Shown: positions 1-64,000 of the stretch, piece after piece
How the letters are laid out: each line of letters begins with the position of its first letter
Position numbering within the stretch: position 1 is the stretch's first letter
From: Arachidicoccus sp. BS20
GTDB lineage: Bacteria; Bacteroidota; Bacteroidia; Chitinophagales; Chitinophagaceae
Length of the DNA stretch: 64,000 bases
Direction of reading: 5' to 3'
Assembly: GCF_001659705.1 (NCBI RefSeq)
Contig: NZ_CP015971.1
Location: 2,855,029-2,919,028, forward strand
The notes under the pieces: model-generated
Database searches by the model: none
What the model was told of the DNA's origin: nothing
The model's input: the letters and a program-made list of their open reading frames with translations, nothing else
Translations under genes and position numbers: made by a program

Positions 1-504
1 ATCGTCTTGTTTGCAGCAATATTTTTGCTTTGCACACAGGCATTTTCGCAAAGCGATGCCATCGGCAAGTTTTTCAACCAGTATGTAAATGACGATAATT
101 TCACGGTCGTTTCCATCAGCCCGAAAATGTTTAAGATGTTATCGAAAGTCAACTGGGACGATGTAAGTCCCGATGTAAAACAAACGGTAAGCCAAATCAC
201 AAGTTTGCGTTTACTTGAAACGGAAAAAAATGCGCAACAAATATATAGAGATGCTGCAAGAAAACTGAACCTTGCTTCTTACGAAGAACTGATGACCGTG
301 CGGGATGGCGGCGACAATGTGAAATTTCTTGTGAAGGAAAACAACAATATCATTTCCGAATTGCTGATGCTCGTTGGCAGCGATGACGATTTTGTATTGA
401 TGTCGATTACCGGAAATATTGATTTAGACAAGATGGCAAAGCTTGGACAAACGCTGAATATTCAGGATATGGACAAGCTGAAGAATGTAAGAAAGAAAAA
501 ATAA
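1..504 (+). CDS. DUF4252 domain protein (5' end outside window)
   Basis: The reading frame is already open at base 1, and the first in-frame candidate start inside the window is a poor TTG at 7. The true start therefore probably lies upstream and the gene is partial. The visible N-terminus is the end of a signal peptide (hydrophobic, then TQAFSQS). The mature part has the DUF4252 pattern: a short phrase ending in FTVVSISPKMFKML, a middle LRLLETEKN segment, and a C-terminal VLMSITGNIDLDKMAKL strand-helix. DUF4252 proteins are Bacteroidota envelope proteins of unknown function, often found next to ECF sigma/anti-sigma genes. It is the first of three tandem paralogues. Family assignment is fairly safe; the role is unknown. 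Confidence 0.75.
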   Translation: MVLFAAIFLLCTQAFSQSDAIGKFFNQYVNDDNFTVVSISPKMFKMLSKVNWDDVSPDVKQTVSQITSLRLLETEKNAQQIYRDAARKLNLASYEELMTVRDGGDNVKFLVKENNNIISELLMLVGSDDDFVLMSITGNIDLDKMAKLGQTLNIQDMDKLKNVRKKK

Positions 505-528
505 ATTATCAACTTAAAATTATCGTTT

Positions 529-1038
529 ATGAAAAAGAATTTGCTTTTAATCGCACTGTTTATCAGTGTTTCAGCGAATGTATTTGCACAAAAATCTTTA
601 GACAGATTTGTTCATAAATACAGAAGCACGGCTAATGCCGACTATGTGCATGTCGGCAGTTTTTTGATGGCGTTGGCACATCCGTTTATTCCGGCAGATG
701 ATGACGGTACGCGATTGCTGAAAAAAATTCATTCTGTTGAAGTCCTTGATTTTAATATTAATTCACAGCAACCAAATGTGCATCACGATATGAAACTGTT
801 GCAATCAGATTTGATTAAAGATGGTTACGATGAATTGATGTTCGTAAAATCCGAAGGCGACAGAGTACATATTCTCGGCAAAATTCAAGGCGATAAAATT
901 GTAAAAGATTGCGTGCTGTTGGTCGATAGCGATAATGAAATTTCTGTTGTTCATGTGACAGGAAAAATCAACTTAGATGAAATAGGAAATCTTTCTGGCA
1001 AATTTGGAAATGCAAAATTTAGTGTTGCGAAGAATTAA
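529..1038 (+). CDS. DUF4252 domain protein, second tandem copy
   Basis: This 169-residue protein has a clear signal peptide (MKKNLLLIALFISVSANVFAQ), then the same fold pattern as its upstream neighbour: DRFVHKYR near the N-terminus, VEVLDFNI in the middle, and a C-terminal ISVVHVTGKINLDEIGNL that mirrors SITGNIDLDKMAKL of copy one. The gap to the preceding gene is 24 bases, so co-transcription is likely. The sequences have diverged strongly, which argues for old duplications. An exported protein of unknown function is the most that can be said. Confidence 0.75.
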   Translation: MKKNLLLIALFISVSANVFAQKSLDRFVHKYRSTANADYVHVGSFLMALAHPFIPADDDGTRLLKKIHSVEVLDFNINSQQPNVHHDMKLLQSDLIKDGYDELMFVKSEGDRVHILGKIQGDKIVKDCVLLVDSDNEISVVHVTGKINLDEIGNLSGKFGNAKFSVAKN

Positions 1039-1075
1039 GTATTTTACTCGAATATTCTTTTTTAAAATAATTTTT

Positions 1076-1576
1076 ATGAACCGCTATTTTATTTTGATTG
1101 CGATATTTATAATGCTTTCCACAGCTTCATTTGCACAGAAAACAATTAATACATTTATCGAAAAATACGGACAAATTAAAAATGTCGAGTTGTATGATGC
1201 ACTCAAAATGATGTCAAGTCAAGTGAATGACACACTGCCTCCCGAAAAAAAGGCAATAATAAAAAAGTTGAAGACCTTTCAAGTAATGAATATTCAATTT
1301 GATGAAAGTAATAAAAACACAATAACTGATGAGATAGTAAAATTGAAGGCTAATTTGCTGAAAGATAAATATGAGGAATTGGCATCATTCAAATCAAACG
1401 GCAGCAAATCCATTGCTATGGTCTTTATACCTGAGAATAAAGCAGAGAAAGATTATGTGCAAATTGTAGAACAAGACGATACTGCATATATCATACATAT
1501 AGCAGGAGAAATGACAGACAATGAATTCTCAAAACTCATTGCAAGCATAAGCATCAGTGAAAACGCGGATAATTAA
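1076..1576 (+). CDS. DUF4252-like protein, third tandem copy
   Basis: The frame is open from 1004, but that start overlaps the previous gene and would put a basic, non-signal leader in front. The ATG at 1076 gives a typical signal peptide (MNRYFILIAIFIMLSTASFAQ) and a 166-residue protein. It shares the series layout: INTFIEKYG, then FQVMNIQFD, then a C-terminal AYIIHIAGEMTDNEFSKL corresponding to the V/I-x-I-T-G-x-I/M strand of the other copies. Lysine-rich composition and weak identity make it the most diverged of the three. Function unknown. Confidence 0.65.
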   Translation: MNRYFILIAIFIMLSTASFAQKTINTFIEKYGQIKNVELYDALKMMSSQVNDTLPPEKKAIIKKLKTFQVMNIQFDESNKNTITDEIVKLKANLLKDKYEELASFKSNGSKSIAMVFIPENKAEKDYVQIVEQDDTAYIIHIAGEMTDNEFSKLIASISISENADN

Positions 1577-1760
1577 AATGCTCTTTACATATAAAAAGGC
1601 AACATCCATCCGGATAAGATTGAAATACTCTCCATACAAATGGGAAAACAAAAAGCAGGGCACAGCAAAAGATTAAAACAAAAATACTTTTGGCATTATT
1701 TGTTATAAATAAGTAATTTTAATACGTTAATTACATTGCTTATTTTAAATATCTGCCAAA

Positions 1761-2408
1761 ATGGAAGAGAACCAAACATCCGGAACCGCCGGCGCCGGAC
1801 ATAACCAATCCGAAGAAGTCAAAGAATTTCTCAAACAAGGCTTTTTGCCTCTGGTCAGAAAAATCATTTTCCGCCCTACAGAACTTCAGTCTGAATTTTC
1901 CGAGAACGACAATTCCGTGAAGTCCATCGTTATGATTATTATTTGTGGCGTTTTGTACGCCATATTACCTTACATTTTTGTTGGAAGGGTACGACAGTAT
2001 TTAGGTTTCAAATACTTTCTACAGTTAGGATTGCTTACCATCATTATTCTGTTACTGATAAGTATTTTTACCTGGCTGCTGAAACTTGCCAAAGGTAAAT
2101 CCATGAGCTTCAAAGTAGAATTACTTTCAGGCGGGCTTTGTGCGATACCTTTAATTGTGTTATTGGTGGTAAGCTGTATATTAAGCTTGTTCGGCACCGA
2201 TATTTTTTCCGCCGGTATTTCGGCATTGTATAATGGAAGCTGGCTATTTTCATTGATTGGGTTGTATTGCCTGTTGCTGATGATTAATATTTTTTACCAG
2301 TCATTATGCAGCGGCGGTTACAAACCCAATGCAGCCTGGTATTTAGCACCTGTAGGCATTTTACTTGCTTTTTACATAGCATTTAAAATTGCTTATTCGC
2401 TGTTTTAG
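1761..2408 (+). CDS. Yip1-like integral membrane protein
   Basis: The protein has 215 residues. About 55 hydrophilic N-terminal residues contain an FLPLVRKIIFRPTE stretch like that seen at the start of Yip1-domain proteins. Five hydrophobic segments follow, at roughly residues 57-75, 85-106, 120-145, 155-178 and 190-213. No catalytic motif is visible. It follows the DUF4252 genes on the same strand after 184 bases, so it may or may not share their transcript. Bacteroidota genomes carry many small Yip1-like proteins without known roles. The family label rests on topology and the N-terminal motif only. Confidence 0.5.
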   Translation: MEENQTSGTAGAGHNQSEEVKEFLKQGFLPLVRKIIFRPTELQSEFSENDNSVKSIVMIIICGVLYAILPYIFVGRVRQYLGFKYFLQLGLLTIIILLLISIFTWLLKLAKGKSMSFKVELLSGGLCAIPLIVLLVVSCILSLFGTDIFSAGISALYNGSWLFSLIGLYCLLLMINIFYQSLCSGGYKPNAAWYLAPVGILLAFYIAFKIAYSLF

Positions 2409-2485
2409 TTTTCCATAATACGAATAATATTCGGGTAATAAACGATTTATCCGAATATTATTTTCTTAAACAACGCTTTCTTGCT

Positions 2486-2590
2486 CTTCGGTATTTGCAA
2501 TGCCGAAGCCTTATCGAAGGATTTGTAATCCGTATTTATTTTGTGCATTGCAAATGCACAGATACCGGTTCGGGATTGCAAATCCCGAAC
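2486..2590. repeat. Cluster of four REP-like hairpins with 3-base loops
   Basis: Four short palindromes follow one another between two convergent genes. 2486-2508 has a 10-bp stem (one G-T pair) with loop TGC. 2519-2531 has a 5-bp stem with loop TGT. 2542-2560 has a perfect 8-bp stem with loop GCA. 2568-2590 has a perfect 10-bp stem with loop GCA. In each, the stem ends in ATT on the 5' side and begins AAT on the 3' side, so they look like members of one family rather than chance hairpins. They could end transcription from both sides. They resemble the REP/BIME elements linked elsewhere to Y1 transposases, but no such gene is in the window. Confidence 0.6.
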
Positions 2591-2604
2591 AGCCGAAAGT
2601 GTAA

Positions 2605-5055
2605 TCATTCTTCCACATAAACCCTTTTCACTCTTTGCCCAACGGATGTAAAAATTTCATAAGCAATTGTTCCGCTTTGCTTGGCAAGTTTTTGAACAGG
2701 AAGATTTTCGCCAAACACTTCTACATCGTCGCCTTCTTTCACATTTGGAATATCCGTTATGTCCACCATTGTCATATCCATCGCCACATTGCCGATAACT
2801 TTAGCAGGCTGATTATTGATTAATACGAAACCCGCACCATTGCTGAATCTTCGGTTGTAACCATCTGCATAACCGATACGAATTGTTGCGGTTGTTGTAG
2901 GTTTATTAATTTTCCCTTTTTGGTTATAACCGACCGAATCACCGGGTTGCTCATGCTTAATTTGCGCAATGGTTGTCTTCAATGAAGCAACGACTTTTAA
3001 GTCCATTTTTTCGGGCGTATAATTCACGCCATACAAACCAATTCCCAAACGAACCATATCAAATTGTATTTCAGGATGACGGATGATTGCTGCGGAATTT
3101 GAGATATGACGGATGAATTTGTATTGCAAAGCATTTTCAATTTGAGCGCAACAGCGAATAAAAATATCGGTTTGCTTTTTTGTAAAATCGTCTTCAGCCG
3201 CGTCTTCGCTTCCTACCAAATGACTGAAAACTGACTTAATGACCAATGACTTATTAGCTTTCAACCCAGCAATTAAATCATCCATCTGACTTTCTTCAAA
3301 ACCCAAACGGTGCATGCCTGTATCAATCTTTAAATGAACGGGAAACTGCGCCACGCCTTGCTTTTGGAGAAATACCGCAAACTCGTTCAGTATTTTGAAC
3401 GAATAAATTTCGGGTTCTAAATTGTGTTGAACAATCGTTTCAAAACCATATTCATCGGTGTTCATAACCATTATCGGAATGTTGATTCCCGCGTTGCGCA
3501 ATTCAACGCCTTCATCGGCATAAGCTACCGTGAGATAATCGATTTTGTGGTACTGCAAAATGCTCGCAATTTCAATACTCCCGCTGCCGTAAGCAAATGC
3601 TTTGACCATCGCCATTACTTTGGTCGTCGGTTTGAGATGCTTGCGATATTCTTTTAAGTTATGAACGATATTGGATAAATTAATTTCCAATCTTGTCTGA
3701 TGGACTTTTTGAATCAACAGATTCAACAACTCTTCGAAATGAAAGCAGCGTGCACCTTTCAGCAGAATGGCTTCGTTCTTAAAATGATTTGGCTGAAAAT
3801 GATTAATGAAATCATTACTTGTTGAATATGTTTCAACAGCGGCAATTTTATTTTTCAATTCAGTTTGATATTGTTGCCAGTTTTTGCCAATGATAATTAA
3901 GCGGTTAATTTTTTTATTCACTAAAATATTTATCGCCGATTGATAAATTCTTTCATCATCATTGTGAAAGTCAGATAGAATCAGTGTTTTAGACAACAAC
4001 TGTTGATTGAGCAAATCTAAACCGACACTCAATGAATCGATATCCAAACTGTAACTGTCGTTGATAATAGTACAATTATTTATCGCGGGCAATACTTGCA
4101 AACGCATATCTATCACGGGTAATTGCAACATTTTTTGTTGGATAATTTTTTCATCAATATTCAAATAAATTGCTGCAAGCCAGCAAACACAAGCGTTTTG
4201 AAGGGAAGCATCATCGATAAAAGGAATGGTAATTGAAATTTCCTTTGCCTGATAATCAGCAACAACCGTTGTTTGCCGCTGTTCTTTTTTTATGTCAATA
4301 ATTTTTAAAGTTGCCTGTTGGTTTTTTCCGTAAGACAATATTTGCGCGGAAGTTTTTTTCTTTAGTGTTGAAATAATTTGTTCATCATCTGCATTGGCAA
4401 AAACAATTTTTGAATGTTGGAATAGCTTTATTTTTTCCTCCAGTTTTTGTTGCTTACTTGTAAAGCCTTTTTCGTGCGCATCGCCGAGATTGGTAAAGAT
4501 TCCTATTTCCGGCTGAATGATTTTTTCAAGATTTTCCATCTTATTCACTTCCGAAATGCCTGCTTCAAAAATGCCGAGATTATCTTCTTCGCCCATTTCC
4601 CAAACGCTCAACGGAACACCGATTTGCGAGTTGTAACTGCGCGGACTGCGAATGATTTTATAATCATCATTCAATAAAAAATTCAACCATTCTTTCACAA
4701 TCGTTTTGCCGTTGCTGCCCGTAATACCGATAACGGGATAATGAAATTGCAACCTATGAAACGCCGCCAATTTTTGCAAAGAAGCAAGCGTATTTTTCAC
4801 GAATAAAAAATTCGCATCCTTATATTTTCCGGTATCAATATTTTCCTGCAACACAAAATTTCTGATTCCCTGCCGATAGGCTTCTTCGACGAAATCCGCG
4901 CCGTTCCTGTGTTCCGTCTTTATCGCAAAGAACAATGACGAAGCCGCAAAAGTAATCCTGCGGCTGTCCGTAATTAAGTGTTCTATCTTAATTTCTTTAT
5001 CGGCGAAAAGACTTTCCGCTTCGATTATTTCGCTTATTGATTGGATTGGATACAT
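2605..5055 (-). CDS. murF-alr: Bifunctional UDP-MurNAc-tripeptide:D-Ala-D-Ala ligase / alanine racemase
   Basis: Two peptidoglycan enzymes are fused in one 816-residue chain, an arrangement usual in Bacteroidota. Residues ~1-450 are the Mur ligase part, with the ATP-binding loop GITGSNGKT (Lys117), central EAGISE and C-terminal domain; it adds D-Ala-D-Ala to UDP-MurNAc-tripeptide. Residues ~460-816 are alanine racemase, with the PLP lysine in VKAFAYGSG (Lys485), the LGIGLYGV and RIGYADGYNR motifs, and the C-terminal AMDMTMVDIT strand; it makes D-alanine. One chain thus makes the D-alanine precursor and uses the dipeptide product. The Mur part is diverged, as in other fused forms. It is cytoplasmic and probably essential. 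The start ATG at 5055 gives a full-length N-domain. Confidence 0.95.
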   Translation of the reverse strand: MYPIQSISEIIEAESLFADKEIKIEHLITDSRRITFAASSLFFAIKTEHRNGADFVEEAYRQGIRNFVLQENIDTGKYKDANFLFVKNTLASLQKLAAFHRLQFHYPVIGITGSNGKTIVKEWLNFLLNDDYKIIRSPRSYNSQIGVPLSVWEMGEEDNLGIFEAGISEVNKMENLEKIIQPEIGIFTNLGDAHEKGFTSKQQKLEEKIKLFQHSKIVFANADDEQIISTLKKKTSAQILSYGKNQQATLKIIDIKKEQRQTTVVADYQAKEISITIPFIDDASLQNACVCWLAAIYLNIDEKIIQQKMLQLPVIDMRLQVLPAINNCTIINDSYSLDIDSLSVGLDLLNQQLLSKTLILSDFHNDDERIYQSAINILVNKKINRLIIIGKNWQQYQTELKNKIAAVETYSTSNDFINHFQPNHFKNEAILLKGARCFHFEELLNLLIQKVHQTRLEINLSNIVHNLKEYRKHLKPTTKVMAMVKAFAYGSGSIEIASILQYHKIDYLTVAYADEGVELRNAGINIPIMVMNTDEYGFETIVQHNLEPEIYSFKILNEFAVFLQKQGVAQFPVHLKIDTGMHRLGFEESQMDDLIAGLKANKSLVIKSVFSHLVGSEDAAEDDFTKKQTDIFIRCCAQIENALQYKFIRHISNSAAIIRHPEIQFDMVRLGIGLYGVNYTPEKMDLKVVASLKTTIAQIKHEQPGDSVGYNQKGKINKPTTTATIRIGYADGYNRRFSNGAGFVLINNQPAKVIGNVAMDMTMVDITDIPNVKEGDDVEVFGENLPVQKLAKQSGTIAYEIFTSVGQRVKRVYVEE

Positions 5056-5065
5056 ATTATTTTTT

Positions 5066-5105
5066 TACCACAAAGAGCTCAAAGTTTTTCACAAAGATTA
5101 CAAAG
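5066..5105. repeat. CACAAAG repeat, left copy of inverted pair
   Basis: A roughly 40-base stretch built from CACAAAG-like units (accacaaag, ctcaaag, cacaaag, tacaaag). Its reverse complement recurs at 5547-5588 with only a few differences. The stop codon of the GxxExxY gene (5098-5100) lies inside it. A smaller relative flanks a hairpin after htpG near 19.13-19.21 kb. Confidence 0.75.
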
Positions 5106-5478
5106 TGCCGTTGATTACTCTTTTGATTCCGTCTTTTAATTTTGCAACATTAAAGTTCATCAATAATCCTAACTTATAATTTCCCAATTTTAAATAAGTC
5201 AGTATTTGCGCAAGATGAACATCGGTTAAGGCTTCGACACTTTTTAACTCAACAACTAATTTATTTTCTATAAGCAAATCTATTCTGTAACCGCAATCTA
5301 ATTTTACTTCCTCAAATATCAATGGCATCGGTTTTTCTTTTTCAACCCATAGTCCCGACTTTGCAATTTTATAATAGAAACATTCTTTATAAGCACTTTC
5401 CAAAAGCCCCGCACCAAGTGCATTGTGTACTTCAATGCCGATACCGATTATTTTATTTGAAAGTTCGTTTTCTGTCAT
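5098..5478 (-). CDS. GxxExxY family protein (PD-(D/E)XK nuclease-like)
   Basis: The start chosen is the ATG at 5478 (MTENELSNKI), giving 126 residues. The longer frame to 5577 would translate the repeat DNA and gives an implausible aromatic leader. The naming motif is present as G24-LL-E27-SA-Y30, preceded by IGIGIEVHNALGAG. Further on, YRIDLLIENKLVVELKS fits the PD-(D/E)XK fold (Asp, then Glu-x-Lys). The family is widespread, often multi-copy, and of unproven function. The gene sits between inverted CACAAAG repeats, and its own stop codon is part of one repeat, which suggests it moves or is copied as a cassette. It separates two genes that otherwise read in the same direction. Confidence 0.85.
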   Translation of the reverse strand: MTENELSNKIIGIGIEVHNALGAGLLESAYKECFYYKIAKSGLWVEKEKPMPLIFEEVKLDCGYRIDLLIENKLVVELKSVEALTDVHLAQILTYLKLGNYKLGLLMNFNVAKLKDGIKRVINGTL

Positions 5479-5493
5479 GTGTTTTGTTTTAGT

Positions 5494-5588
5494 AACCACA
5501 AAGTACAGAAAGAAAATACACACAAAGAAATCAAAGTATAATTTCTCTTTGTGTTCTTCGTGAAAAACTTTGAGCACTTTGTGGTTAA
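5494..5588. repeat. CACAAAG repeat pair forming a long hairpin upstream of the GxxExxY gene
   Basis: Two CACAAAG-rich arms face each other: 5494-5536, in the same orientation as the copy at 5066, and 5547-5588, its inverse. Their outer ends pair perfectly over 11 bases (AACCACAAAGT with ACTTTGTGGTT). The structure occupies the space between the GxxExxY start and the stop codon of the macroglobulin gene (5592-5594). It could serve as that gene's terminator, as well as marking the edge of the cassette. Confidence 0.7.
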
Positions 5589-5591
5589 ATC

Positions 5592-8500
5592 TTACTTCTC
5601 ATTTACCCTTATTATAAACCCTTTGCTGTGGCTTGAAAACTCAGGCGCATACATACATTCAATAGTTGCAACGCCCGAAGAAAACCTTCCCGAATGCGTG
5701 ATGTGCACAGGGTAATCGAACACATACGTTCCTTTTCGCAGCATGTCGAAAAAGAAATCGGTGGAAGCATCTTTTGTCGATTCATAATAACCTAAACCGT
5801 CCTGCCATTTAAAAGAGCTCAATACATTATCAGGTTCCATGGAAGAAGCACGCATATCTTTTAAGTGAACAAACTCCATGTCGCGGTCGGTTTTTATTTC
5901 AATGCGGCAAACCAGCTTATCGCCGATGTTTACGGCATCTCCGTCATTCACGGCAAATAATTTTTTGCCTTCATCGGTATTCTTTTCGATGAATAATTTT
6001 TTATGAATAGATAAGTTTGTTGCCGCTGTCGTAATCTTATCCATATCCTCAAAGTATTGCCAATACACGCTTCCGTAAGACGGGGATGTAATATTTTTAT
6101 CAGGCGATGAAACTTTCACGGTAATATTTCCCATATCATTTTTTACATCACTGCCTTTAATGACCTCTTTAAAATAACCTGTTCCCGTTTCAGTTTTGTC
6201 AGGCTGAATTGTTTTATTGCCTAATTGAATGGCAACATTTCTCTTATCAATATTCAAATTTTTATTTGCGTTCAGTAAAGCGTAACATGCATCAGCTGTA
6301 GCTTTCGTGGTTTTCCAACTGTTGGTTTGCTTATTGATGATGAGCCATTGTTGCATATCTGCAACGGCATCTTTCAATTCATTATTATTTTCTTTTGTTG
6401 CAATTTCATTCAGTGCATCAATCATCAAAGACTGCTGTTCTATCGGCGCCTGGTACCAGAAATATCCCGCACGATTATCTTTCCAATACATGCCTTTGGC
6501 GCTGTCTTCCACCGCATTTTCCAAAACGGATTTCACGGGTTCGTTTATTGCAAATATTTTATCGCCGTGCCTGTAAGTCGTCAAGGCAATCATGGATTTG
6601 AAATAATTGGATTGATTCGTCCAGTATTTTTTCTCTTGCTGATAAAAATAATTTTCCGCTTTGGATAAATTATTTCCGTTATCGAAATAACTTTTTGCCA
6701 ATAAGTATTGCATTTGTATTGATGATAAATTATCTTTCGATAAATCAATTTTATTTTTAACTAAATCGCTGTAATCCTTATCAATAGCGGATCTCAGATA
6801 TGTCAATGCTTTGTCGGAAATGTTGGACAATTGCGACAGGTAATTTTTCGGAAGACTGTTCAGCTGCATCAGCTTACCGATTCCCGTTATAATATATTGC
6901 GTGATGTAGCGATTTTCATATCCTCCTTTGAACCACGCAAAACCGCCGCTTGACAATTGTAATTCTTTTAATTTGTTTAATAAAGAGGTTAATTGTCCAT
7001 TCATTTTTTCTGCGTCGAAAAGATTTGCCACATTTCTTTTTTGCGTTGCTTCGCTTTCTGCAGCGGCAACCCAAGGCGTTTCGTTCAACAACAACGTTTT
7101 TAATTCCTGATTCTTTTCCAAGTTAGATTGCAATGCCGTCGTATCTTTTAACCATTGATTGAATGTACTCTGTATCGCGGGATTGCTCTTTACAATGTAC
7201 ATGCCGAGCGCATTTGCATAAAACTTGTTGAAAGTTTGTTCCGCACATTCATACGGATATTGAATGAGATAAGGCAACGATTGAACGGCATACCAAACAG
7301 GATTTGAAGTATATTCAACCGTTACGCTATTGTTCTGCAAAGTATTGCTCTCATTGTTTTTCAATTTATCAAAACTGAAATTTTTTGTTCCATCGCCTTT
7401 CATGAACAAAGGCAAAGACTCCGTTACCAACATTCTGTTGGACAATACAGCGACTTCATGCTGTTCGCCGTCGGAATAATTTCCTGCGCTCGCTTTGATG
7501 ATGATGGACAACGGTTCGGTATAATCTTCCGGAATATGTATGGGGAATAAAACGGAAGCCGATTGATTGGCGGCTACGCTGAAAGCCGCATTACTGTTGA
7601 CATTCCAGGAAGTAATTGTTTCATTATTCATCGGATTGATTAATTCAATCGTTGCATTGCCCGACAAAGTTTTATCGCTGAGGTTGCTGATTTTAGCCGA
7701 TAAATAAATGCTGTCGCCCGCGCGCAAAAAGCGCGGAACATTCGGCTGCACCATCAAAGTTTTTTGCGAAAGAATATTCTTCTCACTGTAACCGAAACTC
7801 AGGTTTTTATCATACGCCAGATTCATCCAACGCCAGGAAGTAACGGCATCGGGCATCGTAAATTCTATATTGTAATTGCCATCCTTATCGGCATGCAATT
7901 GCGGGTAGAAGAATGCCGTTTCGTTGAAGTTGGTGCGAGGTTGAACGTTTGCAGTTTGTTGAGCGCCGTTTTTTGTAATAATTATCACAACGCCATTTGC
8001 TGCTTGTGAACCATAGAGTGCTGTTGCCTGGTCGCCTTTTAAAACGGTTGTACTTGTAATATCATCAGGGGAAATATTGTTTATATCATTTACCACAACT
8101 CCGTCTACAACATAAATTGGATTGTTGTTTGTCACAGAATTCGTACCACGAATTTGAATGTTTTGGGTCGCTCCTGTAAGAGCCTGTTTTCTTTGCACAC
8201 CATATCCAACTACAACTACATCATTAAGGCTTTCATTACCGTTTATAGAAATTCCTGCCGCCTTTCCATTGAGCAAACTTTGAATAGGTGCGTCTTGCAC
8301 ATTTAATCTGTTATAAATATAAGGCTTTTCCGATTCAGCAATATACCGCCTTAGATTAGCATGAGAAATCAAATTGCCCCCGTAAACATTTCCGAATATC
8401 AATTCATCATAAACTTTATTTATATAACGATTATCTCTAAAGGAATAATTTATTTTTCCATAATTACTCCTAAAAGTATTTCCTCCCGACCAATTATTCC

Positions 8501-11500
8501 GCATATAATTATTCACTCCAAAATACGGCAAATTCCAATTCTGCTTATACAATGCATCTAAAGAACCATCATACATAGCACTCAGCAATTCCGCGTTTGC
8601 ATTTGAACTGTCGTTATTTTTTACATTGATAATAAATTTTTCTTTTGCGCCCGGTTCCGTTTTATCGCGGAATGTTGCATAATTAATATTCAAACTGTTA
8701 TTCATGGTAACAGGATATATTCCAGTTATATCAGAGTAGAATCGATTGTTCTTTACAAAAGCAAACCCGTAAGCCGCGCCGTATTTATCGCTCTCGCTTG
8801 TTGTATAAGTGATTAATTTTTGTGCAGCATCTATATTAAAATTTGAATAAGTCGTTGTCGGATTTCCTTTGAAATCATTCTTCACGAAAGATTGAATTAC
8901 GTACACATCTTTCGCGCCTGTACCGATTGTTATAGAATCGGTTTTACCTGTTTCAACATAAGGCGTTTTGTTATTTCCGAAAAGATATTCATTCTGCGCC
9001 ATTGTATAATCAACGACACGTATATATTTCACATCTTTCACTTCATTGCCTTCCTTATCCTTTGCTGTTGCTTCTACATAATACCAACCGTTTTGTAAAT
9101 GATTGTTTTGAATATCAAAACCGTTTTGCAAAGAATCGTTCATTGTGTGATTATAAATAACATCGCTCTTTTGCCATGAAGTTTGGTCGGTTTCATTATC
9201 GTATTCATCGTAAGGGAAATCTTTCAGATACGTTTTCTTATCCATTACAAATTGATCCGGGCGGCTCCAAAACCTTTTCCTGATAAGCCTTTGCGGCGAT
9301 TGCAGCGGAGAAATTTTTACGGTAACATTTGCAGGAATTTCTTCTCCTTCGAGGTTTTGTGTGGATACATATATCTTTTTCAGCGTATCGATATTCAGCA
9401 ATTCAGCATTCCCGATATTGATGACCATATTTTTATATCCTACGGAAATATTCTTCTGCGCTTCTCTCGTTTCGCCGTTATTGTCCGTTACTTCAACGGA
9501 GATATTATAATTAAATATCGGTTCCGTTTTCTTATCAACACTTGAATCGGGCGAGGCTTTAAAACGAATCGTAAACTTGCCGTTCTCGTCCGTTGTTACG
9601 GTATCGTTGAATATTTCTTTCGAAGAAGAATAAGGATATATTCTGCCGTACAACCACGGATAAGGAAAACGCGCCGTGCGTTCCACATTTACTTTTACCT
9701 GTGCGCCGTCAACATTATTGCCCGCATACGCTTTCGCGAAACCCGTAACGGTAATGCTGTCGTTGAGTTTGTATTGAGATTTTACAGTATCGAAATCGGC
9801 ATAAAAAGTCGGGCGCTTATATTCTTCCACACGAAAATTTGTTCTTCCGTTTACATCATCTGCATCAATGGAAAAGTTGCCTGTCAATACATTTTGAGGA
9901 ATATTGAAAGTGCCTGCAAAAGAGGAATAATCATTTACAAACCGGACAGCCGAATCAACGATTTTATTATTGACATCTTTCAAATAAATATGCAGCGAAT
10001 CTTTTGTTTGCCAGAGCTTATCGTTGTGCGTGGTTTTATCTTTAGTTAATGCTATTCCCTTATAATAAATTTTTTGTCCCGGACGATAAATTGCCCTGTC
10101 TGTATAAAAATAAATTTGCGCTTTGTCTTCTTCATATTCGGCAGGGCTTTCGTCATCATCATCGTCATTATTCCTTGAATAATTATATGAATAATTTGCG
10201 CTGAAATCGAGCGTGTCGTTATTTTTTAGAATATATCCGTCATTATATCTTTTGTCATCGTTATTCGGTTCAGGTTTCTTAAAATAACCCTCGCCGTTAG
10301 TGGTAACCGTTTTATATATTCTATATTTTTTATTTTTCTCTATTGTAAAATTCACTTTTGCATTATCAATCGGCTTACCTGTTTCTCTGTTCAGCACGAA
10401 ATAATCATTGCCGTTGGAAATATAAGACAATGCAGAAACATCGAAATTGACGGAAGATAATTTACTTTTCGTACTGAAGTTTTCGCTGTCGCTTGCCAGC
10501 AATATATAACTGCCAGCAGGCAACGCATCAATCTTCAATTCAGCTGAATGCCTTTGATAATCATCGTTTGAAGGTAATTGTTGTTGCGACTTTGCAACTA
10601 TATTTTTATAACGAATTAATGTTGCCCAATAAGCAGAATCTCCGAGATTAAGATTAGTATTTCTGCTGATTTTTAAAACACGCAGATAAACTTTCGACAC
10701 ATTTTTATAATTGAATAAAGTACGCATCGGCAAGTTCGGAGAATTGATACTTTCAATTTGGATGTTCAGCGATTTTTGCGTAATCGAATTTTTCAGTTGC
10801 AATAAATTAATCAATCCTTCACTTGTATCTTTTGTATCAATATTTTGACTGATAATTTCCATTGCTTTTGCATAATCGTATCTGTGTGTTGTGTCTCCGT
10901 AAGCATTGTAACCCGAAGCGTTGTTCGAATAATATTGCGCCTGCAAATACGCAGCCTGTTTAGCTTCCGGAAGATTCGGATAAATTGAAAGAATATTTTT
11001 CAATACAGTTAAGTACAAATTATCTTTGTTCTCATTAATCAGATTATTATAACACCAATCAATTCTTTCTTCATCTGCATCCACAAACGCGGCTTTATTT
11101 TCATCGTTGATATGGAATTGCAGAATGTCCTGAAACAATTGCACAGTCTGGTATTGCGCCGATAAAGTATCTTTTGTCGCAAACGGATAATGAATAAATG
11201 TTTGCGCATCACTCAACGCTTCTGTTTGATTCAGTTGAAATTCTTCAATAGGTTTTGTATTCGTTGAAGGATTTGTTTTGTAATAATCCAATGCAAAATG
11301 CGCCACCAAATCGTACAACGTCGGGCGAAGCTTTGTTACATTTCCTTTTATGACGATTGCACTGTAATCCTTATTCGGCGTGGTTTTCAGTTTATCGTTA
11401 TTCAATGCATTTTCAAACAATTGATGAATTTTTACTGCAAAATCTTCTGCACTCCAAGTCGCAATATCCGTTTTGATGTAATTAACGGTTTCTTTTCTGT

Positions 11501-11876
11501 TGAGTATTTGCCAACGGTTTTGATTGAGATAATTAATTAGCAATTGTGCTTCCATCGTTTGCAGCAGGCTTTTTTCAACCGAATTATTTGACTGAGTAAT
11601 TTGGTTTTCAACTACTGCAATGTTTGCATTAATGTCGTTGTCCTTTATCGTTTGTTCTATGTTTAACCGGTAAATGATTGCTTTGATTTTTTCATCGGCA
11701 ATATTCAAACGAGCAGCGTTGTTATAAATTTTATTCACTTCGTCCAAAGCGGTTTTAGGCTGGCTCTGTTTTGAAAGTAAGCTATCCACAATTTTCCATT
11801 CTTTCTGAAAGCGGCTCTGTGACTGGACTTGTACCGTGCAAATAATAAAAGCAACTACTGAGATAATATTTTTCAT
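5592..11876 (-). CDS. Alpha-2-macroglobulin family protein with inserted SusC-type plug domain
   Basis: A 2094-residue exported protein (signal peptide ending VQSQS near residue 20). Helical and beta segments fill the first ~550 residues. After an Asp-rich linker (~572-580) comes the MG2 motif YFYTDRAIYRPGQKIYYKG (~590). Residues ~1218-1304 are a TonB-receptor plug module (DVVVVGYG, QIRGTNS, YVVDGVVV, VLKGDQATALYGSQAANGV). The macroglobulin core domain follows at ~1318 (TMPDAVTSW), then the thioester region with CAEQ at Cys1544 and the alpha-helical toroid. Bacterial macroglobulins trap proteases or act in envelope defence. The thioester motif is intact, so trapping activity is plausible. The plug lies where the bait region would be expected. 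There is no beta-barrel, so it is not a transporter. Confidence 0.9.
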   Translation of the reverse strand: MKNIISVVAFIICTVQVQSQSRFQKEWKIVDSLLSKQSQPKTALDEVNKIYNNAARLNIADEKIKAIIYRLNIEQTIKDNDINANIAVVENQITQSNNSVEKSLLQTMEAQLLINYLNQNRWQILNRKETVNYIKTDIATWSAEDFAVKIHQLFENALNNDKLKTTPNKDYSAIVIKGNVTKLRPTLYDLVAHFALDYYKTNPSTNTKPIEEFQLNQTEALSDAQTFIHYPFATKDTLSAQYQTVQLFQDILQFHINDENKAAFVDADEERIDWCYNNLINENKDNLYLTVLKNILSIYPNLPEAKQAAYLQAQYYSNNASGYNAYGDTTHRYDYAKAMEIISQNIDTKDTSEGLINLLQLKNSITQKSLNIQIESINSPNLPMRTLFNYKNVSKVYLRVLKISRNTNLNLGDSAYWATLIRYKNIVAKSQQQLPSNDDYQRHSAELKIDALPAGSYILLASDSENFSTKSKLSSVNFDVSALSYISNGNDYFVLNRETGKPIDNAKVNFTIEKNKKYRIYKTVTTNGEGYFKKPEPNNDDKRYNDGYILKNNDTLDFSANYSYNYSRNNDDDDDESPAEYEEDKAQIYFYTDRAIYRPGQKIYYKGIALTKDKTTHNDKLWQTKDSLHIYLKDVNNKIVDSAVRFVNDYSSFAGTFNIPQNVLTGNFSIDADDVNGRTNFRVEEYKRPTFYADFDTVKSQYKLNDSITVTGFAKAYAGNNVDGAQVKVNVERTARFPYPWLYGRIYPYSSSKEIFNDTVTTDENGKFTIRFKASPDSSVDKKTEPIFNYNISVEVTDNNGETREAQKNISVGYKNMVINIGNAELLNIDTLKKIYVSTQNLEGEEIPANVTVKISPLQSPQRLIRKRFWSRPDQFVMDKKTYLKDFPYDEYDNETDQTSWQKSDVIYNHTMNDSLQNGFDIQNNHLQNGWYYVEATAKDKEGNEVKDVKYIRVVDYTMAQNEYLFGNNKTPYVETGKTDSITIGTGAKDVYVIQSFVKNDFKGNPTTTYSNFNIDAAQKLITYTTSESDKYGAAYGFAFVKNNRFYSDITGIYPVTMNNSLNINYATFRDKTEPGAKEKFIINVKNNDSSNANAELLSAMYDGSLDALYKQNWNLPYFGVNNYMRNNWSGGNTFRSNYGKINYSFRDNRYINKVYDELIFGNVYGGNLISHANLRRYIAESEKPYIYNRLNVQDAPIQSLLNGKAAGISINGNESLNDVVVVGYGVQRKQALTGATQNIQIRGTNSVTNNNPIYVVDGVVVNDINNISPDDITSTTVLKGDQATALYGSQAANGVVIIITKNGAQQTANVQPRTNFNETAFFYPQLHADKDGNYNIEFTMPDAVTSWRWMNLAYDKNLSFGYSEKNILSQKTLMVQPNVPRFLRAGDSIYLSAKISNLSDKTLSGNATIELINPMNNETITSWNVNSNAAFSVAANQSASVLFPIHIPEDYTEPLSIIIKASAGNYSDGEQHEVAVLSNRMLVTESLPLFMKGDGTKNFSFDKLKNNESNTLQNNSVTVEYTSNPVWYAVQSLPYLIQYPYECAEQTFNKFYANALGMYIVKSNPAIQSTFNQWLKDTTALQSNLEKNQELKTLLLNETPWVAAAESEATQKRNVANLFDAEKMNGQLTSLLNKLKELQLSSGGFAWFKGGYENRYITQYIITGIGKLMQLNSLPKNYLSQLSNISDKALTYLRSAIDKDYSDLVKNKIDLSKDNLSSIQMQYLLAKSYFDNGNNLSKAENYFYQQEKKYWTNQSNYFKSMIALTTYRHGDKIFAINEPVKSVLENAVEDSAKGMYWKDNRAGYFWYQAPIEQQSLMIDALNEIATKENNNELKDAVADMQQWLIINKQTNSWKTTKATADACYALLNANKNLNIDKRNVAIQLGNKTIQPDKTETGTGYFKEVIKGSDVKNDMGNITVKVSSPDKNITSPSYGSVYWQYFEDMDKITTAATNLSIHKKLFIEKNTDEGKKLFAVNDGDAVNIGDKLVCRIEIKTDRDMEFVHLKDMRASSMEPDNVLSSFKWQDGLGYYESTKDASTDFFFDMLRKGTYVFDYPVHITHSGRFSSGVATIECMYAPEFSSHSKGFIIRVNEK

Positions 11877-11935
11877 AAACTACATTTTTTACATAGATGC
11901 AAAAAACAATCCGATTGCATAAACCTACCAAATAA

Positions 11936-11968
11936 AAAAGCATTGAGCAAATTTCACTCAATGCTTTT
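11936..11968 (-). terminator. Intrinsic terminator of the acidic-protein gene
   Basis: A perfect 12-bp stem (AAAAGCATTGAG / CTCAATGCTTTT) with a 9-base loop. On the minus strand it is followed by a run of U (the A run at 11933-11939 on the plus strand). It lies 25 bases past the stop of the acidic-protein gene, upstream of the macroglobulin start. Confidence 0.75.
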
Positions 11969-11992
11969 AAAAATATTCAAAAAATGGTTTAA

Positions 11993-12412
11993 TTAAAAGT
12001 CATCATCTTCTTCGTCGAAGCTGTCGTTGTACAAGCCCAAATCGCCGAAGTCGTCGTCGAACTTGAAGTCGTCGTCATCTTCGTCTTTCTTTTTGCCGCT
12101 TGATTTTTTAGCGGCGCCGCTCTTCGATTTGGATTTTGGAATGTCGAACTCGTCAAAGTCCGGGTCCCATTCATCTTCTTCCTCAACCTTGTTCCAGTCG
12201 TCGTCTTCTTCTTCAAAATCATCATCATCATCGTCATCGTCTTTTTTCCCGGATGCTTTCTTCTTTGGAGTTTCGTCGTCATCTTCGAAATCCATATCGT
12301 CATCATCCAGTTCGTCATCATCTTTTTTGCCTTTCGATGCTGAAACTTTTTTTGCCGGTACAGCGCTTTTCTTAGGCGCGCTCTTTTTTTCTTTGTCGGA
12401 TTTTGCTGCCAT
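11993..12412 (-). CDS. Small highly acidic low-complexity protein
   Basis: A 139-residue protein with no recognised enzyme domain. The first 30 residues are basic (repeated KK and AKK, an SAPKKSAVPAKK phrase). The remaining ~109 residues are about half Asp/Glu in runs of up to eight Asp, separated by two short Lys/Ser-rich blocks, and end in DEEDDDF. There is no signal peptide. The ATG at 12412 is the only sensible start, and a strong terminator follows the stop. Comparable acidic proteins are common, unnamed genes in this bacterial group. The charge pattern suggests an intrinsically disordered protein that could bind basic partners or RNA polymerase, but that is inference. Frames on both strands over this stretch are long only because of the GAT/GAC repetition. 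Confidence 0.7.
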   Translation of the reverse strand: MAAKSDKEKKSAPKKSAVPAKKVSASKGKKDDDELDDDDMDFEDDDETPKKKASGKKDDDDDDDDFEEEDDDWNKVEEEDEWDPDFDEFDIPKSKSKSGAAKKSSGKKKDEDDDDFKFDDDFGDLGLYNDSFDEEDDDF

Positions 12413-12732
12413 ATTCTTCTGAAATTTCTACCGTAAAATTTCAACGAGATTTTTAATCAAACAAATTTTTTCACGATTTTTTTTCACATAATTTTTATTT
12501 CAATTTATACGCGGATAATTCACTAAGAAATTATGCAAAATTACAACAGGCAAATGTGCTTGAATTGAGCGTAATTCTTCCGCTGGAAAAATATTGTATT
12601 TCCGGTTTTGCCGCGAAAAAACCATAACAATTTACTCATACCAAAACATGACAGTGTTAAATTAATTTTATTTTACAGAAGAAATGCTAAAAATTAAATG
12701 TATATACATATATTTACATTTCGTTTGAAAGC
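12413..12732. other. Divergent intergenic region between acidic-protein gene and marR
   Basis: This 320-base AT-rich stretch separates two divergent genes and must hold both promoters. The only clear signal is the palindrome near the marR end (listed separately). No RNA gene, repeat or extra reading frame with credible composition was seen. No convincing Bacteroidota -33/-7 pair could be assigned by eye. Confidence 0.5.
12696..12721. promoter_or_regulatory. Candidate MarR operator upstream of marR
   Basis: AATGTA-TA-TACATA at 12697-12710 contains a perfect 12-bp palindrome (12698-12709). An additional inverted half-site TACATTT lies at 12715-12721, matching AAATGTA at 12696-12702. The same AATGTA-NN-TACATT pattern recurs directly before yceI. 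It is positioned 12-37 bases before the marR start, as expected for autoregulation. Confidence 0.6.
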
Positions 12733-13194
12733 ATGAAGCCGAAAATTATAGTTAAGACAAAGAAGCAGCTCAGCGATGAAGAGCGTATTGCAATCAATAT
12801 CATGCGCACCGCATATTCGGTAAGAACATCGTTAAATAATACATTGAAACAATATGCACTTACACCGGAGCAATATAATATTCTGCGTATTCTCAAAGGC
12901 GCAGCGCCGGATAAAATATGTGTAAAGCAAATCGCTGAAAGGCTTATAGAACGTAATGCTAATGTGCCTAGAACTGTCGATAAGCTGGTTGCGAAGAAGC
13001 TGGTAAAGCGTTCCAACTCTTCCGCAGATAAAAGAGAAACCGTAATGGAAATTGCCATGCCGGGCATCAAGCTTCTGGAAGTCGTAATGCCGGAAATGGA
13101 AGCGAATCTCAAAAATATCTGTAATTTGTCTTCGGTAGAAATTGGACAATTAAGCATACTGCTGGACAAATACAGAAACGAAAATGAAAACTGA
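12733..13194 (+). CDS. MarR family transcriptional regulator
   Basis: A 153-residue winged-helix regulator. The middle shows the MarR order: LTPEQYNILRILKG (helix before the HTH), VKQIAERLIERNANVPRTVDKLVAKKLVKR (recognition helix and following turn) and the wing residues SSADKRE with VMEIAMPG. Flanking helices form the dimer interface. MarR proteins usually repress their own and adjacent genes until a small ligand or oxidant binds. Here yceI starts 39 bases downstream, and the same palindrome occurs before both genes, so autoregulation plus control of yceI is the simplest model. The ligand is unknown; no conserved sensing Cys of the OhrR type is visible in the helix-1 region. Confidence 0.92.
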   Translation: MKPKIIVKTKKQLSDEERIAINIMRTAYSVRTSLNNTLKQYALTPEQYNILRILKGAAPDKICVKQIAERLIERNANVPRTVDKLVAKKLVKRSNSSADKRETVMEIAMPGIKLLEVVMPEMEANLKNICNLSSVEIGQLSILLDKYRNENEN

Positions 13195-13207
13195 ATGTAG
13201 ATACATT
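13194..13207. promoter_or_regulatory. Candidate MarR operator upstream of yceI
   Basis: AATGTA-GA-TACATT is a perfect 6+6 inverted repeat with a 2-base centre. It overlaps the last base of the marR stop codon and lies 27 bases before the yceI ATG. It matches the palindrome in front of marR, so the pair is best explained as the binding site of this MarR protein. Confidence 0.6.
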
Positions 13208-13233
13208 TATTAATAACCTAAAAAATAAAAAAA

Positions 13234-13755
13234 ATGGCAACGTACAAAATTGACATCACGCACTCGAGTGTCTCTTTCAAAATCAGGCACTTGCTCATCT
13301 CCAACGTTACAGGAAACTTTACCTCTTTTGATGCAACGCTCGAAAAAGACGGAGATGATTTTTTGAATGCAAAAGTTTCTTTCACGGCGCAAACGGCAAG
13401 TGTAGATACGAACAATGAACAACGCGATGCACACCTGAAAAGCGCAGATTTCTTTGACGCAGAAAAGTTTCCTGAAATTAAATTTGTTTCCACGGGCGTG
13501 GAAAAAGACGGCGATATTTACGATATTACAGGCGATTTAACTATCAAAGACGTTACAAAAAGCGTAGTGCTGAGAGCCGAATACAACGGGGAAACTGTGG
13601 ACCCTTACGGACAAACTAAAATAGGTTTTGAAGGAAGCGGAAAAATCAACAGAAAAGATTTCGGTTTAACATGGAGCGCTGTAACAGAAGCGGGGAGCGT
13701 AGTTGTAGGAGACGATGTTAAATTGTTGTTCGACGTTCAGTTTGTAAAACAATAA
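13234..13755 (+). CDS. YceI family protein
   Basis: A 173-residue protein with the YceI lipocalin-like beta-barrel pattern: an opening YKIDITHSSVSFKIRHL, then VTGNFTSFDATLEKD, a DAHLKSADFFDAEKFPEIKFVS segment, a VTKSVVLRAEYNG strand and RKDFGLTW near the C-terminus. YceI-fold proteins bind long isoprenoids or amphiphiles in a hydrophobic tunnel. No signal peptide is present, so this copy is probably cytoplasmic, as for many Bacteroidota members. It sits between marR and an FMN reductase gene with short gaps and probably belongs to the same MarR-controlled unit. Confidence 0.92.
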   Translation: MATYKIDITHSSVSFKIRHLLISNVTGNFTSFDATLEKDGDDFLNAKVSFTAQTASVDTNNEQRDAHLKSADFFDAEKFPEIKFVSTGVEKDGDIYDITGDLTIKDVTKSVVLRAEYNGETVDPYGQTKIGFEGSGKINRKDFGLTWSAVTEAGSVVVGDDVKLLFDVQFVKQ

Positions 13756-13763
13756 ATTAAATA

Positions 13764-14309
13764 ATGAATATTGAAATTGTTTCGGGAAGCCCGCGGGAAC
13801 ACAGCGTTACGTTGAGAGCGGCATTGTTTTTTCAGCGTCATTTAGCGGAAAAATATCCGCAGCACAATGTTGGTCTTGTTGATTTAAGGAAGTATCATTT
13901 GCCTTTTGTGAACGCTGTGTATTCCTCGCCCGACAAAGCTCCTGAAGAATTGCAGCCGCTTGCTCACAGAATGTTTGCTGCGAATGCGTTTATCGTAGTA
14001 ACGCCGGAATACAACGGAAGTTTTTCGCCTGCGCTCGCAAATTTGTTCGACCATTTCCCCAAACAATTACACAAAGCGTTTGGATTGATTACGGCTTCCG
14101 TCGGACCTTTAGGCGGAATGCGTGCTGCTTTACAATTGCAGCATTTTGCGCTGGCATTACAAGGTATTCCATCTCCGCAAATGTTGGTAGTTGGACAGGT
14201 TGAGCAAAAGTTTGATGGAGAAGGAAATCTGTTGGCGGAAGCATTTCAAGGCAATATCGATACTTTCACGAGCGAATTTATTTGGCTGGCAGAGAAATTA
14301 CATTCTTAA
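13764..14309 (+). CDS. NAD(P)H-dependent FMN reductase family protein
   Basis: A 181-residue flavodoxin-like oxidoreductase. The N-terminal IVSGSPREHSVTLRAA is the phosphate-binding loop for FMN, VVTPEYNGSFSPALANLFDHF is the family signature that contacts the flavin, and GGMRAALQLQHF lies in the C-terminal helix. Such enzymes reduce flavins, quinones or azo compounds using NAD(P)H. The gene follows yceI after 8 bases and precedes a Rieske gene, so electron transfer within a small redox operon is plausible. The true substrate cannot be told from the sequence. Confidence 0.88.
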   Translation: MNIEIVSGSPREHSVTLRAALFFQRHLAEKYPQHNVGLVDLRKYHLPFVNAVYSSPDKAPEELQPLAHRMFAANAFIVVTPEYNGSFSPALANLFDHFPKQLHKAFGLITASVGPLGGMRAALQLQHFALALQGIPSPQMLVVGQVEQKFDGEGNLLAEAFQGNIDTFTSEFIWLAEKLHS

Positions 14310-14334
14310 AAAATGCCTGTAAATTATATTGTTC

Positions 14335-14649
14335 ATGCCTTTCTACAAAATCGCTGAAGCTATTGATGATATTCCATTTCATGAGAATGGAATGTGCGTA
14401 TTTTCTGCAGGCGATAAAAAAATTACGCTTGCAAAAATTAATAATCAATTGTACGCGTTTGCAGAACTTTGTCCGCATGCCAGCGTTCCTTTGGTTGATG
14501 GCTATGTAAGCCCGAAAGGATATGTTGTGTGCGAATTGCACGAATATCAGTTCAGTCTCAAACATGGCAGATGTCTGAATGTGGAAGATTACAAAATGAA
14601 AGTTTACAAAACTGAATTGCGGGAAGATGGTTGGTATGTAGAAGTATGA
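14335..14649 (+). CDS. Rieske [2Fe-2S] ferredoxin-like protein
   Basis: The ATG at 14335 (MPFYKIAEA) is preferred to the TTG six bases earlier and gives 104 residues. Cluster ligands are complete: C46-P-H48, then 17 residues, then C66-EL-H69, the Rieske pattern C-x-H...C-x-x-H. Short soluble Rieske proteins act as electron carriers for oxygenases or nitrite-reductase-like enzymes; no such partner is in the window. The gene comes 25 bases after the FMN reductase, and a perfect terminator follows the stop, so it is probably the last gene of the marR-yceI unit. Confidence 0.9.
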   Translation: MPFYKIAEAIDDIPFHENGMCVFSAGDKKITLAKINNQLYAFAELCPHASVPLVDGYVSPKGYVVCELHEYQFSLKHGRCLNVEDYKMKVYKTELREDGWYVEV

Positions 14650-14651
14650 AT

Positions 14652-14685
14652 AAAAAATCCCGATGAAATTTCATCGGGATTTTTT
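14652..14685. terminator. Bidirectional intrinsic terminator
   Basis: A perfect 34-base palindrome: six A, the stem TCCCGATGA, an AAATTT-type centre, the inverse stem and six T. It starts 3 bases after the Rieske stop and lies 54 bases from the dnaN stop on the other strand, so it can end transcription from both convergent genes. Confidence 0.85.
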
Positions 14686-14738
14686 ATTCATGAGATTCGC
14701 GCCTACTACGTGTGAATGACATTCGGTCGTTGTGAAAT

Positions 14739-15851
14739 TTAATTTATCAACAAAGGCATTATCAACAACAGTAAATCTTCGTCTTCTTCCTGTTCCGTAG
14801 GTTTTATCAGTCCTGCTTTTGAAGGCGTTGACAGTTCCATCTTCACATCATCGGAATTGATAGCACCAAGCATTTCACTCAGAAATTTTGCATTGAAACC
14901 AATCTGCAAAGGTTCTCCATTGTATTGACAAGCCAGGCGCTCGTTACCTTCAAAATTGTAATCGACATCCTGCGCATTCAATTGAATTTCGTTGCCTGAA
15001 ATAGAGAGCGCAACGAGGTTTGTGCTTTTATTGGCAAATACATTTACGCGGCGCAAAGCCGATGCAAATGCTGCTTTATTAATAATTAATGTATAAGGAT
15101 TTTCCGCAGGAATAACCACTTTATAATCGGGGAAGCGCGCATCAATCAGGCGGCAAATCAAGGAAATTTCTTTGTGCTTGATGAAGAGATGATTTTCCGT
15201 GTGGCTGACCGTTAATTCATCTTCATTATCGGGCAATACATTTTTTAATACATTCAGCGGCTTGCGCGGAACAATGAAATTGCTCGTTTCGTCGGGCGAA
15301 ACACTGGTGCGTTTGTAGCGAACCAAACGATGTGCGTCGGTGGAAACAAACTGGATGTTATCTTTTCCCAACTCAAAATACACACCCGTCATCGCAGGAC
15401 GCAAATCGTCGGTACTTACAGCGAACAATGTTTTATTAATCGCCGTCAGCAACACACCCGACGGAATGGTAAATGTATTTACATTTTCTTCCGACGGGTC
15501 TTTGGGAAAATTGTCCGGGTTTTCGCCCATGATTTTGTATTTACCATTATCACTGGTAATCTCTATCGCAAAATTACTTTCGATATTCAATGTCAACGGC
15601 TGGTCCGGTAAGGCTTTCAGCGTGTCCAACAAAATTTTTGCAGGCACACAAAAGCGACCGTTTTCATTGCTTTCAACGCTAATTTGCACACGCATTACTG
15701 TTTCCAAATCGGTGGCAACCACGGTAAGTTTTTTATCGCTTACTTCGAATAAAAAATCTTCCAAAATCGGCAATACCGTATTGCTGCTGATAACGCCGCC
15801 AATCTGTTGCAGTTGCTTTAATAATGTGGAAGAAGAAACAATAAATTTCAT
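14739..15851 (-). CDS. dnaN: DNA polymerase III beta sliding clamp
   Basis: A 370-residue protein of standard length for the clamp. It opens MKFIVSSSTLLKQLQQIGGVISSNTVLPILEDF, with three repeated clamp domains, including the middle AMTGVYFELGKDNIQFVSTDAHRLVRY and the third-domain LACQYNGEPLQIGFNAKFLSEML. The final LLLLIMPLLIN is a variant of the family C-terminal MPMR/MPL ending that lines the peptide-binding pocket. The dimeric ring tethers DNA polymerase III to DNA. The gene stands alone here, not next to dnaA or recF, as is common in Bacteroidota. It diverges from recX. Confidence 0.97.
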   Translation of the reverse strand: MKFIVSSSTLLKQLQQIGGVISSNTVLPILEDFLFEVSDKKLTVVATDLETVMRVQISVESNENGRFCVPAKILLDTLKALPDQPLTLNIESNFAIEITSDNGKYKIMGENPDNFPKDPSEENVNTFTIPSGVLLTAINKTLFAVSTDDLRPAMTGVYFELGKDNIQFVSTDAHRLVRYKRTSVSPDETSNFIVPRKPLNVLKNVLPDNEDELTVSHTENHLFIKHKEISLICRLIDARFPDYKVVIPAENPYTLIINKAAFASALRRVNVFANKSTNLVALSISGNEIQLNAQDVDYNFEGNERLACQYNGEPLQIGFNAKFLSEMLGAINSDDVKMELSTPSKAGLIKPTEQEEDEDLLLLIMPLLIN

Positions 15852-16037
15852 TCGTAACTTTTTTATTTTTCTGTTGTTGAACGGAACTTCGCAGGTAAGT
15901 TTTCTTTATGCTAAAAAATTCAAGCTCAGTTTCATTCGGAAATTTTTTTAAATATACTTCTTAAAGTGCAATTTTACTAATTAGAAACGAAACAAGGAAA
16001 ATTTAATTTGAACATTTGACAATTTGGTAATTTAAAA

Positions 16038-16511
16038 ATGAACCGATTAACGCCGCAACAGGCTTTGCAAAAAATAAAATCGTATTGCGCTTATCAGGAG
16101 CGAAGCCATCAGGAAGTGAAAGATAAACTGTATGGTTTTGGATTGTACAAACCCGAAGTGGAAAATATTTTGGGAGAATTGATTGAGCAAAATTACCTGA
16201 ATGAAGAACGTTTTGCTTCTTTATTCGCCGGCGGGAAATTCCGCATGAAGCAATGGGGCAAAATAAAAATTGTGAATGAATTAAAACTGAAAAGAGTAAG
16301 CCCGTACAATATTAAAATTGCGTTGCGGGAAATTAATGAAACCGATTATAAAAACACGTTGGAAAAACTTGCCGCCGCAAAATGGAAGAGTTTGAAAAAT
16401 GAGCAATACATCAACCGTGAAGTAAAAACTACGCGCTATCTTTTGCAAAAAGGCTTTGAAATTGCATTGATAAAAGAAGCCTTGCAGAAAATAAGAACGA
16501 AACAGGTTTAA
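16038..16511 (+). CDS. recX: Regulatory protein RecX
   Basis: A 157-residue, lysine-rich, all-helical protein with the repeated three-helix units of RecX: QALQKIKSYCAYQERSHQEVKDKLYGFGL, then LIEQNYLNEERFASLFAGGKFRMKQWGKIKI, then ELKLKRVSPYNIKIALREI. RecX binds within the RecA filament groove and limits recombinase activity. recA is not in the window, so the gene is unlinked. It converges with mqnB, and the two stop codons overlap by four bases. Confidence 0.9.
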   Translation: MNRLTPQQALQKIKSYCAYQERSHQEVKDKLYGFGLYKPEVENILGELIEQNYLNEERFASLFAGGKFRMKQWGKIKIVNELKLKRVSPYNIKIALREINETDYKNTLEKLAAAKWKSLKNEQYINREVKTTRYLLQKGFEIALIKEALQKIRTKQV

Positions 16512-17134
16512 CGAACCAATTTTTGAAGCTGCATAAAACTTTTTTCGCACACATTCACAACGGCGTCTTTTATTTTCCAAAGCTGTTTGTCGCGTTCGCC
16601 CGCGATGTTGGAAATGCCGCGCATTTGTAAAAACGGAACGTTATATTGCAAGCCGCAATAGTGTAGCGACGCGCCTTCCATCGATTCGAGAAAAGGATTG
16701 TATTTATTTTTCAGTTGTTGAATACGATTTTTATTAGTTGTAATTTCATCAATCGTAATGGCTTTTACTTCGGGCAAATGAAGCAAATTGTATTCTTTTA
16801 AAAAAGGATTTTTTAAGCTGATTTTTTCGCCCAAATTCAAATCGACAAGCGATTTCCATTCGCCGTTTTCTTCCACGCCGCAGCTGCCGGAAAATTCTTC
16901 TTCAACCACAACCACATCGCCCAAAACGCAGTGTTCATCAAATGTTCCGGCAATGCCCACTTGCAAAATGAAATCAGGTTTTTCTTCCACAATCATTCTT
17001 TGTATGGAAAAACAACTTTGTAAAATACCCACGCCGGAAGTGTGAAAATGAATGTTTTTTAAATCGCTTTTTTCAACCAAATTCTTCAATGGCTGTACTT
17101 CTAAATCTGTCGCAGAAGTGATGATGACTTTCAT
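16508..17134 (-). CDS. mqnB: Futalosine hydrolase
   Basis: The ATG at 17134 (MKVIITSATDLEVQPL) is chosen over an upstream in-frame Met, because it begins at the conserved first strand; the product has 208 residues. It belongs to the MTA/SAH nucleosidase-like phosphorylase superfamily, with LQVGIAGTFDEHCVLGDVVVVEEE in the middle, the substrate-binding ESMEGASLHYCG and a C-terminal RGISNIAGERD whose Asp would be the acid. MqnB cleaves futalosine to dehypoxanthine futalosine plus hypoxanthine in the futalosine route to menaquinone. MTA/SAH nucleosidase is the alternative, but the Gly-rich middle and overall length fit MqnB better. Confidence 0.85.
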   Translation of the reverse strand: MKVIITSATDLEVQPLKNLVEKSDLKNIHFHTSGVGILQSCFSIQRMIVEEKPDFILQVGIAGTFDEHCVLGDVVVVEEEFSGSCGVEENGEWKSLVDLNLGEKISLKNPFLKEYNLLHLPEVKAITIDEITTNKNRIQQLKNKYNPFLESMEGASLHYCGLQYNVPFLQMRGISNIAGERDKQLWKIKDAVVNVCEKSFMQLQKLVR

Positions 17135-17235
17135 AGGTTCAAAAGTAAAAAAATCATAAATCATAAATTGCAAATCATAAATTTTTTGTCATCCTGTCAG
17201 CAAAAAGGATTTGGTATTTTCTTTGTTAAACACGG

Positions 17236-17301
17236 ATTACACGAATTGAAGCGAATTAATATTCAAAAGAGATTCGTGTAATTTGTAAAAATTCGTGTAA
17301 T
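17236..17301. repeat. Inverted TTCGTGTAAT-type repeat before htpG
   Basis: ATTACACGAATT (17236-17247) and its perfect inverse AATTCGTGTAAT (17290-17301) face each other, with another GATTCGTGTAATTTG copy between them (17271-17285). The right arm ends 12 bases before the htpG start, so the repeat sits in its leader. Similar short dispersed repeats are common in Bacteroidota intergenic DNA. Confidence 0.55.
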
Positions 17302-17313
17302 AAAAAATCAATT

Positions 17314-19125
17314 ATGGAAAAAGGACAAATACGTGTACAGACGGAAAATATTTTCCCGATTATTAAAAAATTTTTATACAGCGAACATGACATTTTTTTG
17401 CGCGAATTAATCAGCAACGCGGTGGATGCTTCGCAAAAAATAAAAACGCTTTCGTCTATCGGCGAAGCCAAAGGCGAGTTGGGCGAACTGCGCATTGATG
17501 TATCAATCGACAAGGAAAATAAAACGCTCACGATTGAAGACAAGGGTGTGGGCATGACCGCCGAAGAAGTGGACAAATACCTGAACCAAGTGGCTTTCAG
17601 CGGCGCGGAAGAATTTTTGAACAAGTATAAAGATGCCAATATTATCGGGCATTTCGGGCTTGGTTTTTATAGTGCATTTATGGTAAGCGACAAGGTGGAT
17701 GTTTACACCAAAAGTTACAAAGATGCGCCTGCAACTTTGTGGAGTTGCGACGGAAGTCCGTCTTATGAAATAGGCGAAATCGACAAAGCAGAACGCGGAA
17801 CGAAGATTGTTTTACATATCAACAGCGAAAGCGAAGAATTTTTAGATGCCGATAAAATTCGTGGCTTATTGGAAAAGTTCTGCAAATTCCTGCCGATTCC
17901 GATCTTCTTTGAAGACAAACAAATCAATAACACCGAACCGCTTTGGATTAAAAAACCTTCCGAACTCACGGACGATGATTATAAAAATTTCTACAAAGAA
18001 TTATATCCTTTCGGCGAACCGCCTTTGTTTTGGATTCATCTGAATGTGGATTATCCTTTCAATCTCACGGGTATTTTGTATTTCCCGAAAATCAAACAGA
18101 GCTATGAAATTCAGAAAGACAAGATTCAATTGTACAGCAATCAGGTTTTTGTAACTGATGAAGTGAAAGATATTGTTCCTGAATTTTTAATGTTGTTACA
18201 CGGTGTAATTGACAGTCCCGACATTCCGCTAAACGTGAGCCGCAGCTATTTGCAGGGCGACCCGAATGTGAAAAAAATCAACGCACACATTACGAAAAAA
18301 GTTTCCGACAAACTGGAAGAAATTTTCAAGAATGACCGGAAATCTTTTGAAGAAAAATGGGAAAGCATCGGTTTGTTTGTGAAGTACGGCATGATGACAG
18401 AAGACAAGTTTCTGGACAAAGCCAATAAATATTTCATCATGCAGGATGCAAAAGATGAAACAGCTTTTTATACACTTGATGAGTACAAAACAGCAACCGA
18501 AGCCTTACAAAAAAACAAAGACGACAAATACGTGATTTTGTACACAACAGATTTGGTGCAACAAGACGCTTACTTGAAAGCCGCAGCAGACAAGGGTTTC
18601 AAGGTTGTACGCTTTGAAACGATTGTGGACGCCGCGTTCATCAACAATATGGAAATGAAATGGAGCGACGTTCAGTTTACGCGCGTGGATGCGGATATTG
18701 TTGATAATTTAATTGACAAAAATGAAAATGCAGAAAGCGTATTAAGCAAAGATGAAACGGAAAAATTGAAATCGTTATTCGATGTAAAAGTTCCGGGACT
18801 AAATATTTCGGTAGATGTGAAAGGACTTAGTGCAGAAACTGCGCCGGTAGTTGCAACACGCCCGGAATTTATGCGTCGCATGAAAGATATGGGCGCCGTA
18901 GGTGGCGGCATGACTGCTTTCTACGCGACAATGCCTGATGAAGTTAACCTAACTGTAAACGGCAATCATCCAATTTATCAAACATTGTTGAAAGAAGGAA
19001 ATAAAGCGCAGCAAGAAAAGCAAATTCGTAATCTCGCTGATTTGGCATTGCTTTCACAAGGTTTATTGAAAGGAAGCAATTTGACAGAATTTATTAATCG
19101 AAGTGTGGAGTTAATGAAGAATTAA
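17314..19125 (+). CDS. htpG: Molecular chaperone HtpG (Hsp90)
   Basis: A 603-residue cytoplasmic Hsp90. The N-terminal GHKL ATPase domain is intact: ELISNAVDASQKI (~30-42, with the catalytic Glu), DKGVGMTAEEV, and the lid GHFGLGFYSAFMVS (~112). The middle domain has the conserved DIPLNVSRSYLQGD, and the C-terminal dimerisation domain is present, if somewhat shorter than the ~620-630 residues of E. coli type. It assists folding under stress. The gene is monocistronic, with a dispersed repeat in its leader and a strong terminator after the stop. Confidence 0.97.
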   Translation: MEKGQIRVQTENIFPIIKKFLYSEHDIFLRELISNAVDASQKIKTLSSIGEAKGELGELRIDVSIDKENKTLTIEDKGVGMTAEEVDKYLNQVAFSGAEEFLNKYKDANIIGHFGLGFYSAFMVSDKVDVYTKSYKDAPATLWSCDGSPSYEIGEIDKAERGTKIVLHINSESEEFLDADKIRGLLEKFCKFLPIPIFFEDKQINNTEPLWIKKPSELTDDDYKNFYKELYPFGEPPLFWIHLNVDYPFNLTGILYFPKIKQSYEIQKDKIQLYSNQVFVTDEVKDIVPEFLMLLHGVIDSPDIPLNVSRSYLQGDPNVKKINAHITKKVSDKLEEIFKNDRKSFEEKWESIGLFVKYGMMTEDKFLDKANKYFIMQDAKDETAFYTLDEYKTATEALQKNKDDKYVILYTTDLVQQDAYLKAAADKGFKVVRFETIVDAAFINNMEMKWSDVQFTRVDADIVDNLIDKNENAESVLSKDETEKLKSLFDVKVPGLNISVDVKGLSAETAPVVATRPEFMRRMKDMGAVGGGMTAFYATMPDEVNLTVNGNHPIYQTLLKEGNKAQQEKQIRNLADLALLSQGLLKGSNLTEFINRSVELMKN

Positions 19126-19127
19126 TT

Positions 19128-19210
19128 CTCACAAAGACACAAAGCAAAAGGCTCGAAGATTTATTTTCTTCGAGCCTTTTCTTATATAAAATTCTTTGTG
19201 TCTTTGCGAG
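19128..19210. repeat. CACAAAG inverted repeat around the htpG terminator
   Basis: CTCACAAAGACACAAAG (19128-19144) and, inverted, CTTTGTGTCTTTGCGAG (19194-19210) pair at 16 of 17 positions; the symmetry extends outward into ATTAATT on both sides. A terminator hairpin is nested inside. The units resemble those flanking the GxxExxY gene at 5.07-5.59 kb. Confidence 0.7.
19146..19180 (+). terminator. htpG intrinsic terminator
   Basis: A perfect 13-bp stem (AAAAGGCTCGAAG / CTTCGAGCCTTTT) with a 9-base loop, starting 20 bases after the htpG stop. The T run on one side and A run on the other could also stop transcription coming from nuoA. Confidence 0.85.
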
Positions 19211-19220
19211 CATTAATTTA

Positions 19221-19625
19221 TTAATCTTCCCACTTCAACGCGCCTTTTTTAATAATGTAAACAAAACCAACCAGAAAGAATGCTACAAACAACACAACCT
19301 CTCCAAAGCCATTCCAGCCGAGACCTTTAAAATTTACGGCATAAGGATAAAAGAAAATCACTTCCACGTCGAACAACACAAACAAAATCGCAATTAAAAA
19401 ATATTTAATCGCCATCGGTTGGCGCGCATTTCCATGTGTGGCAATACCGCTCGTAAAGTTTTCCAGCTTATCGCTTGTTTTTCTTTTCGGTCCGACCATT
19501 GCAGAAAGTCCCAACATTCCAACAACAATAGCCAACGCCACAACTACTTGTATAATGATTGGTAAATAATCCGCAGACTTTTCAACAACTTCTGGTGCTG
19601 CGAGTAGAATATTTAATAAACTCAT
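19221..19625 (-). CDS. nuoA: NADH-quinone oxidoreductase subunit A
   Basis: A 134-residue membrane subunit of complex I. There are three transmembrane helices (~20-42, ~72-92, ~103-125) and the conserved loop after helix 1 (VGPKRKTSDKLENFTSGI, corresponding to the usual K/Y-E-C-G region; Cys is replaced by Thr-Ser-Gly here). The second helix has FDVEVIFFYPYAV, which carries the conserved D-V-E acidic pair. It joins proton pumping to quinone reduction. The rest of the nuo operon is absent: the next gene on this strand is separated by htpG, and tpiA lies upstream. The set must therefore be split in this genome. Confidence 0.92.
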   Translation of the reverse strand: MSLLNILLAAPEVVEKSADYLPIIIQVVVALAIVVGMLGLSAMVGPKRKTSDKLENFTSGIATHGNARQPMAIKYFLIAILFVLFDVEVIFFYPYAVNFKGLGWNGFGEVVLFVAFFLVGFVYIIKKGALKWED

Positions 19626-19677
19626 TTTTTTAAAAATTATGCGACAAAATTAAGGTTATTGTGTGAAAAGAAAAACG

Positions 19678-20439
19678 CTACTTCAATGCCTCAATAATTT
19701 TTACAAATTCATCTTCCATCAACGATGCACCGCCGACCAATCCGCCGTCAATATCGGGTTGAGAAAACAATTCATTTGCATTTGCAGCTTTCACGCTTCC
19801 GCCGTATAAAATAGAAATTTCGTTTGCTGTTTCTTCATCGTAATGTTTCGCAATCAGCGAACGGAGATGATGCTGAATGTCTTGCGCCTGTTGGCTTGTA
19901 GCGGTTTTGCCTGTGCCTATTGCCCAAATTGGCTCATAAGCGATTACTACTTTTTTTATTTCATTTTTTGACAAATGAAAAACAGATTCTTCCAGTTGTT
20001 TTGCTACAAAAGCATTTTGCGTTCCCGCTTCGCGAATACCTAAAGGTTCGCCGCAACAAAAAACAGGCGTGATATTATTTTCCAAAGCAATGTCCACTTT
20101 CTCTGCAAGAAATTTATAATGCTCATTAAAATATTCTCTGCGCTCGGAATGCCCGATAATTGTGTGTGTGACACCAATCGAGTTCAACATTTCAACAGAT
20201 ATTTCGCCCGTATATGCGCCGGATTTTTTGTTATATATATTTTGTGCAGATACAAAAACATTTTTCGTTCCATTGATAATGTTTACCGCTGCTTGTAAGT
20301 ATGGCGCAGGCACGGCGAAGACAATTTGCTGATGCTCATTCAGCGTTTTTGCTTTTGATAAAATTCCTTTCAGTAAAGCTTCGCCTTGCTGAAGCGTGAG
20401 ATTCATTTTCCAGTTTGCCGCCGCAATTTGTGTACGCAT
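19678..20439 (-). CDS. tpiA: Triosephosphate isomerase
   Basis: A 253-residue TIM barrel with all catalytic residues: Lys11 (AANWKMN), His97 (IIGHSERR) and Glu169 (AYEPIWAIGTG). The phosphate-gripping GGSVKAANA and GLVGGASL motifs close the C-terminus. It interconverts dihydroxyacetone phosphate and glyceraldehyde 3-phosphate in glycolysis. It lies 52 bases upstream of nuoA and 69 bases after the glmU-like gene on the same strand, so the three may share a transcript. Confidence 0.98.
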   Translation of the reverse strand: MRTQIAAANWKMNLTLQQGEALLKGILSKAKTLNEHQQIVFAVPAPYLQAAVNIINGTKNVFVSAQNIYNKKSGAYTGEISVEMLNSIGVTHTIIGHSERREYFNEHYKFLAEKVDIALENNITPVFCCGEPLGIREAGTQNAFVAKQLEESVFHLSKNEIKKVVIAYEPIWAIGTGKTATSQQAQDIQHHLRSLIAKHYDEETANEISILYGGSVKAANANELFSQPDIDGGLVGGASLMEDEFVKIIEALK

Positions 20440-20508
20440 GATGCTAATGAATAATTAATGATGAGTAATGAATAATTTTTGTCTTTCTGACTAAATTGAC
20501 TTTCTGTC

Positions 20509-21633
20509 TTACTGAAAGTCCAAAGTTTCAAAGATATGTTTCAAAGTTTGAATTTCATCTTCACTTAATTGCTCCTGTTTAAAAGCCATCCAGTTATTGA
20601 TGTGTTCAACAGCTTTTTCAAATTCATATTTTTCATCAACTCCCCAGGAAAAATTCGGAATAAATTTCGGTAACAAACCTGCGCCAAAAACGTTACAAGC
20701 CGCGCCAATACTGCTTCCTGTGTTAATGGAACTGTTAATCGCAACACGCGAATAATCGCCAAGCAGAACACCGAACTTTTTAGTTGTTGGAAGAAATTGT
20801 TTGGAATGATAATCGTAAACACCCACATTGCTTGCCGTGTTTTTCACATTGCTGTTGGTGGCGCCTGCACCAAAATTACACCAGCTTCCAATGATGGAAT
20901 CGCCGAGATAACCGTCGTGCGCTTTGTTGCTACAATGCTGAAAAATGGTGTTTTTGATTTCGCCGCCGAGCGTGCATTTTCGTCCTGTAGAAACTGCACC
21001 GTAAATTTTCGCGCCCATTTTTACAACAGAATTTTCTCCCAAAGCAAATGCGCTGCGAATGGCTGAACCTTCCATTACGACTGCGTTTGCGCCGATATAA
21101 ATGAAGCCTTCTTTCGCATTCAATGTCGCATATTCCATTTCTACATTTTCATCCACGAAAATATTTTCTTCCTTAATGATGTTGTTGGTTGATGATATTT
21201 TTTGCGATGGTTTTTCTTTTATAATCAAATGAAATTGTTGTTCTATAATTTTTGCATGATGCTGCAAAAGCTGTTGCGGTGTTTCGATAAAATCAACATT
21301 CACATTTGCTTTTACCGATAAAAATTTTTCGCCGTGCAACAATGTTTTCCGCGCCAAAGTATTGCCGTTGTTGTCTTTCAGCGGTTCATCGGTTTTTAAA
21401 TTTTGTATTTCGTTCCAGATATTTTCGTTGGGCAACAAATGTGCGTTGATATAAATTGTCTCTTCTTGCTCGTCCAAAATTTCATTGGAAGAAATTACTT
21501 TTTGCTTGGTAAATTTTTCCCACCATTCTTTAATAGAAAAAATGCCTGCGTGCAACTCCGCAAAAGGTTTTGTAAACGTAAGTGGATAAAATTTTTCTCT
21601 CTGCGCTTGTTCTTCAAATAAAATAATTACCAT
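20509..21633 (-). CDS. GlmU-like sugar nucleotidyltransferase / acyltransferase family protein
   Basis: A 374-residue protein of the Bacteroidota GlmU-like family. The N-terminal third opens with IILFEEQAQREKFYPLTFTKPFAELHAGI, the marker phrase of this family, in place of the canonical nucleotidyltransferase loop. The C-terminal half is a left-handed beta-helix of hexapeptide repeats (YIGANAVVMEGSAIR, LGDSIIGSWCNFGAGATNSN, GVLLGDYSRVAINSSINTGSSIG). Proposed to supply GlmU function (UDP-GlcNAc synthesis) in Bacteroidota, which often lack a classical GlmU; the exact activity is not proven. It is cytoplasmic. Confidence 0.85.
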   Translation of the reverse strand: MVIILFEEQAQREKFYPLTFTKPFAELHAGIFSIKEWWEKFTKQKVISSNEILDEQEETIYINAHLLPNENIWNEIQNLKTDEPLKDNNGNTLARKTLLHGEKFLSVKANVNVDFIETPQQLLQHHAKIIEQQFHLIIKEKPSQKISSTNNIIKEENIFVDENVEMEYATLNAKEGFIYIGANAVVMEGSAIRSAFALGENSVVKMGAKIYGAVSTGRKCTLGGEIKNTIFQHCSNKAHDGYLGDSIIGSWCNFGAGATNSNVKNTASNVGVYDYHSKQFLPTTKKFGVLLGDYSRVAINSSINTGSSIGAACNVFGAGLLPKFIPNFSWGVDEKYEFEKAVEHINNWMAFKQEQLSEDEIQTLKHIFETLDFQ

Positions 21634-21649
21634 GCTGTGAAGTTTTGAA

Positions 21650-22063
21650 TTATTGCAATTTATGCAAATATTCTTTCGCCGTTAAAACAGGCAACGAAGA
21701 CAATGCAAAATCTTTTTTGTTGCGCGTAACAATGATGTCCAAATTGTGTTCCTGCGCAATATGAAACTGCACCGTATCTTCAAAATCTTTAAAGTCCGAA
21801 ACAAGCGCAAGGTCTAAAACCTTATCGTTAAAAGGCAATACGCTGACCAATGTTTTGAACTTCAATAGAATTTTTCTTGCAGTATCAATCTTGTATTGAT
21901 TGGACAAAAGATAATGCGTATCCGCAAAAGTTAATGCAGAAACGAATAATTTATTTTTGTTGTAATCTGCAAGTGTAAAAAGCTCCTGCGCATCTTTGTA
22001 AAATGGCGTTCTTTTCGCAAGCAAATCAATCACAATATTTGTATCTACCAACACTTTGTCCAT
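21650..22063 (-). CDS. PIN domain toxin (VapC-like)
   Basis: A 137-residue PIN-domain RNase candidate. It starts MDKVLVDTNIVIDLLAKRTPF, with Asp7 as the first metal ligand, and has DFKDFEDTVQFHIAQ and VTRNKKDF as the later acidic positions of the PIN fold. The gene starts inside the stop codon of the upstream antitoxin gene (TAATG overlap at 22063), the translational coupling typical of toxin-antitoxin pairs. VapC-type toxins cut tRNA or rRNA. Target unknown. It follows the usual antitoxin-first order. Confidence 0.88.
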   Translation of the reverse strand: MDKVLVDTNIVIDLLAKRTPFYKDAQELFTLADYNKNKLFVSALTFADTHYLLSNQYKIDTARKILLKFKTLVSVLPFNDKVLDLALVSDFKDFEDTVQFHIAQEHNLDIIVTRNKKDFALSSLPVLTAKEYLHKLQ

Positions 22064-22305
22064 TAAGCATATTTTTTTGAAAGATAATCTGCACGAGATT
22101 TTTTGTAATCTTTTTTCTGCAAATCAATTACGCCCGTAAGACTTTCTACCAAAGGACTTATTTCTTTCTTTGCAGATTTTTTTGAGGTAAGTGAATGCAG
22201 ATAATTTTCAATCAGCTTGGAAAGGCTTACTTCATTTTCTTTGGCGTAAGACTTCGCATTTTCAATAATTGTTTCGTCTATATTCAATGTAAGTTTCGTG
22301 CTCAT
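22063..22305 (-). CDS. DUF6364-type antitoxin
   Basis: An 80-residue protein. The N-terminal KLTLNIDETIIENAKSYAKENEVSLSKLIENYL is a ribbon-helix-helix-like DNA-binding unit as found in DUF6364 proteins, and the lysine-rich tail (LTGVIDLQKKDYKKSRADYLSKKY) is likely to wrap the toxin. It is the first gene of the pair and overlaps the PIN toxin start by one base. It should neutralise the toxin and repress the operon. Confidence 0.85.
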   Translation of the reverse strand: MSTKLTLNIDETIIENAKSYAKENEVSLSKLIENYLHSLTSKKSAKKEISPLVESLTGVIDLQKKDYKKSRADYLSKKYA

Positions 22306-22478
22306 AAAAATATATTTACGTACAAAATTATAAAAAAATCACGTAAGAATTTATAAGGCACATCTGTGGAATATTATTTTTCAATTCCTAACGAAATCTT
22401 ATTTTCTTTGCAGCAGGTCTAATCTCTGAAAAGCAGCATATTTTTCTGTTATTTTTGTCCATCTCAAAAACGTTTTTA

Positions 22479-23660
22479 GTGAAATCAGTATATATATTGT
22501 TTGCTTCCGCAGTTTTATTGTCTATGTCGTGCGGAGCGAAAAAAAATAATAAAGCGTCTGCCGGTACTAAATTGCCTGTTAAAGGCGATTCGTCGATATT
22601 TAAACCTTTGACGCCGCCGGAAAAGCAATATTATCATGATAAAGCCGAAGCTGCTTATCACAAAATTTTAGGCTCGCATTTCAATGGAGAAATTTTGGTT
22701 GCCAAAAACGGGCAAATCGTTTACGAAGATTATCACGGCGTTTATGACTTCCGCAAAAAAACGCCCATAACGCCTGAAACGCCTATGCACCTTGCATCTA
22801 CAAGCAAAACGCTTACAGGCATGGCAATTTTACACTTGTGGGAAGAACATAAATTGTCATTAGATGATTATATTCAAAAGTATTTTCCCGCATTTCCGTA
22901 TCAGGGTATTACCATTAAAATGTTGCTGTCGCATCGCAGCGGTTTACCTAATTATTTAGACTTTATGGAAAAAGGTTTTCCGCGCAACAGGCACGCGACC
23001 AATCAGGATGTGATTGATTACATGATTGCAAATAGACCTAAGCCGTCCAATTTGCCCAACCGTGCATTTCAATATTGCAATACCAATTTTGTGATACTTG
23101 CATCTATTCTGGAAAAAGTAACGAAAATGCCTTATCCGAAATTTATGAAAGACAGTGTGTTTATGCCTTTGGGCATGACGCACACGTATGTTTTTTCGAT
23201 AAAAGATACGGCAAATTACATACCCACATATTCGGGTAATCGTCCGTTTCCGATGACGAATATCGATTGCACTTACGGAGATAAAAATATTTACAGTACT
23301 GTGCGCGATTTACTGAAGTGGGACAGAAGCTTGTATATGCACACATTTATCAAAGCATCCACACTTAAAATGGCATTAGTGCCGCAAAGCCTTGAGCATC
23401 CTTCAATGCATAATTATGGGCTTGCGTGGCGCACGTATGTGAATCATAAAACCGGAGATTCCATTGTTTATCACAACGGCTATTGGCATGGCAGCAACAA
23501 TGTATTTACACGGTTTGTGAAAGACACGGCAACTATTATTTTGCTGGGAAATAAATACAATCCTAATAATTATAATGCAAAAAAGATAGGGGAAATATTT
23601 ACCGGGATTCCCGACAGCAACGATTTGGCACCTCTGAGCGAAAGCGAATCGGGATTGTAA
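22479..23660 (+). CDS. Serine hydrolase, beta-lactamase/PBP (class C-like) family lipoprotein
   Basis: Two starts are possible. TTG at 22455 adds eight residues. GTG at 22479 gives a standard lipoprotein leader (KSVYILFASAVLLSMSC, lipid Cys at ~18) and is preferred. The family's three motifs are visible: S-T-S-K in HLASTSKTLTG (Ser107 by the chosen start), the Tyr-Cys-Asn of FQYCNTNF, and a His-x-Gly box in YHNGYWHGSN. Fold members include esterases, D-aminopeptidases and penicillin-binding proteins; the substrate cannot be told. It is probably attached to the periplasmic or outer face. It stands alone between the toxin-antitoxin pair and sdaA. Confidence 0.85.
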   Translation: MKSVYILFASAVLLSMSCGAKKNNKASAGTKLPVKGDSSIFKPLTPPEKQYYHDKAEAAYHKILGSHFNGEILVAKNGQIVYEDYHGVYDFRKKTPITPETPMHLASTSKTLTGMAILHLWEEHKLSLDDYIQKYFPAFPYQGITIKMLLSHRSGLPNYLDFMEKGFPRNRHATNQDVIDYMIANRPKPSNLPNRAFQYCNTNFVILASILEKVTKMPYPKFMKDSVFMPLGMTHTYVFSIKDTANYIPTYSGNRPFPMTNIDCTYGDKNIYSTVRDLLKWDRSLYMHTFIKASTLKMALVPQSLEHPSMHNYGLAWRTYVNHKTGDSIVYHNGYWHGSNNVFTRFVKDTATIILLGNKYNPNNYNAKKIGEIFTGIPDSNDLAPLSESESGL

Positions 23661-23746
23661 TCGCGGTTACAAAACATTGTTACTTCTTTTCTGTGTTGCA
23701 TAAATACGCGAAACAATATTTAGCTTTGCTACATTAAACTTTTTTT

Positions 23747-25177
23747 ATGCCGCACGAATCTATTTCCGTGTTTGATATGTTTAAAATAGGCGTAGGACCT
23801 TCAAGTTCGCACACGCTCGGACCATGGCGTGCAGCATTGAATTTTGTGCAGTCGGTAAAGGAAAAATACGGCTTGGAAAATGCCGCGCATTTACAGGTTT
23901 TGCTCTATGGCTCTCTGGCGAAAACCGGTCATGGACATGGAACGGATGTTGCCGTGAAAATGGGTTTGCTGGGCGAAAACCCGGAAACGACCGATGTTAA
24001 CCTGATTGATTTCAAAATGCAGCATATAGCCGAAACAAGCAGTCTTCTGCTCGGTGGAGTTTATGCAATTGAATTTAGCCCTTTGGAAGATATTGTTTTT
24101 TTGTACAACGAAGCCTTGCCTTTTCATCCCAACGCTTTGACGTTTTTATTAACGCTGAAAAACGGCGATAATATTAGTGAAACATGGTATTCTATTGGTG
24201 GTGGATTTGTAATAAAAGAAGGTGAAAATAAGGCGCAGAAAAAAGATAAAGTCGAATTGCCTTTTCCTGTAAATGATGCCGATGACTTGATTTTCTGGTG
24301 TATCAAAACGGGACTTTCCATCAACGAAGTCGTTTGGGAAAATGAAAGCGCGTGGCGCAGTGATGATGAAACCCGCGCAGGCATTCTTAAAATATGGGAA
24401 ACCATGAAAGCCTGTATTTATCGCGGTTGCCACTCAAAGGGAGAATTGCCGGGCGGATTAAAAGTTCGCCGCCGCGCTTATGAACTCAACAAAAAATTAA
24501 TCAAAAACGAAGTTTATAGTTCTTACGATGAATGGATTGGCTTAATTAAAAAAACGGCGGGGAATTTTAATGCTGTGTTGGATTGGCTAAGTTGTTTCGC
24601 GCTTGCCGTGAACGAAGAAAACGCCTCGTTCGGCAGAGTGGTTACAGCGCCTACAAATGGTGCAGCCGGTGTTATTCCTGCGGTGCTGCAATATTATATA
24701 ATTTTTTGTAACGGCGATGACGAAGATAAAATCATCCGTTTTCTTTTGACCGCTTCAGAGATAGGAAGTATCTTTAAAAAAGGTGCTACTATTTCCGCGG
24801 CAATGGGTGGTTGTCAGGCAGAAATTGGTGTATCTTCGGCAATGGCTGCGGCGGCGCTCGCTGAGAGCTTGGGTGGTACGCAAAAGCAGGCATTAATGGC
24901 TGCAGAAATAGCAATGGAACATCATCTGGGGTTGACCTGTGACCCTATTGGCGGTTTGGTACAAATTCCTTGCATCGAGCGAAATACAATGGGCGCTATC
25001 AAAGCAATTACAGCGTGTCAGTTGGCATTGCAAAGCGCGCCCGATTATGCAAAAGTTTCTCTCGACAAAGTGGTAAAAACCATGTGGGAAACAGCTTTGG
25101 ATATGAACAGTAAATACAAGGAAACAGCCGACGGCGGATTGGCAATACACATTCCTTTAGGCTTGAGCGAATGTTGA
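23747..25177 (+). CDS. sdaA: L-serine ammonia-lyase, iron-sulfur dependent, single chain
   Basis: A 476-residue enzyme that converts L-serine to pyruvate and ammonia. The beta domain is first ([25 protein letters not shown]), followed by the alpha domain ([45 protein letters not shown]). Cysteines in GGCQAE, LTCDPI and IPCIERN are the expected [4Fe-4S] ligands. Fusion of both domains in one chain is the usual form outside Firmicutes. It is cytoplasmic. A DUF4397 lipoprotein gene follows after 18 bases. Confidence 0.95.
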
Positions 25178-25195
25178 TGAAACATAAAACTGAAA

Positions 25196-25936
25196 ATGAA
25201 AATACGCAATCTTATATTTTTTCTTTCCTTATTAATTGTGCTGTTTGCTGCTTGCAGTAAAAGCGGCGTTAATGGCGATATTCGTCCGACTTACGTGCAG
25301 ATGATGAATACTTGTTACGGCAAAACATTCAACCTGCATATCGGCGACAAAGATTTATTGACCGATGTAGCTTATGACAGCATATCTCCTTTCGCAATAG
25401 GAACGCCGGGGTTTTATTCGTTGCAGGTAATCAAGAGCACGACAAAGACAAATGTATTAACGGGCAATATTAATCTGCAACCCAACTTATATTATTCGCT
25501 TTACCTCGTTCCCGACTCAACAACAGGTTCAGACTCGGTTTTGTATTCACTTACGGGAAATGCGCGTGTTGCACCTTTGTATGATACAGCAAAAATTCAA
25601 TTACTGAATTTTGCCTACAACCTGCCACCCGTGAATTTTTATATGGTTCAGTTGGAAGGTGCAAATGCCGGAACAACAAATGATACATTGAGGACAAACT
25701 CCGTTATTTTTCAAAGCAGGTCATATCTTGATGTAAATGGCAATTCGGCGTTGGCGCAATTTTATTCAGTACATACGCTGCGATATAAATTTGTTTTTCA
25801 GCGAAGCGCCGACCGGCAAGATGTGTATGATACAAGTTTCTCGCTTATCAAAGGGGCGTTCTATACAGTTCTCCTTGAAGGCAATTATGAAAGCACAGGC
25901 GCCGATTCGATGAAAGTAAGATTCATTCAGCAATAG
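25196..25936 (+). CDS. DUF4397 domain lipoprotein
   Basis: A 246-residue lipoprotein (MKIRNLIFFLSLLIVLFAAC, lipid Cys20, then SKSGVNGD). Two beta-sandwich-type repeats can be seen: TYVQMMNTCYGKTFNLHIGDKDL and AKIQLLNFAYNLPPVNFYMVQLEG open the two halves, and each ends in a YSLYLV- or FYTVLLEG-like strand. This is the DUF4397 layout found in Bacteroidota surface lipoproteins. No catalytic motif and no known function. It may be co-transcribed with sdaA by proximity only. Confidence 0.75.
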   Translation: MKIRNLIFFLSLLIVLFAACSKSGVNGDIRPTYVQMMNTCYGKTFNLHIGDKDLLTDVAYDSISPFAIGTPGFYSLQVIKSTTKTNVLTGNINLQPNLYYSLYLVPDSTTGSDSVLYSLTGNARVAPLYDTAKIQLLNFAYNLPPVNFYMVQLEGANAGTTNDTLRTNSVIFQSRSYLDVNGNSALAQFYSVHTLRYKFVFQRSADRQDVYDTSFSLIKGAFYTVLLEGNYESTGADSMKVRFIQQ

Positions 25937-25988
25937 CGCGAAAGCATTTATCTTTGCGGCAATCAAATTTTCACAAACATAAAACACA

Positions 25989-27179
25989 ATGCAACTTTCT
26001 TCTCTTTTAGACAGATTTGCCGAGCCGGAAACGCTCAAAATGGCAAAACTCGGACGCGAACTGCGCGCACAAGGAATCGATGTAATTGATTTAAGTCTTG
26101 GCGAACCGGATTTTGATACGCCGCAGCACATAAAGGATGCAGCTGTTAAAGCCATTAATGATAACTGGTCGCACTATACGCCTGTTGCGGGATATTTGGA
26201 TGCACGCGAAGCTGTTTGTACAAAACTGAAAAGAGATAATAATTTAGTGTATAAACCTGAAGAAATAGTTTTGTCAACAGGTGCAAAACAAAGCCTGGCA
26301 AACGCCATCCTTGCTTTGGTGGACGATGGCGACGAAGTAATTATTCCTACGCCGTATTGGGTTACTTATTCCGAGTTGGTAAAAATTGCACGTGGAAAAG
26401 TAATGGAAATCCGCACTACGCCGGAAGCGAAATTTAAAATCAATGCTGCACAATTAGAAGCAGCTATCACGCCGAAAACAAAGGTGTTTTTGTTCTCTTC
26501 GCCATGCAATCCATCCGGCGCAGTTTACAGTAAGAAAGAATTGGAAGCGTTGGCAGAAGTATTTAAAAAGTACCCGCAAATTGCCATCATTTCCGACGAA
26601 ATTTATGAATACATCAACTATGTAGGCGCACACGAAAGCATTGCACAGTTTGAAGAGCTTCGCGACAGAGTCGTGATTGTAAACGGATTGAGCAAAGGTT
26701 TTGCCATGACGGGTTGGCGTTTAGGTTATACAGCAGCACCTATCGATATTACAAAAGGAATGGAAAAATTGCAGGGACAAATGACCAGTGCAACCAACTC
26801 CATTACGCAGAAAGCAGCAGTAACGGCTCTTACAACTGATATTACTCCTTCGCTGGAAATGACGAAAGAATTTACGCGTCGCAAAAAACGTGTACTGGAA
26901 TTGGTAAGCGAAATAGAAGGATTAAAAGTTACTGAACCTGATGGCGCGTTTTATATTTTTCCTGATGTAAGCGCTTTCTTCGGTAAAACGGACGGAACTA
27001 CAACCATCGGAAACTCCGCAGATTTTTGTATGTATTTGCTGAACACGGCGCACGTTTCTTCCGTGATGGGTGCGGCTTTTGGCGAACCGAACTGTGTGCG
27101 TTTTTCTTTTGCCAACAGCATCGAAAACATCGAAAAAGGCTGGGCAAGAATTAAAGACGCTTTGGCAAAACTGAAATAA
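25989..27179 (+). CDS. Aspartate-type aminotransferase, PLP class I
   Basis: A 396-residue fold-type I aminotransferase. LSLGEPDFDTP near the N-terminus, VLSTGAKQSLANA, TPYWVTYSELV, SSPCNPSGAVYSKKEL and the PLP lysine Lys236 in GLSKGFAMTGWRLGY are in order, and CVRFSFANS near the C-terminus carries the substrate-carboxylate Arg. This arrangement matches aspartate (or broad aspartate/prephenate) aminotransferases of subgroup Ib. It feeds amino-acid nitrogen metabolism in the cytoplasm. The gene is separate from the PUL that follows, ending at a strong shared terminator. Confidence 0.93.
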   Translation: MQLSSLLDRFAEPETLKMAKLGRELRAQGIDVIDLSLGEPDFDTPQHIKDAAVKAINDNWSHYTPVAGYLDAREAVCTKLKRDNNLVYKPEEIVLSTGAKQSLANAILALVDDGDEVIIPTPYWVTYSELVKIARGKVMEIRTTPEAKFKINAAQLEAAITPKTKVFLFSSPCNPSGAVYSKKELEALAEVFKKYPQIAIISDEIYEYINYVGAHESIAQFEELRDRVVIVNGLSKGFAMTGWRLGYTAAPIDITKGMEKLQGQMTSATNSITQKAAVTALTTDITPSLEMTKEFTRRKKRVLELVSEIEGLKVTEPDGAFYIFPDVSAFFGKTDGTTTIGNSADFCMYLLNTAHVSSVMGAAFGEPNCVRFSFANSIENIEKGWARIKDALAKLK

Positions 27180-27251
27180 ATATATGCCATAGATGCACAG
27201 ATAGTTTGCTGAATGTATTTGTGGTTATTCAGCATGAATTTTTGAATAAAT

Positions 27252-27283
27252 AAAAGGCTTCCCAAATTTTCGGGAAGCCTTTT
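27252..27283. terminator. Bidirectional terminator between aminotransferase and GH92 genes
   Basis: A perfect 12-bp stem (AAAAGGCTTCCC / GGGAAGCCTTTT) with an 8-base loop and A/T runs on both sides. It lies 73 bases past the aminotransferase stop and 22 bases from the GH92 stop, so it can end both convergent transcripts. A weaker GCTGAAT/ATTCAGC stem lies just before it (27208-27233). Confidence 0.8.
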
Positions 27284-27304
27284 GATTTTAATAAAGCGCC
27301 GTTC

Positions 27305-29569
27305 TTATTTTTTATTTACACCCCACTTTTTATTTGGTTTTGCGCCCATTACAAAATCGAGCGTGCCGCCGTTTTCAATATCGCTGTGCGTGATGTAAGT
27401 TTTGTTGTATTTCTCTCCATTTAGTTTTACAGATTGGATATATCTGTTTTCCGGCGAAACATTTTTCGTGGTAACGGTAAAGGTTTTTCCGTTTTCTAAA
27501 TGAATAACCGCGTTCTTTAAAACCGGCGAACCGATGTCATAAATTCCGTCCGCAGGATTTACAGGATAAAAACCCATCGCGCTAAAGATATACCACGATG
27601 ACATTTGCCCGCAATCTTCATTGCCTGAATAGCCGGAAAATGAATTATTATACAAAGTATTCAGCACTTGTGAAACGTAATATTGTGTTTTCCATGGCTG
27701 ACCGGCGTAGTTGTATAAATATGTGATATGATGGCTCGGTTCATTGCCGTGCGCATACTGACCGATGAAGCCGGAAGCATTACCGTTCTTTTCGGCAGAA
27801 GTGTCTTTTAAAGTAAAGAAAGAATCGAGCTTTGCAATGAATTTTTCTTTTCCGCCGAACAAATTAATCATGCCGTCAACATCTTGCGGAACATACCAGA
27901 GATATTGCCACGCGTTGGCTTCGGTATAAGGATAGCCGCCGTTGCCGCCGTATGACAATGGATTGAACGGCGTAATCCATTTGCCGTCGCTGTTCTTACC
28001 TCTGAAAAATCCGGTGGAAGCATCATACACGTTTTTATAATTTTGGCTTCTTTGCATGAAGTAATTATAGTCGTCCGTTTTGCCGAGCTTTTTCGCCAAT
28101 TGTGCCACGCACCAATCGTCAAAGCTCATTTCCAAAGTGATGGATACAGATTGTGATTGCTTGTCTTCCGGCATATAATGATATTTGTCCCAGACATTAA
28201 AAGGAGAACCTTGATGACTTACCGTTGAAGACGCTTTTACTGCTGCATAGGCTTCGTTAATATCGATGCCCGGAATGCCTTTTAAAACAGCATCCACAAT
28301 CGCGGGAATGGCGTGGTTGCCAATCATGCAATAATTTTCTTCGCCCCACAATTGCCAGATAGGAAGATAGCCGTAAGTTTCGTATTGGCGCATCATACTA
28401 CGGACAAAACCGGCGTCTTTATCAGGCTCAATGAGCGTGTACAAAGGATGTGCTGCACGATAAGTATCCCACAATGAGAAGGTGGAGTAATTGGTTTTAT
28501 CTGCCGCTTTGTGAATGGTGTAATCGCTCGCCATATAATCGCCGTTTACATCGGCAAGGTTATTCGGCTGCGTAAATGCGTGGTACAAACCTGTATAAAA
28601 AATTTGCTTTTGTTCCAATGTACCATCGATGGAAATTTTGTCCAATTCTTTTTCCCATTGGCTTTGCGCATCGCTCACAACTTTTTCAAAATCCCAACCG
28701 GGGATTTCCGTTTGCAGATTTTCTTTTGCGTTTTCTGCGCTTACTTCAGACAGACCAACTTTTACCAATAGAGGACTTCCGTCTTTTGTATCGAAATTAA
28801 ATGCTGCGCGAAGGTTGGTTCCGTTAACGATAGAATTGTTTTGATAAACGCGTCCGCCGTCCACCATTTCGTTGGATAAAATAGGTTTGGAAAATTGTGC
28901 ATAGAAATACACTTTTCTCAGCTGTGCCCAACCTGTAATGATTCTGTAACCTTCAATGGTTTTATTATCAATTTGCCTTATTTGTGCATCAATGATTTTG
29001 CATTGCCAATAGCCTCTTTTTTTATTCAGAGAATGATTCATATCAAGAATCACATGACCTTCATTTCCCTGTGGAAAAGTATAACGATGAAAGCCAGCGT
29101 GCGCTGTTGCCGTAAGTTCAACGTTGATGTTGTAATCCTGCAACTTTACCTGATAATATCCGGGCTTTGCAGATTCGTCTTTGTGTAAAAATGCAGATTG
29201 GTAGCCGCTTCCCGGTTTGCCGGCATCGCCGGGAACAGTTTTAATTTCGCCTGTTGTGGGCATCAGCAATACATCAAACAAATCGGAAACGCCCGTTCCG
29301 CTTAAATGCGTATGGCTGAAACCGATAATGGTTTTATCATTATAATCGTAGCCCGAAGCCGGGTCGTCGGGACCAATTTGTGTATCCGGGCTTAATTGTA
29401 CGAAACCGAAAGGAACGGTAGCTCCGGGGAAATTACTTCCGGATAAACTGGATGCATCTACCGCGCCTGTGCCGATAAACGGATTGACGTATTGAACAAG
29501 ATTCTGCGCCTGCAAACTCAGCGACGAGCCGATGAATGCTGCGATGGGAACAATGAATTTTTTCTTCAT
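27305..29569 (-). CDS. GH92 family alpha-mannosidase (exported)
   Basis: A 754-residue exported glycosidase with signal peptide (cleavage after LSLQAQ). It shows GH92 landmarks: VQYVNPFIGTG at the mature N-terminus, NFPGATVPFGFVQLSPDT, YTEANAWQYLWYVPQD (~543; likely general-acid Glu), HGNEPSHHITYLYN and SGNEDCGQMSSWYIFSAMGFYPVNP (~651; the acidic base position). GH92 enzymes are Ca2+-dependent exo-alpha-mannosidases, mostly alpha-1,2. It is the last gene of PUL 1 on the minus strand. It is the only mannan-type enzyme in that locus and could serve PUL 2, whose GH76 enzymes cut mannan backbones. Confidence 0.93.
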   Translation of the reverse strand: MKKKFIVPIAAFIGSSLSLQAQNLVQYVNPFIGTGAVDASSLSGSNFPGATVPFGFVQLSPDTQIGPDDPASGYDYNDKTIIGFSHTHLSGTGVSDLFDVLLMPTTGEIKTVPGDAGKPGSGYQSAFLHKDESAKPGYYQVKLQDYNINVELTATAHAGFHRYTFPQGNEGHVILDMNHSLNKKRGYWQCKIIDAQIRQIDNKTIEGYRIITGWAQLRKVYFYAQFSKPILSNEMVDGGRVYQNNSIVNGTNLRAAFNFDTKDGSPLLVKVGLSEVSAENAKENLQTEIPGWDFEKVVSDAQSQWEKELDKISIDGTLEQKQIFYTGLYHAFTQPNNLADVNGDYMASDYTIHKAADKTNYSTFSLWDTYRAAHPLYTLIEPDKDAGFVRSMMRQYETYGYLPIWQLWGEENYCMIGNHAIPAIVDAVLKGIPGIDINEAYAAVKASSTVSHQGSPFNVWDKYHYMPEDKQSQSVSITLEMSFDDWCVAQLAKKLGKTDDYNYFMQRSQNYKNVYDASTGFFRGKNSDGKWITPFNPLSYGGNGGYPYTEANAWQYLWYVPQDVDGMINLFGGKEKFIAKLDSFFTLKDTSAEKNGNASGFIGQYAHGNEPSHHITYLYNYAGQPWKTQYYVSQVLNTLYNNSFSGYSGNEDCGQMSSWYIFSAMGFYPVNPADGIYDIGSPVLKNAVIHLENGKTFTVTTKNVSPENRYIQSVKLNGEKYNKTYITHSDIENGGTLDFVMGAKPNKKWGVNKK

Positions 29570-29648
29570 AAAGTGAATAGCTAAAATTTAAACTACAACT
29601 TTAGCCAATTATTTTATCTTGTCTTATTAATGAATTTTAAATAAATAG

Positions 29649-30821
29649 TTAATGCTTTTTTATGGAGAACACGTATTCTGATTTAGTGTGGTATAGTTGA
29701 CCAGGATTTAAGACCGTACTCGGGAAATCCGGCTGATTGGGCGCATCGGGAAAATGTTGTGTTTCCATTGCAAATGCCGTTCGGAAACTGTCTTTAATAT
29801 TATCATTAAAAGTATTATCCGATTTCATAAAATTACCGCTGTAAAATTGCAACCCGGGCTGGTCGGTATAAACATTCATTTCTATGCCCGATTTGTCGCC
29901 GATAACCGTTGCTGCCAAATGCCTTTCGCCTGTGCTGTCAAGAACAAAATTGATGTCGTAGCCTTTGCCGTTTTTCAACTGTTCATTCGGTTCATTGATT
30001 CTTGCGCCTATTGTTTCAGAATGTGTAAAATCAAATGGCGTGTTGGCTACACTTTCAATTTTTCCCGTAGGAATTAAGGTAGAATCAACGGGTGTGTAAT
30101 TACTTGCAAATATTTGTACCTGATGGTTAAGAATTGTTCCCGCGCCCTCGCCATTGAGGTTAAAGAAAGCATGATTGGTCAAATTTACGACAGTCGGTTT
30201 ATCTGTGGTGGCTTCGTATTCCATTTCCAAACCGTTGTTGTTATTGAGCCGGTAAGTAACTTTTACAGCCAGGTTGCCGGGAAAATTTTCTTCCATGTCT
30301 TTGGAAATTCTTGTAAAAACAATGGTGCTGCTGTCGGGTTGCGAAGCATTCCATACCTGGTATTGAAATCCTTTTTTGCCGCCGTGCAAAGTGTTTGGCG
30401 GATTATTAATAAACAATGAATAATTTTTTCCGTTTAAGGAAAATTTGCCTTTGGCAATACGGTTGCCAAACCTGCCGATGGTTGCGCCGTAATAAGGTTC
30501 TGTGGATTTTTGATAATCTTCGATACTTTTAAATCCGCAAACGACATCTGTCAGTTTCCCGTTTTTGTCAGGCACAAGAAGACTCACAATTCTTCCGCCG
30601 AAATTAGTAAAAGTCGCCATCAAACCATTTGCATTTTTAATAACAAACAAATCGGTTTTTACGCTGTCGATGGTTTGCTCGAAGCCTGATTTATCAAGGA
30701 TAATGCTTTGGAGCGAATCGCCTGTATTTTGTTTTGTTGATGTTCCGCTGTTGCAGGATAATAATGCGGCAGATACGGAAGCAAGAATGAATAACCCGGA
30801 TAGTTTTTTTATATGTATCAT
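29649..30821 (-). CDS. galM: Aldose 1-epimerase (galactose mutarotase), lipoprotein
   Basis: A 390-residue GalM with a lipoprotein leader (lipid Cys23 in ALLSCNSG). The family motifs are present: GRFGNRIAKGKF, NTLHGGKKGFQYQVW with a catalytic-site His, NLTNHAFFNLNGEG with the second His, and AMETQHFPDAPNQPDFPST carrying the catalytic Glu. It interconverts alpha and beta forms of free aldoses released by the PUL enzymes, in the periplasm or at the surface. It lies 10 bases downstream of the GH5-like gene and 79 bases before GH92. Confidence 0.93.
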   Translation of the reverse strand: MIHIKKLSGLFILASVSAALLSCNSGTSTKQNTGDSLQSIILDKSGFEQTIDSVKTDLFVIKNANGLMATFTNFGGRIVSLLVPDKNGKLTDVVCGFKSIEDYQKSTEPYYGATIGRFGNRIAKGKFSLNGKNYSLFINNPPNTLHGGKKGFQYQVWNASQPDSSTIVFTRISKDMEENFPGNLAVKVTYRLNNNNGLEMEYEATTDKPTVVNLTNHAFFNLNGEGAGTILNHQVQIFASNYTPVDSTLIPTGKIESVANTPFDFTHSETIGARINEPNEQLKNGKGYDINFVLDSTGERHLAATVIGDKSGIEMNVYTDQPGLQFYSGNFMKSDNTFNDNIKDSFRTAFAMETQHFPDAPNQPDFPSTVLNPGQLYHTKSEYVFSIKKH

Positions 30822-30831
30822 AAAAGGATTT

Positions 30832-31899
30832 TTATTTTTCTGAGTTTAATTTTTTAATGAGTTCTACTTCATCTTTTTTGTACGGCGTAAAATCTTTTCT
30901 GAAGATATCGTGAAACCATAATTCCGGTTCCGAGCCGTCGGGCATCGGATGATTCCATGCATAAATTGTATTGGTTTTACCTTGTACAAACCCCCAGTTG
31001 ATGGCACCTACGTGTTCTTTTTTCAGCATGGGTAAAATGGTTTTGAATAAACTGTTGCGTGGTCTTGCCATATATTCTGTACATATTAGCGGTTTGCCGA
31101 ATGATTTGAGTATTTGTACTGTTCTTAAATGTTCGTCGAGTTCGCCGTAATTATGGTAGGTAATAATGTCGGAATTGGCAACCTGAAACTTATTCAAATC
31201 TTCTAAATTCCAATCCCAAAGCCCGGCTGTAACAGGTTGTTCGGGCGCGGCTTCTCTTGCCCATGAGAAAACGGCTTTAAGTAAAGGTAAAGATTTATTT
31301 CCTTTGCCGCTGTTGCCCGGCTCGTTGTATAAATCCCATGCGAGAACTCTGTTGTCTTTTCCGAAAGTTGTGAGAATATCTTTTACATATTTTTCCAGTT
31401 CGGGAAAATTAGTGCTGTCTTCCGAAGCGGGCTGCCCCGGGTCCTGCATCCAGCCGGAATTGTGAATGCCGGCTTTGGGTGCAGGCTGTTTTCCCGGCTT
31501 GGGGTCTTTGTTCCAGCAATCGTCGAAAAAAACAAACATGGGTTGAATGTTATGTTTTTGGCAGATGGATAAAAATTGGTCAACACGTTTTTTAAAACCG
31601 TCCGGGTCTTCCTTCCACGCTACACTGTGCAAGAAAACGCGGAGTGTATTAAAGCCAATGCCTTGTGCCAATGACAATTCTTTGTCTATTAAATCGGGGC
31701 TAAAGGTATCTGCCTGCCACATTTCCAATTGATTGACGGCATTGCCGGGAATATAGTCTGCGCCTGTAAACCACTTATGCCCGTTGTACCATTGATTGGC
31801 TTTTTCGGCAGACCATACTTTGGATTGCGCCTGCACTTTGAGTTGAAAACCTAAAGCGACAAACGACAGACACCACAGCAAAAATATCTTATGTTTCAT
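30832..31899 (-). CDS. GH5-like (clan GH-A) glycoside hydrolase
   Basis: A 355-residue exported protein (signal ending LKVQAQ). It is a TIM-barrel hydrolase of clan GH-A type: RVFLHSVAWKEDP in an early strand, DLYNEPGN with acid/base Glu193, and PLICTEYMAR with nucleophile Glu275. Similar Bacteroidota proteins are labelled 1,4-beta-xylanase, but the substrate (xylan, mannan, other beta-glycan) is not decided by sequence. The gene is sandwiched between galM and the GH43 genes with gaps of 10 and 33 bases, so it is clearly in the operon. Confidence 0.8.
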   Translation of the reverse strand: MKHKIFLLWCLSFVALGFQLKVQAQSKVWSAEKANQWYNGHKWFTGADYIPGNAVNQLEMWQADTFSPDLIDKELSLAQGIGFNTLRVFLHSVAWKEDPDGFKKRVDQFLSICQKHNIQPMFVFFDDCWNKDPKPGKQPAPKAGIHNSGWMQDPGQPASEDSTNFPELEKYVKDILTTFGKDNRVLAWDLYNEPGNSGKGNKSLPLLKAVFSWAREAAPEQPVTAGLWDWNLEDLNKFQVANSDIITYHNYGELDEHLRTVQILKSFGKPLICTEYMARPRNSLFKTILPMLKKEHVGAINWGFVQGKTNTIYAWNHPMPDGSEPELWFHDIFRKDFTPYKKDEVELIKKLNSEK

Positions 31900-31932
31900 A
31901 ACTTTTTATTTTTATTCATGGTAAAAAATTAA

Positions 31933-32991
31933 TTATTCTCCTGACGGAACGGGTATAGGGACATCCGTTTTTCGGGGAACACCAAAATGAGGCGTTCCGT
32001 CTTTATTCCAGCTTATCTTTTGCATCCGTGCGCTTCTGAATCCACCACAGCCTTCGCCGTTTGCGGGATTGGCGTGATAAATAATCCAGTCTTCTTTCCC
32101 GTCCGGCGATGTAAAAAAGCCGTTGTGCCCCGGACCGTACACACTGTTGGTAATATTCTTTGTAAAAACGGGATGAGGATTTTTTATCCAGTTGGCGGCA
32201 TTGAGCGGGTTGCCGCCTTTTTTCAGGGAAAGCATTCCCAAACAATAATCGTCCGTCCAGCAACCGCTTGCAGAATAAGTAAGAAACAGCCTGCCTTGCG
32301 GGCTTTTCAGAATTTCAGGACCCTCGTTTACAACGGGCAATCCGTTGCCGCTGCCGTTCTTTTCCCAGTTATATTGCGGATGTGAAAGCATCACGCGGTT
32401 GCCTTCAATCGTCCATGGATTGGCAAGTTTTGCGATATAAATATTCTGGCTCACATTGTCATCTCCAGCCCATCCCGACCAGATAAGATATTGTTTTCCC
32501 TTGTATTCAAATTCGGATGCATCAATTGCCCATTTGTTTGTTGCATCGGCAACTTTTCCTTTAAACACCCAGTGCGCAGACAAAGGGTTGGCATTTTTGT
32601 TTTCCAAAACATAAATCCGATGATGGTTATTGTTACCATCGTCAGCTGCAAAATACATATACCAGCTGTGGTTGATATAATGAAGTTCCGGCGCCCATAT
32701 TTCTTTGGCATAATTACCTGTCTTTGGTGGCGTCCAAATGGTTACCGGTTGCACTTTGCCAAGTTCCGACATTTTTTTTGTTGCGATGATTTGCAGGTTA
32801 TGCCCGGTCGTGCGGGTAACGTAATACGTATCGCCTTGTTGTATGACCCAAGGATCCGCGCCTGATTTTAAAAGCGGATTTGTGAAAGTTTTTACAGCCG
32901 GCTGTTGAGCAACAGCTATGGCGGCAAGTGAACACCCAAAGAATACTATGGATAATTGCTTTGCGACTGCATATTTTTTTCTGCGAATCAT
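31933..32991 (-). CDS. GH43 family glycosidase (first of two)
   Basis: A 352-residue exported five-bladed beta-propeller enzyme (leader ending AIAVAQQ). The three GH43 acids are in place: Asp46 (SGADPWVI, base), Asp157 (WAIDASEFEY, pKa modulator) and Glu223 (VVNEGPEIL, acid). WAPELHYINHSWYMYF and GPGHNGFFTSPDG are further family phrases. GH43 enzymes cut alpha-L-arabinofuranosides or beta-xylosides; the trailing part matches arabinofuranosidase-like subfamilies, but exact specificity is open. It lies 14 bases downstream of the other GH43 gene. Confidence 0.88.
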   Translation of the reverse strand: MIRRKKYAVAKQLSIVFFGCSLAAIAVAQQPAVKTFTNPLLKSGADPWVIQQGDTYYVTRTTGHNLQIIATKKMSELGKVQPVTIWTPPKTGNYAKEIWAPELHYINHSWYMYFAADDGNNNHHRIYVLENKNANPLSAHWVFKGKVADATNKWAIDASEFEYKGKQYLIWSGWAGDDNVSQNIYIAKLANPWTIEGNRVMLSHPQYNWEKNGSGNGLPVVNEGPEILKSPQGRLFLTYSASGCWTDDYCLGMLSLKKGGNPLNAANWIKNPHPVFTKNITNSVYGPGHNGFFTSPDGKEDWIIYHANPANGEGCGGFRSARMQKISWNKDGTPHFGVPRKTDVPIPVPSGE

Positions 32992-33005
32992 GTTCTCAAT
33001 AATAT

Positions 33006-33992
33006 TTAGGGTTTAAGTTTTAAATAATACATATTGCTTTGTTCCATTATTAGCTTATCGGCTCCCGAATTATCTTTTTCAAAGTGTGCACTGACGATTG
33101 CTGTTTTTCTTGGACCAACAGTCGAGTCTGAATTGTGCGTATGAAATACATAATACATTTTTCCTTTGCCGTCGAAAAAAATATCGCCATGTCCTGTTCC
33201 CGGCTTTCCGGTTCCGTTGATGCTGAGAATAGGGTTATCCGCGCTTTTTTGCCAGGGACCATAAACGCTTCTACTTACCGCATAACCAACTGCATAATGT
33301 TTGCTTTTGAAATGATTTGCTGAATAAATAAGATAATACCAGCCATTGTGTTTAATTACCGTAGGACCTTCAACCACATTGTCCATTTCTTTTTCCCATG
33401 GCAGCTCTGCTTCCAAACACAACGAATCGGTTGATTGAATGATGCCGGAAAAATCATCTTTAAGCTGCGCCACATAAATTTTATTGCCATTGTTGAACTC
33501 TACATGGAATAAATATTTTTTGCCATTATCGTCGGTAAACACAAATGGGTCGATTGTTTTTTTATCTGCAATCAATGGCTGTTTGTTAGATACAAATGGA
33601 CCAAGTAACGAAGACGATTTGGCAATGGCAATATGTTCGTTGGCAACATAAGCCATATAAAATATTTTTCCTTGACGCCATATCTGCGGCGCCCAAAAAC
33701 CGGCGGTTCCGTATGCTTCTCCTTTTCTCAAAACGAGTTTACTGTCGCTTTTTTTAAAAATTTTCAGATGGTCCGAAACAAAAGCTCTGATGCCTTGACT
33801 GTTGTTTATATCGTACGTTCCGTATAAATAATATTTTCCGTTATTGTAAAAAATTGTAGGGTCTGCCATAAATACAAACGACGGTTTTATAAATGAAGAA
33901 TCAATTATTTGTCCATGAGCAGATAGGATTGTGCTGCTAAACAATAGAACTCCTAAAAATAATTTTAGTAAATATTCATTGGCTTTCTCCAT
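33006..33992 (-). CDS. GH43 family glycosidase (second of two)
   Basis: A 328-residue exported protein with signal peptide (LLFSSTILSAHGQ). Catalytic triad of GH43: Asp44 (MADPTIFYNNGKYYLYGT), Asp148 (TIDPFVFTDDNG) and Glu208 (NVVEGPTVIKHNGWYYLIYS). GHGDIFFDGKGKMYYVFHTH supplies the family's C-terminal His phrase. It has low similarity to the neighbouring GH43, so the pair probably acts on different bonds of the same polymer. It starts 64 bases after the DUF3823 gene in the PUL 1 operon. Confidence 0.88.
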   Translation of the reverse strand: MEKANEYLLKLFLGVLLFSSTILSAHGQIIDSSFIKPSFVFMADPTIFYNNGKYYLYGTYDINNSQGIRAFVSDHLKIFKKSDSKLVLRKGEAYGTAGFWAPQIWRQGKIFYMAYVANEHIAIAKSSSLLGPFVSNKQPLIADKKTIDPFVFTDDNGKKYLFHVEFNNGNKIYVAQLKDDFSGIIQSTDSLCLEAELPWEKEMDNVVEGPTVIKHNGWYYLIYSANHFKSKHYAVGYAVSRSVYGPWQKSADNPILSINGTGKPGTGHGDIFFDGKGKMYYVFHTHNSDSTVGPRKTAIVSAHFEKDNSGADKLIMEQSNMYYLKLKP

Positions 33993-34056
33993 TCGATTGT
34001 ATATTATTTTATGAAAAGTCTTGGAACTAAGGGATTGAGCTGTTACGAAAATATTA

Positions 34057-34782
34057 CTAAAATTCTATTTTTTGGATATCCGAGAAAATCATATCGTCCA
34101 CACCTGAAATTTTTAAGCCTATCCGTGCATAAAAATAATTTTGATTCGCAACACCAATGTTGCCATTGTTGATATTGGTCGGAATTTTTGTTGTAAAATG
34201 AATGCTGTTTAAATTGGTAATATCGGCTCCGTTCACGGATGCCCTGGCAATCTCGTTATCGTCATCGACAAAGGAAGTTCTGTTCACAAATAATGCAATG
34301 GATTCGATGCTTTTGGCATTTTCGCCCTGAATTATTTGGCTTACGCTGCAAGATGCCGTAACCGTAGAATCTGTAGCCAGACTGAATTGTGCATTATTAA
34401 TCAGATAATATGGAGTTACTTCAATATCCATTGTTTGGTTTCCACTTAATGTAAGTGGAATTGTATCTGAACTGCTCACGAAAGGTCCTTGGGAAGTGGG
34501 GAAAATTAATTGATAATTTCCATTAAATAACAGTGCGGAAAAAGAACCATCCTGATTGAGAAAAATATCGATTGGTCCGCTTTTGCCAAAACCCGATTGC
34601 CACAGCTCAAAATATACTGTTCCGCCGCCATTGTTTTTTACGCCGATTGGCTGTCCTTTATAAACAACGTTTCCGGTAAACTTGATATTTGGAGATGCGT
34701 AATTATCTTTTTTACATCCGTGTAAACAAGCTATTGTTCCAATTCCTGCCAGGAGTTTTAGCCATGATTTTATATTTTTCAT
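34057..34782 (-). CDS. DUF3823 lipoprotein, SusE-position surface protein
   Basis: A 241-residue lipoprotein (lipid Cys23 in ACLHGCKKDNY). It matches DUF3823: FTGNVVYKGQPIGVKNNGGGTVYFELWQSGFG in the N-domain, DGSFSALLFNGNYQLIFP (prealbumin-like strand pair) and a C-domain beginning VTPYYLINNAQFSLATDST. DUF3823 proteins follow SusD genes and are thought to bind glycan at the cell surface like SusE/SusF. It comes 60 bases after susD. Binding target unknown. Confidence 0.85.
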   Translation of the reverse strand: MKNIKSWLKLLAGIGTIACLHGCKKDNYASPNIKFTGNVVYKGQPIGVKNNGGGTVYFELWQSGFGKSGPIDIFLNQDGSFSALLFNGNYQLIFPTSQGPFVSSSDTIPLTLSGNQTMDIEVTPYYLINNAQFSLATDSTVTASCSVSQIIQGENAKSIESIALFVNRTSFVDDDNEIARASVNGADITNLNSIHFTTKIPTNINNGNIGVANQNYFYARIGLKISGVDDMIFSDIQKIEF

Positions 34783-34842
34783 TGTCGAAATATTTTTGAT
34801 TTAATAATTACTTATTCAAAGAATTTTATTTCAAAATGTGGG

Positions 34843-36729
34843 TTACTGGTTGGGATTCTTTATAATCTTAGGATTGTTACTTAACACGCTCTGGTCAATT
34901 TGAGAATAATAATTGCCAATTAAGAATCTGTGTGCGGCGGTAACTTCATTGGGCTTGACAACTTTGAAAAGCCACTTGCCGTCTTCTGGTTTACCGGGTC
35001 GATATACTTTGTAAGGCCATAAACCATAAACCATTGTATTGGGAGTTGATGCTTTGCCTATGTTATTGATAAGATCGCTTGCCGTTATTTGCTCTCCGTT
35101 CCAGACTTTGTCGGCAATGCGCCAGCGTTTATTGTCAAACAATTCATGTCCTTCAAATGCAAGTTCTACCCTTCTTTCGTGAACAATTCTGTCAAATGTG
35201 ATGTCTGCGGTGGTAAGCGGCATAGTTAAACCCGCTCTTGCTCTTACTTGATTCAGGAAGAAAGCGGCGGAATCTAAGTTGCCCAATTCAAATTCATCTT
35301 CAGCAATATTCAGCAATACTTCGCCATACCTGTAACGAATCCACCATACTTCACTCTGTGTGCCGATTTGACCAGAGCCGGTAGCCGGGTCCATAAATTT
35401 TCGTACGTAAAATCCGGTTTGCGCACTGAACTCGCGCCCGTCTATTGGACCGGAACCGCCCACGACCTGTTCGTCGTAGTTGCGCCCAGGCAGTTTGTCT
35501 TGTCCTCTGAAAACCTGTGAAGTAATTATTTTATAGTTGGAGTCCGGTAAGATATAACCTGCCCATATGTCCACGTCTTTGCCTTTAAACTGGCTTCCGG
35601 GCAAAATGAATGTGCCTGCTAACCGAGCATCTCTATTGGCGAAAATATCTGTTTCGTTGTCATAATAAATATAATTACTACCGTCATTGGTTTTGTACGG
35701 CGCATATTTATTATCCAAAGTTTCATACTGCAAAGCAAGGTTCAACGATGGATTTACTCTGCCGCCCTGTGATTCTTCTGCAATTGCCATCGGTTGATTG
35801 TTTAGTGTCCAGCCTTCAACAGTTCCACTTTTTAATTTAAAATTTTGCGCGAAGATGACTTCCGGGTTATTCGATTTATCGTAAAAAAGCGCGGCAAAAT
35901 TTGTCGAGAGGTCGTCCGGTGTTTTCATATATAAGCTGTATTTATGACTATTAATCAATTCCATTGCAGCATTCCGCGACCTTTGATAATAAGCATTTGC
36001 CTGAGAAGCAGGAATGCCCACTTCGCCGTCGGGCAAAGAAACTTCCGGAGTATTGGCGCCATATTTTGCTATTGATGCTGCGTACAAAGCTGCTCTTGCC
36101 TGCATAGCGAGACAAACGCCTTTAGTTGCCCTGTCCTGTATAGCAGCATCGTCGGGCAACAGGTTTTTAATGGTGTCTAATTCATTGAGGACAAAATCAT
36201 AGACTTCTGATTCTTTATTTCTTGGAAATTGCAAGGAAGTGGGGTCGCCACTATAATCATAAGTAAGAGGGACGGTAATGATAGGAACGCCGCCCATTCT
36301 TTTGACCAGTTCAAAATAATTGGCTGCTCTCAAAAAGCGGGCTTCTGCAATAAAACGGGTCCGGTCTGCGTCGGAAAGAGCAGTAGATGCTTCGCAATTC
36401 TGAATGAATAAATTGATGTTTCTGATGTAATCATAATTCCAAAGATTCCACCAGTCGTAAGGGTAGTTTATCTGCTGTACTCGCCAATAATTTCCTGCTT
36501 CCGAAGGGAATGCCTCATCGAAGTTGGTAAATTCCACCCAGTTGGTAATTGTTTGCTGATCCACATATCCTGCATATAAAGATGCTAATGCGGAATATGC
36601 CAAATCAGCATTTGCGAATACTTGGTCCGTTGTAAGAATGGACTTCGGCTGGTTTGTGAGGAAATCTTTATTGTTGCAACTGCTAAACAACAGCAGGAGA
36701 AGCGTGATATGCAATAAATACTTTTTCAT
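34843..36729 (-). CDS. SusD/RagB family outer-membrane nutrient-binding lipoprotein (PUL 1)
   Basis: A 628-residue lipoprotein (lipid Cys18 in LLFSSCNNKDF). SusD landmarks: FLTNQPKSILTTDQVFANADLAYSALASLYAGY at the N-terminus, RFIAEARFLRAANYFELVKRMGGVPIIT (TPR helices), GEVLLNIAEDEFELGNLDSAAFFLNQVRARAGL and IVHERRVELAFEGHELFDNKRWR, then the C-terminal LxxNPx-type ending. It forms the lid on the SusC barrel encoded 147 bases upstream and captures oligosaccharides at the surface. The pairing identifies the locus as a PUL. Confidence 0.95.
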   Translation of the reverse strand: MKKYLLHITLLLLLFSSCNNKDFLTNQPKSILTTDQVFANADLAYSALASLYAGYVDQQTITNWVEFTNFDEAFPSEAGNYWRVQQINYPYDWWNLWNYDYIRNINLFIQNCEASTALSDADRTRFIAEARFLRAANYFELVKRMGGVPIITVPLTYDYSGDPTSLQFPRNKESEVYDFVLNELDTIKNLLPDDAAIQDRATKGVCLAMQARAALYAASIAKYGANTPEVSLPDGEVGIPASQANAYYQRSRNAAMELINSHKYSLYMKTPDDLSTNFAALFYDKSNNPEVIFAQNFKLKSGTVEGWTLNNQPMAIAEESQGGRVNPSLNLALQYETLDNKYAPYKTNDGSNYIYYDNETDIFANRDARLAGTFILPGSQFKGKDVDIWAGYILPDSNYKIITSQVFRGQDKLPGRNYDEQVVGGSGPIDGREFSAQTGFYVRKFMDPATGSGQIGTQSEVWWIRYRYGEVLLNIAEDEFELGNLDSAAFFLNQVRARAGLTMPLTTADITFDRIVHERRVELAFEGHELFDNKRWRIADKVWNGEQITASDLINNIGKASTPNTMVYGLWPYKVYRPGKPEDGKWLFKVVKPNEVTAAHRFLIGNYYSQIDQSVLSNNPKIIKNPNQ

Positions 36730-36876
36730 CAGTATATTTTTTATTGTTTTTGAATGGCTGGATGGAGCGCTTGAATATATATTCCACAGTGTGTGAATAT
36801 GTTATATCTGCGTTTCATCTTTAAATTTTTTGTTTGTAATAATCTTTTTCAGTTTCTAATACATAGTCACTTCGTA

Positions 36877-39800
36877 TTAAAAAGCAAGATTTACGCCTAC
36901 GTTTACATATTTACTCTGCGGATAAGTAAGTCCGTTTTCATCACTGATTTCAGGATCTATCCCAAACTGATGAACATTGTCTATTGAGAAAAGATTACTG
37001 AAATTGACATAGAATCTTGCTTTCGTAAACTTTACTTTTGCAAGCCATGCTTTGGGTAAAGAATAGCCTAATTCAATATTGCGGCTGCGGAAGTATTTTA
37101 CATTCACAAGCCAGAAAGTTGAATTTTTATTGTAGTCATTGCCGCCGCCATCGTTATAACGAAATGCGGGATATTTACCAGGAACCCACGGACTGTTTAC
37201 ATCATAAATATCTTCGTGATGCCAGTGGCTTTCGTAAAACCGTTCTTGCAAAGCACCTCCGTTCTGGTAGGGCCAGCGCATTTCATAGTTCTGATTAAAT
37301 GTATATCCCGAACCGTAAGTGAAATCCATACTTAAATCAAGTCCCTTCCAATTGACCGATAAATTTAGCCCGCCGTTGAAAATAGGATTCTGTCCTGCGC
37401 CCCAGCCAATTGGCCGTGTATCATTTTGGTCAATAACTTTGTCGCCATTCAGGTCTTTGTAGATAATATCGCCGGGAAGTAATGTTTTATTACCTTGTCC
37501 ATCTTCATTTACAGGGTAATCATTGATTTGTTGTTGAGACGTGAATTGTCCCTCGGCTATGTATCCCCAGAAAAGATTGTTCGGACGATTCTCATTGCTG
37601 TTGAAATATTGGTCCAACGCATTATAGAACTTCGGTTGATATGTTGCTACCGTATATGGTCTCGCATAAGTAAGATTTGCAGCAACGGTAAAGTTTACAT
37701 TCTTAATTTTTCCACTGTAGTTTACGGAACCTTCCAATCCCTGAACTTTATCGCTATTGTTTTCGATACTCTCGGGCGGTAGGGTATAGCCTAATTCGCT
37801 CGGCAACAGGACATCATATTTTGTTCCGGGAATGTCTGTTCTTTTTCTTTTGAAATAATCAAATGTCCCGTTTAATTTATTGTTGAATAATCCATAATCG
37901 AAACCTATGTCCAGCATGTGGCTTTTAATCCAGGTAATATTAGTAACCGGTATGCCTCTGTATGAAGAAATAATAACAGCATTCCCGTCTAATATAGCCG
38001 GAGAGCCTGAGTTATAATTATACGCTTCAAGATAAGAGAATTCATCAATAGGTAAATTTCTGTCATCGCCGGTAAGACCGTAAGAAGCGCGAATCTTAAA
38101 CTCACTGAGTATGGACGGGCTTAGCCAATTTTGAATGAATTTTTCTTTGGTTACACGCCAGCTTGCCGTTACGGATGGGAATGTACCCCATTTGTGGTCG
38201 GGAGATAGAATGTAGGAGGCATCTCTTCTGCCCGCAACATCCAGATAATATGTATTATCATAATTATAGCTGAAACGACCAATATAGCCTATTTTGCTGG
38301 TAGTAACATCTGCATCATTATAAGTATCAAGTATGCTGACATAGATGAGCGGGAGCTCATTGCTAGTAGGAACGGCATGAACCCAGTTGCTCATATCTTC
38401 GCGTTTGTTTCTTTCATTTACAAAAGTCAATCCTATATTGTGCTTGCCGAAAGAATGATTATAATCTGCCTGCAATTGAATGTCGGAAGATAAAATTGTT
38501 CTCTGGTTTCTTTCTCGCCAGGGATTGGAACTCCCGCCTACCGGAACATATGTACTATCTGCCTGATTGTAGCTGTAAGTAACATAAGTATATTCCTGGT
38601 TGTTCAATATTTCATTAGCATAGTAGTAGGAAAACAAGCCTTTGAATGTAAGCCCTTTTAGGGGCGCTTTCCATTCAGCCGTAAGATTGGTTTGTAACAC
38701 TCGCCATGTATCTCTATAATGACCGGATAATTGATTGTTGAGCAACCCCCAGTTTTCATTATCGTGTCCTATTTCATTAAGATAGGCTGGATTATCGTTG
38801 GCATATGGTCTTTCCCATGGTGCATTGCGGAGAATGGCAAAGCGCGCTTCCCAATAATCATCAGTACCCGGCACACCGGGATTTTGCCGGTCTTCTACGC
38901 GCCCATTGATTTGCGCACCTATTTTAAAGCTTTTGGAAATCTGTGCATCAATGTTACTTTGAATATTGGTGCGGTTAAACTTATATTCTCTGCCAAGTAC
39001 AGAGTTTTGGAAAAGGTTAGAAAGCGAAACGTAATAGTTAATTTTATCGGTACCACCGGTAAAATTTAGGTTGAGATTGGTCAATGGAGAATTGCCTTTT
39101 ACAATAAAATCGTACCAGTCGAAACTGCGGTAAATGCCGGTATCTGCCGATTTTGAGGTTGCAGCGGCTTTATATTTTGCCAATTCATCAGGGGAAATAG
39201 GCGTTCTCCCTTCATTCACATCAGCCTCTACTTTACCTTCCTGCCATTCATAGTTATTTGTTGTCTTAGGAAATCTTGACCAATTTTGCCAGCCTGTATA
39301 AGCATTAATATTGACCTGACTTTTGGAAGAAAGCTTACCTCGTTTGGTGGTAACAAGTATAACGCCGTTTGCCGCTTCTACGCCATATACCGCTGCGGAG
39401 GCATCTTTTAATACTGTGATGCTTTCAATATCATTGGGCGAAATGTTGTTAAACTGTCCTTCGTCCTGTTGTATTCCGTCAATTATAAATAGGGCACTTC
39501 CCATATTGCGGATGGAAATACTTGCACTTGCTCCCGGGCGGCTGTCCGACATACGGAAAGTAACTCCCGGGATTTTGCCGGATAATGTGCTGCTGACCGT
39601 AGAGCCGTTGTGGGAGTCTTCCATATCTTTACTTGTGATGGTAGAGACGGCGGCAGATACGTCTTCTTTTTTCCTTGTTCCGTAACCAATCATTACAACA
39701 TCATTCAGGAATGAATTTTGTTCGTCAAGCCGGACATCAATGACATTCTTTTCCCCTACAACTATTTCTTTGGTTTTATACCCGATATAAGCAAATTGAA

Positions 39801-40338
39801 GAATGTCTCCTTTGCGTACAGTAATTGAATAAGTACCATCGGAGCCGGTAATGGTGCCTTTGGTTGAACCTTTGATTATTACAGATACTCCTGCGATGGG
39901 ATGTTTTAACGAATCTGTTACTGTACCATGGACAGTAATGTCTGCAAGTATGGCAAAACCTGAATTATTATTTTGCACTTTTGGGATGATATATACAAAT
40001 CTGTTTTCTATTTTATAAGAAAGAGGAAGATTTTTTAGTACTGAATCTAATGCTTGCCGGAGCGGATAATTTTTGAAATGGACATTAATGTGAGGAGCCG
40101 AATTTATCAATTGGTCGGTCCAGAAAAAAGCATATTTCGATTGATTTTGAATATCAGTCAATGCTTTTTCTAATGTAATATTATTGCCTGTAAGCGTTAT
40201 TGTTTGCGCTTCGGTTTTTGCACGTACCTGTAACGCAGTAACAAGCAAGAGGAGTGTGGTTAAACGCATTGCTTTGCAAATTTTAAAGTACTGAACTAAG
40301 CAATATTTAAGAAACTTGCGTAAAGAAAAATATTCCAT
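36877..40338 (-). CDS. SusC/RagA TonB-linked outer-membrane receptor with STN signalling domain (PUL 1)
   Basis: A 1153-residue receptor. After a signal sequence (~22-42) comes a secretin/TonB N-terminal (STN) domain (~45-115: TLTGNNITLEKALTDIQ, LRQALDSVLKNLPLSYKI), then a carboxypeptidase-like beta domain (~130-205: VTDSLKHPIAGVSVIIKG), plug (DVVMIGYGTRKKEDVSAAVSTI, SVYGVEAANGVILVTTKRG region at ~215-330) and a 22-strand barrel ending in VNVGVNLAF. STN-bearing SusC proteins signal through FecR to an ECF sigma factor, and both genes lie just upstream (40514-42304). It imports oligosaccharides with TonB energy. The gap to fecR is 175 bases. Confidence 0.95.
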   Translation of the reverse strand: MEYFSLRKFLKYCLVQYFKICKAMRLTTLLLLVTALQVRAKTEAQTITLTGNNITLEKALTDIQNQSKYAFFWTDQLINSAPHINVHFKNYPLRQALDSVLKNLPLSYKIENRFVYIIPKVQNNNSGFAILADITVHGTVTDSLKHPIAGVSVIIKGSTKGTITGSDGTYSITVRKGDILQFAYIGYKTKEIVVGEKNVIDVRLDEQNSFLNDVVMIGYGTRKKEDVSAAVSTITSKDMEDSHNGSTVSSTLSGKIPGVTFRMSDSRPGASASISIRNMGSALFIIDGIQQDEGQFNNISPNDIESITVLKDASAAVYGVEAANGVILVTTKRGKLSSKSQVNINAYTGWQNWSRFPKTTNNYEWQEGKVEADVNEGRTPISPDELAKYKAAATSKSADTGIYRSFDWYDFIVKGNSPLTNLNLNFTGGTDKINYYVSLSNLFQNSVLGREYKFNRTNIQSNIDAQISKSFKIGAQINGRVEDRQNPGVPGTDDYWEARFAILRNAPWERPYANDNPAYLNEIGHDNENWGLLNNQLSGHYRDTWRVLQTNLTAEWKAPLKGLTFKGLFSYYYANEILNNQEYTYVTYSYNQADSTYVPVGGSSNPWRERNQRTILSSDIQLQADYNHSFGKHNIGLTFVNERNKREDMSNWVHAVPTSNELPLIYVSILDTYNDADVTTSKIGYIGRFSYNYDNTYYLDVAGRRDASYILSPDHKWGTFPSVTASWRVTKEKFIQNWLSPSILSEFKIRASYGLTGDDRNLPIDEFSYLEAYNYNSGSPAILDGNAVIISSYRGIPVTNITWIKSHMLDIGFDYGLFNNKLNGTFDYFKRKRTDIPGTKYDVLLPSELGYTLPPESIENNSDKVQGLEGSVNYSGKIKNVNFTVAANLTYARPYTVATYQPKFYNALDQYFNSNENRPNNLFWGYIAEGQFTSQQQINDYPVNEDGQGNKTLLPGDIIYKDLNGDKVIDQNDTRPIGWGAGQNPIFNGGLNLSVNWKGLDLSMDFTYGSGYTFNQNYEMRWPYQNGGALQERFYESHWHHEDIYDVNSPWVPGKYPAFRYNDGGGNDYNKNSTFWLVNVKYFRSRNIELGYSLPKAWLAKVKFTKARFYVNFSNLFSIDNVHQFGIDPEISDENGLTYPQSKYVNVGVNLAF

Positions 40339-40513
40339 ACTTTTGAAAAGTTTGGGTTAAACAATTAATCATTATTTGACATAGAATGGTGGATAATCTT
40401 TAAGTCGAACATTTTGCCGGGAGTGAGTTCCAGTCGCTTCCGGTTTTTAGCGTAAAGACTTGACGCTTTGAAGATTGTTATGTTTTCATAATATCATTTT
40501 AAGATTAAACAAA

Positions 40514-41665
40514 TTATTTACCGGATACAATTATCGTTTTATCTTTTAGATTACAACGTACTCCATTGGCGGATAATGCCGCCAATATTTGCGAGAGAGG
40601 AACGGCTTTGTTTAATAGTCCGCTGAAATTTAAAACAGGAGGCTCGCCTTCGTAAACAACATCAACATTATACCAGCGTGAAACTTCGCGCATAAAAGTT
40701 GTAAGATTCATGCTTTTCATAGACAATTGACCATGGAGCCATGCAATGGATTCTTCTGCATCGACCCAACCAACATTAACGGAACCATCAGTAGATATTT
40801 TGCCTTGCTGTCCCGGGACTAATCTGGCGTTATTGTTTCCGTTTGTTATGCGAATAGAGCCTTCAAGTAAAGTGGCACAGGTGTATGGCTCATCTTTGTA
40901 TGCCATAACATCAAAATGTGTTCCTAATACTTTTATTTTGCTTGCTCCTGCATTAACTATAAATGGATGCCGGGGATTTTTTGCTACTTCAAAGTAAGCT
41001 TCGCCGGAAAGTGTAACTTCCCTTGTATCGCTATTAAAACTTATTGGGAAACGTAACGAGGATGCGCTGTTAAGCCAAACTTTTGTCCCATCTGCCAGGA
41101 CTAATGGCGGAGCCTGTTCGCCCCGGTGTGTGGTAAGTGTATTATAAACGTTTAATTGTGTCGCATTGCCCAAATAGGTAGTTACTCCGTTTTTATCTAC
41201 AACGTAAATACTGCCTTTTTCTGCTGTTATTTTGACCGAATGAGCGCTGTCTAAAGCTATCTTCTTGCCGTTGGGCAACGTAAGCGTGGCTTGTGTTATA
41301 CCTGGTTGTATATCATTAACAAGCTGACGTCCGGCAGAAGCAATTTCTGTGTTCTTGCCTTTGTGCATGAAAAATCCAAGAGTTACTAAAATGAATATAA
41401 TAGCTGCCGCTGACATTATGTATCTTAACCGTTTTCGACGCAATATTTTTTTATTATCATTATCTCTGATTTGAGATTCGACAGCTTTGAATATTTTATG
41501 TTGTAATGTTTGTAATGAATCTATTTGGTCATCGTCCCAATCAATTTCCATATCCGGCATGGACATATACCATGCTTCAAGTGCTTCTTTATCGCTCTGG
41601 CTGATAGTGCCTTTCAGATAATTTTCAGCCCAATACTTTAATTTTTTTGAAGACGGAAAATTCAT
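40514..41665 (-). CDS. FecR family anti-sigma factor
   Basis: A 383-residue inner-membrane regulator. The N-terminal ~80 residues are cytoplasmic (AENYLKGTISQSDKEALEAWYMS) and bind the sigma factor. One transmembrane helix spans ~82-101. The periplasmic FecR domain (TTHRGEQAPPLVLADGTKVWLNSASSLRFP, VTLSGEAYFEVAKN, FIVNAGASKIKVLGTHFDV) is followed by a C-terminal DUF4974 domain (SMNLTTFMREVSRWYNVDV, LSQILAALSANGV). It relays the signal from the SusC STN domain to the ECF sigma factor encoded 78 bases upstream. Confidence 0.93.
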   Translation of the reverse strand: MNFPSSKKLKYWAENYLKGTISQSDKEALEAWYMSMPDMEIDWDDDQIDSLQTLQHKIFKAVESQIRDNDNKKILRRKRLRYIMSAAAIIFILVTLGFFMHKGKNTEIASAGRQLVNDIQPGITQATLTLPNGKKIALDSAHSVKITAEKGSIYVVDKNGVTTYLGNATQLNVYNTLTTHRGEQAPPLVLADGTKVWLNSASSLRFPISFNSDTREVTLSGEAYFEVAKNPRHPFIVNAGASKIKVLGTHFDVMAYKDEPYTCATLLEGSIRITNGNNNARLVPGQQGKISTDGSVNVGWVDAEESIAWLHGQLSMKSMNLTTFMREVSRWYNVDVVYEGEPPVLNFSGLLNKAVPLSQILAALSANGVRCNLKDKTIIVSGK

Positions 41666-41743
41666 TGCTAAATAACGTTTGTATATAATAGTCTTTACAA
41701 TAGAGAATAAACCCCTATTGTTTTATAAAAAATTTGTACGAAT

Positions 41744-42304
41744 TCAAAAAAGAAGAAAGAAAATCGTTTTGAGTGCTCCATGTAAATGGTTGAGAGCCTT
41801 TGTTATGTGATTTTCAACGGTTTTTTTAGAAATGTGAAGATGTTGTGCTATTTCATGGTGGGACAAACCTTTTTCTCTACTTAGTCTAAATACTAAACGA
41901 CATTTTTCAGGAAGTTCCAGTATGGCTTTTTCTAAGTCGTTTCTTAAAGTTTCATAGCTAAGCCATTCTTCGGTATTATGGCTGACTTTATCAGTGGAAA
42001 GGTGTTGTATCCTGGTCTGTTCTTTTCGCTGTTGCCCTAAGAAGGTATAAATTTTATATTTAAGTGCTCCATTGATATAAGTGTAAAAACTGTGGCGGAT
42101 ATTGAGATTTCGGCGTCTGTTCCAGATATCAATAAACAGTTCCTGCACGACTTCTTTGGCGTCGTTTCCTGACTGTAACTTTACATAAGCGATGGTAACC
42201 ATTTTTTCAGAATACCGGTTATATATTTCGGTAAATGCAACCTTGTCGTCTCGCTTTAACAAGTCCACCAATTCGTTATCACTAAGAGATAGATAAGCGT
42301 TCAT
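41744..42304 (-). CDS. ECF RNA polymerase sigma-70 factor (PUL 1)
   Basis: The ATG at 42304 (MNAYLSLSDNELVDLL) is preferred over a TTG twelve bases earlier; the product has 186 residues. Region 2 is visible as KVAFTEIYNRYSEKMVTIAYVKLQSGNDAKEVVQELFIDIWNRR, and region 4 as ELPEKCRLVFRLSREKGLSHHEIAQHLHISKKTVENHITKAL with the HTH. This is the Bacteroidota ECF sigma type paired with FecR. It should drive the PUL 1 operon when SusC senses ligand. It starts the sigma-fecR-susC series. Confidence 0.93.
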   Translation of the reverse strand: MNAYLSLSDNELVDLLKRDDKVAFTEIYNRYSEKMVTIAYVKLQSGNDAKEVVQELFIDIWNRRRNLNIRHSFYTYINGALKYKIYTFLGQQRKEQTRIQHLSTDKVSHNTEEWLSYETLRNDLEKAILELPEKCRLVFRLSREKGLSHHEIAQHLHISKKTVENHITKALNHLHGALKTIFFLLF

Positions 42305-42496
42305 AATAATAGTCAATCCTTATTATATCTGTAAAATTTGTATACAATTGAAGCACAAATTTAAAAATAATAAATAACAAACATTCATTATTATTGTTGT
42401 CAAAACTCTTTGTATATATGTACCCTTAAAACAGTGGTACCGCTATTTGATAAAAGTCGTTTAGGCAAATCTCTGTTAGAAAAGCCTATACAGTAT

Positions 42497-44953
42497 TTAT
42501 TTATTCAATTTTTCGTCGAGCATTTTCATAAAGTATCCCCCCACGACGCTTCTTGCCTGAAAGCCCACTTGCTTACCGTCTGTTGTTTCGTGCCAGTCGC
42601 TCAAAGGCACACGGGTCGGCGTTTCGGTTGCGTACTTGTAAACAGGCGTTACAAATTTTTCAAACGTTGCTTTATCATTCGCCAGCGTTGCCGTCCACAT
42701 AATCCAGTCGGATTTTGTATAAGTTTTTCTGCTGTCTAAAGGAAGACCGTATTTGTTCTGCTTCGTGAGATAATATTTCACTTCCTTTTCATAAACACTT
42801 TGCGGGAAAATATTCAGATGCAGCACTTTGTCCCAAACCAGATTATACTTTTGGCTCCAGGTATTTTTATCATTAAACGTAAGCGCATAATGGTCGCCTG
42901 CATCTGCAAGCTGCATCCATTTTTGTGCAAAGTCTTTTGCCATGGTAATATATTTTTCGGCAGTATCTTTTTGTCCCAACATATCTGCCATCAGTCCATA
43001 GGCGCCAATGGCAACGATGGCTTTCACTGAAAGGTTTGCGTTGCGTGCCAGATGTCCTGCAAAGTCATCCGTGCATAATTGGTTGGTAGGGTCAAGTCCT
43101 GCTTTTGATAAATAATCCACCCAAATGCTTAACTCTTTCCAATGCTGTTTTGCGTAGTTCGCATTACCTTCGGCTTTTGCAATAGCAGCCGTAGCAATGA
43201 CTACATTTCCTGCTTCTTCCACCGGCATATCTTCTCCGTAGGTTTGTCCGTTTGCCAAAGGATAAGTGCCTAAATCGTGCGCAGGGAAAGGCTTTTGCCA
43301 CTTACCGCTTTCGCTGTATTCATAAATTCCGTTCAGCATTCCTTTGAGTAAATCGGGATTGTAGATTAAATATAAAGGCGCGGAAGGATAAGTTATATCC
43401 ACCGTGTTGATAGAACCGTTGCTGAAATTTTCTTTGGACAAAAATAAAATTTCTCCTTTGGGGCTTTGCACCAAAGCATGTGCGGAAACGCTTTGCCTGT
43501 ATGCCAAATCGCAAAGCTTTGCGTAATCTTCGCCGCCCGCAGCAACGGCTTCCTGATACATTTGCTTATCGAAAGCGTTACATTTTTCTACCACCGGATT
43601 ATAATCGTTATAAGCGGTTTCCAATTGCTGTTCAATGGAGCTGTTGCCGTCTTTGTTCCACCAGGGGCGCAGGTTGTGATGAAAATACTGAACCATGTAT
43701 TGTTCATCATAACCGAGCTCGATAAATTTTTCTTTGGATGAAGATGATATTTTCCCAAGATTTAAAACGGTATTCAGTTCGAGGCTGTTTCCTTTGACAG
43801 AACCGGTTGATTGAACTTTGTTATTCAGAAATGCAGCAATACCGCTTGTTTCGGAAGATGTGATGAATTGCTGCGTTGTATTATCATTGGGTGCGCCTAC
43901 ATAAAAATACCCCCAGTCGATTCTCAGATCATCGCCTTTCTTTTGCAGTACGGGCTGTGATGTTGTGCCTGTTTTCAGCAATTTTAAATTGCTTGTATTG
44001 GCAACAGATGCAGCGACTTCCTGCTTTGATGTATTAACCGCAACGTCCGATGAGGCGCCGAAATAAACCTGCACATCGTGCGTTTTGCCGTCGTTGGATG
44101 TTGCATTAAAAGTTACATAAGAAACAGGGCGTGATACAAGATTCAAATCGCTCAGCAACAATGGCGAAATGAATTTCACTTGCAAATCAACCCCTCCCGC
44201 GGTAAAATCATACTTCGTTTGCGTCGCCGTTAAGCGGACAGCTTTTTGTGAAGCAAGCCGAATTTGATTGTCCATTGCCGAGGAGATTTGTTCAACAATG
44301 TCTGCATTCAAATAAGCTAAACCTCCTGTGTTGGTACAATGCACGGCTAAAATATTTTTGCCTGCTTTGATTGTGTTATTTATTTTTTCTGAAAGGTCAA
44401 TATAATCTGGTCTTGTGTTCGCTCCTGTTTCTTCATAAATTTTTTGACCGTTTAAATATACTTCTACGTCATCATCGTGTTGAATTTGCAGAAAGAGATT
44501 GTGGTTGTTTTTTGAATAATTAAACGTTTGGCGAAACCATACTTCTTTAGTTTGCCAAACAGTTTTTCCGTTTTTCGCGTCGTCGCAAAAAGGTTCTTGG
44601 CCTGTTTGCCACTTTGAATCGTTGTAATTTTCTGAAGTCCAGTCTGCATCAGCATTTGACATGGTATATTTTATCGTTTCGGAATGCACAATGCTTCTGT
44701 AAATGTCGGGAGTTTTGCCGAGAAAACGATAGAACCGGTTATCAACTTTTACGATGCCAATCAAAGATTGATTTGTTCCCGTCCAGTGTTTTGTGGTAGA
44801 TTCGTTCAGTACATTACTCGACGACCAAATACTGAAATACGTGTCGTGCGTTATCAGAGGATAGGAAGGTGCAACCTGTTGCGCGGATAGATGTATAACT
44901 GCGAACGCAAAGCAGACAGAAAGAATTTTTTTACAAGTTGCATTTCGTGTCAT
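42497..44953 (-). CDS. Glutaminase-like protein with DUF5127/DUF4965/DUF1793 domains
   Basis: An 818-residue exported protein (leader ending AVIHLSAQQ). It shows the multi-domain architecture annotated as glutaminase-like in Bacteroidota and fungi: PSYPLITHDTYFSIWS at the start, a beta-rich region (DUF5127), DEQYMVQYFHHNLRPWWNKDG leading into an (alpha/alpha)6-type barrel (DUF4965/DUF1793) with DLGTYPLANGQTYGEDMPVEEAGN and CTDDFAGHLARNANLSVKAI. The helical part is glycosidase-like in shape. The fungal glutaminase label may not hold for PUL members. Placed between the PUL 1 sigma factor and GH127, it likely works with glycan degradation. Confidence 0.8.
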   Translation of the reverse strand: MTRNATCKKILSVCFAFAVIHLSAQQVAPSYPLITHDTYFSIWSSSNVLNESTTKHWTGTNQSLIGIVKVDNRFYRFLGKTPDIYRSIVHSETIKYTMSNADADWTSENYNDSKWQTGQEPFCDDAKNGKTVWQTKEVWFRQTFNYSKNNHNLFLQIQHDDDVEVYLNGQKIYEETGANTRPDYIDLSEKINNTIKAGKNILAVHCTNTGGLAYLNADIVEQISSAMDNQIRLASQKAVRLTATQTKYDFTAGGVDLQVKFISPLLLSDLNLVSRPVSYVTFNATSNDGKTHDVQVYFGASSDVAVNTSKQEVAASVANTSNLKLLKTGTTSQPVLQKKGDDLRIDWGYFYVGAPNDNTTQQFITSSETSGIAAFLNNKVQSTGSVKGNSLELNTVLNLGKISSSSKEKFIELGYDEQYMVQYFHHNLRPWWNKDGNSSIEQQLETAYNDYNPVVEKCNAFDKQMYQEAVAAGGEDYAKLCDLAYRQSVSAHALVQSPKGEILFLSKENFSNGSINTVDITYPSAPLYLIYNPDLLKGMLNGIYEYSESGKWQKPFPAHDLGTYPLANGQTYGEDMPVEEAGNVVIATAAIAKAEGNANYAKQHWKELSIWVDYLSKAGLDPTNQLCTDDFAGHLARNANLSVKAIVAIGAYGLMADMLGQKDTAEKYITMAKDFAQKWMQLADAGDHYALTFNDKNTWSQKYNLVWDKVLHLNIFPQSVYEKEVKYYLTKQNKYGLPLDSRKTYTKSDWIMWTATLANDKATFEKFVTPVYKYATETPTRVPLSDWHETTDGKQVGFQARSVVGGYFMKMLDEKLNK

Positions 44954-44985
44954 AGAATTTTTGTTTATGATTTGATTTAGATAAA

Positions 44986-47052
44986 TTATTTTTTAGCTAT
45001 TGTAGGGAATGCAGATATTCTAAGCCTTGTAGCACCCATTGGTATCAAAGTTATATCGTTTGTCTGCGATTGAGTGTTTACGGGACTTTCGGGCAGTACA
45101 GCGCAAAGCCCGTATTTATCGATTACCCATGAAGAAATTTGTTTCGCCTGAACATTTACGATTTCTAAAGGAACATTTTCCGGTGTGAATGGAAATGAAT
45201 CTTTTGGAAAGGGTTTGTGTATGACTTTCCAATTTGCAGTATCATTCGATAAAACCAAACCGTAATTCCACGCGCTTGCAGCATATAAATTATACGCAGG
45301 ATATTTGGACGGGTCTGCATTTTCCTGCCAATGAGAATCCTCCTGTACAGCTTTGCGGCTGTCCATTTTTTCAATCCGTTCTTTCATTTTTAAAGAAAAT
45401 GTCAATGGTCCGTAATTAACGCTTACACTGTTTTTATTTGCCGTCCATTTTTTGACGGATATTTTCATCGGGAGATTCAAGGTTATTTTGTCGCCCTCTT
45501 TCCAATCGTTTGAGATTTGAGCATAAGCATCAGGCGTCAACTGTGAGGATGCTTTTTTACCATTAATGAAAATGCTTGCATTGTTGCACCATTGCGGAAT
45601 GCGCAGGTACAACGGAAAATTTGTTTTATTTTTTGTATGAATGATAAACTGAATATTTTCGTCAAAAGGATAATTTGTTCGTTCTTCAATGGAGATATTC
45701 GTTCCGTTACTAACTTTAGCGTTTACCGTATTTGCATTGTATAAAACAGCCGCGAGTCCGTTGTCAGGTGTTGCCATCCAAAGATTTTCTGAGTAGTAGG
45801 GCAAGCCTTGCGCATGATTGTGCTGACAACAACGGCTGCTGAAAGGATTCATCATTAAAAAAGGTCCTTCATTGGCAATATCGGGATGATGATTTTTATC
45901 GTCGCTTACTACCATGTTCGGCGCGGTAAGATAGCGCAGTGCTTTGAAGTCGGGCATCAACGCGGCTGGAAAAGTATTAAACATTACATCCTCGCAATTG
46001 TCTGCCCACAACGGATTTCCGGTAAAACGAAGCAACATTTCATCGGAAGCCATTTGCTCCACAATGCCGCAGGTTTCGATTGCCTGTCGTGGGTCGGTAT
46101 AACCCGGTCGCGCATTTTCATCTGCGCCAAACATTCCACCCGGAACTTGTCCGTAAATTTTTCTTACAAGCTCAAAATCATTGTATGTCGCTTTCAAATC
46201 GTTGGAATCATTGCTCTGCAAAAAATAAGTTGCAGGCTCTCTGAAACTTTGGGCGATGTTTACGTTGTGCCAATTGGGCAAATTATTTTTCTGTTCCCAA
46301 TTTGCTGTATTGCGATGAATTTTCTTTGCTAAATCCAGCAGCCAATTATCGCCTGTTCTGTTATACAGCCAATACACGCTATACAAATTATCGCCGCCGC
46401 GACTGTTCTCCCAATAATCTTTCAGAAACATACTGTCGGGCAAGTTCAATTCCCATTGAAAATATTTTGTCATAAAAGGAATCACACGATTGTCATTACT
46501 GTAGTCGTAATAAGACTGCAAACACCAAAGCATAATCATATTTGCCCACAAATCGGGCTTGCCGTTTTTCAAAGAAAGCGGTCCGAAATATCCGTCTTCT
46601 CTTTGCGATTGAAGCACGGCATTGAGCCAAAACTTCGTTTCATTAATCATTGCCGTATCCTTCAGCAAATACGCCAAATCTCCATAGCCTTTCAACCAAT
46701 ACGGAACTTCTTCCCAACCGTGAGAACCTGTACCATCTTTACTCAGCCACGCATTATCTTTCTTTTCTAACCATGCGCTTATTTCGCCAAGATGTCCCGT
46801 TAATCCGTCGCGTTGCAAGTGCAGATATTTCAACAACCATCCTTGCGGCTGAATGCTGCCGATGGGTAATTTGATAAAATGTAAAGGCTGCAGCGGATTT
46901 TTATTGCTTGTATAAAAATCATTGGAAGCATTCAGCGGCGGCGAAGCAACACTTCTTACCGAAATATTGTTGTTGTTTTTTGTCCATGCTGCAATAACGA
47001 AAACGCAGAGAGCGAGCATTGCTGCTGCGAAAAATATTTTTATTTGTTTCAT
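44986..47052 (-). CDS. GH127-type beta-L-arabinofuranosidase
   Basis: A 688-residue protein with an N-terminal hydrophobic export segment (AAAMLALCVFVIAAW). The DUF1680/GH127 helical barrel begins FIKLPIGSIQPQGWLLKYLHLQRDGLTG. Zinc/catalytic positions can be matched by spacing to the characterised HypBA1: Glu326-T-Cys328 (IETCGIVEQMASDEMLLRFTG) and Cys408-Cys409 (SSRCCQHNHAQGLP); the first of the Cys pair would be the nucleophile. Such enzymes remove beta-L-arabinofuranose. It lies 32 bases before the glutaminase-like gene in the same direction. With the GH43 pair it points to an arabinose-rich substrate. Confidence 0.85.
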   Translation of the reverse strand: MKQIKIFFAAAMLALCVFVIAAWTKNNNNISVRSVASPPLNASNDFYTSNKNPLQPLHFIKLPIGSIQPQGWLLKYLHLQRDGLTGHLGEISAWLEKKDNAWLSKDGTGSHGWEEVPYWLKGYGDLAYLLKDTAMINETKFWLNAVLQSQREDGYFGPLSLKNGKPDLWANMIMLWCLQSYYDYSNDNRVIPFMTKYFQWELNLPDSMFLKDYWENSRGGDNLYSVYWLYNRTGDNWLLDLAKKIHRNTANWEQKNNLPNWHNVNIAQSFREPATYFLQSNDSNDLKATYNDFELVRKIYGQVPGGMFGADENARPGYTDPRQAIETCGIVEQMASDEMLLRFTGNPLWADNCEDVMFNTFPAALMPDFKALRYLTAPNMVVSDDKNHHPDIANEGPFLMMNPFSSRCCQHNHAQGLPYYSENLWMATPDNGLAAVLYNANTVNAKVSNGTNISIEERTNYPFDENIQFIIHTKNKTNFPLYLRIPQWCNNASIFINGKKASSQLTPDAYAQISNDWKEGDKITLNLPMKISVKKWTANKNSVSVNYGPLTFSLKMKERIEKMDSRKAVQEDSHWQENADPSKYPAYNLYAASAWNYGLVLSNDTANWKVIHKPFPKDSFPFTPENVPLEIVNVQAKQISSWVIDKYGLCAVLPESPVNTQSQTNDITLIPMGATRLRISAFPTIAKK

Positions 47053-47165
47053 TCGCTATAATTTATGAGCGTGATTAAAGTTCATCATTTATTTTTAAAG
47101 AACGTGCTGTATTACCAATCGGTTTATTTTTTGTTTAAAAAGAATTAATAATTCATTATAAAATG

Positions 47166-48371
47166 TTATCTCGATTTATACAATCGCACGGCAAACAGAA
47201 AAATAAACACATAGCAGATAATCGGTAAATAGTACGAAACGGCTACATCATGATTGGCAATTTTTCCCATGAAATACGGGAAAATAGCGCCACCTACCAT
47301 TCCCATTGAAATATAAGAAGATGCCTGTTGGGTTTTAGCACCTAAATCTTTAAGCCCTAAACTAAAAATAGTCGGATACATAATGCTGAAGAAAAAATTA
47401 ATCATCAGTAATGCTATGAAGGATGTCCAACCTAAATTTTGCGCTACAATCAGGCAACACAAAACACTTCCTAATGCAAATGCAGCGAGTAGTTTATTTG
47501 GCGCTATAAATTTCATCAATGCTGTGCCTACAATTCTGCCGATAGTCATCATTGCCATAAACAAAACCATGTAATTACCTGCCGTTTGCTCGGAGAATCC
47601 CATTTTTTCATGTCCGTAATTAATGAAAAATGCCCACGTGCCGCTTTGCGCCGCCACATTGAAAAACTGCGCCGCCACCGACCAGATAAAATGCGGATGT
47701 TTTATCAATGGCTTATTTTGTCCGGCTTCAACATTTTCTGCTTCATGATGTGCGTATTGAACTTTAGGCACGTGTGTAAATGCAAAAGCAATGGCAAAAA
47801 GTGCAATCACAATGCCTATTGACAAATACAAATATTTTACGGAAGAAAGGTCATTGGAATCATGTGTAACTCTCAACAGAAAATAAGTGCCGATGGCAGG
47901 ACCAATCATTGTGCCGACAGCATTGAATGATTGCGAAAAGTTAAGTCGTCTGTCGCTGGTTCTTTGATCGCCCAAAGCAGCAGCAAACGGATGCGCTACT
48001 GTTTCCAATGTTGCCATGCCTGTTCCTAAAATAAACAACGCGATTCTAAACATAGTAAATGAATTGTTATTTGCCGCAGGAATAAATAATTGTGTGCCAC
48101 AGACAAATAAAATCAGTCCGAGCAACACGCCTTTTTTGTAGCCGAATTTTTTCATAAAAAGCCCCGCGGGAATACTCATTACGGCATAGGCGCCAAACAC
48201 AGATAGTTGAATTAAACCCGATTTGGATTTATCTATATGCAGCACATTTTGAAAATGCTTGTTAAGCACATCGCACATGGAAAGTGCAATGCCCCAAATC
48301 ATAAAAAGACAGGTAACATACCCGTAGATAAGCACATATTTCTTATCGATAAATTTTGGATTATTTGACAT
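47166..48371 (-). CDS. FucP-like sugar:H+ symporter (MFS)
   Basis: A 401-residue protein with twelve predicted transmembrane segments. The N-half has VTCLFMIWGIALSMCDVLNKHFQ, similar to the FucP opening that carries the proton-coupling region, plus LETVAHPFAAALGD and RRLNFSQSFNAVGTMIGPAIG, the signature of the sugar MFS (FucP/GluP) group. A charged central loop separates it from the C-half. It would import a monosaccharide such as fucose, arabinose, glucose or galactose released in the periplasm. It precedes GH127 by 113 bases and follows an ECF sigma gene by 26 bases. Confidence 0.88.
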   Translation of the reverse strand: MSNNPKFIDKKYVLIYGYVTCLFMIWGIALSMCDVLNKHFQNVLHIDKSKSGLIQLSVFGAYAVMSIPAGLFMKKFGYKKGVLLGLILFVCGTQLFIPAANNNSFTMFRIALFILGTGMATLETVAHPFAAALGDQRTSDRRLNFSQSFNAVGTMIGPAIGTYFLLRVTHDSNDLSSVKYLYLSIGIVIALFAIAFAFTHVPKVQYAHHEAENVEAGQNKPLIKHPHFIWSVAAQFFNVAAQSGTWAFFINYGHEKMGFSEQTAGNYMVLFMAMMTIGRIVGTALMKFIAPNKLLAAFALGSVLCCLIVAQNLGWTSFIALLMINFFFSIMYPTIFSLGLKDLGAKTQQASSYISMGMVGGAIFPYFMGKIANHDVAVSYYLPIICYVFIFLFAVRLYKSR

Positions 48372-48397
48372 AAAAATTACTTACGTTCATTATTGAA

Positions 48398-48970
48398 TTA
48401 AGAAGCGGAAAACATATAAGAATATTCGGACAGTTCTTTTCTGAAAATTTTCAGCGCTTTGCCGATATGCTTTTCTACCGTGCTTAAAGATATGGACAAC
48501 ATTTGTGAAATATCTTTTTGAGAATAACCATTATTGCGGCTTAGCGTAAATACATCACGGCATTTCGCAGGCAAATTATAGAAAACCTGGTTGATTTTTT
48601 GAGAAAGTTCTTTTGTTTCCAAATCAGCAAAAACGATTTTGCAAGATTCATTAGAAAAAACGTTTTTGCAATATTTGCTGCGAATATTTTCTGCACGCAT
48701 TTCATTAAAAATTTTAAAGCGTACAGCCTTGTTGAGATACGCTTTTAATGATACGCTAAAAGCTATTTTTTCTCTTCTTTGATAGAGGGAAATAAATATG
48801 TCCTGAACGATGTCTTCCGCTACCTGCCTGCATTTCAGCGTTTTGTATGCAATGTGAAACAACAGGGAATAGTAGCGGGAATATATTTCATTGAAAGCTG
48901 CTTCATCTTGCCGCGACAAAGCAAATAACTGCTCATCTTCCATAGCATGATAATTGAATTTTTGTTCCAT
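48398..48970 (-). CDS. ECF RNA polymerase sigma factor without adjacent anti-sigma gene
   Basis: A 190-residue sigma-70 of ECF type. Region 2: EAAFNEIYSRYYSLLFHIAYKTLKCRQVAEDIVQDIFISLYQRR. Region 4: LPAKCRDVFTLSRNNGYSQKDISQMLSISLSTVEKHIGKAL. It resembles the sigma factor at 41744 in layout but not closely in sequence. No fecR-like gene flanks it: the next gene on the strand (26 bases on) is the sugar transporter. It probably controls the transporter-GH127-glutaminase run. What restrains it is not visible. Confidence 0.9.
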   Translation of the reverse strand: MEQKFNYHAMEDEQLFALSRQDEAAFNEIYSRYYSLLFHIAYKTLKCRQVAEDIVQDIFISLYQRREKIAFSVSLKAYLNKAVRFKIFNEMRAENIRSKYCKNVFSNESCKIVFADLETKELSQKINQVFYNLPAKCRDVFTLSRNNGYSQKDISQMLSISLSTVEKHIGKALKIFRKELSEYSYMFSAS

Positions 48971-49096
48971 TTTTACAAGATTTAGAAGCGAAAAGTAGTA
49001 AACTTTTGTTTAACAAACAAATGTTTCTTAATTTATCCGAAAGCAATAAAAAGGAAATGAATAATGAAAGCGTTAGAGGTTTGTATTTTACACTAA

Positions 49097-49141
49097 AAAA
49101 TGCTTTAAACGCAATTACTAAAATTGCGTTTAAAGCATTTT
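49097..49141. terminator. Long perfect terminator hairpin between PUL 2 and the ECF sigma gene
   Basis: A 20-bp perfect stem (AAAATGCTTTAAACGCAATT and its inverse) with a 5-base loop ACTAA, flanked by A and T runs. It lies 15 bases past the stop of the GH76 gene at 49157 and upstream of the sigma gene, so it isolates PUL 2 from the PUL 1 extension. Confidence 0.85.
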
Positions 49142-49156
49142 AAAACAATCTTTTTA

Positions 49157-50290
49157 TTACAATAATTGTTTTTGATTTAACAGCGCGGCAGCCTCAATGA
49201 GCATACAGCCGCTTTCTTCAACAGTTAAATCAACAGATGCATCAGTAGGCGGATTTTTCCAGTAAGTTCCATATAAACCGGCTTGCTTATTAGCACCCGC
49301 ATACCAAAGTGTTTCGGCATTCAGCTTCAGAAAATCGATGTAGCGTTTTCTTACAGTTTCATCCAAATCGGGGTTTGCAATAAGTTGTGTAAAATAACGA
49401 ATGAAAATGCCGTTGAATAATCCGCCATCGCCTTTTCCTTCATCTATCAGCAATCTGTCGGCAGTAGTGTAAGATGTATTGTTCAAAGCATAATTGGCAA
49501 ATGTTTGCGCATCGTTGAGATATGCAGGATCTTTTGTTGCATTGTACAATTCATTTGCTGCGCCAATCATTAACCCCTGATTATATGTAAATGCCGATGA
49601 TGACCTTGAACCGTCTGTATTAATTCCGTCATATACAAAACCGTTCGGGTCGGTTAAAGAATCTTTTAGCCAGTTGTAATCTTTTACAGCCCAGTCGAGA
49701 TTGCTTTGGTCTTTGAACTCTTCATATAATCTTACAGCGAAAATACAAGCGGGACCGTTTGCCGGAGTGTTTTTAAATTTTTTGTCTTTATTCCAATAAA
49801 TTCCGCCGCCCAGTTCGTCGCTCCAGCCACCTTTTATATCTGTCCATATAGTGTTTGCTGCATCCTTGAATTTTTCATCGTTAGTCGCCTGATAAGCACG
49901 GAGTACAGCTAATGCATTCCAGCCCATATCGTCATAGTAAAAGCCGATAAATGTATTGCCGTTTTTTTGCTGAACACCGGTGTACCATTTATTAATATAA
50001 TCGGAATAAGTGCTGCTTTTGCTTCTGTTGAATGCATCTATCAACACATCCAAACCATGCGCCTGCGGCCAATACTGAAAGCCGGAACTTGCTGTGCTTT
50101 CATTGAAATAACCCGGAGTGGGATTCCAGAAATTATTGATTAAAAATTCCGTGCTGCTGTCGGCTGCCTTGTCCCAGTCAATAGCGTACCGGTCAATACC
50201 GTCTTGTGTACTGAAATCATAATCGTAATGCCTTGTGCATGAACTTAGAAACAGCATTATCGCAACAGTAAAAAAATATCTGTATTTCAT
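49157..50290 (-). CDS. GH76 family alpha-1,6-mannanase-like lipoprotein (PUL 2)
   Basis: A 377-residue lipoprotein (lipid Cys18 in FLSSCTRHYDY). The (alpha/alpha)6 barrel has the GH76 catalytic Asp pair, Asp120-Asp121 in FYYDDMGWNALAVLRAY, plus DELGGGIYWNKDKKFKNTPANGPACIFAVRLYE and AFTYNQGLMIGAANELYNATKD. GH76 enzymes cut alpha-1,6-mannan backbones internally. As a lipoprotein ending the PUL 2 operon (60 bases after SusE), it is a candidate for surface action. Transcription ends at the 20-bp terminator after it. Confidence 0.92.
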   Translation of the reverse strand: MKYRYFFTVAIMLFLSSCTRHYDYDFSTQDGIDRYAIDWDKAADSSTEFLINNFWNPTPGYFNESTASSGFQYWPQAHGLDVLIDAFNRSKSSTYSDYINKWYTGVQQKNGNTFIGFYYDDMGWNALAVLRAYQATNDEKFKDAANTIWTDIKGGWSDELGGGIYWNKDKKFKNTPANGPACIFAVRLYEEFKDQSNLDWAVKDYNWLKDSLTDPNGFVYDGINTDGSRSSSAFTYNQGLMIGAANELYNATKDPAYLNDAQTFANYALNNTSYTTADRLLIDEGKGDGGLFNGIFIRYFTQLIANPDLDETVRKRYIDFLKLNAETLWYAGANKQAGLYGTYWKNPPTDASVDLTVEESGCMLIEAAALLNQKQLL

Positions 50291-50349
50291 TATCTATAAC
50301 TTGTTTTATTATGCATGTATTTCCTGACTTTACCTACGAAAATGCCGAA

Positions 50350-51498
50350 CTAATGAATGGTTACCGAGTGTGTATAATTCGCAATATCAGGCGAAAAAAT
50401 TAATTGAATATCGGCTTGTTTTCCATCGGCTGCATCAGGGAATTTGAAACCATAATCCCATTGATCATTATCACTAAGTGCTATGGCTCTTAAATAATAG
50501 AAAGATGCCGGACTGCTTGATGTAGGCGCATTTCCACCTTCGTGGTCGCTGTTTCCCCACCATTCGTAAGTATCTGCCGTACCGTTGTTTACAGTAACTC
50601 TGAATTTATGACGATTATCTGTCCAGCCACCCATATCGGTAAACACTACTTTGTAATTATCCATTTCCCAAACACCATTACTCTTATAAGTGAAAGTGCC
50701 TTCAAAATCGTTTTTGGAACAATACCAAAAATCGACTGCTTTAATTTGACTTATCTGTGCATTTAATATAGATAAATCCAAATCTATTCTATACTCTTTT
50801 GTATCGCTGCCTGTAATCGTTGTTACATCGTCTCCCTCGCGGAAAGTGCTGCCGTCGATATAAAAACTACTTATATCGCTGCCGGAAGTTTTGTCCACAA
50901 AATGATATGTTCCGGATTTGAGCGAAGTGTAAATTTCAAATTTCCCGTCGCCGGTAGATTTCAGCTTGATGGCTTTGGACAAATCATCTCCGCCTTCTGT
51001 TGCTGTTCCTGTGATGTAAAGCTCTGCCGGTGGATTGTCTAATCCATTAGCGCGCTTAACAGTAATGGTGCGTGCGGAATCTGCCTTTACTGCATTAACA
51101 CCTTTAGATGAAAATACTGTCCATTTAAGGTTGATGCTGTCCAATGGAGAAATTCCGGCATTTTTTGCTATCGTGTTTAATGTGGCTTTTGAAATAGTTG
51201 CTTTGTTATTCACGCCGTTTCCATCGGAAACAACCGTATATAGCGGATGCGAAAAATCTCCGTCCGGCTTATCGAATGCTACGGTGTAAAGCACCAAACC
51301 GCCATCTTGTGCAAGCGATTGGTCCCACTCAAATAAAACTGTTGAAGTATTGGATAAATCAACAAATTTATCGTTGGCAGGAGAGAAGAACGTTTTTACA
51401 GGTGTAACCGTTGTACTTACAGAATTGTCATCTTTTTTACAGCTTGTTGCAGCTAAAAACGCTAATGCAAAAAGTATAAGATAATTGAGCTTTTTCAT
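50350..51498 (-). CDS. SusE/SusF-type outer-membrane glycan-binding lipoprotein (PUL 2)
   Basis: A 382-residue lipoprotein (lipid Cys20 in LAATSCKKDDNS). The N-terminal Ig-like SusE domain starts TPVKTFFSPANDKFVDLSNTSTVLFEWDQ. Two beta-sandwich modules of starch-binding type follow: ELYITGTATEGGDDLSKAIKLKSTGDGKFEIYTSL, then DFEGTFTYKSNGVWEMDNYKVVFTDMGGWTDNRHKFRV with surface aromatic residues suited to glycan binding. It lies between susD (58 bases upstream) and GH76. Confidence 0.9.
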   Translation of the reverse strand: MKKLNYLILFALAFLAATSCKKDDNSVSTTVTPVKTFFSPANDKFVDLSNTSTVLFEWDQSLAQDGGLVLYTVAFDKPDGDFSHPLYTVVSDGNGVNNKATISKATLNTIAKNAGISPLDSINLKWTVFSSKGVNAVKADSARTITVKRANGLDNPPAELYITGTATEGGDDLSKAIKLKSTGDGKFEIYTSLKSGTYHFVDKTSGSDISSFYIDGSTFREGDDVTTITGSDTKEYRIDLDLSILNAQISQIKAVDFWYCSKNDFEGTFTYKSNGVWEMDNYKVVFTDMGGWTDNRHKFRVTVNNGTADTYEWWGNSDHEGGNAPTSSSPASFYYLRAIALSDNDQWDYGFKFPDAADGKQADIQLIFSPDIANYTHSVTIH

Positions 51499-51556
51499 AA
51501 CTCTTTATTTGATTTTAAAAATTTATCGATTATTGTTTTTATGACTTAATTGAATT

Positions 51557-53179
51557 TTACCATCCCGGATTTTGGTCGAGATTCGGATTCAACGCTCGCT
51601 CGTCTCTTGGTATGGGCCATAAATAATGCCGGCTTGGGTCAAACTTTCGGATATTGACTCTGAGATACCCGTCATCTACGCTTGGGTCGCCGAATTGTGC
51701 GCCATGCACATAGCCATTTAAAACGGTTTCTGCAGTTTTCCAACGACGGATATCGAAAATTCTCAATCCTTCCAGCGCCAGTTCATCACGACGTTCTCTT
51801 CTGATAATTGTTCTTAAATCGCTTTGACTCCAAGCTGCGTTATAATCCAGCGCATTGGCATCCGTAAATCCTGCACGCGAACGAAGCGCTTTGATAGTTG
51901 TATTCCAATCGGTTTCATCCAACTTACTTAACTCATTTTTTGCTTCGGCATACATCAGCAATACATCGGCATAACGAATAAGAATCAAATCCAGTCCCGA
52001 ATTAAAATTCGATGCAGTCGGGTCGTAATATTTTCTTACATAATATCCTGTGGGAGAAGCTATGCTTCCTGCTTTATATTCATCAGGCGCGCTCTTGTCG
52101 GGGTCGGTGCCGGGCTTGATATAAATGGTTTTAGTAGAGCCATCTGGTTTCGTCCATTGGTAGCCATCGTACACAAGTGTAGCCGTCATGCGAGGGTCTC
52201 TGTTAGTGTAAGGATTATTCGCGTTGAACCCGGAAGATGCATCGCTTGGCAATTTACCGTTTAGCATCATGTAGTCATTTACTAATTCTTGCGTAGGTGC
52301 AAGTCCGTTTAATCTTGCTCCCGCAGAAATGGGAACCATGTCTATCAAATCGCCATAGGTTCTTAAATTTGGAACATAGCCTGCACTCAGTATTACTTCA
52401 CTATTATTTTCGTTTGCCGGGTTAAAAAGACCTGCATAAGATGAAAACAGCGAATACGTTCCGTTTTGGGTAGAGCCAATCAGCTTGCTGCATTCATTTA
52501 CTACATCCTGCCAGCGGTTTTCATAAAGATAGACACGCGCTTTTAATGCAATAACTGCACCTTTGGTTATGCGACCGATGTCGCTTTTGGTATAAGCCGT
52601 ATTGACCGGTAAAACATTTTCAATGTCATCTAATTCTTTTAAAACAAAATTGACAACACTGTCATGCGAGCTTCTTGAAATGTTTTGTGATTCTTCAATA
52701 GAAATGTCGTGGTCAAACAACGGAACTGCTCCCCACCATGTAGTCAATTGAAAATAATGCCATGCTCTTAGGAATCTTGCTTGCGCGGATATCTGATTGA
52801 TTTCATCTTTCGTAATGCCGGGAACTTTGTCGATGTATTCGAGAATAACATTACTTGTTTTGATTCCCTGATAGTGAAAGCGCCATTCATCGTCCAGGCG
52901 TTGCAACGATGGGTCGTACACGCCGGAAGAAATGGATGTTACACCTGCAGCATCGCCTCTCCCGTCGTAAGCGTTGTCCGATAATACTTCGTTGTAGAAA
53001 AAATAATCGGGATTGACAATCTGTGAATACGCAGTATTCAAGACAAGATTGGCTTTATCTACAGAGGTCCAATAGTTAAGTTCCGTGTACTCATTGGTCG
53101 GAACCAAATCGAGTTTCTTACACGAAAAACCTATGCAGATAATCGTAATAAAATACAATATTCGATAGCTCTTTTTCAT
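51557..53179 (-). CDS. SusD/RagB family nutrient-binding lipoprotein (PUL 2)
   Basis: A 540-residue lipoprotein (lipid Cys20 in CIGFSCKKLDLVP). SusD pattern: LVPTNEYTELNYWTSVDKANLVLNTAYSQ, ISAQARFLRAWHYFQLTTWWGAVPLFDHDIS, LILIRYADVLLMYAEAKNEL and IRRERRDELALEGLRIFDIRRWK, ending LNPNLDQNPGW, the usual SusD C-terminal NPxW phrase. It caps the SusC barrel encoded 23 bases upstream. Confidence 0.95.
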   Translation of the reverse strand: MKKSYRILYFITIICIGFSCKKLDLVPTNEYTELNYWTSVDKANLVLNTAYSQIVNPDYFFYNEVLSDNAYDGRGDAAGVTSISSGVYDPSLQRLDDEWRFHYQGIKTSNVILEYIDKVPGITKDEINQISAQARFLRAWHYFQLTTWWGAVPLFDHDISIEESQNISRSSHDSVVNFVLKELDDIENVLPVNTAYTKSDIGRITKGAVIALKARVYLYENRWQDVVNECSKLIGSTQNGTYSLFSSYAGLFNPANENNSEVILSAGYVPNLRTYGDLIDMVPISAGARLNGLAPTQELVNDYMMLNGKLPSDASSGFNANNPYTNRDPRMTATLVYDGYQWTKPDGSTKTIYIKPGTDPDKSAPDEYKAGSIASPTGYYVRKYYDPTASNFNSGLDLILIRYADVLLMYAEAKNELSKLDETDWNTTIKALRSRAGFTDANALDYNAAWSQSDLRTIIRRERRDELALEGLRIFDIRRWKTAETVLNGYVHGAQFGDPSVDDGYLRVNIRKFDPSRHYLWPIPRDERALNPNLDQNPGW

Positions 53180-53202
53180 TCCTATATTTTTACGTTATGT
53201 GT

Positions 53203-56200
53203 TTAAAAATTTACATCCAATCCAAAACCGTAATACAGCAGCGTAGGATAATTTCTTCCGCTGTTGGAACCACCGCTTGTGAGATTTCCGCTAAACTCTG
53301 TTGATTCCGGGTCGATGAATTTTGTTTTGGCAAGCGTTAATAAATTTTGTCCTGTAAAATACATTCTCAACTTTTCAATGCCCATGCTTTTGCTCCACTT
53401 CTCAGGAAGAGTATAACCGATTTGAATATTTTTTAAGCGCGCATAAGCAGCGTTAAACATATTCAGGTCGGAGCCTTTACGGAAATTATTGGTATTGGAA
53501 GAACTCCCGGAAACTGCAAGTCTCGGATATTTTGCATCAGGATTTGTGGGTGTCCAAAAATCTAACTGATGGTCAAAGATTACATAAGAATAATTCATGT
53601 GGAAAGGCTCGAGTAATTCGCCTCTTACATCCATCGTTCTTTGCCCTACACCTTGTATGAAGATATTCAGGTCAAAATTCTTCCAGCCCAAATCATAAGT
53701 AAGCCCGAATGTATAATGCGGGAAAGGTTCGCCAAGGACATATCGGTCATTATCATCGATAATGCCATCGCCGTTTTTGTCTTTATAACTAATATCTCCC
53801 GGTGCTACGTCCAGCCCCACAAACTTCGGCTTGTTTTGTATATCGTTCAGGTTCTGAAAATAACCGTCTCTTTTAAGTCCGACATAAGAGGCAATCGGCA
53901 AACCTTTGGCATACAAAATCTGTATTTCGTCAGCAGTCTGAATTCTATCCTGACCGTTTGCCATCTGCGTAATTTTGTTTCTTGTATCTGCAATATTGAA
54001 AGAAAGCGAATGACTGAATATGCTGCCTCTTGTGTTATAATTAACCGTAACTTCCCAGCCTTCATTTCGTACGGATGCAATATTGAAATCTACATTGCTG
54101 CCGCCGAATGTTCCCGGTAGGTTGGGCGTTTGCAGAATGTTCTTTGTGAGCTTGTGGAAATAGTCAAAATTTACACTTAACTTATTATGAAATGCACTTA
54201 CGTCTGCTCCAATGTTAAACGTGTGTGCGGTTTCCCATCGGATGTCAGGATTTGCCGTATTAAATCCGGTACCGGCAACAGGAGTATTGTTGAACCCATA
54301 AGCGTTGGAAAATACAAAATATGTTGTCTGGTACTGATAATTTCCTACATTCTGATTTCCCAATACACCATAAGAAGTGCGCAACTTAAGCATATCAATA
54401 TAATCGGCTATTTTCCCGTTTTTAAAAAAATCTTCTTTGCTGATAACCCATCCACCGGATACGGAAGGAAAATATCCCCAACGGTTATCTGCGGCAAATT
54501 TTGAAGAACCGTCTGCTCTGAAATCGCCTTCGAACAAATATTTTTCATCATAGGAATAACGAAGCCTACCGATGAAAGAATGCAGCGCATTTTCACTCGT
54601 TCCTTGTGGTGTAATCTGCTGATTGCCTACATTGGCATAAGTAGATGAATTGGGAAGATGCAAATCGGAAGATAACGTATCAAGCTGTACATGGTTTGAC
54701 TTTCCTGTGTATGATTCTGTTGTATAACCACCCATGATTAAAAAGTCGTGTTTGCCAATCGTTTTTGCATACTGAAGAATCAATTGTGTATTGAGCAATA
54801 TATTTTTAGAATTAAAATCGCCTGCGCTCGAACCTTGCGAATAACCGTAAACGCCCGCTGTGTCGCCACCTAAAGGTGTGCCTGCGCGGAAGAAAGGAAC
54901 GAAGTCTGTTTGCCAGTATTCATGATTGGCATCCAGCGTTCCGCCGAAAACACCTTTAAGCGTCAAGCCTTTGACAATTGTAAGGTCGCCGGTTATTGTT
55001 CCGAACAGGTTGTCATTATCGTACTTTCTGAAACCGCCGTCGTTCAAGATGCCTAAAGGATTGAATTGGGTTAATACATCATTAACCAAATACCTGCCTA
55101 AAGAATCTTGCATTTGGTAAAGCGGCGGCGTTCTTTCTGCATCTACAACAAGTGTTCCTGTACTATAAGAATGGTCTTTAATTTCATTCCTTGTATAAGC
55201 AATATTGGTAGAAAGTTTCAGTTGCTTATACTGTGTGGACAGATTCATGCGGTAATTGTAACGCTTTACGCCCTTTGCCGGACCAACGAAATTGCTGTTC
55301 TGCGCCATATAACCTGCGGAAACAAGATAGCTACTGTTGCCCGCACCACCACTGAGTGTAAGATTGTGATTTTGCTGGAGCGCATCTTTAAAAATTTCAT
55401 CCAAAAACCATTCATCGTCGCCTTTTTCTTTTTGGCTCTGGATATCTAAAGGACTGTATTGAATAGCTTGTCCTGAATTGCTTAGTGCCTGGTCTTTCAA
55501 CAACATATTTTCCCAACCCGGAACAGGCTTTACAAGAATATGTGGATGAATCAATGTAGCGATGCCGTTGTAGGTTAATGACGAACTTCCGGCTTTGCCT
55601 TGCTTGGTCGTAATCAAAATAACACCGTTTGCCGAACGAGAACCGTAAATAGCTGCTGCTCCGGCATCTTTCAATATGGAAACACTTGCGATATCATTTG
55701 GATTGATGTTATTAATATCGCCGCCAACAACTCCATCTATTACGACCAATGGCGAGTTGTCGCCTAACGTGCTTACACCTCTTAAATTAAGATTAACGGG
55801 CTGTCCGGGTTCAAAGCTCTTCTGTTGTATTATCAGGCTTGGCGCTGTTCCCTGCAAAGCTTGAGAAACGTTTGGAACTGCTCTTCCTTCAAATGCTTTG
55901 GATTTTACTACATCTACGCCGCCCGTAACACTTACGCTTTTTTGCGTTCCATAACCTACAACTACAACCTGTCCTAAATCGTTGGCAGAAGCAGTTGTGG
56001 TCATAGTTATTTCTACATATGTTTCAGCGTGGACATATTTTGTTTGGTCTTTGTAATTCAGATAACGGATAATCAGTGTATCTCCGTTGTTACTGATGTT
56101 GAGGGAAAATTTTCCATTGTTATCGGTAAGTGCACCGCGCCTACTACTTTTTATTTGGACACTTGCTCCGGCAAGAGGATGCCCTGCAGAATCCTTGACC

Positions 56201-56325
56201 AAACCTGTTAAGAGATGCTCCGTTTCCTGAGCATACAATGAAGATGACAAGCAACAGAAAACGACTGTCGCACATACTGATATAAAAATATTTTTCAGAT
56301 AGAAAACGGTGTTGTTCCTCATCAT
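53203..56325 (-). CDS. SusC/RagA TonB-linked outer-membrane receptor (PUL 2)
   Basis: A 1040-residue receptor. Signal peptide (to SSSLYAQ), carboxypeptidase-like domain (LLTGLVKDSAGHPLAGASVQIKS, ~40-115), plug with VVVVGYGTQKSVSVTGGVDVV, LNLRGVSTLGDNSPLVVIDGVVGGDINNINP and AAAIYGSRSANGVILITTKQG (~120-245), then the barrel ending in YPTLLYYGFGLDVNF. It has no STN domain, unlike the PUL 1 receptor, so it does not signal through FecR. It imports oligosaccharides with SusD. Met2 is an equally possible start. Confidence 0.95.
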   Translation of the reverse strand: MMRNNTVFYLKNIFISVCATVVFCCLSSSLYAQETEHLLTGLVKDSAGHPLAGASVQIKSSRRGALTDNNGKFSLNISNNGDTLIIRYLNYKDQTKYVHAETYVEITMTTTASANDLGQVVVVGYGTQKSVSVTGGVDVVKSKAFEGRAVPNVSQALQGTAPSLIIQQKSFEPGQPVNLNLRGVSTLGDNSPLVVIDGVVGGDINNINPNDIASVSILKDAGAAAIYGSRSANGVILITTKQGKAGSSSLTYNGIATLIHPHILVKPVPGWENMLLKDQALSNSGQAIQYSPLDIQSQKEKGDDEWFLDEIFKDALQQNHNLTLSGGAGNSSYLVSAGYMAQNSNFVGPAKGVKRYNYRMNLSTQYKQLKLSTNIAYTRNEIKDHSYSTGTLVVDAERTPPLYQMQDSLGRYLVNDVLTQFNPLGILNDGGFRKYDNDNLFGTITGDLTIVKGLTLKGVFGGTLDANHEYWQTDFVPFFRAGTPLGGDTAGVYGYSQGSSAGDFNSKNILLNTQLILQYAKTIGKHDFLIMGGYTTESYTGKSNHVQLDTLSSDLHLPNSSTYANVGNQQITPQGTSENALHSFIGRLRYSYDEKYLFEGDFRADGSSKFAADNRWGYFPSVSGGWVISKEDFFKNGKIADYIDMLKLRTSYGVLGNQNVGNYQYQTTYFVFSNAYGFNNTPVAGTGFNTANPDIRWETAHTFNIGADVSAFHNKLSVNFDYFHKLTKNILQTPNLPGTFGGSNVDFNIASVRNEGWEVTVNYNTRGSIFSHSLSFNIADTRNKITQMANGQDRIQTADEIQILYAKGLPIASYVGLKRDGYFQNLNDIQNKPKFVGLDVAPGDISYKDKNGDGIIDDNDRYVLGEPFPHYTFGLTYDLGWKNFDLNIFIQGVGQRTMDVRGELLEPFHMNYSYVIFDHQLDFWTPTNPDAKYPRLAVSGSSSNTNNFRKGSDLNMFNAAYARLKNIQIGYTLPEKWSKSMGIEKLRMYFTGQNLLTLAKTKFIDPESTEFSGNLTSGGSNSGRNYPTLLYYGFGLDVNF

Positions 56326-56351
56326 TTAAAATTCAATTGAACAAATAATTT

Positions 56352-56388
56352 TTAGCGATTGATTTCGAATGTATATATGTAACGCTAA
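56352..56388. promoter_or_regulatory. Inverted repeat TTAGCG...CGCTAA before PUL 2 susC
   Basis: TTAGCG (56352-56357) and CGCTAA (56383-56388) are inverted repeats separated by 25 AT-rich bases, 27-63 bases before the susC start. The same hexamer occurs at 58854 before the unassigned gene beside lacI. It might be an operator, but six-base matches are weak evidence. Confidence 0.25.
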
Positions 56389-56456
56389 CAATCATCAACC
56401 TCTATTCGCCATAAATTTTTTATTCAACCAAATACATGAAAACAAAACCGGCAATA

Positions 56457-57536
56457 TTATTTCGATTCCATTGCAGCAAACCTCGCAAGTATTTCAAGCA
56501 TTCCGCCCTGACCAACGAGATTAAGTAATTTTTCTTTTCCCATCAATCCGTTTGCGTTTTGATTGGTCTGCAAAGCATTGTCAAGACAAGCTTTGAACGC
56601 GTTGATGTATTGCTTGTCAGGATTGAAATCCAGTAATTGCTGATAAGCCCGCAGCAATACAGCATTAAACCAATAGTCGTCCCTGAATTTGCCGCTCCCA
56701 TAAAAATAATCTTTCGCTGCAAGCGCAATCCTATTGGCTTCTTTTAAGTATTTTTTGTTTTTGGTAATGTCATATAAAAGTATATTGGATTGCAGCATTG
56801 TTCCTGTGTTATAGGAGAATTGCCATGTGGCAACTTTGCCCGTTTGTACATTAAGATTGTCGTAATACAAACCATCGGATATTTGCAAATGTTTATTTAC
56901 CCATTTGTATAAAATCAATGCTGTATCCAAATAATTTTTGTTGTGTGTGGCTTTGTACAGCTTTAATGCCAATACAATTCCCGGTCCATTGCTGCAAGTA
57001 TTTTTTGTAGTTTTATCGCCTTCTTTCCAGTAAAGCCCGCCGCCGGAAACAGTATCATAACCTGTCATCATAAAGCGATAAATTTTCTCGCCGAAGTCGA
57101 GATAGAATTTGTCTTTTGTACGGAAGTATGCATCTATAGCCGTAAGTCCGAGCCATTGATTATCGTCATAATATCTGTCTTCCTTACCAAATTCTGACGG
57201 ATAAGAATCATAGCCCTGCGCGGGTGGCGCTGCATCAAAATATTTTTCAATAACTATAATATCTTTTTTCAACAAGCCTGCTGCAATGCCTGCATTTTCC
57301 ATCTCATTATCGGCTTGCCATAAAGCACCCATCGACCATAGAAATGCCACTTTGTGATTATTGGAATTAGTATCGGGCAGTTCTCTGTAATAGTTAATAT
57401 CGGGACGGTAGAAATATTGTTGAATTTTTTGTTCAAGTGCGCGCGCTGCATTGTCATATTTATGGGCTTGTGCATTTACTACATTTTGCGAATAACCTGC
57501 AAAAAGTAAGAAGATGAAAAAAATATGCTTCTTCAT
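56457..57536 (-). CDS. GH76 family alpha-1,6-mannanase-like enzyme, second copy (PUL 2)
   Basis: A 359-residue exported protein (signal to VVNAQA, no lipid Cys). GH76 features: WSMGALWQADNEMENAG, the catalytic Asp pair Asp124-Asp125 in RYYDDNQWLGLTAIDAYFRT, SGGGLYWKEGDKTTKNTCSNGPGIVLALKLYK and WQFSYNTGTMLQSNILLYD. It is the first gene of the PUL 2 run, 131 bases before susC. Being soluble while the other GH76 is a lipoprotein, the two may divide surface and periplasmic cutting. Confidence 0.92.
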   Translation of the reverse strand: MKKHIFFIFLLFAGYSQNVVNAQAHKYDNAARALEQKIQQYFYRPDINYYRELPDTNSNNHKVAFLWSMGALWQADNEMENAGIAAGLLKKDIIVIEKYFDAAPPAQGYDSYPSEFGKEDRYYDDNQWLGLTAIDAYFRTKDKFYLDFGEKIYRFMMTGYDTVSGGGLYWKEGDKTTKNTCSNGPGIVLALKLYKATHNKNYLDTALILYKWVNKHLQISDGLYYDNLNVQTGKVATWQFSYNTGTMLQSNILLYDITKNKKYLKEANRIALAAKDYFYGSGKFRDDYWFNAVLLRAYQQLLDFNPDKQYINAFKACLDNALQTNQNANGLMGKEKLLNLVGQGGMLEILARFAAMESK

Positions 57537-57763
57537 TGTGAAAATTAATGTGATTTAATAATGCTTATATACAAAAGAAAGTACACTTGCCGGGAGTTTA
57601 CCGCCATTTGTAATAAAAAAATTGAGGCAAAAGGTAAGGTGTTTTTTCCTTAATGGTACTTATGAGTAGATTAAATTGCAAGGAAAGATGTTTTTGTTAC
57701 AGAAAAAATTAAATTTATCCGCAGAATTACTTTTTATGTAAAAATTTATTGCCCGGAGTAGAT

Positions 57764-58786
57764 ATGCCAAAACGAATATCCATTAACGATATTGCCAAAG
57801 AGCTGAATGTAGCTATCAGCACCGTCTCTGCCGTGTTGAACGGCAAAGCCGAAGAACGCAGAATAAGTGCAGCAATGGCACAGCGCGTAATGGAACACGC
57901 GCGTAAAATCGGTTATAAGCCAAACATGGTCGCACGTAGCTTACGTACCGGAAAAAGCAATATCATCGGGATGCTGGTAGAGGATATTTCCGACCCGTTT
58001 TTTGCCAGCATCGCCAGATTGGTAGAAAAACGAGCAGCCGAGCACGATTATAAACTTTTCTATTCCAGTACCGAAAATAAGCCGTTTATTGCACGCAGCC
58101 TTATCCGTGCTTTCCGCGACAGGCAAGTAGATGGATATATTATTGCACCCACGCCGGAGATTGAAAAAGAAATAAACTTGCTTAAAAACGAAGGAGTGCC
58201 CTTGGTTTTGTTTGACCGTTATTTTCCCGAGGCAGAAACGAATTATGTGGTGGTTGATAATTTTGAAAGCTCCTATAAAGCAACAAAACATTTGATGGAT
58301 AACGGTTACAACAATATTGCCTTTGTAACGATTAAATCGAACCAAACTCAGATGGCTGACCGATTGAAAGGATATGAAGCGGCAATGACCGAAATGGGTT
58401 ATCCCACAGTGATGAAGAAGGTTGATTATTCTATGTCAGACAAAATTTTGTATGATAAAATCGAAGCCTTTTTAAAAGCCAATCCAAAAATTGATGCAGT
58501 GTTTTTCGCAACAAACTATCTTGCTGTAAACGGATTAAAGGTAATAAGAAATTTAAAGCTACAAATTCCTGAAAATATCGCCATGCTTGGCTTTGACGAT
58601 AATACGCATTTCAATTTATTCACACCGTCTATTTCCTCAGTTGCACAGCCGATAGAACAAATAGCATCGGAAATCGTACGGGTATTGATGAAAGATATGC
58701 TCGGCAATGCAAAAGAAATTTCAAAAGAACACATTGTATTGAACTGCGAACTGATTGTTAGAAATTCTTCGGGAAGATCTGTGTAA
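57764..58786 (+). CDS. LacI family transcriptional regulator
   Basis: The start is ATG 57764 (MPKRISINDIAKELN), preceded at 7-10 bases by GGAG, rather than the TTG at 57749; the product has 340 residues. The N-terminal LacI helix-turn-helix (ISINDIAKELNVAISTVSAVLNG, then hinge KIGYKPNMVARSLRTGKS) is followed by the periplasmic-binding-protein-like sensor (NIIGMLVEDISDPFFASI, GYIIAPTPE, GFDDNTHFNLFTPSISSVAQP). It is divergent from the GH76-PUL 2 operon, with 227 bases between, and upstream of the unassigned GH42-like gene. It likely represses one or both in response to a sugar. Confidence 0.95.
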   Translation: MPKRISINDIAKELNVAISTVSAVLNGKAEERRISAAMAQRVMEHARKIGYKPNMVARSLRTGKSNIIGMLVEDISDPFFASIARLVEKRAAEHDYKLFYSSTENKPFIARSLIRAFRDRQVDGYIIAPTPEIEKEINLLKNEGVPLVLFDRYFPEAETNYVVVDNFESSYKATKHLMDNGYNNIAFVTIKSNQTQMADRLKGYEAAMTEMGYPTVMKKVDYSMSDKILYDKIEAFLKANPKIDAVFFATNYLAVNGLKVIRNLKLQIPENIAMLGFDDNTHFNLFTPSISSVAQPIEQIASEIVRVLMKDMLGNAKEISKEHIVLNCELIVRNSSGRSV

Positions 58787-58918
58787 ATAGAATTAATTTA
58801 AACATCATGAAATGAGCTATAAGAACTTTTGCATACACAAAGCGATGATTATTTTAGCGAAACGGAGTTCGGCAAAGCCAATTCCATCTGACAATTAAAA
58901 ACAATAAAGAATAAACAG

Positions 58919-61102
58919 ATGAAACTCAAAGTGAAACAAATAACCGGAAGCGTTTTTTTAGCCGGATTAATTTTAAATACGCAGTCGTTATTTGCGCAAG
59001 CATTGAAAGATAAAACGTCCTTTCAGATAGCCGATGCATGGGATTCTGCGTATGACGTTCGTTCCGATGTTGTGATGGTTTACGGCGTTAATGATGCCGG
59101 CGGTCATTTTGAAGAACGCGTAAAAGGCTGGCGCAGCAAAGGTTATAACGTTCAGTTTATGACAGGTTCTGCATGGGGACAATACAAAGATTATTTTCTC
59201 GGACAATATGATGGAAAAAAACATTTTGACGAAGGTCAGCAAATGAAAAACGGCGATATCATCTGGCACGGCGAAAATGTGCCTTATGTAGTTCCGTCGC
59301 TCGATTATATACGCTATCTTGAAACGCATATTAAAAGAGCTATTGACGCCGGCGTTTCGGCTATTTATCTGGAAGAGCCCGAATTTTGGGCACGCAGTGG
59401 TTACAGTCCTGCATTTAAAGCAGAGTGGAAAAGTTATTACGGAACAGACTGGCAACCCGAAGACACGTCGCCCGAAGCTACTTATCTTGCATCAAAGCTG
59501 AAATACCATTTGTATTATCGTGCATTGGATTCATTGTTTACTTACGCGAAAACATACAGTAAAAGCAAAGGCTTGGACGTGAAATGTTACGTGCCTACGC
59601 ATTCATTGCTCAATTATTCTTCTTGGCAGATTGTAAGTCCCGAAGCAAGCCTTGCAGCATTAAAAAATGTGGATGGCTATATTGCACAGGTATGGACGGG
59701 AACTTCGCGCGAGCCGGTATATTTCAACGGCAGGAAGAAAGAACGCGTATTTGAAAATGCTTTTCTTGAATATGGTTCTATGGTTTCCATGACGGCGCCT
59801 ACCGGCAGACGCGTATATTTTCTCACAGACCCGATTGAAGACAGGGCACGCACCTGGGACGATTATAAGCGCAATTACCAGGCAACATTTACAGCTGAGC
59901 TAATGTATCCCATGGTTGACCATTTTGAAGTAATGCCATGGCCCAGCCGGATTTATTTGGGAAAATTTAAAATGGATAACAGCGACAAAAAGCAACCTAT
60001 TTTGCCCACATACGCTACACAGATGCAGGTAATGGTCAATTCGCTGAACAATATGCCTTTGTCCAAAAACGAGGTAAGCGGCAGTAAAGGTATTGGTGTA
60101 CTGGTTGCCAATTCAATGATGTTTCAAAGGTTTCCTACACATGCCGGTTACGACGACCCTCAATTGTCCAATTTTTACGGAATGGCAATGCCTTTGCTGG
60201 AAAGAGGTGTTCCCGTAAATATTGTTCACATGGAAAATCTTGGATATGAAAAAACATTGAAAAATATTAAGGTGCTTGTAATGAGCTATGCTAATCTAAA
60301 ACCTTTGTCGGCAGAAGAACATAGCGAACTTGCGGCTTGGGTAAAGAAAGGCGGTGTGTTACTGTATTACGGTCGTGATGACGACCCTTTTCAATCTGTA
60401 AAAGAATGGTGGAATACCAATGGCAATCATTACAAAACGGCGTCGGAAGATTTGTTTGCGAAGTTAGATGTTCATTACCAAAGCGGGAAAGAAGCTTATC
60501 CATCGGGCAAGGGGAAAGTGTACATTGTGCGGGAAGACCCGAAAGAATTAGTGTTGCAGCAAGGACACGACAGCGATTTTATTTCGTTGATAAAAAATGC
60601 TTACGAAAAAGATGCAAAAGCAGGCATGCTGCAATTCAAGAATAATTTTGTTTTACAGCGAGGCTCATACATTATTGCATCGGTATTGGCAGATGCTGCC
60701 GATAAAACACCGCTTGAATTGAAACAGCCTGTAATTGATTTGTTCGACCCCGAATTGCCCGTGTTGAATGCCAAAGAAATACTTCCGGGACAACAAGCTT
60801 TTCTGTATGATTTGAAAAATATCAACAGAAGAAAGCCTGCGGTTTTGGCAGCTGCCGCAAGAATTTACAATGAAAAAGCAGATTATAAAAACAGGTTTTA
60901 TACGTTCCGGGCAAAAAGCCCGTCGAATACGATTAATGCCATGCGTATTGTATTACCGCGAAAGCCGGAAAAAATATTTCTGACATTAAGCAATCAGGAA
61001 TCTTTGCAAGTGCGAAAAAGTACATGGGACGAAACGTCTCACACATTACTTTTAAAATTTGACAATTATAGTTCAGGTGTTGATGTAAAGATTCGCTGGT
61101 AA
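58919..61102 (+). CDS. Unassigned secreted GH42-like protein
   Basis: A 727-residue exported protein (signal to SLFAQA) not confidently matched to a named family. Residues ~40-370 look like a TIM barrel, with LDYIRYLETHIKRAIDAGVSAIYLEEPEFWARSGYS (acidic EEPEF after a strand), DVKCYVPTHS, GYIAQVWTGTSR and HFEVMPWPSRIY. Residues ~385-500 resemble the class I glutamine-amidotransferase-like trimerisation domain of GH42 (IGVLVANSMMFQRFP, IKVLVMSYANLKPLSAEEHSELAAWVKKGGVLLYY). A beta domain closes the chain. It sits 132 bases after lacI on the same strand. It is probably a glycosidase or a related non-catalytic protein; the substrate is unknown. Confidence 0.6.
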   Translation: MKLKVKQITGSVFLAGLILNTQSLFAQALKDKTSFQIADAWDSAYDVRSDVVMVYGVNDAGGHFEERVKGWRSKGYNVQFMTGSAWGQYKDYFLGQYDGKKHFDEGQQMKNGDIIWHGENVPYVVPSLDYIRYLETHIKRAIDAGVSAIYLEEPEFWARSGYSPAFKAEWKSYYGTDWQPEDTSPEATYLASKLKYHLYYRALDSLFTYAKTYSKSKGLDVKCYVPTHSLLNYSSWQIVSPEASLAALKNVDGYIAQVWTGTSREPVYFNGRKKERVFENAFLEYGSMVSMTAPTGRRVYFLTDPIEDRARTWDDYKRNYQATFTAELMYPMVDHFEVMPWPSRIYLGKFKMDNSDKKQPILPTYATQMQVMVNSLNNMPLSKNEVSGSKGIGVLVANSMMFQRFPTHAGYDDPQLSNFYGMAMPLLERGVPVNIVHMENLGYEKTLKNIKVLVMSYANLKPLSAEEHSELAAWVKKGGVLLYYGRDDDPFQSVKEWWNTNGNHYKTASEDLFAKLDVHYQSGKEAYPSGKGKVYIVREDPKELVLQQGHDSDFISLIKNAYEKDAKAGMLQFKNNFVLQRGSYIIASVLADAADKTPLELKQPVIDLFDPELPVLNAKEILPGQQAFLYDLKNINRRKPAVLAAAARIYNEKADYKNRFYTFRAKSPSNTINAMRIVLPRKPEKIFLTLSNQESLQVRKSTWDETSHTLLLKFDNYSSGVDVKIRW

Positions 61103-61115
61103 GTTTACAAATGCA

Positions 61116-61820
61116 TTATTGCTTTACATGGAATATAAAGCCAATGCCGTAAACATTATCAATGCTCACGGATTTTGATGCGCTTAAAAGTTTTCTCAAC
61201 CGGGAAATAAATACATCCAGACTGCGTCCGAGAAAGTAATCGTTTTCGCCCCAGAGTTGTAGTAGTATATCTTCTCTTTTCAGCACGCGGTTTGGATGTT
61301 TGCATAGATATTCCAGCAATTCTGCTTCGCGTTGTGTAAGAGAAGTCTGTTCTCTGTTGCCTACGGAGAGTTTAAGTAATTCTTTATACAATTTCAAATC
61401 GCCTGCGGAAATGACTTCTGCGAGCGACTCGGCAGATGCATTGTTAATATGGTTGCGTCTGATAATATTTTTGATTCTCAGAACAAGCTCATCAATGTCA
61501 AAAGGCTTGCTGATGTAATCGTCTGCACCTATTTTTAATCCGTGAATGCGGTCTTTCTTTTCGTTGCGCGCCGTGAGGAATAGAAATGGTACGGAATCGT
61601 TGATTTTCACAACTTTTTCTGCCAGGTTAAATCCGTCCATGCCGGGTAATTGAATGTCTATTATGAGAATATCGAAACCGGAAGGAGCGGTTTGAAAAGT
61701 TTCAAACGCTTTTGCTCCGTTAGTACGCCACAATACTTCAAAGTTCATAATTTCGAGATATTGCTTTACTACATTTCCAAGGTCTTCCTGGTCTTCAACA
61801 AATAATATTTTTTGCTTCAT
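61116..61820 (-). CDS. OmpR-type response regulator
   Basis: A 234-residue regulator. Receiver domain at residues 1-120 with the acidic pair in FVEDQED, the phospho-accepting Asp55 (IIDIQLPGMDGF), Thr in FLFLTARNEKKD and Lys in DYISKPFDIDEL. The C-terminal winged helix (~135-232) has LTQREAELLEYLCKHPNRVLKREDILLQLWG. It is encoded 6 bases after the histidine kinase, so the two form a standard pair. It converges with the GH42-like gene with a 13-base gap. Confidence 0.95.
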   Translation of the reverse strand: MKQKILFVEDQEDLGNVVKQYLEIMNFEVLWRTNGAKAFETFQTAPSGFDILIIDIQLPGMDGFNLAEKVVKINDSVPFLFLTARNEKKDRIHGLKIGADDYISKPFDIDELVLRIKNIIRRNHINNASAESLAEVISAGDLKLYKELLKLSVGNREQTSLTQREAELLEYLCKHPNRVLKREDILLQLWGENDYFLGRSLDVFISRLRKLLSASKSVSIDNVYGIGFIFHVKQ

Positions 61821-61826
61821 GATTTT

Positions 61827-63251
61827 TTATTCTTTTGGAATATAGATGATGAAAGTGCTGCCTACATTTTCCTCACTTTCCACTTTTATTTGCCAGCCAT
61901 GAACCCGGATGCATTGTTTTGTGTAAAACAGTCCGAGTCCAAGTCCGTTTACCTCTGCCGTTTCCTGGCTTTTGTTGCGGTAGAATTTTTCAAATATATG
62001 TGATAAAGTTTTTTTCGGCATACCAATGCCATTGTCGCGAATATTAATAATGATGTTTTTTTCGTCGGCAGATGCGCTCACTTCTATTGATTTCTCCGGT
62101 TTATTATTGTATTTAATTGCATTGTCAAAAATATTGAAAAGCATGGTTGTAAACCAAAACCTGTCGAGAACAATTTCCGGATTGATGCCATTTTTATTCA
62201 ACGAAATCAGAACGTTTTTGTCTGTTATGGTAAGGCGGTAGTCCAATAAAATTTCGTCCAGCAAATCACACAGCCGGTATTCTTTTTTGTCCTGCGTGGC
62301 TTTGCTCATTTTGGTAATATCAAGTACTTGGCTGAATAGAATCTTCAATCTGTTCGATTGCCGCTCAATAATTTTCGTAAGCGGTAGAATGTTTTCAAAA
62401 CTATTGTAAACTTTTTCGTTTTGCATGTTTTTGTTGGCAACAATAATAGTGGACAGCGGCGTGTTAAATTCATGTGTGATGCTGTTCACAAAATCGGACT
62501 GCATTTCGGCAAGCTTCTTTTGCTTCAGCCAGTTGCGATAAGTGAAAAAATAAATAAGTACAACGAGTATAACGGAAAATAAAGAAAGCCCAAATACGGG
62601 CAACATTTGGCGGAGAATATTTATGTAACGTTTGGGAGTATCTACATAGAGGCTAAAAGCCGTTGAATAAGAATAATTGGAAGGAGCTGTTATATTATAA
62701 GCCGTAACAAGGTTTTGAGCGTTTGGATTACTTAGTGTTCCATCGATGATAAGTCCCTGGGAAATTTGACTCTTTGCATCAATATATGGATTTGGAATAT
62801 TTGATTGATAAAGCGGAATGTAGTTTTTGTCTTTAAATGTAACACTGATGTTAGATACAACAAGCACATATTGAAGCTCTTTGCTTAAATGATTTTTTGT
62901 TATAATGCTATTGAACAGGCTGTCCATATTGCTATATAGTCGCAAATGTGTGAAAATTGTGTCACATAGCTTAGCTTTTAAATTGTTAAAGCCATTTTTG
63001 TCATTGGTGTACAGGTATTCCAATTCGTCGATATGGCGGTAGATAATACTATCAATAATGCTTTGTCCGCCCGGATATACTTTGTCGTTACGGATGCTTC
63101 TTGAATAACGGTCGTTTATTTGTCCTGCTTCTGAAAGAAAGTAACGGTCATTTTTCAATTTATAAGTATTATAAACTAAGAAAAATTGTACAAAGACCAA
63201 AATTATAAAGCTAAATATTGCAATTGTTTTATAAATGGTTATAGATTTCAA
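61827..63251 (-). CDS. Sensor histidine kinase
   Basis: A 474-residue membrane kinase. Transmembrane helices at ~10-27 and ~218-240 enclose a ~190-residue periplasmic sensor region with no recognised named domain. The HisKA dimerisation helix carries His260 in NSITHEFNTPLSTIIVANKN. The ATPase domain has the N-box FNIFDNAIKYN, the G1 box DNGIGMPKKTL and the G2 box GLGLGLFYTKQC. Its response regulator is encoded directly downstream. It is divergent from the third susC, 183 bases away, so it may regulate that gene. Confidence 0.94.
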   Translation of the reverse strand: MKSITIYKTIAIFSFIILVFVQFFLVYNTYKLKNDRYFLSEAGQINDRYSRSIRNDKVYPGGQSIIDSIIYRHIDELEYLYTNDKNGFNNLKAKLCDTIFTHLRLYSNMDSLFNSIITKNHLSKELQYVLVVSNISVTFKDKNYIPLYQSNIPNPYIDAKSQISQGLIIDGTLSNPNAQNLVTAYNITAPSNYSYSTAFSLYVDTPKRYINILRQMLPVFGLSLFSVILVVLIYFFTYRNWLKQKKLAEMQSDFVNSITHEFNTPLSTIIVANKNMQNEKVYNSFENILPLTKIIERQSNRLKILFSQVLDITKMSKATQDKKEYRLCDLLDEILLDYRLTITDKNVLISLNKNGINPEIVLDRFWFTTMLFNIFDNAIKYNNKPEKSIEVSASADEKNIIINIRDNGIGMPKKTLSHIFEKFYRNKSQETAEVNGLGLGLFYTKQCIRVHGWQIKVESEENVGSTFIIYIPKE

Positions 63252-63434
63252 ATTTCAAATTTTTATTAACTAAAGATATGTATTGGTTTTGTTTTTCTCT
63301 ATTTGTTAAGTATCCATTAACAAGTCGTTTATGGTTTATTGACAAAAAGTTATTCAAGTGTTAAATATTTTTGGTTTTTAATAAATTATTAAAGAAAGCT
63401 AAACTGTTTTTTTACAATTCTAAACGAACAAAAT

Positions 63435-64000
63435 ATGATTGCAAGAAAGTTATTGTTTAAATGGAGAGGAGGAATATTCTACGGTTTATTCTGTTTGTCT
63501 CTTTTTTATGCAGGTTCATTGCGTGCTCAGGCTGACTCAAGTTCAAATCAAGCCGTTCAGCAAAATGTAACCGTTACCGGAACGGTTCACGATAACCTTG
63601 GCGCAATTCTTGGCGGAGTAACCGTTACAAATCTTAATACGGGTAAAGTTGTTTTAACCAGTGGTTCAGGCACATTTTCTATTGCTGCTACGCAGGGTGA
63701 TTCATTAAAGGCAACCTATATCGGTTATCAGGATTTTGTATGGCGGTTTACCAACAACCTGAACGAAAACATCGTGTTGAGCGCGATTCCCGGTAGTTTG
63801 AATGATGTGGTTGTTACCGGATTCGGACAAAGGCAGAAACAGATGAGCGTTGTGGGTGCAGTATCTAGTGTGAATGTGGCGGAATTGCAACATCCGGTTG
63901 CTAATATGAGCACCATGCTTGCCGGCCGCATTGCCGGCTTAATTGGCGTGCAGCGTTCTGGTTTACCTGGCAGCAACAGTGCCGATATATGGATACGTGG
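63435..64000 (+). CDS. SusC/RagA TonB-linked outer-membrane receptor, 5' part only
   Basis: The frame opens at ATG 63435 and runs off the window end, so about 188 residues are seen. A signal peptide (LFCLSLFYAGSLRAQ) is followed by a carboxypeptidase-like domain (VTVTGTVHDNLGAILGGVTVTNLNTGK, ~45-125) and the start of the plug: LNDVVVTGFGQRQKQMSVVGAVSSV and MLAGRIAGLIGVQRSGLPGS. No STN domain is present. It is a third SusC in the window, and a susD gene would be expected just past the end. It is probably linked to the divergent two-component pair. Confidence 0.9.
   Translation, partial: MIARKLLFKWRGGIFYGLFCLSLFYAGSLRAQADSSSNQAVQQNVTVTGTVHDNLGAILGGVTVTNLNTGKVVLTSGSGTFSIAATQGDSLKATYIGYQDFVWRFTNNLNENIVLSAIPGSLNDVVVTGFGQRQKQMSVVGAVSSVNVAELQHPVANMSTMLAGRIAGLIGVQRSGLPGSNSADIWIR

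Follow-up and report, generated by a model that had tools for sequence, protein, structure and literature searches.

A SusC-like Ton box and rearranged mini-plug in the bait slot of an alpha-2-macroglobulin from Arachidicoccus sp. BS20

The window analyzed here, a 64,000-nucleotide stretch of the genome of Arachidicoccus sp. BS20, contains a gene for an alpha-2-macroglobulin (A2M) whose bait slot is filled with sequence resembling the Ton box and plug of SusC. Judged from its sequence, the query protein is a thioester-bearing bacterial A2M, for which protease capture is predicted, and it is probably periplasmic. The plug-like stretch is one example of a bait slot whose content turns over rapidly. 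The best explanation, held at about even confidence, is that this A2M would present an exposed bait built from SusC Ton-box and plug sequence, that cutting of the bait would lead to capture of the protease, and that the bait may mimic TBDTs.

The gene and the features discussed below lie at the following positions of the window:

5592-11876, minus strand: alpha-2-macroglobulin gene, 2094 aa, no internal stop
9846-10115, minus strand: MG2 domain, residues 588-677 (Pfam)
8154-8504, minus strand: predicted disordered part of the bait slot, residues 1125-1241 (AlphaFold2 pLDDT under 50)
7965-8297, minus strand: whole rearranged mini-plug, residues 1194-1304
8244-8276, minus strand: QGKVAG-like segment LLNGKAAGISI, residues 1201-1211
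8199-8228, minus strand: putative Ton box LNDVVVVGYG, residues 1217-1226
7989-8240, minus strand: Pfam Plug (PF07715) match, residues 1213-1296, 39.0 bits, E 1.3e-9, cut-off 23.9
7962-8117, minus strand: predicted folded C-terminal plug half, residues about 1254-1305
7659-7919, minus strand: A2M domain PF00207, residues 1320-1406, directly downstream of the bait slot (Pfam)
7236-7247, minus strand: thioester motif CAEQ, residues 1544-1547
5640-6014, minus strand: bMG10 domain, residues 1955-2079 (Pfam)

Pfam places MG2, Plug, A2M (PF00207) and bMG10 in that order, with the A2M, MG2 and bMG10 matches above their curated cut-offs, and PF00207 was found at one place in the whole genome, that of the query. 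The CAEQ thioester is present, as the initial annotation had claimed. The N-terminus resembles a signal peptide and by eye lacks a lipobox cysteine. The claimed absence of a barrel agrees with Pfam, which lists no barrel family at E<=1 across the whole 2094-residue protein; with A2M domains instead of a barrel C-terminal to the plug, the query is no transporter. The placement of the plug at the bait position, ahead of the macroglobulin core, also holds, with the mini-plug ending at residue 1304, 15 residues ahead of PF00207. The slot itself was located by this position and by structure. A Plug and an A2M domain in one protein are already visible to any domain scan, and similar fusions are presumably present among database entries. 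Because Pfam gives no match at E<=1 to the classical bait region domain A2M_BRD (PF07703) in the query, the claim stands as that of an A2M with an unusual bait. A literature search of open-licence papers returned none on a Plug-A2M fusion, a rearranged mini-plug or a plug-derived bait mosaic. The initial annotation had named a gene-calling error that joins two genes as one of two findings that would overturn it, and such an artefact, in which assembly or gene calling fuses an A2M to a SusC fragment, is next to impossible. The protein is encoded in a single open frame in a one-contig genome, the layout of a plug followed by A2M recurs in independent genomes (G012, G145 and G393), and the G+C content of the mini-plug is 0.39 vs. 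0.37 for the gene. These values are uninformative on lateral acquisition.

The plug domain claimed at residues 1218-1304 (7965-8225, minus strand) largely coincides with the Pfam match, and the motifs quoted for it can be read at residues 1219-1226 (DVVVVGYG), 1239-1247 (RGTNS, within NIQIRGTNS), 1255-1262 (YVVDGVVV) and 1286-1296 (ALYGSQAANGV). The SusC signature TIGR04057 scores 42.0 for the query, just below its cut-off of 46.2, and phmmer searches with the plug stretch lead to SusC structures (5t3r, 4.9e-12). Against a SusC plug profile seeded by 11 SusC plugs of the same genome, the bait region of the query scores 88.1 bits in all, and with the same profile no single domain in 1340 shuffled baits scores higher than 7.7 bits. 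At the level of sequence, a chance likeness to the SusC plug is excluded. The putative Ton box resembles the functional Ton box of SusC Bt1763, DEVVVTG, which according to the accessible part of the source is required for function (PMC7782687). The same part reports that the plug of Bt1763 was missing from an earlier crystal structure through proteolytic cleavage (PMC7782687). As far as these excerpts go, the two observations suggest that TonB and, at least in vitro, proteases can reach such sequence.

The stretch had been read as a plain SusC plug, but its order is not that of SusC, and it is better described as a shortened, rearranged mini-plug. The profile matches it in three pieces, with profile positions 35-53 (1.9 bits) followed by the Ton box at positions 1-24 (20.6 bits) and then by positions 58-130 (72.2 bits). 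The QGKVAG-like segment therefore precedes the Ton box in the query, whereas it lies downstream of it in SusC, and about 30 profile positions (~25-57) are absent from their usual place past the Ton box. Taken alone, the QGKVAG-like segment is a weak match, with 3.6 bits in a second scoring. The rearranged order is shared with a 413-aa protein of the same genome (L102; 46% identity over 114 columns) and with an A2M from a different genus (L283, also numbered L290; 46% over 103 columns). In a genus search, the 413-aa protein was the best non-A2M match to the query stretch at 89.7 bits, and the other matches listed score at most 75.1 bits. A mini-plug search of 98 genomes of the family, which scored at most 47 candidates per genome, found at least 6 places covering the mini-plug from position 9 or earlier. 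Among the matches listed, the A2Ms of G000, G145 and G393 and the 413-aa protein score 115-184 bits, and weaker ones occur in G003 (1036 aa, 83.8 bits) and G396 (832 aa, 83.3 bits). The A2Ms that share the rearranged order have cores only 38-47% identical. With those of L290 and L291, the query mini-plug shares 42-43% identity, and the cores share 38%; a mini-plug identity above that of the core does not prove selection, and two SusC plugs may match as well. A recent copy from a SusC gene of the same genome was considered and is unsupported at the DNA level, where the best other match in the genome covers 60 bases at 80%. Overall, this distribution suggests that plug pieces circulate as a module among unrelated Bacteroidota envelope proteins.

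The genome possesses 76 Plug-family places, 75 of them above the cut-off, with the query A2M included, and some other barrel-less proteins also carry plug pieces. A 688-aa BlaR1-like M56 peptidase, encoded in one frame (L101, 1293-3356, plus strand; about 3154292-3156355 of G000:C1), contains a tandem pair of plug half-domains along with a QGKV...EVTVIGYA stretch and a TonB C-terminal domain. At L102, the 413-aa protein (1628-2866, minus strand) contains the rearranged mini-plug and TonB_C, and its neighbor on the opposite strand (3423-4499, plus strand) is a vWA protein in which CarboxypepD_reg is present and an IRG motif comes after a Ton box. For the 413-aa protein, Pfam gives only Plug and TonB_C. 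The description "anti-sigma-like" reflects our own reading of its N-terminus, and the accessible part of a paper on anti-sigma factors mentions neither plug nor macroglobulin (PMC13088901). If the plug is indeed a circulating module, the reading of "TonB-dependent receptor plug domain" annotations on barrel-less proteins would change.

Structure prediction divides the mini-plug into two parts. In an AlphaFold2 model of residues 1000-2094 (66 rows, mean pLDDT 76.8, pTM 0.66), the half with the Ton box is predicted to be disordered, since the low-confidence region (model residues 126-242) contains both the QGKVAG-like segment and the Ton box, while the other half, about residues 1254-1301, is predicted to fold like a TBDT plug. 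A model of residues 1190-1315 alone repeats this split (mean pLDDT 63.2, pTM 0.43), with pLDDT 78-88 over about residues 1250-1299. With the latter model, SusC plugs lead the Foldseek results (best E 1.1e-3, none <=0.001, probability 1.00), and several SusC plugs match the folded half at ~2 Angstrom over 53-71 columns, others less well. For the larger model, VIA-align returns A2M and complement chains at Z about 19-22, with rmsd 14-16 for the long bacterial rows, and the predicted structure thus has the A2M fold. Specifically, 7o7q_A aligns over the thioester part (Z 22.1, rmsd 3.3, 280 aligned), ECAM 5a42 gives Z 21.3 (rmsd 14.8, 512 aligned) and 4u48 gives Z 21.2 (rmsd 15.6, 605 aligned). 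In the 5a42 row, residue 1318 of the protein (model residue 319) lies opposite ECAM residue 965. The disordered bait of ECAM is placed at about Arg923-Leu942 in the accessible part of its description (PMC4498604), so on this evidence the plug stands about where the bait of ECAM stands. The second finding named as a refutation in the initial annotation, a plug buried in the core, is addressed by these models in part, through the predicted disorder of the Ton-box half.

The survey of Bacteroidota macroglobulins that the initial annotation had proposed indicates that the plug recurs in this slot. Eighty named loci were taken as the best 80 of 573 relatives, not as a random sample, and a phylum survey covered 296 genomes, 132 of them with PF00207, from which 67 loci were processed (27 new and 40 hand-chosen among the strong rows). 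In a separate set of 67 segments, one of them that of the query, all 67 have a Pfam match to A2M, 28 to the classical bait domain, 9 to Plug, 9 to CarboxypepD_reg and 8 to CarbopepD_reg_2. A full plug, defined as a score above 40 bits, is present in seven of the 67 loci from the phylum survey (L270, L271, L273, L277, L281, L282 and L283). Relatives were assigned by us to classes A, C and D from the motif past the slot, with class A, that of the query, being the ETAFF type. Class A has a full plug in 12 of 147 rows and a weaker signal in 27, and CxEQ in 130 of the 144 rows long enough to judge. In class D, two of five rows have a full plug, and the 51 rows beyond these classes have none, with a weaker signal in one. 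With a shorter slot window and stricter rows, class A numbers 141, of which 12 have a plug, 34 a weaker signal and 95 none above 4 bits; for this set, 72 of 223 rows were dropped (no ETAFF-type motif, slot cut off, or short), followed by 10 of 151 as duplicates. The plug was thus rejected as a universal feature of class A.

The form of the inserted sequence also varies. Two class A proteins, L270 and L271, have the SusC N-terminal cassette of NTE, Ton box and plug (confirmed by Pfam for L271), some relatives have half cassettes of NTE and Ton box, and other class A baits contain scrambled short pieces, as in L162, where the order is IRG, Ton box, YG and QGKVAG. Class C is a second class of A2M of ~1950 aa, in which the NTE-Ton box-plug cassette, with a full plug, is found at the same slot in six of the eight rows seen (L036, L038, L042, L050, L281 and L282), with an NTE match of the SusC type in seven and CxEQ in all eight. 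Three class A A2Ms of the same genus as the query (L017/L109, L020/L110 and L023/L111 of G002-G004) are without CxEQ in the stretch examined, where the query keeps CAEQ, and their baits contain weak plug remnants only.

Based on comparisons of close relatives, the slot is hypervariable, and gain or loss of the plug appears to be frequent. On a FastTree of 141 class A cores, at least 10 changes are needed for the 12 full plugs and 38 for any plug signal; these counts are rough, with long branches that include L283 and no separation of gain from loss. In 19 of 19 pairs, hand-picked from the tree, identity is lower in the bait than in the core. For example, L184 and L188 have cores 92% identical and baits 36% identical, and the plug is present in L184 and absent from L188. 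Of the 18 pairs in which it was measured, two have a stretch ahead of the slot that is less similar still than the bait (L277/L271, 23% and 47%; query A2M/L112, 38% and 39%). The plug of L184, from Winogradskyella, is 53% identical to a SusC-sized 1040-aa protein, its best match in its own genome, and 47% identical to the plug of the L179 A2M, though the cores of the two A2Ms are 90% identical.

Such turnover would also be expected if the plug were tolerated filler, where the slot takes almost any open, soluble sequence and recombination supplies DNA from multicopy SusC plugs that then erodes. The 76 Plug-family places, the plug difference between L184 and L188, the plug pieces in unrelated proteins of the same genome and the whole and half SusC cassettes of some relatives are consistent with this explanation, which we nevertheless consider unlikely. 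The rearranged order recurs in A2Ms with divergent cores and in another protein, and the plug consensus is kept even though no recent DNA copy is apparent. The filling of the slot is also plug-specific, which favors the bait reading. The SusC plug profile scores above 4 bits in 30 of 83 class A baits, vs. 6 of 909 other A2M windows, one of which reaches 23 bits, and 1 of 996 shuffles; a second profile, from 22 plugs, gives 31 of 83. A profile of the ~490 residues past the SusC plug matches 1 of 83 baits and 14 of 996 shuffles, and this absence of barrel enrichment argues against filler, although barrel strands may be purged. Likewise, plug pieces occur in frame in 30 of 83 baits and in 0 of 83 in each of the five other frames. 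This control is soft, as stops are common in those frames (5.6-13.6 on average per 145 codons) and such frames would be purged too. The NTE profile matches 2 of 83 baits, but also 52 of the 909 windows elsewhere in these proteins and 1 of the 996 shuffles, and so says little. The 145 residues taken as the slot leave no room for an NTE ahead of the plug; when the slot was widened to 260 residues, the NTE was found in 9 of 147 class A rows. By regular expression, 17 of 83 baits contain two or more kinds of motif, compared with 0 of 909 windows and 2 of 4150 shuffles, and 10 of the 17 are by our count not in SusC order. These expressions were written after the sequences had been seen, so the profile test carries the weight. 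The profile test omits the query and counts one gene twice (L112 and L116), while the motif and frame tests drop L112 and add the query, for 83 baits each.

The pieces that are kept differ in frequency. The 34 baits with a weak signal keep the Ton box in 21 cases, QGKVAG in 17, IRG in 4, VDG in 2 and YG..NGV in 0, where 275 random 20-aa pieces of SusC plugs placed in shuffled baits cover the same regions 21, 30, 30, 41 and 30 times. Comparison of the Ton box and QGKVAG with the other three gives a Fisher p of 3e-10, with unequal bins and related rows. Part of this contrast is a length effect, since the short IRG motif is undercounted by profile score and by regular expression turns up roughly as often as the Ton box (23 vs. 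17 of 83). Even so, the sequences hint that the N-terminal, TonB-facing part of the plug is favored, which is the main hint of a role for TonB.

A docking role, in which an exposed Ton box attaches to the TonB C-terminal domain or plug pieces attach to TBDT barrels, gains some support from this preference. As a consequence, the trap would be held beside TonB-TBDT complexes, or TonB would pull the bait. The match of LNDVVVVGYG to a functional SusC Ton box, its position in predicted disorder and the TonB_C domains of two other barrel-less holders (L101 and L102) point in the same direction. However, the profile detects a Ton box in just 28 of 141 class A baits (21 of the 34 weak and 7 of the 12 plug rows), IRG is by regular expression about as frequent, and docking leaves the folded plug half and the QGKVAG segment unexplained. 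On balance, docking seems fairly improbable.

The preferred reading remains that of a bait. In the accessible part of the ECAM study, it was proposed from the cleaved structure that the thioester domain is set free once the bait has been cut and then captures the protease (PMC4498604). In the query, sequence taken from the SusC Ton box and plug would fill the slot, the exposed mini-plug would act as the bait or part of it, and a protease cutting there would free the thioester domain and be captured as for ECAM. That the plug stretch serves as at least part of the bait is reasonably likely, and of the three roles offered in the initial annotation (decoy, docking and bait carrier) the last is best supported, by position and hypervariability. 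If the bait is read as linear sequence, the order of the plug need not be kept. Plug pieces may have been reused because a bait like the periplasm-facing part of a TBDT would draw proteases that would attack TBDTs; such mimicry as the reason for keeping the plug is possible but doubtful. Against bait use and mimicry, the plug is not needed by the family, given the 95 class A rows without a signal. Preferential keeping of the Ton box and QGKVAG is not predicted by linear bait use, and a folded half-plug should be a poorer protease substrate than a disordered bait. Moreover, plug pieces occur in proteins of the same genome that are no protease traps, so bait use is not the whole explanation.

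The bait region determines which proteases an A2M can catch, and to our knowledge it is largely unsettled which proteases bacterial A2Ms target in nature. That many relatives draw their baits from a single source, the SusC Ton box and plug, is a sign of some specific interaction in the Bacteroidota envelope, and the question of targets becomes testable with a few peptides. A broader proposal, which we hold only tentatively, is that the Bacteroidota A2M bait slot is a replaceable cassette site that shows a SusC Ton box and mini-plug and couples the trap to the TonB-TBDT machinery, either because TonB engages or pulls the bait or through TBDT mimicry. If this is true, the A2M would be gated by envelope energy or would be a trap for proteases that disarm nutrient import.

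The gene neighborhood was considered as a clue and indicated no function. At the 80 named loci, one neighbor cluster occurs in 32 (succinyl-CoA ligase as example) and one in 29 (DAO oxidoreductase as example), and neither is among the query neighbors tested. Directly downstream of the A2M gene lies a GxxExxY/PDDEXK_3 protein (5098-5577, minus strand) with no apparent link to it. Elsewhere in the window, a Mur ligase and an alanine racemase are fused in one 816-aa frame (2605-5055, minus strand; Pfam), and three adjacent small secreted-looking proteins (7-1576, plus strand), mutually similar by eye, are perhaps tandem paralogues.

Among known systems, the type I A2Ms ECAM/YfhM of E. coli and Sa-A2M of Salmonella have MG domains, PF00207, CxEQ and bMG10 in common with the query. 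The query differs from both in having no A2M_BRD match and a SusC mini-plug in the slot. YfhM is called a lipoprotein in the PDB, and the query by eye has no lipobox. Type I a2m genes are described beside pbpC in the accessible part of the literature (PMC5764988), whereas the neighbors of the query that were run against Pfam are not pbpC. The SusC/RagA transporters Bt1763 and BT2264 share Ton box and plug sequence with the query, which unlike them has no barrel, no SusC-type NTE match ahead of the plug and a changed order. The L101 and L102 proteins are similar to the query in possessing a Ton box or plug pieces without a barrel, but they are no protease traps and two of the three end in TonB_C. 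Finally, the type II A2M MagD of P. aeruginosa is, like the query, a bacterial A2M with a bait. MagD is described in the same accessible text as lacking the thioester (PMC5764988), whereas the query possesses CAEQ.
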